NCBI GenBank assembly: GCA_028293025.1
Contig: JAQGLF010000155.1
Coordinates: 1 to 39,642 of the forward strand
Direction of reading: 5' to 3'
DNA: 39,642 nucleotides
Origin: Alphaproteobacteria bacterium
Lineage (GTDB): Bacteria > Pseudomonadota > Alphaproteobacteria > Sphingomonadales > Sphingomonadaceae
The notes beneath the pieces were generated by a model. That model saw nothing but the letters and a program-made list of their open reading frames with translations. It made no database searches and was not told the DNA's origin. This document shows positions 1 through 39,642 of this stretch, piece after piece (the first letter of the stretch is position 1; every line of letters begins with the position of its first letter). Both the position numbers and the translations under genes were made by a program.

Positions 1-275
1 TGTGGGGCCGGCGGCGAGGCGATTACGGGCTGCGGCGCGGCGGGAGCCACGGTCGCGGCCGGCGGCGGCGGCGCGGCCGGATCCTGCCCCAGGATATGCG
101 CCTCCCTTTGGTCGAGCCAGGGCGTCATCTGCGGCTGGCCGGCGAATTGCTGCCGCAGCGCATCGTTGCCCGCGAGGAGCGGATTGCCCCCGGTCGAAGG
201 CTGCGACGCCTGGGAAAGCGCCATCTGCATCAGCATCATTCGCTGAACGTCCGGCGGGTACATGCTCAGGTCCAT
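1..275 (-). CDS. Phage virion/tail-region protein, C-terminus cut by window edge (MDLSMYPPDVQRMMLMQMALSQASQPSTGG...)
   Basis: Reverse-strand reading from ATG at 275 stays open to the window edge; overlaps the stop of the upstream late-operon gene at 266. Confidence 0.6.
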   Translation of the reverse strand, partial: MDLSMYPPDVQRMMLMQMALSQASQPSTGGNPLLAGNDALRQQFAGQPQMTPWLDQREAHILGQDPAAPPPPAATVAPAAPQPVIASPPAP

Positions 276-646
276 CGGGCGAAATCCTTCCGTAAGATCA
301 TTTGGTGCGGGGCGTAACCATGGTCTTTCAGCAGCCGCGCCCATCCCGGCCGGCTTTCGACCAGCGCGCCCTCGGCGCCGATCTCGCGCAGCCACGCTTC
401 GGCGCGAGGGCGCAGCACCGCGACGACATGCTTCGGACTCCCCGCCGCGATCAGGACGTGACCGTCAAAGGCTCCGGTCGGATAGCGGCGAAGCTCGACA
501 ATCAACGCAGCTTCCGGGCAGGTGAAGATCCGAGCCCAGTTCTCGTTTATGATCGTGTCGAGATGCTCAATTCGGTAGAAACGAGGATCGAGCGCCTTTT
601 CGAATTCCTCGCGCCAAGGGTGATAGTCCACCCATTGGAGGGTCAT
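266..646 (-). CDS. Phage late protein, possibly GNAT-fold (MTLQWVDYHPWREEFEKAL...SRPGWARLLKDHGYAPHQMILRKDF)
   Basis: ATG at 646 overlaps the stop of the 643..2064 gene (ATGA); C-terminus resembles GNAT-like proteins of podoviral tail clusters. Confidence 0.6.
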   Translation of the reverse strand: MTLQWVDYHPWREEFEKALDPRFYRIEHLDTIINENWARIFTCPEAALIVELRRYPTGAFDGHVLIAAGSPKHVVAVLRPRAEAWLREIGAEGALVESRPGWARLLKDHGYAPHQMILRKDFARWT

Positions 647-2064
647 CGCTCGCCCATGGTTGTACAGCGAAAAACGGGTTTCCCGAGTCGCCACGCCCCC
701 GTCCCGGCGAACTCAATTGCGGCGATCATTCCCGAGGCGCGGAAGTCTTTTTTGTTGCCGGTCGAAATGTCGTAAATAGACAAGACCGTCGATGAGAGCG
801 GTCGATTTTTCATGTAGAGATTCAGACTAACGGCCGCCGGTGAAGGAGTGTGGTCTTGGTTGATGCCTTGCACCGTGACCCGCCGCCGGCCACTGTCCAG
901 ATAGCGATCTCCGGTCTTTATTGACCACGAAGACGCCCCGCCCCCCGCTCCTGCCGCGTTCGGGCCTTGATCGACATAGGCCGGACCTGACGAGAAAATG
1001 CCGTACAGCGCCCCGACCGTCGCGGGGAATAGTGGATCGTCGAACATCGCGGTATATTTACCGGTGCCGCGATACCAGACCGGCCGCTGGGCCATTTGCG
1101 ACTCTCTGGGAGAATAGGTGATGTGCCGCGTACAGTCGGTCAGGCCGTCCCGTGTGTCCGGATAGGCAATCCTCACTTCGCCCCAGCGGGTGAGATAGGT
1201 GAGGTAAATGTTGGCGGCGTAGTTTGTGTCGCAATAGGTGAAAAAGTCTCTGAAGATCGGGCACGGAATGACGCGCGGCAGCGTTCCCGGCTCCCACGCC
1301 CTCAGACGACAATCCGTGCCCAGCCAGTACAGTGTCCCATCAACGACCGTGACGGCGTTCAAGGCGATGCACCCGCAATTTTCATCAACCTTGTCGAAAC
1401 GGTAGGTCTGGCCGGGGTCGCCGAGGTATTGGCCGAGATAGAGCGAACGGGAGGTTAGCACCGCCACATAATTGCCGACCATCCGGGCTGCGACGATTAC
1501 GGCCGAATTCCCCCCCTCAAGGACGTGCTCGAAGGCGTTGTCCGCGCTGGTCGTGGTCCAGTTTGTGAAGTCTTCAAGATCGCAGCCCCGGATGCAGAGG
1601 GCGTTGAAGGTGCCAGACACTTCCTCGTTGCAGCCGAGGGCGAGAACTTGGCGCTCTGGCGTCACCAGGATCGTTGTTATCTGTACCGGGGCTTGCGTGA
1701 TGAGTGTGGCCACGGCGGTGCCGTTCTGCTGGTAGAGACTGCCGTCGGTCGGATTTACGAGGATGGTTGAGCCCCAATTCGCGAACGTCGGGCGAGCCTT
1801 GACCGTCCAGGAGGAGGCGGGCGTGACGTCCGTCGTGGGGGCGCCCCCAAGCCGCAGCGTGCCAGAACTCGTGAACATGAGGGTCGTGCCGCGGCTGAAG
1901 ATGCCGTAGCAATTTGGGAACGCGACATACAAAGCGCCCCCGTCTTGCCCGGTGGCCTGTGGCATCCCCTCAACGAAGCGAACGTTGCTGCCGTCGATCC
2001 AGCGTTGCTCTGAGGCGAAGCTGGTGTCATCGGAGAAGATCCCCGGCGGGATTGACAACTCCAA
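643..2064 (-). CDS. P22 gp10-like packaged-DNA stabilisation protein
   Basis: MELSIPPGIFSDDTSFASEQRWIDGSNVRFVEGMPQATGG-type N-terminus, size and position in late operon. Confidence 0.75.
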   Translation of the reverse strand: MELSIPPGIFSDDTSFASEQRWIDGSNVRFVEGMPQATGQDGGALYVAFPNCYGIFSRGTTLMFTSSGTLRLGGAPTTDVTPASSWTVKARPTFANWGSTILVNPTDGSLYQQNGTAVATLITQAPVQITTILVTPERQVLALGCNEEVSGTFNALCIRGCDLEDFTNWTTTSADNAFEHVLEGGNSAVIVAARMVGNYVAVLTSRSLYLGQYLGDPGQTYRFDKVDENCGCIALNAVTVVDGTLYWLGTDCRLRAWEPGTLPRVIPCPIFRDFFTYCDTNYAANIYLTYLTRWGEVRIAYPDTRDGLTDCTRHITYSPRESQMAQRPVWYRGTGKYTAMFDDPLFPATVGALYGIFSSGPAYVDQGPNAAGAGGGASSWSIKTGDRYLDSGRRRVTVQGINQDHTPSPAAVSLNLYMKNRPLSSTVLSIYDISTGNKKDFRASGMIAAIEFAGTGAWRLGKPVFRCTTMGER

Positions 2065-2112
2065 GTTGAATTGAGGAATGGCCTGTCTCCCGCTCCGGCG
2101 GGATGACCGCCA

Positions 2113-2748
2113 CTAGTTTTCGTTCAGTCGTTCGGTGTCGGCATTTGTGACGATGTGGTTAGCGATATGCCCGACGTGCCAGCTAAGTCCGTGATCCAGA
2201 AAGACCGGAACGCCCGCCGTCTCCAGCTTGCGAAAAAGGAACACATCCTCGCCATGTCTCAAACGCGAGCCGTCCATTTCCTGCTGGAACAGGGGCCACC
2301 TTAGTTGAGCGAATGCTGTCATTCGGATCAGGCAAAGGCCAAGCCCCAGGGTCGCGACCCGCTCCATCTCGCTCGCTTCAGCCTTGGCTTTTGTGGTATA
2401 AACTGACTTGTAGCCGTTGCCGTTCTTGATCGAGGCAGTCGGCAGCGACGGGTCCATTCGGCGCGGGTAATTCACTCCGACAACCGGCTTATCGTGCGCG
2501 AGCAACCTCAAGAGCGCATCGGGCGGAAAGGTGTGGTCCGCATCCGTCCAAAGTACAGCCTCGGCGCCCCACTCGCGGGCAGAAAGAACCAATTCGCTCC
2601 GGTTTGACGCGATGGAAGAGGATTCTACGAAAAAGACTTCCAGGTCGTGATCCGAATGACGGGCAGTGTGATAAATGAGCTTCGCGAGGCTGACCGACCA
2701 TTCGCCTCGAACATCGCCGTGGATCGGCACGCAAATCGCTATTTTCAT
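2113..2748 (-). CDS. Phage-encoded GT-A type glycosyltransferase
   Basis: MKIAICVPIHGDVRGEW...; SSSIASNRSELV; LWTDADHTFPPDAL (DxD-like); PVVGVNYPRR; GEDVFLFRKLETAGVPVFLDHGLSWHVG. Confidence 0.75.
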   Translation of the reverse strand: MKIAICVPIHGDVRGEWSVSLAKLIYHTARHSDHDLEVFFVESSSIASNRSELVLSAREWGAEAVLWTDADHTFPPDALLRLLAHDKPVVGVNYPRRMDPSLPTASIKNGNGYKSVYTTKAKAEASEMERVATLGLGLCLIRMTAFAQLRWPLFQQEMDGSRLRHGEDVFLFRKLETAGVPVFLDHGLSWHVGHIANHIVTNADTERLNEN

Positions 2749-2782
2749 AGTCTGTGAGAGTAGCAGGCCCCGGCTTCGGAAA

Positions 2783-3919
2783 CTAGGCGTTCACCGCTTT
2801 CAGCACCGCGAAATTGATGACGACCGCCTCGGACAGCGAGCCGGCCGAGACATTCCGGATAGCGATGCTGCACGATCCCGCCGCAGTCGCCTGCACGACG
2901 ATCAAATAGGCCAGCGAAGTTGCCCCGGAAGCGATCGAGACGTTCACGACGTCCGTTGCGGCGATGAGACTGTTGGTGAGCGTGAAGGCGACGGACGTAT
3001 TCGCCGCCAGCGCCGCCGCGTTCATGGTGATCTGACCGTTGGTCTTGTTCAGCGTAACCCCAGTGGCCTTGTTCGTCGCCTGGGTGACCGCGCCGCCTGA
3101 GCCTGTTGCGTAGCCCTGCGCCCCGGTGCCGGAGATAAGCTGGTTGCCGGTGCTGTTGGAGACGCCGGTGACCGTGAGGCCGGTGGGATCGAGAGCCGCG
3201 TATCTCGTAAGAATGCCAGTGGCAGGGGCGCCGAGAAAGAACTCCAGCCGGCCTTCGAACCCGTTCGCGTTCACAATGGTGTTGTTGACAAAGCCGAGGA
3301 TCGCGGCGGTGTCGCGAAAGTCGGTTCCATCGCTGCCGGTCCACGAGAGGCGGCCAAGGTCGTCGGTCGTGGTGGAAATAGCGGTATGCGAGCCCGTGGT
3401 GCCGTTCTCGGAGCGCGCGAAGCTCCATTTATAGCCACTACCTGTCCCCGCCTTGTGGCGGACCAGCAGAGAGACGGCTTGCGAAGCGGGCAGAGTGGAG
3501 GGGCCAACGATCTGGTTCTGCACGGCCGCCGCCGCGCCGCCCGCGCTGCGGTAAGTATATGCATTGCTGTAGGCGATGCGGAAGTTGGTGGACGCATAGA
3601 ACGTGTCGGTCGTCATGCCGTCCGTGAACGCCTGCCCACCCGCCAGATTGGCCTTTGCCGCAAGGTCCGCCGTCAGGTTCGTGACTTGGCTCTCGGCGAT
3701 GTTCGGGATGTCGCCGGCAACGAGCGTGACGGCGGTGACATTGATTGCGAGGCCGCCCGAGCCGTCGAATGTCCCGCCCGCCGCGGTCGCTTTACCGGTG
3801 ATCGAAAAGGTGCGCGCGGTAGTGAGCTTGGCCGCCGAACCGGTGGTGTTCTGATTGAGCGTGGGAAAATCGCCCGCCACCGCTATCGAAGGCACCCCGG
3901 TCGCGGCCGTGTTCTTCAA
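2783..3919 (-). pseudogene. C-terminal part of phage tail fibre, separated from its N-terminal part by a 1-nt frameshift
   Basis: LKNTAATGVPSIAVAGDFPTLNQNTTGSAAKLTTARTFSITGKA is typical tail-fibre repeat sequence continuing the upstream ORF in another frame. Confidence 0.7.
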
Positions 3920-4527
3920 GATGCCGGTCGCAAGGCGGCGAGCGAGACGCCGTTGATCTTGACGACGGTGACGGCATTGGACCCGGCCGCCGCCGTGGCG
4001 TCGCCGGCCAGCGCCGCCCGGTCCAGCGTCCCGGCCGAGAAGCTCAGCGTGCCGCCGATCGTCACCGCCGACCAGGCGTCGACGCCCGAGCGGTAATAAA
4101 GCGTGCTCGTCCCGCTCAGCCCCTCCAGCGCGGCGAGGTCGTTGGCCAGCGCGAAGGTCGGGTTGCCGGCGACGCCGTTGCCGTTGGCGATGGCGAGGCC
4201 GGCGGCGGGGCCGATGATCGTGCGGCCGGCAAAAGCGTCGGGAGCCGTCTGCGCGACCAGGCCGTTGGCGTTATAGGCCGCAAGCGCCGCCAGCGTCGGG
4301 TCGTATGGCTGCACCTCCCGCCAGCCGGCGCCGTCCGAATAGGTGACGCGCGCGACGCTCGCATTCCAGGCGAGGCCGCCGCCATAATCGGCCGCGTTCG
4401 GCAGATCGGCGCTCGCCGAGGGCCATAGCCGCAGCGGCGCGTCCATCACCTGCTTGAACGCGGCGAGGATCGAATCCGAGAAGCGCCGGAGCCAGATCGG
4501 CCCGTCGGACGGCGTGAACAGCCTCAC
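3916..4527 (-). pseudogene. N-terminal part of phage tail fibre (VRLFTPSDGPIWLRRFSDSILAAFKQ...)
   Basis: GTG start overlaps adaptor stop (GTGA); ends ...VVKINGVSLAAL then frameshifts, expected continuation ATGILKNTAATG is in the next frame. Confidence 0.65.
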
Positions 4528-5159
4528 CGGCCGGCCGTGATGCTGAAGCCGGCACGGCCGGGAAGATCGGAGGCAAGGCCGCTCGCCGCCCGCCGCCGCG
4601 TCTCGCGGCGCAGCTTCGCCAGCGCCTCCTCCTCCTCGTCGCGGGCCAGCGCCAGGCCGTCGGCATCGCGCAGCGCGCCGCGGGCGAGGATCTTCTTCGC
4701 CGCGCCGAGGATCAGCCGATAGGCCTCTTCCGTCCATCCGTTGGCGGCGGACGGATCCGCCGGCACGCCGAGATCGGCGATGCCATAGGCGTCGAGCGTG
4801 TAGGCGGCATCCGGCATCGGCCAGAAATGCAGCGCACCCCCGTCCTCCGCCCAGCGGCAGGGCGGGCCCGTCTCGATCCGCCCCTGGAGGCTCTCCAGCG
4901 GCACCTTGCGAAGCGCCGCCCCCTGCCGGGCGACCAAGGTCGCCGCCCGCATGCCGGCGGGCAAGGCGGCGGTCGGGGCGCCCGCCGCAGTCTCGATATT
5001 TCCCGCGGCACGATTGAACCAGAACGGTTCGTCGGCATAGGTCTCGATCGCATCGGCGATCGCATCGGTCAAAGCCTGGGCGAGCTCGCCGCCCGGCCCG
5101 AGATCGTCCCGATTGGTATCGAGCACGATCCGCGTCTGCAGTTCCCCCAAGGTCGCCAT
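4524..5159 (-). CDS. Phage adaptor / head-tail connector-like protein
   Basis: ATG at 5159: MATLGELQTRIVLDTNRDDLGPGGELAQALTDAIADAIETYADEPFWFNRA; position after coat gene. Confidence 0.65.
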   Translation of the reverse strand: MATLGELQTRIVLDTNRDDLGPGGELAQALTDAIADAIETYADEPFWFNRAAGNIETAAGAPTAALPAGMRAATLVARQGAALRKVPLESLQGRIETGPPCRWAEDGGALHFWPMPDAAYTLDAYGIADLGVPADPSAANGWTEEAYRLILGAAKKILARGALRDADGLALARDEEEEALAKLRRETRRRAASGLASDLPGRAGFSITAGR

Positions 5160-5186
5160 AAGCGGTCCCTCCCTTCTTCTCGGTAG

Positions 5187-5286
5187 CCTCCCCCTCGATG
5201 GGGGAGGTTGGTGGGTGTGAGGTTCGACCCAAGGCTGAGCGGATATCCAACCGCGCGCCCACCCGCCTCCCCCATCGAGGGGGAGG
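5187..5286. repeat. REP-like palindromic repeat pair (CCTCCCCCTCGATGGGGGAGG ... CCTCCCCCATCGAGGGGGAGG)
   Basis: Two imperfect 21-bp palindromes in the gap between adaptor and coat genes. Confidence 0.75.
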
Positions 5287-5327
5287 AGAGGGAGGGGCCG
5301 CAAAGCCCCCTCCCCCCTCCCTCATGC

Positions 5328-6524
5328 TCAGTTGTTGTGCAGCCGGCAGGCCAGCGCCCCGCGCAGCGTCTTGTACCCATAGAGCACGTCGAGCCGCGTC
5401 GGGAACCGGTCCGAATTGATGTCGTACTGCCGCACGACCCGCATCGAGACGCCGTCCATCACCTCGCGCCGGGCGAAGTCGACGCCCTGCGGCATCACCA
5501 GGTCGGCGGTGGCGAAGGCGAAGGCCTCCTTCTGGAACAGCAGGGAGGTGCCGACCGCGGTCGAGGCGGTGCCGGCGACGGTCACCGCCTGGGTGGCGCC
5601 GGTCGCGGTCGCGATGCAATTCTGCTTCGCGCCGCCCAGGATGATGCTCGGCGAGATCGACACCGCGCCGCCGCCGCCCGCATAATCGGCGGTGACGACG
5701 AACTGGCGCGCGACGCCCTGGTCCGCCTTGGATTCCGGGTGGACCCGGTTGATCCCGGCGACGGTGACGACATCGCCCTTCTTCAGCGTGCCGGTGCCGG
5801 TGGCGACGGTGATCGCGGCATATTCGGTGCCGTCGGCCGCGAGCGTCGTCGTGTTGGTCGTATAGGCCCCGTTCGCCGCGCCGCGGGCGTGCGCCGGCAC
5901 CAGCGTGTTCTCGGCAAAGTCGAAGCCGGCGGTGCGACCGACATAGCCCTCCTTATATTGCTTGGCGATCACCTCCTGGGCGTTGAACAGGCCCTTGACG
6001 TCGGTGACGATGTCGACCTGGTCCTGGGTGTTGAGCAGGGCGGTGCGGTCGTTGGACGGCGTCAGATGGTCCTGCAGGATCTTGCGGCCCTGCAGCACCT
6101 TGGAAAGCGTCGCGGCCGCCCCGCCGTTCCACACCGAATTGGCGACGTCCTTGTACATGGAGAGCGCGTCCGCCTCGATATTGGCGGCGAGCACCGACAT
6201 CGCCGGCTCGAGGATGCGCGAGGAGAAATCGTCCAGGCTCATCGTCAGATCGGCCGAGGTGAAGTTGAGGTCGACGCCCTTCTGGGTCGCGACCTGCAGC
6301 GCCACGCTCGTCTCGGAGGTGTCCTGCGCGCCGAGCGTCGCGCCGGTCCGGACCGTGTACTGGTTCGGCAGGCGGATCTTCAGCGTGTCGCCGATCTTGG
6401 CGCCGGATTTGGCGAAGCTGTCGTCATATTCGCGGACGATGTTGCCGACGAAGTTGAGCTTCTGGTGGAGGATGCGGAGCGCCTCGCGGGTCACCGCGAC
6501 GGCAGTCAAAAGGCTGTTTGCCAT
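5328..6524 (-). CDS. Major capsid protein, P22 coat protein family
   Basis: MANSLLTAVAVTREALRILHQKLNFVGNIVREYDDSFAKSGAKIGDTLKIRLPNQYTVRTG, strong P22-coat-like signature. Confidence 0.9.
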   Translation of the reverse strand: MANSLLTAVAVTREALRILHQKLNFVGNIVREYDDSFAKSGAKIGDTLKIRLPNQYTVRTGATLGAQDTSETSVALQVATQKGVDLNFTSADLTMSLDDFSSRILEPAMSVLAANIEADALSMYKDVANSVWNGGAAATLSKVLQGRKILQDHLTPSNDRTALLNTQDQVDIVTDVKGLFNAQEVIAKQYKEGYVGRTAGFDFAENTLVPAHARGAANGAYTTNTTTLAADGTEYAAITVATGTGTLKKGDVVTVAGINRVHPESKADQGVARQFVVTADYAGGGGAVSISPSIILGGAKQNCIATATGATQAVTVAGTASTAVGTSLLFQKEAFAFATADLVMPQGVDFARREVMDGVSMRVVRQYDINSDRFPTRLDVLYGYKTLRGALACRLHNN

Positions 6525-6586
6525 GGTTCAAATTCCATCTGTGGGAAGGCCGGCGCCTCACGGCGCGGGTTTGGGTTGAAACAATT

Positions 6587-6720
6587 CCCCTCTCCCTTTC
6601 GCGGGAGAGGGTGCCGCGCAAAGTGCGGCGGGTGAGGGAACGCTCGATCGCATCCTGCTCCCCGGCGAAGGCCAGGGCCCAGCCCCTTTCTGCGCCCCGG
6701 CCTTCGCCGGGGAACATCAG
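6587..6720. repeat. Intergenic REP-like palindromes (CCCTCTCCCTTTCGCGGGAGAGGG; CCCCGGCCTTCGCCGGGGA)
   Basis: Two palindromic repeats between coat and scaffold genes; similar ones at 7724-7742, 23777-23922, 27390-27425. Confidence 0.65.
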
Positions 6721-6734
6721 GAGCAAGCCGCAGC

Positions 6735-7640
6735 TCAGCGGACCCGCTTGCGGACCTGCTCGTTCCGGCGACGCGCCCATTCGTCGACGCTCAGCCGGTC
6801 GTCCAGTCCCTTGGGCGGAGACGCGCTGGTCCCCACCCGGGCTGCTGGCTCGGCGGTCTGGGCGGCGGCATGGCGCTGCGCCTGCTGCTGCTTTTTGGCG
6901 ATGCTTCGATACTGCCAGGCATCGTGCAGGACCTTCACCATGCGCGGATCGGTGAACTCCTCGATCTCCCCGCGCTGAAAGCCGTATTGCGAAACGCCGT
7001 GGTCCAGCAGCGCCTCGGCGAGCCGGGGCGACCAGTCCTTGATGTCGCGCGCAAGCACCGCGCGCCCTTCCTCGATCTGCCTGGCAGTCTCCTGCTGCTG
7101 GACGAGATGGCGCTGCTGCGCGACCTGCGCGAACTGCCCGGCGGCCTGGGACCGGGCATTCTGAAGCTGCTGGAACTGCCGCCAGCCTTTCTGGGCCTCG
7201 AACGGGTCCTGGTCTTCCCAGGTGTCCCAGTCGATCCGCTGATAATGCGCGAGCTGCTGGTCGATCGTGACCAGCTGCGCCCGCGCCGCCACCTCCGCCT
7301 CGCCGGTGCCGCGGATGGCCTGCCGCTCGGCCTCGACGGCCCGGCGCAGATCCGCCACTTCCTGGGTCTTGCGGGTATAGTCGGCCTGCCGAAGGAACGC
7401 GTCCTTCAGCGCCTTGGGCACCTGGTATTTCTTGCCGTCATGCTCGACCTCCTCGATCTCGGAAGCGGGGTCGGCATCGCCGGGCTCCTCTTCCTCGGGC
7501 GCCTGCCCCGAGCTTGTGGAAGAATCCTGTCCTGAGCCTGTCGAAGGGTCGAGCTCCTGGGAGACTTCCTGCGCCGGGCTGCCGATGTCGAGCGACGTGT
7601 CGGCACCCTCGACCGGATTGGTCGCACTTTCGAATTCCAT
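6735..7640 (-). CDS. Putative phage scaffolding protein
   Basis: Acidic N-terminus, central coiled-coil-like Q/E-rich region, basic C-terminus, directly upstream of coat gene. Confidence 0.65.
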   Translation of the reverse strand: MEFESATNPVEGADTSLDIGSPAQEVSQELDPSTGSGQDSSTSSGQAPEEEEPGDADPASEIEEVEHDGKKYQVPKALKDAFLRQADYTRKTQEVADLRRAVEAERQAIRGTGEAEVAARAQLVTIDQQLAHYQRIDWDTWEDQDPFEAQKGWRQFQQLQNARSQAAGQFAQVAQQRHLVQQQETARQIEEGRAVLARDIKDWSPRLAEALLDHGVSQYGFQRGEIEEFTDPRMVKVLHDAWQYRSIAKKQQQAQRHAAAQTAEPAARVGTSASPPKGLDDRLSVDEWARRRNEQVRKRVR

Positions 7641-7854
7641 TATCCATCTCCGGGAAAAGCCGCGCCTCCCGGCGCGGCGGGTTGTGCCGCTGCCTCAGGG
7701 GCTTGGCGGCAAATTCCTGTTCCCCGGCGAAAGCCGGGGTCCAGTCATGCGATGGCGGTCGCCGACTCTATGAGAGCGCAGTTGCGCCCGTGACGAGAGC
7801 CTGCCGGATCGAACCCGCTAACCTTGGCCGCCATGCACCGGCAGCACGACAAGG

Positions 7855-8304
7855 CTAACGAAACGCGCCCTTATAGCGACGCCTCAGCCATTCTGTTCTA
7901 TCGATCGTCTCGTTGGCAAGGCATTGCAGAAACGCGACATTCTCGTCCTGAGCTCCTCCCCCATTTTCCCTCAGACAAGTTCTGTCTCTGCGTTGAATCC
8001 AGGCCCTCTCGGATTCTCTCAGCGCGCGCATCTGCGATGCCGGCAGACGACGGATCAGCTCAGCATAGAGGCGGTTGAGCTTCTGATTTGTCCTATGGAT
8101 CTCCCCTCGAACGCAATCTTCGATCGCGGGCATGACGCCTTCGGCGGCAGCGCCGCTCGAAAGACATGCCTGGTAGGGATCAGCAGCGGCTCCGGCCGTG
8201 CCCTCAGCGGCTGCGGGAGCGAGACCAATGGCCCCGATGAAGAAGGGCACAGTAGCGACCGAGCGCGCTACGGCTCTGCGAAGGCGAAGGGAAAGCCTCA
8301 CCAT
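7855..8304 (-). CDS. LprI/DUF1311-like secreted lysozyme-inhibitor homologue; candidate immunity protein for the 8318..9736 effector
   Basis: Signal peptide (VARSVATVPFFIGAIGLAPAAAEG), then YQACLSSG...IEDCVRGEIHRTNQKLNRLYAELIRRLPASQMRALRESERAWIQRRDRTC, DUF1311-like; alternative GTG at 8328 overlaps effector stop. Confidence 0.75.
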   Translation of the reverse strand: MVRLSLRLRRAVARSVATVPFFIGAIGLAPAAAEGTAGAAADPYQACLSSGAAAEGVMPAIEDCVRGEIHRTNQKLNRLYAELIRRLPASQMRALRESERAWIQRRDRTCLRENGGGAQDENVAFLQCLANETIDRTEWLRRRYKGAFR

Positions 8305-8317
8305 CCAATGCGTCTCC

Positions 8318-9736
8318 TCACTGCCCACGCAACTGCATTTGATGGGCCTCGATTCTCTCCCTTGCGTACCTGTTTTGCGGAAGCGATGCCAACGTCTGGG
8401 CCTGGCCGATCAATCCCTTCCTCTTGGCCGGGCTTGCTGTCTGCGCGTCCTTCAACAACTTGTCGCTCCGGCGCAGCACATAGGCTGACCGCTCGTTGTA
8501 GATATTGTCTATAAGAGTGTCATCGTAACGTGGGTCCGACCTTTGAAGACTCCGATCGGTGTTGATTATTGCTCGAGACAATATCCCGGCGGCACCTCCA
8601 TGCTGGACCGCCACAGACCAGGTGGCATTGCGTACGGCATTACTCCGAGTATCCAAATCGAGGCGAGTAGCCCGGGCGACCTTGCCAACCGCGGGGCTGT
8701 AGTGGGTTCGCTCGATATAGGCGTGTTGGGCTGCCTCGAATGCTTGCGGCTCCTGAGCTGCAATGTTCTTCCACTGAGCGGTGAATGCAGGAGTGCCGGG
8801 TATTAATCCCGTAAACTGCCCTGCCCAGCGGCCCGCCTCGCCGCCTCTGAGGAAGGTCGCGGCCTGCCCTTTGGTGCTCGACAATTGATAACTTCCATAC
8901 GAGACGCCACCAGGATCCTTGCGCCCATTGGACACGGTTCCCGGTCCTTTTCCGCCGGTCTCGTAGCTTGCGGACAGCGTCCCCAATTCTCGGGGCCGGG
9001 CGATACCATCGCCAGATTGCGGCAGCGGAGATGTATGCACATTGGGTAGCCGGGTCCGGGTTGAAGGGATCCCGGAGCCTGTCTCTGGTCCGCTCACCGG
9101 GGGGAACGCGGCAGGAGCCCGCGATGCGAATGCAGCCTGGTTGCCCATATTGCCGCCGACGAGCTGCGACTGTCGTGCGACAAACGTAGGAGTGAGGGGA
9201 GCCAAATCCGAGCGGCTTGGCTCAAATGAATTCCCGACCTGCGGTCCGATTGCGCCCCAATTCAGCCTTGGCGGAAGAGGGAGGGCGTGGCCGCCCCCTC
9301 CTTCTGCACCCGAGAACGGGTCGGGCGTTGAGGCCAACGCAATTAGCCCTGGCTGCATCGACCGAGGTGCCGGATCAGTTGCTGTGCTCAAAGGGGCACT
9401 TGCTTGGCCCGGCAAGGAAGTTGGGGGAAAGGGCCGGGGCGACGCGATTGATGGCATCGTCGGTGGGCCGCCCGCCTGCGTGGAAACTGGGTCCGTAAAG
9501 GTTATCGGGGACAGATTTCCTGCGTCGATTAGCGACGCGACCGGCGAAAATCTGCCCGGCGCGTCCGTCGCCATCCCATACGACCCGGCCAACGGCATCG
9601 CGCCGAAGTCCATCCCCACCCCGCCATCATCCAGCATCGGTGGCCGCTCGCGCCCGAAGAACGGCACGATCGGCAGCGCCAGCGCATCCGGCGCCGGAGC
9701 GTCGGTGCTCCAGTCCAGTTCCCAAGGCTTTACCAT
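8318..9736 (-). CDS. Modular muralytic protein 1: conserved MVKPWELDWS N-terminus + VgrG3 C-terminal-like lysozyme/chitosanase-fold domain
   Basis: ATG at 9736; C-terminus GGKGPGTVSNGRKDPGGVSYGSYQLSS...QHAYIERTHYSPAV...AVRNATWSVAVQHGGAAGILSRAI. Confidence 0.75.
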   Translation of the reverse strand: MVKPWELDWSTDAPAPDALALPIVPFFGRERPPMLDDGGVGMDFGAMPLAGSYGMATDAPGRFSPVASLIDAGNLSPITFTDPVSTQAGGPPTMPSIASPRPFPPTSLPGQASAPLSTATDPAPRSMQPGLIALASTPDPFSGAEGGGGHALPLPPRLNWGAIGPQVGNSFEPSRSDLAPLTPTFVARQSQLVGGNMGNQAAFASRAPAAFPPVSGPETGSGIPSTRTRLPNVHTSPLPQSGDGIARPRELGTLSASYETGGKGPGTVSNGRKDPGGVSYGSYQLSSTKGQAATFLRGGEAGRWAGQFTGLIPGTPAFTAQWKNIAAQEPQAFEAAQHAYIERTHYSPAVGKVARATRLDLDTRSNAVRNATWSVAVQHGGAAGILSRAIINTDRSLQRSDPRYDDTLIDNIYNERSAYVLRRSDKLLKDAQTASPAKRKGLIGQAQTLASLPQNRYARERIEAHQMQLRGQ

Positions 9737-9779
9737 TTCAGTTCCTTCGATCGATCGCAGGCCCGGACAGGCGTGCGCC

Positions 9780-9905
9780 TGCATCACCCCATCATCCCCG
9801 GCGGCTGCATCGCCCGCATCCGGTCCATCTGCGCCCCCAAGGCGGGACTTGGTTGGCCTCCGCCTTCACCGGCGTCTCGGCCATGCGGTTCTTCAATTCC
9901 GGGGG
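9780..9905 (-). repeat. Degenerate duplicate of the portal gene 3' end (MRAMQPPGMMG)
   Basis: GGCGGCTGCATCGCCCGCATCCGGTCCATCTGCGCC...TTGGTTGGCCTCCGCCTTCACC matches 15050-15135. Confidence 0.75.
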
Positions 9906-9994
9906 CACAACACCCAAGTCCGGCCGCCGCCTGGTGTTGTTCCCATATTGTTCCGCCCGATGGATTCTGGTAAGAACCCCCGAGGAGACAGTCC

Positions 9995-10333
9995 ATGCGG
10001 CATTTTACGGGATTGGCCGCGGCGGTTCTGGCCACAACGCTGATGGCCACGCCGGCGGCGGCATGCTGCATCTCGGAATTTGGGGCGCCGCCTACCGGGC
10101 CTGTGCACGCCATCGTCCATCAGATCGCCGTCGCGGCACTGAAATGCGGTGGCCTCGGCACGCCAGCCGCCATAGATCGCGTCTGTGCGCGCCGGGACCG
10201 GCTGCTGGAGCGTGCACACCGGCTTGGTTGGTGCTGGGGTTCGCGCAATGAGCACTTTGCGGCTGAAATGGAGCTCTATTGGCTTCCCTGCCGGAGGAAC
10301 CGCAGATGGGGGTGGTATTCAACGCCTTACTGA
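9995..10333 (+). CDS. Small secreted CC-motif protein, copy 1
   Basis: Signal peptide + AACCISEFGAP ... ARRDRLLERAHRLGWCWGSR; paralogue of 13237..13569 with conserved upstream sequence. Confidence 0.7.
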   Translation: MRHFTGLAAAVLATTLMATPAAACCISEFGAPPTGPVHAIVHQIAVAALKCGGLGTPAAIDRVCARRDRLLERAHRLGWCWGSRNEHFAAEMELYWLPCRRNRRWGWYSTPY

Positions 10334-10477
10334 CCGCGCCTTGGCCGCCTGCCGCCGCAAGAAGGCTTCGACCTCGGGTGGCGGGCTCGACGGCGGCGCG
10401 AGGTTCATCCTGGGATCGACCGGGATGCTGTTGATCACTTCCGCGATTGGTGCTACGCGCGCCGAGAACCCCGCCCT
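10319..10477 (-). pseudogene. Orphan C-terminal relic of a tail-lysozyme-type effector
   Basis: Hand translation of minus strand: KRAGFSARVAPIAEVINSIPVDPRMNLAPPSSPPPEVEAFLRRQAAKARSVRR*, resembling C-terminus of 13581..14990 (PPKRAAIAEVLGTIPFDPTRAPNSPASPPPEFEAATRRRARR*); in-frame stop just upstream. Confidence 0.65.
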
Positions 10478-10513
10478 CTTTCATACTCTCAGTCGGCAAC
10501 GTGAGCCCAAAGA

Positions 10514-11212
10514 TCACTTGTCGTTGAAATCGGCCTCAAGCTCCTCGGCCAGCGCCGCATCGAGCCGCGAGGCGCAATGCGGTACCGGATGGGTGGCGCA
10601 GTCGCCGTTCCGGACCCTGATCCAGTGCCGCAGAAGGTGTTGGCCGTACTGATGTTGATAAAGCAGAGGCTCGCCGTGCAATCGGCTGAACAGCTGGCTC
10701 AGCGACGGGTGGCCACGTCGCGGTTGTGGCGGGCGCCTATCCGCTCCGCTGAGGATGGCGGTTCGCTTGCGCGCAACGTCACGAAATGTAGCGACGACGA
10801 CCCCCTCCATGGTTGATTGCCCAGCCCCGTCCTTTGTCAGGAAATGGTAGAGTGGAGGGAACAAATCCTGCAAAAATGCTTCGAACTCTTTTTGGCGGGA
10901 GGGCCTCAACAATGTCTCGAACGCATCCGTCGCTTTGTTATTGCAGGCCGCAACCTCTGGCGGACCCGTCGGCTCGCTTTCGGCGTAGCAACGTTGCAAT
11001 CGAACATTGATTGCGGTGATCGCGCGGGAAACGGGGCTGGTTCGATCTGGGCTCGACGGGTTCGCGGCCTTACCAATGATAGCTGCCGATCTGTGGCTCG
11101 CGGCAGCGGCAGGTGCGGAGGTGGGAGCAACACCACATATGAGGACAGGAATGAAGGCGCCCAACGACACAGCTCGCCGACACAATATGGGAAAAAGCCG
11201 GATGTCGGTCAC
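10514..11212 (-). CDS. Putative secreted protein downstream of effector 2; candidate immunity protein (weak LprI-like character)
   Basis: GTG start, N-terminal hydrophobic segment, INVRLQRCYAESEPTGPPEVAACNNKATDAFETLL ... HWIRVRNGDC. Confidence 0.45.
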   Translation of the reverse strand: MTDIRLFPILCRRAVSLGAFIPVLICGVAPTSAPAAAASHRSAAIIGKAANPSSPDRTSPVSRAITAINVRLQRCYAESEPTGPPEVAACNNKATDAFETLLRPSRQKEFEAFLQDLFPPLYHFLTKDGAGQSTMEGVVVATFRDVARKRTAILSGADRRPPQPRRGHPSLSQLFSRLHGEPLLYQHQYGQHLLRHWIRVRNGDCATHPVPHCASRLDAALAEELEADFNDK

Positions 11213-11399
11213 GTGCGCTCCTCAACGCAATATGCTCATGTGCCGCTTTTGTTCTCCATACGGTGCCGACGGAGCGTTGTCGATGCTTTTCACGGTCTGA
11301 TGCCACGCCAATTTTGAAAAGCGGGTTGCCCTCGATAGGCAATCCCAAGCGCATAGTGACTGTTTCCCACGCCCAACTGCAGCACCGGCTTGGACCGGT

Positions 11400-12827
11400 T
11401 TAGTGCGATTGCCGATGCTGCGGCTGCGGACGCTGGTAAAGCGCTTCCGCCGCGGGGACGGTCACATTCCGCGAATCGTCCATATAATTGAGCGCGTTGG
11501 CTTTCTGGCTGGCGTAGTGCACGAACCATGCACGATAGGCTGGAGAGATATTATTTCCGTTCGCGGCAAGCCAGTAGCGCTGCTCGGCTGCGGGAACATT
11601 CTCATTCCACATTGCCGTCGTCACGCGACGTGTGCCCCGCAGCATGTCCGCCGCGCCTTGCAGCCCCTCATGATGAGCGAGATAGGCATACCAGGCCATT
11701 GCCGCGGGGGAGCGGTCGAGGATTAAGCCATGGTCGCCGAGGACGGCCAGATTGTGCCGGGCATAGTCGGCTGCCGCGAAGATCGCGTGGTGAGGGTCAC
11801 GACGAAGGTTGAGAAATTCTCGTTGATGGGCTCGCGCGACCCGGCCATGCGGATCGAGCCAACCGAGATCGCGCGCGACGCCATTTAGGTAACCGCCTTG
11901 TCGATGTGCCTCCTGAAGCCACGTATCGAATTTGAACTGCGCCATTCCGTCCGCACCTGTGTTGCGGTTAGCGCTATTTGGATTCCACAACCCGCTATGC
12001 AAAGGTATGGCCTCGCCGCCCAGAAGGGCGGCTAGGCCCTCCGGCGTTAGGGGCCCCGGCTGAGCGGCCGTCACGATGTCATTCCGATATTGCGCGTTGG
12101 GGCCGAGCTTTAGATTTTCCGCGGAAAAAGGATTGGGGGCCGGCTGCTGCCGGGCCGGCACCCTTCGCTGGGGCACGTTGCGGGGCTGTGGCGGGGGAAT
12201 AGCTCCCAATCCATAGGTCCTCAAAAAATCGGATGGCTGCGAAGCCTTATATTCCTCGGAGCCAGGACCCGGACCCCCTTTCGAGTGGCTGGGCGGCACG
12301 GGGCGGGGTGGGGCATCCGGAAAGCCGTTGGTTCTAAGGACGTCCTGGGCGAGCATCAGCGGGGCCTGTCCCGAGTCCAGCGGAGGGATCGGGGCGCCGT
12401 TAGCCTGACCCTGCCCGGAAGAGAGTCCGCGTTGCGCTGCGAGCGCAGCCCAGTCGTCATACACTGCTGGCTGCATAAACGGCGGGCCGTCCATCCCGGC
12501 CGGCCCACCCACTGCTGGCATCGCAGAAGGATCTGCCGCATCGCCCGGTAACGGCCCCGTCCCTTGCATCGCCAATGGATCCGCAGCGGCCATCCCGTAC
12601 GGCCCAGCGGAAGGTCCAGTGACCAGTCCGGTCGGCGGTCCGCCTGAGTCCAGCGCGGGCGACATCCCGTATAGTCCCGCCGCAGCTACCGCGGCCGGGT
12701 CGGTAGCCACCCCACCCTCATCCAGCATCGGCGGCCGCAGCCCGCCGAAGAACGGCATGATCGGCAGCGGCATCGCGTCCGGCGGCGGAGCGCCGGCGCT
12801 CCAGTCCAATTCCCAGGGCTTCACCAT
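11400..12827 (-). CDS. Modular muralytic protein 2: conserved N-terminus + transglycosylase/lysozyme-like C-terminal domain
   Basis: MVKPWELDWSAGAPPPDAMPLPIMPFFGGLRPPML...; C-terminus NRNTGADGMAQFKFDTWLQEAHRQGGYL...RDPHHAIFAAADYARHNLAVLGD...AMAWYAYLAHHEGLQGAADMLRG. Confidence 0.65.
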   Translation of the reverse strand: MVKPWELDWSAGAPPPDAMPLPIMPFFGGLRPPMLDEGGVATDPAAVAAAGLYGMSPALDSGGPPTGLVTGPSAGPYGMAAADPLAMQGTGPLPGDAADPSAMPAVGGPAGMDGPPFMQPAVYDDWAALAAQRGLSSGQGQANGAPIPPLDSGQAPLMLAQDVLRTNGFPDAPPRPVPPSHSKGGPGPGSEEYKASQPSDFLRTYGLGAIPPPQPRNVPQRRVPARQQPAPNPFSAENLKLGPNAQYRNDIVTAAQPGPLTPEGLAALLGGEAIPLHSGLWNPNSANRNTGADGMAQFKFDTWLQEAHRQGGYLNGVARDLGWLDPHGRVARAHQREFLNLRRDPHHAIFAAADYARHNLAVLGDHGLILDRSPAAMAWYAYLAHHEGLQGAADMLRGTRRVTTAMWNENVPAAEQRYWLAANGNNISPAYRAWFVHYASQKANALNYMDDSRNVTVPAAEALYQRPQPQHRQSH

Positions 12828-12879
12828 TTGAGTTCCTTCGATCGATCGTTCGTCCGCACCCGTCGCGCCGGCATCAACC

Positions 12880-13172
12880 CACCACGCCCGGCGGCTGCAT
12901 CGCCCGCATCCGGTTCGTCTGCGCCTCGTAGGCGTGGATCTGGTTGGCCTCCGCCTTCACCTGCGTCTCGGCCATCCGGCTCTTGAGCGCCTGGCGGAGC
13001 GTCGCATTCTCCTGCTGGAGCTGCTGGAGCTGGGTGAAGACCCTGCTGGATCTGTTGCTCGACCGCCAGGGGGAGACCGCCGCCGGCGCCCCCTCCCCCG
13101 CCCCGGCGCCCCCCGGACCGCCGCCCCCGCCCTCGCGCCTGCGGCGGCAGCATCAGGCGGAACCGCTCGGTG
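12880..13172 (-). repeat. Duplicate of portal gene 3' end, frame-disrupted
   Basis: 12.88-13.17 kb aligns by eye almost base for base with 15.04-15.33 kb, with small indels breaking the frame. Confidence 0.85.
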
Positions 13173-13236
13173 ACCTCCCTGTTCCCATATTGTTCCGCCG
13201 AACGAATTCTGATAAGAACCCCCGAGGAGACAGCCC

Positions 13237-13569
13237 ATGCGGTATCGGCTCGGATTTATCACAGCCGTTCTGGCCGCTGCCCTGATCGCAGCGCCGGCGG
13301 CCGCGTGCTGCGTTTCGGAATACGGAGCGCCCCACACTCAGCCTGTGCGCGGCCTCGTCCATCAGATAGCTGTCGCGGCCCTGAGATGTGGAGGAGTCGG
13401 CACCCGAGCCGCCATGGATCGTGCATGCGCGCGTCGCGATCAGCTGATGGATCGCGCGAGGCGGATGGGCTGGTGCTGGGGCTCCCGCGATCCGGACGCG
13501 GCGGACTTTCAGCTTTATTGGCTTCGCTGCTCGAAGGACCGCAGCCTGTCGTGGCAACCGACTAAATAA
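13237..13569 (+). CDS. Small secreted CC-motif protein, copy 2
   Basis: Signal peptide + AACCVSEYGAP ... ACARRDQLMDRARRMGWCWGSR; convergent with effector 3 (stops 12 bp apart). Confidence 0.7.
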   Translation: MRYRLGFITAVLAAALIAAPAAACCVSEYGAPHTQPVRGLVHQIAVAALRCGGVGTRAAMDRACARRDQLMDRARRMGWCWGSRDPDAADFQLYWLRCSKDRSLSWQPTK

Positions 13570-13580
13570 CCGGCTGCGCG

Positions 13581-14990
13581 CTAGCGGCGCGCGCGTCGGC
13601 GCGTGGCTGCCTCGAACTCAGGCGGCGGGCTTGCGGGCGAGTTCGGTGCCCTCGTGGGATCGAAAGGAATGGTTCCGAGCACTTCCGCAATCGCCGCCCG
13701 CTTCGGCGGCTCATTGATTTTGTCGGCCATCCCCTCGTAATTTAGCGCGACTGTCCTGGCCATCTCCCCCGCACCTTGGTCCGACTGCAGCGCCGCCAAA
13801 GAAGCCGCAAAGGGCTTCTGGTTCAACTCCCACCACAGGTATCGAATTTGATCGTCCTCGGCGGTGTCGGAAAACTTTTTGCCGACGAGCTGTTCGAACT
13901 TATCGCGACGGATGGGACTCCATTGCCACAGACCGTAGCCGGGCCCTCCACTCTCTTGCGACATCCGGTAATAAGCGCGGCTTTCCACCATTGCGTTGGC
14001 TGCTAGTGCCGCGGCTGCTTTGGGATTGAACCCAGACAGCATTAGCCGGTCACGCAACCTCGCGGCACGCTGCGCAAAAGAGAGAATTTGACCAGCCTCG
14101 GCTCCGCCGATCTTTTCGCCGTTGCCGGCGATCTGCATCAACCGGTTTACAGCCTCAGGATTAATAGGTCGCCCAGCGCGCCTCATATAATCAAGGATGA
14201 GCCGCGGTTTGGCGTTCTGAGAGGGCGTTGCGCTTTTCACAATCCCAGTGATATTGGCTTCATACCGAATTTCCGGGAGTGTCGGGTCGGCGGCCTGGTC
14301 GGACCGCTTGGCCGCTGCCTGCGGATTTATCGGCGCTCCAGGACGTGGCGGTGGACTCAAGCCCGGCACCATTCCGGACTGCTTCGCGCGCAGCGGGCTA
14401 CCATTCGAAGGTTCAGCTTGCTGGGCCGCAAGCAGAAAGGGAGGCGCACCGGCGTAGGCTCGGCCGGGCGCTGGCGAGGCCGCCGTTTGCGCATTGGTCG
14501 CGTTCCAATAGGAATCGAGTGCCGGCTGTAGAAGTTGTGGGCCGTCCATGCCCTGCGCGCCGAGGAACGGAGCGCGTGGCGATCCAATAGCCGGTGCCGA
14601 CGCCTGTTGCGGCGGAGCGGATAGGTCTGCGGCTCCCGCCGCAGAGAACCCCAGCGGCGGTGTCGGAGGCCCTGCGGTGGACGGCGCGAAAGCGGGCGCG
14701 GGGCTCAACACTGCCGGCGCACCGAATGGGATCGCGGAAGCACCATCAGAGGATCCCGCCAACGGATCTCCGAAACCCAACGCAGAGAGTCCAGCCGGCG
14801 GCATCACCGACGGATCCGCGGCGACCATCCCATAGGCCCCCGCCGCAGGCACCGCTCCCGCGTCCATGCCCGCGCGTCCGGCACCCAGCATCGGCGGCAT
14901 CTGCCGCCCGAAGAACGGCACGATCGGCAGCGGCATCGCATCCGGCGCCGGAGCGTCGGTGCTCCAATCCATTTCCCAGGGCTTCACCAT
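13581..14990 (-). CDS. Modular muralytic protein 3: conserved N-terminus + phage tail lysozyme-like domain
   Basis: ATG at 14990 MVKPWEMDWSTDAPAPDAMPLPIVPFFGRQMPPML; domain LMLSGFNPKAAAALAANAMVESRAYYRMSQESGGPGYGLWQWSPIRRDKFEQLV...DDQIRYLWWELN. Confidence 0.8.
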   Translation of the reverse strand: MVKPWEMDWSTDAPAPDAMPLPIVPFFGRQMPPMLGAGRAGMDAGAVPAAGAYGMVAADPSVMPPAGLSALGFGDPLAGSSDGASAIPFGAPAVLSPAPAFAPSTAGPPTPPLGFSAAGAADLSAPPQQASAPAIGSPRAPFLGAQGMDGPQLLQPALDSYWNATNAQTAASPAPGRAYAGAPPFLLAAQQAEPSNGSPLRAKQSGMVPGLSPPPRPGAPINPQAAAKRSDQAADPTLPEIRYEANITGIVKSATPSQNAKPRLILDYMRRAGRPINPEAVNRLMQIAGNGEKIGGAEAGQILSFAQRAARLRDRLMLSGFNPKAAAALAANAMVESRAYYRMSQESGGPGYGLWQWSPIRRDKFEQLVGKKFSDTAEDDQIRYLWWELNQKPFAASLAALQSDQGAGEMARTVALNYEGMADKINEPPKRAAIAEVLGTIPFDPTRAPNSPASPPPEFEAATRRRARR

Positions 14991-15036
14991 TTGAGTTCCT
15001 TCGATCGATCGTTCGTCCGCACCCGTCGCGCCGGCA

Positions 15037-17139
15037 TCAACCCACCATCCCCGGCGGCTGCATCGCCCGCATCCGGTCCGTCTGCGCCTCAAAAGCGTGG
15101 ATCTGGTTGGCCTCCGCCTTCACCTGGGTCTCGGCCATCCGGCCCTTGAGCGCCTGGCGGAGTGTCGCATTCTCCTGCTGGAGCTGCTGGAGCTGGGCGA
15201 GACCCTGCTGGATCTGTTGCTGGACCGCTGGGGGAAGACCACCACCGGCGCCCCCTCCCCCGCCGGCCGGCGCGCCCGGCCCGCTTGCGCCCTGCGCCTG
15301 CGGCGGCAGCATCAGGCGGAAGCGCTCGGCGAGCTGAGCGGCGAGCGGCATGTCCTGCTGCTCGACCCAGATGTCGCCGATCAGCGGGATCACCTGCGGC
15401 GCCGCCTGCATCATCTGCATCATCAGGTCGGAGGCCTCGGCCCGACGCGTCGTATAGGACGGGCCGGACGAGACGCTGAGGTCGTATTTCCCCGCCGCGA
15501 GATCGAAGATGTGCGCCACCACCTCGCCGGCCGCATTCGGCACCGGCGTCACCGCCTGGCCGGTCGGCGCCACCGCCACATTGGCCGGCGCCAGGTCCTC
15601 GCCCAGCACCCGGACCATCCGCTCGGTCGTGTAGACCTTGGGGATGAGGTCGAGCAGGATCCGCCCGCCATGGCGGATCGCGCGGCTGAGATTGTCGATG
15701 AAGTGGAAAGTCGAGACGTCCCCTTCCCGCTGCCGCGCCATGATCGCCCGGCCCGAAGTCTCGTTGCTCCGGGCGCCCAGCGACGCATCGTAAATGCCGA
15801 TGATCGACTTCATGTCGTCATTGGCGTTGAGCGCTTCCTGCAGCGCCCCTGCCGGCACGCCGGCGAAGGGCATCCGCTCGGGAAAGCGCGCCCCGTTCGG
15901 CACCATCAATTTGGCATGCGAGGCCTGGTTCGCCGTGTCCCAATTGGGATCGATGCTGAACGCCTTCTCCTCGCCCACCCAGGGCGCCTTCGGAGCAAGC
16001 GCGACCAGCTCGGTCGTCGTCGTCCGCCAGTAATTGAACATCTGCTGCGCCGATTTGGCGTCGCGGATCAGCGAGCGGAAATGGCGGCGGCCATTCTCGT
16101 CGACCACCTCGTCGCCATAGACCGGCACGATCGGGATATATTTGCCCGCCCAGTCGACCGTCTTCAGCACCTCGGCGCCGGTCATCAGCCGCTGGGTGAC
16201 CTTCCAGCTCTCGACCCGGCGCGGCCGGCCGACGATCTCGAGCCCGGCGAACGCCTCCGGCTGCGCCGCCAGCGCCTCCGTCCCCACCACCGCGCCGTCG
16301 GACAGAGCGACGATCTCGCGCGCCACTTTCTCCCGCGTCCAATATTCGGCGAGCACCACGTCCTCGCCGTCCAGCCAGTCCGGGCAATCGGCGAAGTCAT
16401 ATTCCCAATTGGTCTTTTCCGCCTCGGGATAGTCGCGCTCGAACGCCTCCTTGCTCATCGTCGTGATGACGAAGGCATTGTTCCAGTCGGAGCTGTCGGC
16501 CGCGGTCGAGCGCGGGTCGCCGTAGACCGTGAACGGGTTCGACACCCGCTCGACGACGATGTCCTGGTCGAAGGCGTCGTCGCTCGTATAGCGCGTGTTG
16601 ATCCGCCAGAAGCCGAAGCCCTGGCCGACCGCATGCTCGATCGCCGTGTCGTAGGCGACGTCGGCATCGGACGTGGCCTCGATGTTGCGGATCAGGCCGT
16701 CGTAAATCTGCGCGACGCGCTTGTCGGCGCCGCTGTCCTGCGGGTGGACCTTGATCCCCGGCTTGTTCTGACGCGCGTCGTTGACGACCTGGCGGATGAA
16801 GGCGGGCATCTTGTTGAAGGTGAGGCAGGGCCGGTTCTCGCGCCGGCGCTGCTCCTCGACCGAAACATCCCATTGCCGGCCGAGCCGGGCGAATTCGAGG
16901 TCGGCGCGCGCCTCCTGCTGGTTCTCGTTCCAGGCGTCGCGCGCCCGCTTGTAATCGTCGCGCGCGGCGGCGAGGATCTTCTCGTCGCTCTCCTCCCGCT
17001 CATCCTGAGCCCGTCGAAGGGTCCGCTCATCCTCCTTTTGCTCATCCTCCTCCCGCTCATTCCCTGCCCGCTCATCCTGAGGAGGGACCGAGCCTGACGA
17101 GGGCCCGTATCGAAGGACCTGAGCCTGCCGAACCTTCAT
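15037..17139 (-). CDS. Phage portal protein, P22 gp1-like
   Basis: ATG at 17139 overlaps terminase stop (ATGA); ENRPCLTFNKMPAFIRQVVNDARQNKPGIKVHP..., SNETSGRAIMARQREGD. Confidence 0.9.
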   Translation of the reverse strand: MKVRQAQVLRYGPSSGSVPPQDERAGNEREEDEQKEDERTLRRAQDEREESDEKILAAARDDYKRARDAWNENQQEARADLEFARLGRQWDVSVEEQRRRENRPCLTFNKMPAFIRQVVNDARQNKPGIKVHPQDSGADKRVAQIYDGLIRNIEATSDADVAYDTAIEHAVGQGFGFWRINTRYTSDDAFDQDIVVERVSNPFTVYGDPRSTAADSSDWNNAFVITTMSKEAFERDYPEAEKTNWEYDFADCPDWLDGEDVVLAEYWTREKVAREIVALSDGAVVGTEALAAQPEAFAGLEIVGRPRRVESWKVTQRLMTGAEVLKTVDWAGKYIPIVPVYGDEVVDENGRRHFRSLIRDAKSAQQMFNYWRTTTTELVALAPKAPWVGEEKAFSIDPNWDTANQASHAKLMVPNGARFPERMPFAGVPAGALQEALNANDDMKSIIGIYDASLGARSNETSGRAIMARQREGDVSTFHFIDNLSRAIRHGGRILLDLIPKVYTTERMVRVLGEDLAPANVAVAPTGQAVTPVPNAAGEVVAHIFDLAAGKYDLSVSSGPSYTTRRAEASDLMMQMMQAAPQVIPLIGDIWVEQQDMPLAAQLAERFRLMLPPQAQGASGPGAPAGGGGGAGGGLPPAVQQQIQQGLAQLQQLQQENATLRQALKGRMAETQVKAEANQIHAFEAQTDRMRAMQPPGMVG

Positions 17140-18389
17140 CCCATCCACCCCCCTGCTCCGTGTTGCACCCGCGCCGGCGGGCTCCGCCGCTCGTTGGGCG
17201 CCTCGTAAGCCACGCACATCAGCCCGAAAGCGTCGGCGCCGTGGCTCGCCCAGTCATGCTCCGGCCCCAGGCCGACATTGCGCTTGAAGTCGATCCGCTC
17301 GTGATAGGCCGCGAGCGACTTCAGCCCGTCGCGGCAATTCTCTTCGTTGAACCAGATCGAGGGGAAGAGCCGCCGCGCCGCCTCGATCCTCTTCATCGCC
17401 GCGCCCTTGCCCTGGTTCGGGATGGTCTGGACGCGGAAGCCCGCCTCGCGGAGATGGTCCTCATATTTGAGCGCCGAGACACTGTCCCGCCGCGCCCCGT
17501 CATGCGGCAGCACGCATTCCGCCGAACCATGGCCGCGGGTGCGCAGCCAGTCGGCGTAGAAGCCGAGCGGCTGCCCCTGCCCTTCGCAATAATCGAGCAC
17601 GCGGATCTCGCGGCCGGCGAATTGCGCCACCCAGATCGACGTGGAATCGCTCACCCCCAGATCCCAATAAGCACGGATCGCGAGCAAGGGATCGGCGGCG
17701 ACCCGCCCGATCCGCCCGCCCGCCCGCGCCTCGGTCAGCGGTGCCGCGTAATAGGCCCCGTCGACCGCGGTCACGTAGCCGCCGCCCCAGACATGCTCGG
17801 CCCGCGCCGGGTCGGCTTCATAATCATAGTCCTTCTCGGCCTGGAGCGGCGTGCCGGCGAACCAGGGGTTGTCGCGCCAGCTCACCTTCCGGATCAGCGC
17901 CTGCGGCGGCGGCGACCGTCCCCGGAAGAGCAGGTCGACCGGATCGTGCTCGAACTCCGGGTTCCAGCTGAACCACAGTTCCGATCCCGGCTTGCGCATC
18001 GTCGGCCGCACGATCTTCAGCGACCGCTCGGAGAAGGCGCTCGCCTCCTCGCCCCAGAAGATGTCGGCGCCCTCCAGCGACTTGATCGCGTCCGGATTGC
18101 GCCACAGGCCGACATAGGTGAATTGCGAGCCGTTGAGGCCGCGGGTCATCTTGTCGAGGCAGCGGAAGCGCGCCGAGAGGCCGAGCTTCAGGATCTTGTC
18201 CTCGACCAGCTGCTTCACCGAATCCCGCAGGCTGTTCTGGATCTCGCGGGCGCAGACGATCCGCAACGGCTTCTGCGCCGCGAGGATGACGAGGGCGGTG
18301 GCGAAGCTGTGCGACTTGGCCGAGCCGCGGCCGCCGTAAAAAGCCTTGTAGCGATGCGGTTCGAACAGGCCCCGAAAGGCTTCCGGCAT
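17136..18389 (-). CDS. Terminase large subunit, PBSX/P22-type
   Basis: YKAFYGGRGSAKSHSFATAL (Walker A), GADIFWGEEASAFSE (Walker B region), AYWDLGVSDSTSIWVAQ (nuclease domain). Confidence 0.9.
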   Translation of the reverse strand: MPEAFRGLFEPHRYKAFYGGRGSAKSHSFATALVILAAQKPLRIVCAREIQNSLRDSVKQLVEDKILKLGLSARFRCLDKMTRGLNGSQFTYVGLWRNPDAIKSLEGADIFWGEEASAFSERSLKIVRPTMRKPGSELWFSWNPEFEHDPVDLLFRGRSPPPQALIRKVSWRDNPWFAGTPLQAEKDYDYEADPARAEHVWGGGYVTAVDGAYYAAPLTEARAGGRIGRVAADPLLAIRAYWDLGVSDSTSIWVAQFAGREIRVLDYCEGQGQPLGFYADWLRTRGHGSAECVLPHDGARRDSVSALKYEDHLREAGFRVQTIPNQGKGAAMKRIEAARRLFPSIWFNEENCRDGLKSLAAYHERIDFKRNVGLGPEHDWASHGADAFGLMCVAYEAPNERRSPPARVQHGAGGWMG

Positions 18390-18396
18390 CTCGATC

Positions 18397-18657
18397 TCAG
18401 ACGAAACGTATGACGAGCTCGAGCGCGACCGGCCCGCCTTCCTCGCCGGCGAGCTGGAGCGGGATGAGCTTCGGGAAGATCGAAGCCCAGAAGACGCTCT
18501 CATTCTTCGCGTCCTCCCGCACCCACGCCACCAGCCGCTCCACCCCGCCAAGATCCACCGCCGCCGCCGCGATCGCCTCGCGGGCGGGGGTGGAAAGCCT
18601 GGCCAAACGGCACCTGGACTTGGCAGGCGCGGGCTCGCCGCTCATCTGGGCGGACAT
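18397..18657 (-). CDS. Candidate terminase small subunit / late-operon protein
   Basis: MSAQMSGEPAPAKSRCRLARLSTPAREAIAAAAVDLGGVERLVAWVREDAKNESVFWASIFPKLIPLQL; immediately upstream of TerL. Confidence 0.45.
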   Translation of the reverse strand: MSAQMSGEPAPAKSRCRLARLSTPAREAIAAAAVDLGGVERLVAWVREDAKNESVFWASIFPKLIPLQLAGEEGGPVALELVIRFV

Positions 18658-18730
18658 GGCCTTGCTTGAGCCCCTCCTCTTCAGAGGAGGAATTGGGGTG
18701 GTGGAGTCGCGGGCGGTCACGGACTTGCGC

Positions 18731-18934
18731 TCACCCTTTCGGCGGCAATTTCTTGTCGAGCGTGACCTTCACCCCCTCGTCCTTCGCCACCAGAGGATCG
18801 ATATATTCGAGGAAGCTGTCCGCGATCGCCATCACCTGCAGATGATCCTTCGCCTTGTCCGCCACCAGGGCGGCGCAGGCGAGCGCGACCATCCGGTAGA
18901 TCGCCTCGACATCGGGCGCGAGGCTCTCGTCCAT
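18731..18934 (-). CDS. Small phage protein, unknown function
   Basis: ATG at 18934 MDESLAPDVEAIYRMVALACAALVADKAKDHLQVM...; first gene of the late operon. Confidence 0.55.
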   Translation of the reverse strand: MDESLAPDVEAIYRMVALACAALVADKAKDHLQVMAIADSFLEYIDPLVAKDEGVKVTLDKKLPPKG

Positions 18935-19106
18935 GCTCGGTTTCCTTCGAAGATTGTCGCCGCGCGACAGATCGGGGCCCCGGCCGGACCGTTGTCCAGG
19001 GATAGGGCGGGGCTGCCGTTCGGGTTGGGGATGGCGGTGCCGCCCGAAATCCGGAACGAAAAAGCGCCCGCAAACCCGATGGCCGCAGGCGCAACTCTGT
19101 TTATTG

Positions 19107-19148
19107 AATATCGGAACTCCGTTTAGCCGCAAGTTCCGATATTGTCAA
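19107..19148 (-). promoter_or_regulatory. Late-operon promoter with overlapping operator: perfect 12-bp inverted repeat AATATCGGAACT / AGTTCCGATATT and TTGACA -35
   Basis: Arms 19107-19118 and 19132-19143; minus strand reads TTGACA-AATATCGGAACTTGCGG-CTAAAC. Confidence 0.6.
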
Positions 19149-19327
19149 GTCTTATGTCGCACTTTCTCGCGCGGCAGCCGGCACGGCATCGCGGCCTCGC
19201 CTCTGCGCCCTCCCGCTTTCGCCCTGCCGGGGGGCCCGCTTCGGCAATGCCGCCCGGCAGCTGATCCAAATCAGGTTTATGCCGCGAAAAGGCTTCGCGG
19301 TAACGCGATCTTTACCCCGATGGCACC

Positions 19328-20065
19328 ATGTCTTTTGACCCTCTCCGACGGATGAGGCTCGTAAGAATCGGGACCGAAATGCCTGCCCCCACGGCTGCGG
19401 AAAATCAGGCCAGTCTGGCCGCCGACAACCGGCGGGTGGCGCCGCGCACCTTTCTCATGCTGGCGGCCAATGCCTGGAGCGGGGGCGCGTACGTCCCCGT
19501 CCGCATCCGCAACGTCTCCGAAACCGGCGCGCTGATCGAGGGCGCCGGCCTGCCCCCGGCCGGCGAGCCGATCCAGCTCAACCGCGGCGAGGCTCAGATC
19601 GAGGGCATCGTCGCCTGGTCGACCGGCAGCCGCTGCGGCGTCCATTTCGCGACTCCGATCGCGGTCGACATCTGGCGGGCCGGCAAGCCGGCGGCGGCGC
19701 CGCCTGGCCAGGGGCGGGTCGACCTCATCCAGGCGGCGGTCCGCGCCGGCGCCGCCGCCGTGGCGAGCGCCGCCCTCCCCTCGCCGGCAGCGGAGGAGCG
19801 CTGGGCCGACCAGCTCGACGCGCGGCTGGCGGAAGAGCTGGGTTTCGTCCAGCGCCTGGTCGAGGCGCTCGGCGACGAGCTGGTCGCCGATCCGGCGATC
19901 CTCAACCGCCATGTGCAGGCGCTCCAGAATATCGATCTTGCCAGCCAGATGCTCGGCCATCTGATCCGCGTCATCGAGGCTTCCGACCGCGCCGAGGCCG
20001 TGCGCGCGATCGGCATGGACGATCTGCGCGCCCGCCTCACCCGCCACCGCAGCCTCAACGACTGA
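19328..20065 (+). CDS. PilZ domain protein
   Basis: NRRVAPRTFLMLAANAW...VPVRIRNVSETGALIEG...GIVAWSTGSRCGVHF, PilZ-like. Confidence 0.75.
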   Translation: MSFDPLRRMRLVRIGTEMPAPTAAENQASLAADNRRVAPRTFLMLAANAWSGGAYVPVRIRNVSETGALIEGAGLPPAGEPIQLNRGEAQIEGIVAWSTGSRCGVHFATPIAVDIWRAGKPAAAPPGQGRVDLIQAAVRAGAAAVASAALPSPAAEERWADQLDARLAEELGFVQRLVEALGDELVADPAILNRHVQALQNIDLASQMLGHLIRVIEASDRAEAVRAIGMDDLRARLTRHRSLND

Positions 20066-20091
20066 ACCGGGGCGGAGTGCGCCCAAAGAAA

Positions 20092-20129
20092 AGCCCCGGC
20101 CGGTGGGACCGGCCGAGGCTCCTCTTTGG
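20092..20129. terminator. Bidirectional terminator between convergent genes
   Basis: GCCCCGGCCGGTGGGACCGGCCGAGGC stem-loop flanked by A-rich left side and CTCTTT right side. Confidence 0.6.
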
Positions 20130-20143
20130 CAAAGCTGCAGGCC

Positions 20144-20839
20144 TCAGTGGGGCGTTGCAGGCGTGGCACCTCGAACAACCGCGGGCGTCGCAGTCGCCGA
20201 AACTGCCGGCGCTGATGCGGCTACGCTTGCTGGCACGGCGGGAGCCCCGACGTCGAGCGGGGGCAGGGCTGCAGCGGCAAACGAGAGCGGGACATCTTCG
20301 TCCACGAAACTCTTCACGATGGTCCCCATCGGCACCTTCGCGCTTGTGCCGGTCATAAAGAAACCGGCGGGTAGAAAGACTATCGCCGACACAGCCACTG
20401 CGCCGATGCCCCCGGCAGTGCCCTTGTCGTCAAACGCGCCGCTGAGGCGAATCTGACGGCCATTGACCGTCAGGTACAGGATATGGGCGGCAAGGTGACC
20501 GGACTTGCCCCACATGCCCTTGTTGCGGACGTCGGTGATCTCGCCCACTGCAGGGCTGCCAACCGGGATCACGGTGACGCCCTGGACGACCACCGGTTCA
20601 GACGTCTCCATGTGAAAGCGCTGCCCGACCCGCAGCTTCTTGCCCTTAGTCGTCAGCTCTTCCGTCAACCTCAGTGGCACCTCGGTGCCAACACGCAACA
20701 TCGCACCGGCAGTGACGGGCGCGGCAATCGGCGCGGACGCGGCAACCGCCGGCGCGATAACGGGTGTGCCCTGCTGCTGCGCAAGCGCAGGCGAAGACAC
20801 GGCGGCGAGCGCCGCGAAAGCGACGAAACTTCTTGTCAT
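20144..20839 (-). CDS. Secreted hypothetical protein
   Basis: Signal peptide MTRSFVAFAALAAVSSPALAQ; LRVGTEVPLRLTEELTTKGKKLRVGQRFHMETSEPVVVQGVTVIPVGSPAVGEITDV. Confidence 0.7.
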   Translation of the reverse strand: MTRSFVAFAALAAVSSPALAQQQGTPVIAPAVAASAPIAAPVTAGAMLRVGTEVPLRLTEELTTKGKKLRVGQRFHMETSEPVVVQGVTVIPVGSPAVGEITDVRNKGMWGKSGHLAAHILYLTVNGRQIRLSGAFDDKGTAGGIGAVAVSAIVFLPAGFFMTGTSAKVPMGTIVKSFVDEDVPLSFAAAALPPLDVGAPAVPASVAASAPAVSATATPAVVRGATPATPH

Positions 20840-20935
20840 GGATATTCCCCCTGTGGAGCCGGAATCGGCGAGGGCATCCTAGAAAATATTCGAGGAATTA
20901 CAAGCCTGTAATCTCCGGACGGACGGCGCGCATCG

Positions 20936-22516
20936 TCAGAGGCAGACGAGCCCGAGGAGGCAAATGGGCGGCCTTGGCGGCGGCGGGGGTGGCGGTGGCG
21001 GAGCAGGTGCTGGCGCCGGAGCGGGAGCTGGCGCCGGTGCTGGAGCAGGCGCCGGTGCTGGAGCCGGTGCGGGCGCGGGAGCCGGCGCAGGCGCCGGTGC
21101 TGGTGCTGGTGCTGGTGCTGGTGCTGGTGCTGGTGCTGGTGCTGGTGCGGGAGCCGGGGCAGGCGCGGGCGCTGGAGCCGGCGCAGGCGCAGGTGCCGGA
21201 GCAGGCGCCGGTGCCGGTGCAGGTGCGGGAGCCGGCACAGGTGCTGGTGCCGGGGCGGGTGCGGGAACAGGCACAGGCACAGGGATCGGGACCGGGGCCG
21301 GAGCGGGGACGGGCACTGGAACCGGAACGGGTGCCGGCGCTGGAACCGGTGCGGGAATTGGGGCCGGCGCGGGGGTCGGTACGGGCAGCGGCACTGGAGC
21401 CGGGCCAGGAGCCGGAGCCGGTGCCGGTGCCGGTGTCGGTACGGGCGCCGGGGCGGGCGCGGGCACCGGAACCGGCACCGGCGCGGGAGCGGGCGTGCCG
21501 ATCGGCGCGGGGACCGGGGCGGGCGTCGCCGCCGCGATCGTGACCAGGCCGGCCAGGCGGCGCTCGACCGGATCCTCGCTGCGGACGGCGGCGAGCAGCA
21601 GCGTCGCGCCGCCGCCCGCGCGGATCGTCCCGTCGGCAATGGGCGCCGCCGACGTGACGGCGGCCAGGATGACCGGCGCGCCGGGCACCTCCCCGTCGAG
21701 CGCATAACCGAGCCGCGGGCCGCAGCCGGCGAGTCCGCCGCCGCAGCCTTCGTCCGCATCCACCCCGGCATCGACACCGGCATAGCTGAGCCGGGGCCCG
21801 CAGGCCGCCGCGTCGCCGAGGCATCCGGCGGGGTCCGGAGCGGCTTCGCCGGCGCCGCCGGACGCAGGCAATGTGGCGGCGGTCTCGCCCGCATCCGCGG
21901 AGGCTTCCCCGCTTGCGCCCACCGACAGCAAGGCCTCGCCGCCGTCGCCCGCGGCCGCATTGGCGCTGACAATGACCCGCTCCGGCGCGGCGGCCGAGAC
22001 CGAGCCGGTCAGGCCCGCCGCGACCAGCCGCCGCTCGCCGCCGCTCGCGGTCGACACCTCGACCCGTCCCTCGGTGACGGCGACGTCGGCGCCCGCTTCG
22101 TCCACGCGGACGGCGAACACCGTGCCCTTGACCGTGGAGGCCAGCAGCCGCGTGCGTACCCGGAAATGGGGATCCGGCCTCTTCTCGATATTGTAGAGGG
22201 CGCGGCCATAGGCCTCGAAGATCTCGACGAAGCCCTGCGGCGCCCGCGCGCGCGGCACGGTGAGCCGGGTCGCCGGCGCGACGATGACGATGTCGGCGCC
22301 GTGGACCAGCACCGCCCGGCCGCTCGCGCCGGTGCGAAGCGAATCGCCCGGCGCCAGCACCATGCCCCGCGCCGCGGCTCGGGTCGCATTGCCATGTTCG
22401 AGAACGACCGGGCCGCCGGCCTCGGTGACGCGCCAGGGAATGCCGTCCTGGGCCAGCGCCGGGGACGCGAGCGCCAAAGCGAAGATCAGGCCCACCATCT
22501 TCGCCCGCATCGTCAT
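20936..22516 (-). CDS. FecR-domain periplasmic protein with very long Pro-Ala repeat tail
   Basis: Signal peptide; FecR-like ATRLTVPRARAPQGFVEIFEAYGRALYNIEKRPDPHFRVRTRLLASTVKGTVFAVRVDEAGADVAVTEGRVEV; then (AP)n. Confidence 0.8.
   Translation of the reverse strand: MTMRAKMVGLIFALALASPALAQDGIPWRVTEAGGPVVLEHGNATRAAARGMVLAPGDSLRTGASGRAVLVHGADIVIVAPATRLTVPRARAPQGFVEIFEAYGRALYNIEKRPDPHFRVRTRLLASTVKGTVFAVRVDEAGADVAVTEGRVEVSTASGGERRLVAAGLTGSVSAAAPERVIVSANAAAGDGGEALLSVGASGEASADAGETAATLPASGGAGEAAPDPAGCLGDAAACGPRLSYAGVDAGVDADEGCGGGLAGCGPRLGYALDGEVPGAPVILAAVTSAAPIADGTIRAGGGATLLLAAVRSEDPVERRLAGLVTIAAATPAPVPAPIGTPAPAPVPVPVPAPAPAPVPTPAPAPAPAPGPAPVPLPVPTPAPAPIPAPVPAPAPVPVPVPVPAPAPVPIPVPVPVPAPAPAPAPVPAPAPAPAPAPAPAPAPAPAPAPAPAPAPAPAPAPAPAPAPAPAPAPAPAPAPAPAPAPAPAPAPAPAPAPAPAPAPAPPPPPPPPPRPPICLLGLVCL
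21096..21149. repeat. GGTGCT hexanucleotide tandem repeat within the Pro-Ala region
   Basis: About 8 consecutive perfect GGTGCT units plus degenerate flanks. Confidence 0.85.
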
Positions 22517-22704
22517 CCTCCGCCGCGCCGCGCAAGGCGACGCCGCGCGTCTACCCTGTACTCGTTTCGGGGCCGTGACCCGATGTGCCGAAAGCCCGGT
22601 TAACCAATGCCCGGCAATCGCCGCGCTTGATCTGGATCAGGCTTTAACCTTCCGGGAAGACTCGCCGCCCTAGACAATCGCCATCATCCACAAGGGAGCG
22701 AATA

Positions 22705-22866
22705 ATGCGTGTCATCCACAAGCTGATCCGGAACGAGAAAGCCGCCACTGCCATCGAATACGGCCTGATCGCGGCGCTGATCGCCGTCGCCGCCATCGCC
22801 GCCATGAAGGGCGTCGGCACGACCCTCAACACCACCTTCTCGAACGTCTCCACGCAGATGCAATAA
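22705..22866 (+). CDS. Flp/Fap-type pilin component
   Basis: 53-aa ORF absent from the ORF track: MRVIHKLIRNEKAATAIEYGLIAALIAVAAIAAMKGVGTTLNTTFSNVSTQMQ. Confidence 0.9.
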   Translation: MRVIHKLIRNEKAATAIEYGLIAALIAVAAIAAMKGVGTTLNTTFSNVSTQMQ

Positions 22867-22890
22867 GCACCCACGTCCGGGAGTTTCGGA

Positions 22891-22922
22891 AAGGCTCCGC
22901 CCTCGCCGGGCGGGGCCTTTTT
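22891..22922 (+). terminator. Rho-independent terminator after the flp pilin gene
   Basis: AAAGGCTCCGCCCTCGCCGGGCGGGGCCTTTTT. Confidence 0.85.
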
Positions 22923-22969
22923 CCATTCTCGCGATCCCGCTTTCCGCGGCCGCCGGGATCCGCTGGGCT

Positions 22970-23233
22970 TCAGGCGGCGCCGTGCAGGTATGGCGCCGGC
23001 AGGCTCGAGACCGTGGCCACGACGAGCTGCCAGCCGATCGGCCCCTGCTTCGGCTCGTGCTTGTGGTGGCCGCGGTCCGGGAACACGCCAACCCCCTCCA
23101 GCGCGATCTCGGTCCCGCAGCCGGTGCAGCGATAGATGCCGCCGGCGGGCACGAAGGCCGAGGGCTGGAGGGTGAGGTCGAAGGACCCATGTTTCGTCTG
23201 GGACAGATAATTGGGATATTTGAAGCGGGCCAT
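22970..23233 (-). CDS. Hypothetical protein with CTGC motif
   Basis: ATG at 23233: MARFKYPNYLSQTKHGSFDLTLQPSAFVPAGGIYRCTGCGTEIALEGVG. Confidence 0.65.
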   Translation of the reverse strand: MARFKYPNYLSQTKHGSFDLTLQPSAFVPAGGIYRCTGCGTEIALEGVGVFPDRGHHKHEPKQGPIGWQLVVATVSSLPAPYLHGAA

Positions 23234-23520
23234 TTCTCGCCTTCTCGTTCGACGTCGGAGCCGGAGCGATGCGCCCGGCCGCGGGCCGTCCTTCCGGCCC
23301 CCATGTTTCGCGCCTAGCCGGAGGTGGGTTTCAGAAAGGCTAATGGCGGGTCGAACATGCGGGCGCTGAGCGGGACCGAAGCGGCCTTCGTGGGGGGATG
23401 ATCCAGCTTCGGCCCCTGGCCGCACGTCCCAGCGTGCGGTTGGGCCCGGCCTGCGCCCTGTCGCGTGGCCGGTCACTACCGTAGGATTACGGTGCGGGTC
23501 GCGGATCCGTCCCGCCTCGC

Positions 23521-23715
23521 TCAGGTGTTGCGGCTGATCGCCTTCAGGAAATGCGGCGCGCCCGCATCGTCGATTACCTTGACGGCGGTGGCGCCGAAAT
23601 GGCTCCGCACCTGGCCGAGATTGTCCACCGCATAGCCGGTGGCGAGCGCCAGATCCTCGAACCTCTTGGTGCCCATTGCCTGCGGGCCCCGCATCCAGAT
23701 GACGGTGAAAGCCAT
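23521..23715 (-). CDS. Small hypothetical protein
   Basis: MAFTVIWMRGPQAMGTKRFEDLALATGYAVDNLGQVRSHFGATAVKVIDD. Confidence 0.5.
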   Translation of the reverse strand: MAFTVIWMRGPQAMGTKRFEDLALATGYAVDNLGQVRSHFGATAVKVIDDAGAPHFLKAISRNT

Positions 23716-23776
23716 AAATCTCCCCGCCGGACGCATAGCGCCGACCCGGTTAAGGAGCCTCTAACCAGGCATTTTC

Positions 23777-23922
23777 GCCCCTCTCCCCCTGCGGGAGAGG
23801 GCGGGGCCCGCCGCTCGAAGAACGGTGGGAGGGTGAGGGGTGGGCGGCGGCTACGCCGCCCGCGCGCCCGAGGCGCGCACCCCCTCCCCCCAATCCCTTC
23901 TCCCAGGGGAGAGGGATAAACC
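23777..23922. repeat. REP-like composite repeat
   Basis: CCCTCTCCCCCTGCGGGAGAGGG ... CCCTTCTCCCAGGGGAGAGGG palindromes. Confidence 0.65.
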
Positions 23923-23944
23923 AAGGGCGGCCTTGCGCCGGCCC

Positions 23945-24232
23945 TCAATGCGTGTTCGAAGCCGCGTCCTTATGCCCGTCGACCTTGACGTCGACATGCA
24001 TGTTGCCGAGCTGGTCGGCCTTGTTCTCGATCGCGCCGGCCGCCTGGTCGACGACATTACCGGCGCTCGCGGCCGCCGCTTCCGCCGTATTGCCGGCGCT
24101 GTCGGCCGCGGCTTCGGCCTTGTTTCCGGCCGCGTCGACCTGATTGTCCACCGACGCGTTGTTGACGGTGACGTTGCAGCCTGCCGCGAGCAGGAGCGCC
24201 GCCGCCGCGCAGGCCGTGCTGATTTTCCTCAT
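23945..24232 (-). CDS. Small lipoprotein
   Basis: MRKISTACAAAALLLAAGCN lipobox-like; Ala/Asn-rich repeats. Confidence 0.65.
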   Translation of the reverse strand: MRKISTACAAAALLLAAGCNVTVNNASVDNQVDAAGNKAEAAADSAGNTAEAAAASAGNVVDQAAGAIENKADQLGNMHVDVKVDGHKDAASNTH

Positions 24233-24315
24233 GATTTTCTCCGATCGTCGCTACCTTGCGGCGGCGTCCCTAGCAGACTTGCGGCGCGGGCACAGCCATC
24301 GGGCGAAGGGCCCAA

Positions 24316-24540
24316 CTAGGCTGGGCGCTTCCCGAACAGCTTCGGCACCGCCTGGAACCGGGCGCCGCCTTCGGACCGCCGGCGCTCGATGCCGTTGCGC
24401 TCGAGCTCGGCGGCGAGGCGGTCGAGGTCGCGCGCCTTGTCGATCAGCGGACGGCCGACGCTCGGATGATATTCCTTCGCCATCTGGCGGCAATTGGCGG
24501 CGCGTTCGCGCAGGGCGGCGGCACTGGACATGGTTTCCAT
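24316..24540 (-). CDS. Small hypothetical protein
   Basis: METMSSAAALRERAANCRQMAKEYHPSVGRPLIDKARDLDRLAAELER; start uncertain. Confidence 0.55.
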   Translation of the reverse strand: METMSSAAALRERAANCRQMAKEYHPSVGRPLIDKARDLDRLAAELERNGIERRRSEGGARFQAVPKLFGKRPA

Positions 24541-24775
24541 CCCGTTCATCATCTGCGCGGCAAAGCGCAGCCGGGAGGCGCTGTCTATCGGCCCATTTCG
24601 GATGCGCCGATCCGGGACGGACGGGGCGAAAGGCTTAATTCGAAGAGAGGATCGGGCGCGGCGCCTCCGGGCGCCTGGAGCATTGCGCGAAAAAGTGGGA
24701 ACCGGTTTTTCGCGAAAGGCAATGCGGCAACAAATGCCCGGAGCAGCGGGTGATTCGATCTGATCGCCCACTGCT

Positions 24776-25573
24776 CTAGGCCGCGATGCGCGTCGTCCAG
24801 TCGGCGAAGGCCAGCCAGGCGGCCGAATGGCCAATCGGGCCGTGCAGCAGCACCGCGACCGCGATCACCGCGCCGCCGATCAGCCACACCCGGCTGGGCC
24901 GGCCCGATCGGCGCCAGTCGTGGACGGCGCCCGCGACGACGAACAGCAGCAGGATCATGGCCGAGACGTTGACGACGATCATCGGCGGCGGCGGCGCGAG
25001 GCCGGGCCGCCTGCCCGGTCCGCCGCCGGTCGCGAGGATGAAGCCGACGCGGCCCACCGCCGCCTGCAGCAGCGTGATCGTCGCCAGCAGCATCAGCCTT
25101 TTATGCGTCTCGGCATGCTCGAGATTGACGATCGCGGCGACGAAGAAGCCGGCGAAGAGCGCCAGCGCGGTCAGCGGCACGATCAGGAAGGTGCGCGCCG
25201 CATCGCCATGGCCCGCGGCCAGCTCGACCTTGAGCGAATAGATCGCCGTGACGATGCCGACCACGACCATCGCGCTCGCCAGCGCGATCCCGGCCAGGCC
25301 CCACGCCCGGTGGTGGCGCAGCCGCCCCCGCGCCGCCAGCAGGGTCTGCGACAAAAGCAGCAACGTCCACGCCGTGAACAAAGCGCCGTGGATGTGCAGC
25401 AGCGGCGGCCCGATGAAGGTGCGCCCCGGCAGCTGCAGCCAGTAGGTCGGCAGGAAGCCGCCGATCGCGACCGCCGCGCACGCCGCCGCCATCCAGACAT
25501 AGAAGAAGCTGCGCCGCGCCGCCGTCCTCGCCGGCGCGGCCATCGCCGCTGCGGCGGCCGTCGTCGTCGCCAT
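24776..25573 (-). CDS. Multi-pass membrane protein
   Basis: ATG at 25573; RRSFFYVWMAAACAAVAIGGFLPTYW...HIHGALFTAWTLLLLSQTLLAA with several predicted helices. Confidence 0.75.
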   Translation of the reverse strand: MATTTAAAAAMAAPARTAARRSFFYVWMAAACAAVAIGGFLPTYWLQLPGRTFIGPPLLHIHGALFTAWTLLLLSQTLLAARGRLRHHRAWGLAGIALASAMVVVGIVTAIYSLKVELAAGHGDAARTFLIVPLTALALFAGFFVAAIVNLEHAETHKRLMLLATITLLQAAVGRVGFILATGGGPGRRPGLAPPPPMIVVNVSAMILLLFVVAGAVHDWRRSGRPSRVWLIGGAVIAVAVLLHGPIGHSAAWLAFADWTTRIAA

Positions 25574-25792
25574 GTGCGTTCCCCCCCGAGACCGTGGCCG
25601 CACCATGGATCGATTCGCGCCGCCTGCCAAGCCCCGATGTCGAGGCGCGCCGGCCGAGGCCCGCGCCTCGCCTCGTCGCCGGCTCGGCTGGCGGCGGCAG
25701 GCGCCCGTTAACCCTATCTCTTGAGACTCCCTTAATCTCTCGGGCGGATTCGGACCGGTACGGGCGGGGTGTGCGCAACGACGAGGCCTCCC

Positions 25793-26101
25793 ATGCCCGA
25801 AGCCGATCCTGCAAGCAGTGGCCGTCAAGACGGCGACCCGCCGGCTCTTCCTCCCGCCAATACCCGCCGCTGGGTCGCCCGCCGCAAGGCGCTGGTGGTC
25901 GAGGCGATCCAGAGCGGCCGGCTCAGCCTCGACGAGGCCTGGCGCCGCTACCGGCTGAGCGTCGAGGAGTTCGGCGCCTGGAAGCGCGCTTTCTGTCGCT
26001 TCGGCGTCCAGTGCCTGCGCGTCGCCGGCGCGGCGACGAAGAAGACCTCGCGGCACCGTGCCCGCCGCGCCCTTGCCGGCGGAGGCGGGCGGCATGGCTG
26101 A
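25793..26101 (+). CDS. DUF1153 / SciP-like transcriptional regulator
   Basis: LPPANTRRWVARRKALVVEAIQSGRLSLDEAWRRYRLSVEEFGAWKRAF. Confidence 0.8.
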   Translation: MPEADPASSGRQDGDPPALPPANTRRWVARRKALVVEAIQSGRLSLDEAWRRYRLSVEEFGAWKRAFCRFGVQCLRVAGAATKKTSRHRARRALAGGGGRHG

Positions 26102-26546
26102 GTCCTTCCTGCTTTCCGCCGCCGCGCCCCGCGCCGCCGCAGGCGCGGCCCCCCGCCAGCGGCTGCTGCTGGTCGACGACGAGCTGGCGATCGCCCGCTT
26201 CCTCGCCCACGCCGCCGAGGAATGCGGGCTCGAAGCGATCGTCACGGTGACGGCCGAGAGCTTCCGCAGCCAATATTGCGCGCTCAGGCCGGAGATCGTC
26301 GTGCTCGACCTCGCTTTGCCCGGAAGCGACGGCGTCGAGCTGCTGCGCTTCCTCGCCGAGGAAAAGAGCGAGGCGCGCATCCTCCTGGTCAGCGGCTTCG
26401 ACGAACGCGTGCTCGAGGCGGCGATGCGCCTCGGCGCGGCGTTGGGCCTGCGCATGGCCGCCCCGCTGCACAAGCCGGTCCGTCTTCACCGGCTGATGGC
26501 GGCGATGCTGGACGAGGAGGTGGTCGATGATCCCTATCTCGGCTGA
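26094..26546 (+). CDS. Response-regulator receiver domain protein
   Basis: RLLLVDDELAIARFL...PEIVVLDLALPGSDGVELLRFL...ARILLVSGFDE. Confidence 0.8.
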   Translation: MAESFLLSAAAPRAAAGAAPRQRLLLVDDELAIARFLAHAAEECGLEAIVTVTAESFRSQYCALRPEIVVLDLALPGSDGVELLRFLAEEKSEARILLVSGFDERVLEAAMRLGAALGLRMAAPLHKPVRLHRLMAAMLDEEVVDDPYLG

Positions 26547-27357
26547 CGAAGCCGCGCTCGCCACCGACCTCCAATTCGCGCTGGACCGCGGCGAGCTGTC
26601 CCTCGCCTTCCAGCCCAAGGTCGAGATCGCCAGCGGCCGGCTGACGGGAGTCGAGGCCCTGTCGCGCTGGAGCCATCCCCTGCACGGTGCCGTCGAGCCC
26701 GACCTTTTCGTGCCGCTGGCCGAGCGTTACGGACTGATCGACCAGCTGACCGACTGGCTGGTCCGCACCGGGCTGAAGCAATGGGGCGCCTGGAAGGACC
26801 AGGGGCTCAAGACCAACCTCGCCTTCAACGTCTCGGCGCTCAGCCTGCGCGACATCTACTTCCCGGATTATCTCCACCGCCTCTGCCTGGTCGAAGGCGT
26901 GCCGCCCGCCTGCCTGACCATCGAAGTCACCGAGGGCGCCACCCAGCATATGGTGCGGCTGCTCGATACGCTGACCCGCTTCCGGCTGAAGGGGATGAGC
27001 CTGTCGCTCGACGATTTCGGCACCGGCTATTCCTCGCTGCTGCAGCTTCGCCAGCTCCCTTATTGCGAGTTGAAGATCGACCGCTGCTTCGTCCGCGAGG
27101 CGGCGACGTCCCGGGAATCGCGGCTGATCGTCAAGGCGGTGATCGATCTCGCCCACGGCCTCGGCCTGTCGGCGACGGCGGAAGGGGTGGAGGACGAGGA
27201 GACGCTCGGCCTCCTCGCCGGCCTGGGCTGCGACAATGCCCAGGGCTTCTTCATCGCCCGGCCGATGCAGGGCGCCGAGCTCGCGCCCTGGCTGATCGAA
27301 GCCGATGCGGCGCGCAAGGTCATCCCCATTTCCGCCGCCGCCGCCGGGCGGAGCTAG
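26527..27357 (+). CDS. EAL-domain c-di-GMP phosphodiesterase
   Basis: GVEALSRWSHP, SLDDFGTGYSSLLQLRQLPYCELKIDRCFV; start overlaps the REC gene. Confidence 0.85.
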   Translation: MIPISADEAALATDLQFALDRGELSLAFQPKVEIASGRLTGVEALSRWSHPLHGAVEPDLFVPLAERYGLIDQLTDWLVRTGLKQWGAWKDQGLKTNLAFNVSALSLRDIYFPDYLHRLCLVEGVPPACLTIEVTEGATQHMVRLLDTLTRFRLKGMSLSLDDFGTGYSSLLQLRQLPYCELKIDRCFVREAATSRESRLIVKAVIDLAHGLGLSATAEGVEDEETLGLLAGLGCDNAQGFFIARPMQGAELAPWLIEADAARKVIPISAAAAGRS

Positions 27358-27543
27358 CCCGTATCGCCTTCAGCATTAGCGCCGGACTCCCTCTCCCAGC
27401 GGTGAGAGGGTCGGGGTGAGGGGGCGCTGAGCCTGGAATCTTGCCGGCCGCCCGGCACCTCCGCCACGAGCCGCCCGCTTGCGCGGCGGAACCCGCGCTC
27501 GCCCGCTTACGTTGGCGGAGCGGAACGATCCGAAGGCGCGATC

Positions 27544-28101
27544 ATGAATCAGTTCGGCAGGACGATGAAACGGGGATGGCCGGCGCTGCTCGCGCTCGCG
27601 CTCGCGCCGTCCTGCCACCATGCGGACCCCAACCAGCCGGCGATCCCCCCGGACCAGCTCGCCAATGCGGTCGAGCAGGCGCGGGTGGACAAGCAGCCGG
27701 CCCCTCCTCCCCCGCCCAGGCGTCTCGGCTACCTGCTGCCGGCGGATCTCGCCCAGCTGAGCGGCGCGCCGGTCTGCACCCTGCGCCTCGGCGACCGGCC
27801 TTTGCTCGTCGCCGGCACCGCCCGCGCCCTCGCCCGCATCGACGGCCGCGCCACCTTCCTCGACGTCGCCGGGCCGATGGACGCCGCCGCCGCCTTCTTC
27901 CGCGCGCCGCGCGCGACGATCAGCATCGGCCGCGGCATTCCCGTCGCTCCCGCCGCCGATGCGCCCGGCACGATCTGGCCGGTCGGCGTCACCGTCGGCG
28001 GCCTGCCCGATATCGAAGACCAGAAAATCAACGCGAGCTGGAGCTGCCGGCTGCGGCGGGGGCCGGGCGGAACGGTGCGCGAACCCGGCGCGCGCCTGTG
28101 A
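27544..28101 (+). CDS. Hypothetical lipoprotein-like protein
   Basis: MNQFGRTMKRGWPALLALALAPSCHHADPNQ; good coding character. Confidence 0.6.
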   Translation: MNQFGRTMKRGWPALLALALAPSCHHADPNQPAIPPDQLANAVEQARVDKQPAPPPPPRRLGYLLPADLAQLSGAPVCTLRLGDRPLLVAGTARALARIDGRATFLDVAGPMDAAAAFFRAPRATISIGRGIPVAPAADAPGTIWPVGVTVGGLPDIEDQKINASWSCRLRRGPGGTVREPGARL

Positions 28102-28207
28102 GGCGCCACCAGGCGGAGCACTGACCTTCGTCATCTCGCGAATTGCGCCGGACGCGATCCGCTCATCCCGGGACCCGGGAGGTATCGAGCGGCGGTGGAG
28201 CATCGGA

Positions 28208-28711
28208 TTGAAGGATTATGTGATCATCTTCGGCGCCGCGGTGCGGCCGAGCGGGCACCCCAGCCCGACCCTGCGCCACCGGATCGAGGGCGCTTTGGCC
28301 TGGGCGGAAGCGCATCCGCAGGCGTTGTTGATGCCCACCGGCGGCAGGACGGGCGGGGGCCCGTCCGAGGCGGAGGTGGTGACGCAATGCTTGGCCGAGG
28401 CCGGCATCGATCCCGCCCGCATCGTGCCGGAAGCCTGCGCCCGCGACACCCTGGAATCGGTCCGGCTCTGCGACGATATCCTCCGCCGCCGCGGCGATTG
28501 CGGGCGGGTGATCTGCTGCACCAGCCCCTATCACCAGCCGCGCTGCTTGTTGCTGCTCCGCTTGCTCGGCTACAAGGTCGTCCTGCCGCCGATGCCCCAT
28601 TCCTGGCGCCGCCTGTCGGCGCTGAACTATGGCCGCGTCATCCTTCGCGAGCTGCTCGCCACGCCCTATGACGCATTGCTAATGCTGGCCTCGCGCCGCC
28701 GCCGCCATTAG
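28208..28711 (+). CDS. YdcF/DUF218-family protein
   Basis: TTG start; LKDYVIIFGAAVRPSGHPSPTLRHRIEGALAWA...LMPTGGRTGGGPSEAEVVTQCLAEAGI...EACARDTLES. Confidence 0.75.
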   Translation: MKDYVIIFGAAVRPSGHPSPTLRHRIEGALAWAEAHPQALLMPTGGRTGGGPSEAEVVTQCLAEAGIDPARIVPEACARDTLESVRLCDDILRRRGDCGRVICCTSPYHQPRCLLLLRLLGYKVVLPPMPHSWRRLSALNYGRVILRELLATPYDALLMLASRRRRH

Positions 28712-28726
28712 GCGACGCGGAGCCGA

Positions 28727-29309
28727 TGAAGTCGCTGATCGCGATCATGGCCCGCCGGCATATCGCTTCCGATCCGACCTAGTCGTCGTCGAGAGCCTCT
28801 TCGTGCCCGAGAATGGCGACCTCTCCCCCTCTTATTCGCCCTTCGTCGGCACCCTCCCGCCGACGGTCGAGCGCAGCTTCCGGCAGGGCGGCTTCGCACC
28901 GCCGCCCGGAGTCACCCGCGCCGATTATCGCGCCAGCTTCGCCAGGCTGCTCGCTCTGGTCGGGCGGATGCACAAGGCCGGCGTGCCGATCGTCGCCGGC
29001 ACCGACGGCAGCGACCTCGAGCTGGTTCGCGAGCTCGAGCTCTACGTCCGCGCAGGCTTCACGCCCGCGGAAGCGCTTGCGGCGGCGACCATCGTCCCCG
29101 CCCGCCTCGTCGGCGTCGACGGCAGGACCGGTTCGATCGCGATCGGCAAGGCGGCCGATCTCGTCCTCGTCGACGGCGATCCCTCCCGCACCATCGGCTA
29201 CCTTCGCCACACCGTCGTCGTGATGATGGACGGCAAGCTCATGGACGCGAATAAGCTGCGCGCCGCCGTCGGTGTCAGCCGCCGCCCGGCCTGGGAGCTG
29301 GCGGAGTGA
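28727..29309 (+). pseudogene. Amidohydrolase (imidazolonepropionase-like) C-terminal remnant
   Basis: IMARRHIASDPT then frameshift at ~28780 to LVVVESLFVPENGDL; ...IVAGTDGSDLELVRELELYVRAGFTPAEALAAATIVPARLVGVDGRTGSIAIGKAADLVLVDGDP; N-terminal metal-binding part absent. Confidence 0.75.
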
Positions 29310-29352
29310 GCCGGAGCCGGAACCAAATCTCGACCAGACGCGCTCTGCCTGC

Positions 29353-29556
29353 ATGGATAAGCAAGTCTATGACGAGCCCACGGACGTCGGGGCGGAAAAC
29401 GGGTCCGTATCCCTCGAAGGCCCCGACGGCGTCTCGGTGCTGATGACGCCCGAGGCGGCGGCGGAGACCTCCGACCGGCTGCTCGACGGCGCCGCCGTCG
29501 CCAAGGGGCAGCAGGCGAACGAGCGCCGCAAGACGGAGCGGCCGACCGGGCGCTGA
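29353..29556 (+). CDS. Small hypothetical protein
   Basis: MDKQVYDEPTDVGAENGSVSLEGPDGVSVLMTPEAAAETSDRLLDGA. Confidence 0.6.
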   Translation: MDKQVYDEPTDVGAENGSVSLEGPDGVSVLMTPEAAAETSDRLLDGAAVAKGQQANERRKTERPTGR

Positions 29557-29718
29557 GCCGATCGTCGGCATCGGGCATTTGGCCGACAAGCGGATCGCCC
29601 AGGTCAAAGGCGTTCGAGCGGGAGACCGCATCGATGCGGCACTCCACGGCCGCGTGAGAAGCACGGCTTGAACCGACATGCAGGCTCTCTTAGCCTCCCA
29701 AGAACGGGGGGGAGGTTT

Positions 29719-30852
29719 GTGCTCAAGCTCGTCTCAGCGATTGCGATCGTCGCGGCAGCGGTGCTGATGCCGTCCCGGGCTGCGGCGGAGCCGTCGCCGC
29801 GTCCGGCCTGGCACGGGATCTGGCAGGGCAGCATCGGCAGCCGGCCGGTGCGCGTCTGCTTCGTGCAGACCCAATCGAACGCCTTCGGCGCCTATTATTA
29901 CCTGTCCAGCCTCCGCAGCATCGCCCTCGACCATCCCGATCGGGGCGGAACGTTCGTCGAAGGCGACGGTACCGAGCCCCAAAAGCCGCGCTGGGTCCTG
30001 GACGATGTGAAGCCGAACGGGATCAGCGGACGCTGGACCCAGGCCGAACGCACGCTTCCGATCCGCCTCACCCGTATCGCCGAGCCCGCCGCCTCCGAAA
30101 CGCCCTGCACCAGCATGCTCTTCCTCCAGCCGCGGCTCGCCGGCATTCGCGTCGTGACGAAGCGCGCCCGCAAGGACGGGACGGCCTATACGCGGCTGAT
30201 CCTCGATCATCGCGGTCACTTTCCGGAGACGAGGGTCGAGAGCTTCGCGCTGGACGGAAGCAGCGGCTCGGTGCGCCGCATCAACGCGAAGCTGCGCGCG
30301 CCTTTGTCCGGCAATCCGCCCGAATGGTTCGACTGCATCCGCAATGCTATCGGCCAAAGCGGCCGCGACGGCGATACCGACGAGATGCTGGCGCCGAGAC
30401 TGATTTCGGCACGCTGGCTGACGGTCATCCATCACCAGGACGGCGATTGCGGCGGCGCCCATCCCAATTCCGCCAACCTCCCGCGCACCTTCGACCGCGC
30501 CAGCGGGCAGGAAATCGATCTGCACGATTGGCTCAACGACACTGCGATCAAACGCACCCGCTACCCAGGCGACAGCGACGACATCAAGACGCTCCGTCCA
30601 GCCTTCCGGGCCTTCATCCTCGGCCGCTGGAAGCCCGATGATGCCGAATGCGGCGACCCGGTCAGAGCGCAGGAATTCTGGGACATCGAGCTGACGCGGA
30701 CGGGACTGGTGTTCACGCCGCAGCTCGCGCATGTCGTTCAGGCGTGCGGCGAGGATTTCGCCGTCCCGTTCGCGCGGCTTCGGCCCTATCTCAGCGCAGC
30801 CGGGCTTGCGAACATCGCGTCCATGCGCGCCGAAGCGCCCGCCACCCATTGA
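29719..30852 (+). CDS. Secreted hypothetical protein
   Basis: VLKLVSAIAIVAAAVLMPSRAAAEP signal peptide; full-length ORF with strong coding character. Confidence 0.7.
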   Translation: MLKLVSAIAIVAAAVLMPSRAAAEPSPRPAWHGIWQGSIGSRPVRVCFVQTQSNAFGAYYYLSSLRSIALDHPDRGGTFVEGDGTEPQKPRWVLDDVKPNGISGRWTQAERTLPIRLTRIAEPAASETPCTSMLFLQPRLAGIRVVTKRARKDGTAYTRLILDHRGHFPETRVESFALDGSSGSVRRINAKLRAPLSGNPPEWFDCIRNAIGQSGRDGDTDEMLAPRLISARWLTVIHHQDGDCGGAHPNSANLPRTFDRASGQEIDLHDWLNDTAIKRTRYPGDSDDIKTLRPAFRAFILGRWKPDDAECGDPVRAQEFWDIELTRTGLVFTPQLAHVVQACGEDFAVPFARLRPYLSAAGLANIASMRAEAPATH

Positions 30853-30892
30853 CCTGCCGCCGGCGTCTGCTTTCGCCCGGACGTCGCTCCGA

Positions 30893-31432
30893 TCAATCTC
30901 CTTCCCGCGGGTCCGGGCCGAAGCGATTGGGGCCGACCGTCTCCGGCGCGACGGTCAGGCCGAGGGCGGCCAGAACCAGGATGAAGCCGATCGCGGTGAG
31001 CAGGCCGGAAGGCCGATAGGCCGTCCACCATTGCGGATAGGGCGACGCCTGGGCGATCAGCTGGGGGGTGCAGATCGCGAACAGGGCGACGAGCAGCAGT
31101 GTCCACCAGCCCGACATGTCCTGGTCGTGGAGCCGCCGCGTGAACAGCGCAAACCACGGAAGCATCGAGACGATGGTGAGGGCGACGCGGACCAGGCGCC
31201 CCGCCTGCTCGGAGATCAGAGAGGTCGCGGCCAGCGCGCCGAGCCACACCAGGACGACGCTGCCGAGCCAGTACCAGGCCATCTCGGTCCGCCGCGAGCG
31301 GCCGGAGAAGTCGAACGTCCCCCTGATCGTCCTCAGGAGCAGCCGCCCGTTGCTGATACGGTCCGCCAATGCCAAGCTGCGCTTCCTTCCCGCCCCGTTA
31401 TTGCCGAAGCGGGCCGCCGTCCGCAATCGCAC
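30893..31432 (-). CDS. DUF805-like membrane protein
   Basis: FSGRSRRTEMAWYWLGSVV...LFTRRLHDQDMSGWWTLL. Confidence 0.75.
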   Translation of the reverse strand: MRLRTAARFGNNGAGRKRSLALADRISNGRLLLRTIRGTFDFSGRSRRTEMAWYWLGSVVLVWLGALAATSLISEQAGRLVRVALTIVSMLPWFALFTRRLHDQDMSGWWTLLLVALFAICTPQLIAQASPYPQWWTAYRPSGLLTAIGFILVLAALGLTVAPETVGPNRFGPDPREGD

Positions 31433-31450
31433 CCGAAGCGGCGACAGCCG

Positions 31451-31986
31451 CTATCCCGTCGGCACATTCTCTCCGGACGGCAGCGCCACGCCACTGAGCT
31501 TCCAGCCCAGGCCGTGGCGAATGAAGACCAGACCCGATTGCCGACCGGCCTCCCCGGCGACGATGAATTCGGAAAGCCCCCGCCGATGGATTTCGGGCCG
31601 GTCCGGAAGGCGGAGGGCGGATTGCGTGCCGGTGCGCCGGCCATGGCCGCCGCATCGCCCCGCGCGATGAACGCCGCGCGTATGCCGCCGGGCGAAACCA
31701 GACCGTCGATTACCGGGTCGGCAAGGGCGGAGCCGAGCGCCAGCTCGAGCCCGCCGATCCCCGAACCGTCCTTGCGGGATTGCGCGCGCAGCCGGGCCCT
31801 GAACTTCGCTTTCAGATCTTTCCTCACCGCGGGAAAGTCGACGTAGGAGGCGAAGGCGTTGCTGTCGCCGGCCGCGGCCGCCGCTTTCATCTCGCGCAGA
31901 ATGTACCAAGGCGACGCGACATACCAGACGGAAGCGAGCGCCGCCGCAAGAAGGGCGAGCGCCCCGATCCATCTGGTCCTTGTCAT
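31451..31986 (-). pseudogene. DUF2939-like protein with a frameshift in a C5 run
   Basis: MTRTRWIGALALLAAALASVWYVASPWYILREMKAAAAAGDSNAFASYVDFPAVRKDLK... continues in another frame as LSEFIVAGEAGRQSGLVFIRHGLGWKLSGVALPSGENVPTG; shift at 31577-31581. Confidence 0.7.
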
Positions 31987-32138
31987 GGGCGTACGCCTCG
32001 CCGTCCCCGTCGATGCCGGCTCGCGGGTCCGGCAGCGTAGCACGATCGGCGGGCTGGCCAGAAGCTGCCGCCATAAGGAACGGGGCGGCGGCAGGATCCT
32101 CCCGCCGCCGCCCCTTTCGCGCGGATCAGCCGCTCAGA

Positions 32139-32609
32139 TCAGCGGGCGCGATGGCGCTCGTAGGTCTGCACGCACTTGTCGGTCACGCTCCTCGAGCAGG
32201 CCGGATAGTTGCTGGTCGTGTCGACCGTCTGGCCGGTATTGGGATCGACCAGTGGGCCGCCCATCGCCGCGCCCTGCACGCCGTTCCAGCCGATCGGGAC
32301 GACCGCCGCTTCGGAGATCACCGCGATGCCGCGCGCGTCGCGGCGCGGGTTGCTATTGTCCGGCTGGACGACCGCGCCCGTCGCCGTCGCCATGTTCGAA
32401 GCCATGTCGGTCTGCGAGGTGGCGTTCATGTCGCTGGTCGCGGTCGCGTCCGTCTGGGTGGTCGCGTCGGTGGCGTCCGTCTGGCTCGCGGCCTGGCCGC
32501 TGGTCGACATGTCGCTATTGTTGGGCGTCGTGTCCGTGCCGTTCGTGGTCTGCGCGACCGCCGCGCCGCTCATCAACAGCGCGATCGCCAAAGCAGCTGC
32601 TCTCATCAC
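32139..32609 (-). CDS. Secreted Thr/Asp-rich hypothetical protein
   Basis: Signal peptide MMRAAALAIALLMSGAAVAQ; TDATDATTQTDATATSD low complexity. Confidence 0.65.
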   Translation of the reverse strand: MMRAAALAIALLMSGAAVAQTTNGTDTTPNNSDMSTSGQAASQTDATDATTQTDATATSDMNATSQTDMASNMATATGAVVQPDNSNPRRDARGIAVISEAAVVPIGWNGVQGAAMGGPLVDPNTGQTVDTTSNYPACSRSVTDKCVQTYERHRAR

Positions 32610-32994
32610 AATTACTCCTGTCCGTGGTTGCTATGCCGGCGTCCGTGCGGGCGCCGTGGTGGCGGCGCGCCGGCCGCTGCACGGAGTCTGAAACGGGCGG
32701 CGGTGGGTCTTTCTCCGTCTCCGGCGGCACGTCGAAGGCGCGCAGGGACGGGCTGTGGCATGAGCGGGATGTGCCGACGGGGTGAGACGTTTTGGCCGAA
32801 CTGAGAGCTGTCTCCTGCGCCGCGGCCACGAAGCTGTCGATCCGACCCAGCGGGGTCGTCAGCGTCCGCCTCCACTCCGAGCAGATGCAAGCCGGGTCTG
32901 TCGCGCTCCACAATTACGCGATGGAAAAGCACCTCCACGCGCCCTCCGCAGCCCGTTGACATATATTGCTATACAGCTATATAGCCGCTTAGCA

Positions 32995-33336
32995 ATGAAT
33001 TGGACCTCCTCCACCCAGCTGGATACAGCCTTCGCGGCCCTGAGCGATCCGACCAGGCGGGCCATCCTCGCCCGTCTCGCCCTCGGCGAAGCGACCGTGT
33101 CCGAGCTGAGTAAACCCTTCGCTTTGACCCAGCCGACCGTCTCCAAGCATCTCAAGGTGCTCGAACAGGCCGGGCTGATCGAGGGCGCGCGCGACGCGCA
33201 GCGGCGGCCGCGGCGGCTGAACGCGGCCGCGATGAAGGACATGGCCGAATGGCTGGAGCCCTTCCGGCGGCTCTGGGAGAGCCGCTTCGACAATCTCGAC
33301 CGCCATCTGGCGACGACCGTGAAAAAGGAGAAATGA
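32995..33336 (+). CDS. ArsR-family transcriptional regulator
   Basis: LDTAFAALSDPTRRAILARLALGEATVSELSKPFALTQPTVSKHLKVLEQAGLI. Confidence 0.9.
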   Translation: MNWTSSTQLDTAFAALSDPTRRAILARLALGEATVSELSKPFALTQPTVSKHLKVLEQAGLIEGARDAQRRPRRLNAAAMKDMAEWLEPFRRLWESRFDNLDRHLATTVKKEK

Positions 33337-33337
33337 C

Positions 33338-33811
33338 ATGCCCCCCGCCGCCGACACCCTTGCGCCCACGGGCTTCGAAATCGACCGCGCCACGCACACG
33401 ATCCGGCTGACCCGCGATTTCGCCGCCGATCCCGCGCAGGTCTTCGCCGCCTGGACGCAGCCGGAGCAGGTCGCCTGCTGGTGGGATGCCGCGGGCGAAC
33501 CCCTGGCGCGCTGCGAGATCGACCTGCGGGTCGGCGGCGCCTTCGCCTTCGTCAGCCGCGGCCATCCGGACATGCCCTTCGCCGGAATCTATCGCGAGAT
33601 CGCGCCGCCCGCGTGGATCGTGTTCGACGCGATGGGCGCGGTCGGGCGCGTCCTCCTGGCCGAGGCGGAAGGCGGGACGCACATGATCGTGGAGATCGAA
33701 TGCGCCACCGCCGAGCAGCTCGAGCAGTTCGTGAAGATGGGCGTCCACATCGGCACCGGCCGCACGCTCGACAATCTCGTCGCGCACCTCGACGGCGCGG
33801 GAGCGGCCTGA
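33338..33811 (+). CDS. SRPBCC/AHSA1-family protein
   Basis: IRLTRDFAADPAQVFAAWTQPEQVACWWDAAGEPLARCEIDLRVGGAFAF; operonic with ArsR. Confidence 0.9.
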   Translation: MPPAADTLAPTGFEIDRATHTIRLTRDFAADPAQVFAAWTQPEQVACWWDAAGEPLARCEIDLRVGGAFAFVSRGHPDMPFAGIYREIAPPAWIVFDAMGAVGRVLLAEAEGGTHMIVEIECATAEQLEQFVKMGVHIGTGRTLDNLVAHLDGAGAA

Positions 33812-33898
33812 ACGCGATCCCCCTGCGGCGGTGGCCGCTTGCATGCCTGAAACGCTGCGCCCAAACTCGCCCGGAAAAGGAGCGGTAAGCTGTCCGAC

Positions 33899-34633
33899 AT
33901 GCTGCGGGGAAAGGTGGCGCTGATCGTCGGGGGCAGCCGCGGCATCGGCGGGGCGATCAGCCGGCGGATGGCCGCCGACGGAGCGTCGGTCGCGATCGTC
34001 CATCTCAGCCGATCCGCCGAAGCTTCGCAACTCGCCGCCGAGCTCGAAGCTGCGGGAACGGAGATGCTGCTGATCGCCGCGGACGTGGCCGATCCGGCAG
34101 CGCTTGCGGCAGCGATCGACGCCGCCCTCGACCGCTTCGGCCGGATCGACATATTGGTCAACAATGCCGGGCTCAGCGTGACCGGCCCGCTCGAAGATTA
34201 TACTGCCGACGACTTCGACCGCGTGTTCGCCGTCAACGTGCGCTCGCCCTTCCTGGCCGCCCAAAAAGTGGCCGGAACCATGGCCGACGGGGGCCGCATC
34301 GTCACCATCGGCAGCATCGTCGCCGATCGCATGCCGGGGCCGGGCGGAACGCTCTATGCCGCCAGCAAATCCGCTCTGGCGGGCCTGACGCGGGGGCTGG
34401 CGCGCGATCTCGGCGCCCGCGCCATCACCGTCAACCTCGTCCAGCCCGGTCCGACCGACACCGAGCGTAACCCGGCCGACGGCCCGAATGCGGCGGACAA
34501 CAGGACCCCCCTCGCCATCCCGCGTCACGGCACGCCCGACGAAGTCGCCGGTCTGGTCGCCTATCTCGTCTCGGACGCGGCCGCCTTCGTCACCGGCGCC
34601 GTCTACAATATCGACGGGGGATGGAGCGCCTGA
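33899..34633 (+). CDS. SDR-family oxidoreductase (FabG-like)
   Basis: VALIVGGSRGIGGAISRRMAADGA, NNAG, YAASKSALAGLTRGLA. Confidence 0.9.
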   Translation: MLRGKVALIVGGSRGIGGAISRRMAADGASVAIVHLSRSAEASQLAAELEAAGTEMLLIAADVADPAALAAAIDAALDRFGRIDILVNNAGLSVTGPLEDYTADDFDRVFAVNVRSPFLAAQKVAGTMADGGRIVTIGSIVADRMPGPGGTLYAASKSALAGLTRGLARDLGARAITVNLVQPGPTDTERNPADGPNAADNRTPLAIPRHGTPDEVAGLVAYLVSDAAAFVTGAVYNIDGGWSA

Positions 34634-34712
34634 CGGAGGAAATTCAGGGGCCAATCGAAGGGGACGCCCAAGCTGGACGCCCCCTGCGTTCGGCTTTCGA
34701 GTGCGCCGCCGA

Positions 34713-34838
34713 TCAGCGGGCGCAGGTGCAGCGCTCGCCGCACTTGCAGCTGTTGCCGCACGCGCAGGCGGCGGGCTGGTTGGCGCAGCGGCACTCGGGG
34801 GCGCAGCGGCAGGGATTGCATTTGCAGGTCGGGGTCAT
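34713..34838 (-). CDS. Metallothionein-like micro-protein (41 aa, 12 Cys)
   Basis: Translated base by base: MTPTCKCNPCRCAPECRCANQPAACACGNSCKCGERCTCAR*; repeated CxC motifs; absent from the ORF track. Confidence 0.8.
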   Translation of the reverse strand: MTPTCKCNPCRCAPECRCANQPAACACGNSCKCGERCTCAR

Positions 34839-34945
34839 GGGAAATCTCCGTCATTGGGTTGCTGGAGCTTTGTGACTAGACCTCGGTGGCGCGGCGGCGC
34901 TTGAACGCAGCGGCTGAAATGCCGTCAATCGGAGACTGCGTCTGA

Positions 34946-35737
34946 ATGGAGATCGAGGGGCGCGGCAGGATCCTCGTCTGGGAGGGTGCCAGCCTTTGGC
35001 TCCTCGAGGCGGCGGGCGGCGTCGGCCGGGCGGACTTCCATTCCCATCACGCGATCCAAATCACCCTCGCGCTCGAAGGCGATTTCGAGCTGCGCACCGC
35101 CGATGAGCGGCTGCGCGGCCCCGCCGTCGCCGTCGCCGCGGACGCCAGCCATGTCTTTGAGGCAAGCGGGCTGGTGGCCTTCCTCTTCGTCGAGCCGGAA
35201 AGCCGGGAGGGGCGAGCCCTTGCCGCGTCCTTCCGGGGCAAGGCGTTGCGCGCGCTGTCCGGCGAGTCCGTCGCGCAGCATCGCGCCGCGCTTGCCGCCG
35301 CATTCCGGTCGGGCAGCCGGGATGAGGAGTTCGCGCGGCTCGGTGCGGTGATCGTCGCCGCGATGGCCGGATCGGCCGAGGCAAGGGTGGCGGACCCTCG
35401 CATACGGTCGATGATCGATCATGCCGGCGGCAATCTGCAGAACGGCGTCAGCCTGCCCTCGGCGGCGAGCGCGGCCTGCCTGTCGGAGAGCCGGGCGCGT
35501 CACCTGTTCGTCGAGCAGACCGGGTTGCCGTTCAAGACCTACGTCCTGTGGCTCCGCATCGGGCGCGCGGTGGAGCTCTACGCGGCGGGTGCATCGCTCA
35601 CCGAAGCCGCGCATGAAGCGGGCTTTGCCGATTCCGCCCATTTCAGCCGCACCTTCCGCCGCACTTTCGGCCTGCCCGCTGCGGCGCTGCGCGTGAACAG
35701 CCGCTTCGTCCAGGCCGTCCAGCCAGACGCCGCCTGA
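34946..35737 (+). CDS. AraC-family transcriptional regulator
   Basis: LSESRARHLFVEQTGLPFKTYVLWLRIGRAVELYAAGASLTEAAHEAGFADSAHFSRTFRRTFGLPAAALR. Confidence 0.88.
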   Translation: MEIEGRGRILVWEGASLWLLEAAGGVGRADFHSHHAIQITLALEGDFELRTADERLRGPAVAVAADASHVFEASGLVAFLFVEPESREGRALAASFRGKALRALSGESVAQHRAALAAAFRSGSRDEEFARLGAVIVAAMAGSAEARVADPRIRSMIDHAGGNLQNGVSLPSAASAACLSESRARHLFVEQTGLPFKTYVLWLRIGRAVELYAAGASLTEAAHEAGFADSAHFSRTFRRTFGLPAAALRVNSRFVQAVQPDAA

Positions 35738-35816
35738 TTCACCCGATGCGCGCCGCGGGGCGATGGACACGGCCTTCATCGGCCTCCAATATCCATGCCG
35801 AACCGGAGGATTGCTC

Positions 35817-36263
35817 ATGCTCGCCATACGTCGCTTCTTGGCCGCCCTTGCTTTGGCTGTCCCCGCTTTGGCCATCGCGGCGGCGCCAATCGCCATGCAT
35901 CGCGACCCCGGCTGCCCCTGCTGCCTCAAATGGGCGGCGCAGGTACGCGCGCAATTCGGGCGGCAGGTACAGGTCATCGACGATTCCCAACGCGCGCTGT
36001 TGCAGAAGCGCCTGGGCGTGCCCGCCGATCTCGCCTCCTGCCACACAGCGGTCATCGACGGCATGGTCTTCGAAGGTCACGTTCCGATCGCCGACATGAA
36101 GCGGGTGCTGGCGCAGCGCCCGAAAGGCGTTGCCGGCCTCGCGGTCGCCGGCATGCCGACGGGCTCCGAGGGCATGGAGATGCGGGGCCAAAAAGGCCAG
36201 GCCTATGACGTGATCGCCTTCGGCCCGGGTGGGCGCAGAGTGTTCGCGCACCACGCGGCCTGA
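35817..36263 (+). CDS. DUF411 metal-binding protein
   Basis: MHRDPGCPCCLKWAAQVRAQFGRQVQVIDD...GVPADLASCHTAVIDGMVFEGHVPIADMKRVLAQRP. Confidence 0.88.
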   Translation: MLAIRRFLAALALAVPALAIAAAPIAMHRDPGCPCCLKWAAQVRAQFGRQVQVIDDSQRALLQKRLGVPADLASCHTAVIDGMVFEGHVPIADMKRVLAQRPKGVAGLAVAGMPTGSEGMEMRGQKGQAYDVIAFGPGGRRVFAHHAA

Positions 36264-36303
36264 GCGCTGCGCGGTTCAGCCGGCCCGCCCGCACGGTGAC
36301 GCT

Positions 36304-36843
36304 TTAGCCGAGCAGCCAATGGCCGAGCAGGCGCCCGAACGGGAAGGTGAAGAAGCCGGCGATCAGCAGCGCCCCGGTCACCATCCCCCGCACCATGCGC
36401 CGATGCGTCGTCAGGCGCCGCGTCCTGGCCGTCCACCAGATCAGCGGCGCCTGGACGATGACGAATATGGACAGCAGGTGGATCAAGCTCCAATGGCCGG
36501 GATGGATCACGCGGATCCCGAGCGAGAGCAAGGCCGTTGCCAGCATCGCGCTTACCCAGATGCGTCCGAGCAGACGGTGCCGCGGATCGCCGCGGCGCCG
36601 GAGAAGGATGACCGGAGTCAGCCCGGTCGCGGTCAGGATCGTCGCGAGGTGCAGCCAGATCACCGCCGGTATCGCCGCCCATTCCGCGCGGCCCCGGACG
36701 ATCGCGGTCAGCGCCGCCGCGAGCAGGACCATCGAGGCATAAGCGAGGAAGCGCTCATAGCCGTCCGCGCTGATCGGCTTCGGCCGCTCGCGATCTCCGA
36801 GAGAAATTGTCGCCACGCACACACCCCTTTGTTTTTGGACCAT
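36304..36843 (-). CDS. DUF2306-like membrane protein
   Basis: YASMVLLAAALTAIVRGRAEW...LWRRRGDPRHRLLGRIWV-type sequence; transmembrane segments. Confidence 0.65.
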   Translation of the reverse strand: MVQKQRGVCVATISLGDRERPKPISADGYERFLAYASMVLLAAALTAIVRGRAEWAAIPAVIWLHLATILTATGLTPVILLRRRGDPRHRLLGRIWVSAMLATALLSLGIRVIHPGHWSLIHLLSIFVIVQAPLIWWTARTRRLTTHRRMVRGMVTGALLIAGFFTFPFGRLLGHWLLG

Positions 36844-36897
36844 GCCCGCACCTGGCGGGAGGCTCAAGCCTTTGGCATCCAGGAGATATTTGAAATT

Positions 36898-36982
36898 TGC
36901 CGGCGACCGGGATCTGCCCGGCACCCGAGCCGAAGGCTGATGGCGGTTGCGACGGTGCGTCTACCAATTCCGCCACGCCGGG
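36898..36982 (-). other. tRNA-Leu-like sequence, degenerate (no paired anticodon stem, no CCA)
   Basis: Minus strand GCCCGGCGTGGCGGAATTGGTAGACGCACC...CAGCCTTCGGCT...CCGGGCAGATCCCGGTCGCCGGCA; acceptor pairs 6/7, canonical D-arm, about 85 nt. Confidence 0.45.
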
Positions 36983-37068
36983 CTCCCGCTCATATCAGTT
37001 GGGCGCGCGGCAGCGAAGGACCCTTTGCCAAGGCAATTGCGAAGTTACGACCATTTGCCCCCCGGCCT

Positions 37069-37683
37069 TCACGCCGCCCTCCTCCGCGTCCCCCGCACGA
37101 TCGCCAGCAGCCCGTCCACCGCCAGCTTCAGCTGCTCCGCATCCCCTGCCCTCGGCAGCTCGCCGCTCGCCGCGCGCTTCATCGCCGCCAGGCGGGCGTT
37201 GATCAGGCGGTCGAGCCATGCGGGGTTTCCCTCGGGGAACCAATGCGGGTCGACGACCAGCGACTGGACCGCGTCATAGGAGGCGCGGCCGGCGGATTTG
37301 ACCGTCGCGTCGAGCGCCTGGAAGCGCTCGCCGGACATGTCGAGGCCGCCGGCCCAGGAGGTCCCGCGCCGGTCCTCCGCTTCGTAATTGGCGACGCCGC
37401 CCGGCGCCGGCCAATAGGACCAGTAGCGCTCCGCATAACCGAGCCCCGCGTCGCGGATCGCGGCCGGATCGGCGTCGTGGCCGTCGAGCAGGCCGACCAG
37501 CCAGGCGCGGCCGATCGGCGTCCCGGCCCATTGGTCGCCCTTGCCGCCCTGGAACGGCCGGAAGCGCAGGCGCAGGGCCAGCGTCCGTTCGCTGCCGTCG
37601 TCGCGCACCGCCTTCAGCTTCCCACAGGCGTGCCGCGCGCCGCTCTTCCGCGGCCTGCCGGCCTTGCTCCGCCGCTTCGCCAT
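37069..37683 (-). CDS. Hypothetical phage-type protein
   Basis: ATG at 37683 MAKRRSKAGRPRKSGARHACGKLKAVRDDG...; located in repressor-containing module. Confidence 0.6.
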   Translation of the reverse strand: MAKRRSKAGRPRKSGARHACGKLKAVRDDGSERTLALRLRFRPFQGGKGDQWAGTPIGRAWLVGLLDGHDADPAAIRDAGLGYAERYWSYWPAPGGVANYEAEDRRGTSWAGGLDMSGERFQALDATVKSAGRASYDAVQSLVVDPHWFPEGNPAWLDRLINARLAAMKRAASGELPRAGDAEQLKLAVDGLLAIVRGTRRRAA

Positions 37684-37776
37684 CAGCCTTGCTCCTTTCC
37701 GCTCTCGTTCGATCCTGTCCGTGTGACCGCGTCGGCCGCGACGCCCGACGGCACCCTGCCCCTCCCCGGCCAAGGC

Positions 37777-38157
37777 TCAGGCTTCCTTGGCTGCCGGCGC
37801 GTGGTGGCGGACGAGGTAGCGCCGGATCGCGGCCAGCAGAGCCGCCGAGCCGCGCTCCGCGTCGCGCCGCGATGCTTCCGCCTCGGCCGCGTCCTCGGCG
37901 CCGTCAACGGCGGGGATTGAAGCGGCGGGCCGGCCGCGAGCCGTCCCGCGCAGAGCCTGGCGGATCGCGGTCACCTGTCCCGCCGCCATGCCGAGATAGT
38001 CAGAGACGAAGCCGTCGGCGCCGCCGGCACGGATCATCGCCCGCGCCTTCTCGATCACGTCGGCATCGGCATAGACCTCCTTGGGGAGGCTGCTTCGGAG
38101 CGGAGAATCATACCACATTCCTTGGATATGCGATAATCGGAATTCATTGGCAACCAT
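37777..38157 (-). CDS. Hypothetical phage regulatory-type protein, divergent from the repressor
   Basis: VYADADVIEKARAMIRAGGADGFVSDYLGMAAGQVTAIRQALRG; real start may be ATG at 38118. Confidence 0.55.
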   Translation of the reverse strand: MVANEFRLSHIQGMWYDSPLRSSLPKEVYADADVIEKARAMIRAGGADGFVSDYLGMAAGQVTAIRQALRGTARGRPAASIPAVDGAEDAAEAEASRRDAERGSAALLAAIRRYLVRHHAPAAKEA

Positions 38158-38161
38158 AAAG

Positions 38162-38191
38162 TTGCGATGTTCTCAATTGCGATCATCGCAA
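38162..38191. promoter_or_regulatory. Operator-like palindrome TTGCGATCATCGCAA plus upstream half-site TTGCGAT
   Basis: 38177-38191 perfect 7-bp arms, half-site at 38162-38168, between divergent genes. Confidence 0.5.
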
Positions 38192-38211
38192 GAACGGGCG
38201 AGACCGCGGGC

Positions 38212-38757
38212 ATGGATGCGGAGGAGATAAGGCGGCGGCTCAAGGAGCTGGGGCTGAGGCAGGTCGACCTCGCCCGCCATCTCGGCATGGAGGAGAACAA
38301 GCTCTCCAAGTCGCTCTCGGGGGAGCGGCGCTTTCGCGTCGAGGAGATGGACAAGATCCGTGGCTTGATAGGCGTCGGCCTCGATGCAGTCCCGACTCTC
38401 GGCGACGTTTCAGCGGGCAACTGGCGGGAGGCTGTCAAAAAGCCGATCGGCTCAATACCCCGGCCCGATCCCAGCATCCCGGCGCGCTCCTTCGCGCTTC
38501 GCGTCTCGGGCGATTCGATGGACAAGGAGGTGCCCGACGGCGGTACCGTGATCGTCGATCCGGAGGACAGGGATCTGTTCCCCGAACGCTTCTACGTGGT
38601 GATGGTCGATGGCGAGGCGACCTTCAAGCAGTTCAAATCGGACCCCGCCCGCTTCGTCCCCTGCTCCACCAACCCCGCCCACCACGAGATCCGCATCGGC
38701 AGCGGCCAGCCCTTCGAGCTGGTCGGCCGCGTGATCTGGAAAGCCTCGCGGATGTAA
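38212..38757 (+). CDS. XRE-S24 (CI/LexA-like) phage repressor
   Basis: HTH LGLRQVDLARHLGMEENKLSKSLSGERRF; S24 FALRVSGDSMDKEVPDGGTVIVDPEDRDLFPERFYVVMVDGEATFKQFK; ORF could start at 38167. Confidence 0.85.
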   Translation: MDAEEIRRRLKELGLRQVDLARHLGMEENKLSKSLSGERRFRVEEMDKIRGLIGVGLDAVPTLGDVSAGNWREAVKKPIGSIPRPDPSIPARSFALRVSGDSMDKEVPDGGTVIVDPEDRDLFPERFYVVMVDGEATFKQFKSDPARFVPCSTNPAHHEIRIGSGQPFELVGRVIWKASRM

Positions 38758-39014
38758 CCCTGCGAAGGGCAGAAGGGGGTCACGCGAAGACGCGAGACGC
38801 GAAGAAACGGCAAAGCAAGTACCTCGCCCGCCGTTTTACTGTCCCGTCATGCCGGACTTGATCCGGAATCCATCTTCTTCCTCGCAGAGAGATTAGGTGG
38901 ACCCCGGGGGTCGAGCTCGGGGTGACGAAGAGGAAATCGACTGCATGCGCTTCTCGCGCGACACCGCCTTCCCTCGCGCCTTCGTGCCTTCGCGTGAACC
39001 GATCTTCTACCTCC

Positions 39015-39185
39015 TCACGCCGCGGCGCGCCGGCGGACCTCGATCTCCGCCGGTACCGTCAGGAAGAAGCGGCCCCATTCGTCGTAGCAGCCGAGATCGA
39101 GCTCGATCGCATCCCGATGGGCCTGCCTCCGGTCCCGCCGCCACGGCCCCCTGGCAATTCCGAACACCAACACGCGAAACTCCAT
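39015..39185 (-). CDS. Small hypothetical protein
   Basis: ATG at 39185: MEFRVLVFGIARGPWRRDRRQAHRDAIELDLGCYDEWGRFFLTVPAEIEVRRRAAA. Confidence 0.4.
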   Translation of the reverse strand: MEFRVLVFGIARGPWRRDRRQAHRDAIELDLGCYDEWGRFFLTVPAEIEVRRRAAA

Positions 39186-39410
39186 CACCAGCCCCAGCGA
39201 CTCGTCGATTCGATCCGCGGAAGATGGAACATATAAGGAACATCGCGCAAGCGAAGATCGATCCGGAATGGGTGTTCGCCTCGAGCGTCTCAGCAACCGG
39301 CCCTTCGCTTTCGCTTCTGCAGCGACAAGAGCGGCTACCGATCGGAACGTCCCGACATGACCATAGCGGGCCGACCAAGCGCCATTTATACGATCATCGG
39401 AAGTGAGCTC

Positions 39411-39445
39411 TTGACTCCTTAGTTCCGAATATCGCAATATAACGC
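39411..39445 (+). promoter_or_regulatory. Promoter TTGACT-N18-CAATAT with operator-like TTCCGAATATCGCAA in the spacer
   Basis: Directly abuts ATG at 39446; motif resembles those at 19.1 kb and 38.13 kb. Confidence 0.45.
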
Positions 39446-39642
39446 ATGGCCGATGGCGACGCCCAAAACCTCCTCCACGTCCACAAACAGGCGATCGAGG
39501 CCGCGATCGCCGCCAATCGCGCCCACCCCTGCGGCCCCGCTGCCCGCTTCATCCTCGACGGCCTCAGCTCCCGCCTCGTCCGCCTGCTGGCCGCGCTCGA
39601 CCGCGACCTCGCCCGGCCGCTCGTCGGCGGCCCATTCGGCAC
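39446..39642 (+). CDS. ORF continuing past the window edge, unknown function
   Basis: MADGDAQNLLHVHKQAIEAAIAANRAHPCGPAARFILDGLSSRLVRLLAALDRDLARPLVGGPFG..., open to edge. Confidence 0.6.
   Translation, partial: MADGDAQNLLHVHKQAIEAAIAANRAHPCGPAARFILDGLSSRLVRLLAALDRDLARPLVGGPFG

Follow-up and report, generated by a model that had tools for sequence, protein, structure and literature searches.

Few bacterial metallothioneins have been characterised, mainly cyanobacterial SmtA, those of Pseudomonas and mycobacterial MymT, which is controlled by the copper repressor RicR and for which we know of no AraC-family partner. The SmtA gene is divergent from that of its regulator SmtB, the Pseudomonas metallothioneins are rich in His and their operons are without metal regulators, and a copper role has been reported for MymT, a small Cys-rich protein (PMC7387436). 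The locus studied here, in a stretch of 39,642 nucleotides of Sphingomonadaceae DNA (the window), resembles that of SmtA in that a gene for a small, Cys-rich, presumed metal-thiolate cluster protein is divergent from a regulator gene, but the regulator is a cupin AraC-family protein where that of SmtA is of the ArsR/SmtB type. The protein described here is small and Cys-rich like MymT, and a copper role is proposed for it as well. A search of the openly licensed PMC literature brought to light no bacterial metallothionein under AraC control, nor the conserved module of regulator, predicted operator and metallothionein-like gene described below.

A sequence-only reading of the window had proposed a metallothionein-like protein of 41 amino acids with 12 Cys, and its ORF was found exactly where that reading had placed it, on the minus strand, which had not been given (Table 1); as had also been said, a 60-aa ORF cutoff overlooks it. 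The peptide, MTPTCKCNPCRCAPECRCANQPAACACGNSCKCGERCTCAR, is 29% Cys, with no His and no aromatic residue, and its Cys (spacings 1-2-1-3-1-6-1-3-1-3-1) form two lobes, CxCxxCxCxxxCxC and CxCGxxCxCGxxCxC, on either side of a linker. Short ORFs are common and longer frames overlap this one on both strands, as would suit a chance reading frame in GC-rich DNA, but none of 200 dinucleotide-Markov simulations of the window gave an ATG-initiated ORF of 30-60 aa with at least 10 Cys, and the real window holds one. Purifying selection was seen in 14 close pairs of the small Cys-rich ORFs (pN/pS = 0.39), in which 147 of 149 Cys columns were unchanged and 2 had changed. Together with the ribosome binding site, the operator-like element and the conserved Cys pattern this makes a chance frame scarcely conceivable; conservation in effect refutes it, and it was rejected on the simulations and the selection. 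The 41-residue Cys-rich gene is a real, overlooked gene, whose product is presumably cytoplasmic.

Table 1. Features of the metallothionein-like locus, with positions in the window
Feature	Position	Strand	Basis
Metallothionein-like CDS, 41 aa, 12 Cys, six CxC	34713..34838	-	Sequence; Cys pattern shared by orthologues; family-wide purifying selection
Shine-Dalgarno CGGAG, 7 nt upstream of the metallothionein-like start codon (ATG)	34846..34850	-	Read from the sequence
-10-like TAGTCA, within 1 nt of where relatives have TAnA	34873..34878	-	Sequence; family consensus
Predicted AraC operator CAGCCGCTGCGTTCAAG (conserved, 17 bp), overlapping the metallothionein promoter at its -35 region	34900..34916	-	PWM score 24.8, best in the window
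AraC-family regulator, N-terminal cupin (H32, H34, H35, Q38, H69), C-terminal HTH; divergent from the metallothionein-like gene	34946..35737	+	PF12833; predicted fold
Degenerate second operator copy CAGCCGCTTCGTCCAGG, 3' end of the AraC gene	35698..35714	+	PWM score 9.9, lower than any training site but the second highest in the window
CopG-like DUF411 protein (CPCC, SCHT, GHVP), occasional neighbour	35817..36263	+	PF04214; PDB 6wis, E 2e-23

The window protein has the traits of the broad metallothionein class, being short and rich in Cys in CxC and CxxC spacing with few or no aromatic residues, and its relatives are alike, with almost no aromatic residue and almost no His (most have none at all); Cys number and spacing are kept across the family while the other residues vary freely. 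The sequence-only reading had suggested a profile search against bacterial metallothioneins, and when this was run the family went unrecognised, which is itself informative: no PF02069 match was obtained for the window protein or for 48 relatives at E<=1, and no significant Pfam or NCBIfam match among these 48 diverse members. The weak Pfam matches of the family were mostly to eukaryotic metallothioneins and never to PF02069, and a family profile searched against the PDB matched seven chains, all of them metallothioneins (E 0.2-5, not significant), matches which are suggestive only because Cys composition alone could cause them. Metallothioneins of mammals, Neurospora (MT_nc) and wheat (Ec) were among the weak profile matches, and the family shares with fungal, animal and plant metallothioneins the CxC arrays, the CxCGxxCxC lobes and the lack of aromatics, but the matches lack significance (E 0.004 to 5) and could be explained by low-complexity Cys composition alone. 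The window protein also lacks the His ligands that accompany Cys in PF02069-type proteins, and so it is best read, from its sequence, as metallothionein-like but outside the known bacterial family of SmtA, BmtA and PmtA. The metallothionein-like interpretation first made for this ORF has therefore gained support from the conserved Cys pattern in relatives, on which it had been made to depend, from purifying selection and from weak profile matches that are mostly to metallothioneins. A RiPP precursor or other processed peptide would suit the weak NCBIfam match (E 0.047) that links one family member to a Cys-rich RiPP; this we consider very improbable, as the Cys array of the window peptide begins at residue 5 without a leader and no maturase-type enzyme recurs beside the Cys-rich ORF, and the RiPP reading was rejected.

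When the window peptide was searched against 301 genomes of the same family, two homologues were convincing (59-60% identity, same CxC pattern); both are divergent to an AraC-family gene homologous to the window regulator, and neither had a recognisable DUF411-like ORF next to it. Single-sequence and three-sequence metallothionein searches in the family and order gave only these two convincing relatives, the weaker matches (E 0.0003-0.01) being dropped as they were mostly not short Cys-rich ORFs. Three aligned N-terminal domains of the regulator (about 100 residues), with no metallothionein sequence, were used as a search handle instead, and one genome per bacterial and archaeal species was scanned; 80 loci were kept, a count to which near relatives contribute repeatedly and which includes the two relatives found first (L023 and L030). 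A Cys-rich ORF of 29-69 aa lay beside the regulator in 66 of the 80, directly downstream of it in 46, divergent in 17 and convergent in 3 (L061 and L038 were reassigned by hand, the ORF of L038 lying about 850 bp from the regulator), while the same filter picked out only four other ORFs elsewhere in the 755 kb of these loci. The sequence-only reading had placed the ORF merely near an AraC regulator, which is correct but understates a linkage of this extent.

The loci belong to Alpha-, Beta- and Gammaproteobacteria and Acidobacteria, and among them are Sphingomonadales, Caulobacterales, Hyphomonadaceae, Acetobacterales, Burkholderiales, Rhodanobacteraceae/Lysobacteraceae and Acidobacteria; contigs labelled Marinimicrobia derive from metagenome bins and may be misbinned. 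Many sphingomonads and caulobacters have the N-lobe CxCxxCxCxxxCxC and a CxCxxCxGxxCxCGC sub-pattern is found in Burkholderiales, Rhodanobacteraceae and Acidobacteria, and because the Cys sub-patterns differ by lineage it is context, rather than sequence, that makes common descent of all the small Cys-rich proteins likely. In the tree the window falls within a well-supported sphingomonad clade in which divergent and downstream arrangements both occur. Some large plasmids carry the regulator as well, in Cupriavidus sp. P-10 (pMTS1, L128) beside an operator-like element and a downstream Cys-rich ORF, and in Sinorhizobium fredii (pSF25509b, L127) with two operator-like copies but without a Cys-rich ORF.

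Upstream of 65 of 67 Cys-rich ORFs (window included), some 72-115 bp ahead of the start codon, lies the element YAGCC(G/C)NTNCGTTCAA(G/T). The conservation of its AGC and TTCAA is partly by construction, because the seed pattern fixes these letters, and the positions free of this bias are the Y before and the C after AGC, the middle T and the CG before TTCAA, together with the spacing to the -10 box. This spacing is near-fixed, a TA-rich -10-like box (TAnA) starting in the consensus some 21 nt beyond the final A of TTCAA, and in the window it is one base longer; such a distance appears too great for a plain -35/-10 promoter and would resemble that of class II activator promoters. Where the Cys-rich ORF is downstream, the regulator gene usually ends in the element, whose TAG serves as its stop codon. 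Across the 755 kb 78 copies lay beside the regulator and 9 elsewhere, several of the latter preceding other likely targets, and a reversed control gave 0; exact copies are rare genome-wide, only 17 of 201 genomes of the family having any. The conserved partners of the metallothionein over long evolutionary distances are thus the AraC regulator and this operator-like element, not DUF411.

The degenerate copy at the 3' end of the AraC gene lies within one base of the operator position in downstream-type loci and is most simply explained as a decayed operator, probably from an ancestor with the metallothionein downstream. It was not accepted as an active operator of the DUF411 gene because its score is below that of every training site, which makes action on DUF411 unlikely. 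Elsewhere in the genome to which the window belongs, a perfect copy was also seen about 90 bp upstream of a HemB-like gene (genome G000, contig C129:1349-1365, L107); it was not counted as a target because there is no clear -10 box at the expected spacing and, with about one exact copy per ten genomes, it may be background.

The regulator matches PF12833 (E 1.7e-18) and has the two-HTH C-terminal DNA-binding domain of the AraC/XylS family. Its AF2 model (pLDDT 91.8, pTM 0.87) resembles, by Foldseek, AraC and the ToxT/Rns-type AraC regulators ToxT and Rns, while its N-terminal domain matches cupins such as KdgF and the metal-containing TM1459 and carries the HxH, E/Q/H, H ligand set of metal-binding cupins. 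The candidate ligands H32, H34, H35, Q38 and H69 (HxHH, Q, H) are present in 81 of 81 regulators, an invariance that is unbiased for H69 only because the other four lie in the scan pattern, and their spacing fits a predicted cupin metal site as in TM1459 and KdgF. If this regulator does sense metal through its cupin, it would be a metal sensor of a kind for which we know of no characterised example.

We consider it probable that the window encodes an AraC-regulated metallothionein-like protein that buffers a soft metal, likeliest copper(I), under control of the 17-bp element. The two lobes of the peptide would fold around soft metal ions and so buffer them. The ligand of the divergently encoded regulator would itself be a metal, an ion held in the His/Gln site of the N-terminal domain allowing the protein to bind or activate at the element, which overlaps the -35 region, and the protein would be an activator rather than a repressor, switching on metallothionein synthesis. 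Such a module would probably enable a cell to produce a metal sponge, for copper most likely, as the need arises.

The sequence-only reading had taken the AraC and DUF411 neighbours as a sign of a copper/zinc handling locus. The DUF411 gene is indeed present, its ORF opening at 35763, and its product aligns over most of its length with CopG (PDB 6wis), with the Cys, the CxCC motif, SCHT and GHVP conserved, but it is only an occasional partner, found in the window and beside 2 of the 80 relatives; for this reason it lies outside the conserved core and was rejected as a constant partner. Within 5 kb of the 80 loci the copper genes were CopA-type ATPases (7), CopC (4), CopD (4) and DUF411 (2), some close relatives being among these loci, and because of these genes and the CopG-like DUF411 protein here, which favours copper over zinc, copper seems the likeliest metal. 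Against this, only a minority of the loci have a copper gene nearby, and in an unbiased tally of immediate-neighbour Pfam domains the first places went to alpha/beta hydrolases, MauG di-haem proteins, DUF3703 and YtkA rather than to metal transporters. It is possible, although we think it unlikely, that the same AraC-controlled metallothionein serves zinc or cadmium, as with cyanobacterial SmtA: Cys-only thionein clusters also suit these metals, a His3/Gln cupin site is suitable for Zn(II), Ni(II) or Cu(II), Cd-metallothioneins account for several of the weak PDB matches, and one distant plasmid relative of the regulator has a ZIP transporter, an ArsR/SmtB regulator and a P-type ATPase in its neighbourhood. 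The scarcity of His in the family argues the other way, since SmtA-type zinc metallothioneins contain His, as does the finding that the recognisable metal genes near the loci are of the copper types CopA, CopC, CopD and CopG.

The 14 loci without a Cys-rich ORF (rhizobia, Microvirga and others) bear on the signal. Because 12 of them keep the element, the signal of the regulator need not equal the metal of the peptide, and because in these loci the element often precedes a YtkA-like gene and, after it, a MauG di-haem gene, that signal may be broader than one metal. A different signal, such as oxidative or thiol stress, haem or periplasmic damage, with the peptide as a thiol/redox buffer instead of a metal store, would accord with these YtkA-like and MauG pairs and with a 4-TM protein and alpha/beta hydrolases as recurrent downstream partners; we judge it improbable, as CxC arrays and a near-absence of aromatics are metallothionein traits, and Cys number and spacing are kept as other residues change. 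Taking copper buffering as the preferred reading, we would go further only tentatively, and with slightly less than even confidence, to an undescribed copper-response module of Proteobacteria and Acidobacteria, in which a cupin-AraC sensor loaded directly with metal activates, via the single, strongly conserved 17-bp site, either new copper thioneins or YtkA-like and MauG proteins. The Cys-rich proteins go unrecognised by Pfam and NCBIfam and are so short that ORF cutoffs can miss them; the regulator offers a search handle for the set, and the sharp operator-like element makes the regulon predictable.

The element or a close variant was seen before YtkA-like and MauG genes at L035:3147-4845, L042, L047, L066, L068, L073, L087 and others, where the regulator has no metallothionein. 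The YtkA-like secreted protein has the signature GGMPxHGHGLPT...GWW, and its Trp-rich end and MauG partner are reminiscent of the MbnP/MbnH copper proteins. Adjoining the regulator-metallothionein pair is a predicted multi-pass membrane protein of about 130 residues with no Pfam match (22 loci in all, for example L068:4338-4790, L024:7019-7792 and L045:4523-4930), sometimes fused to DUF3703 and, in L024 and L025, with an operator-like copy of its own. Alpha/beta hydrolases lie immediately 3' of the metallothionein in many alphaproteobacterial loci (L024, L025, L044, L050 and L069). Elsewhere in the window, at 32782-33811, an ArsR-type regulator and an AHSA1-domain protein, which commonly occur in this order as a pair, precede an SDR oxidoreductase; these are apparently unrelated to the module.
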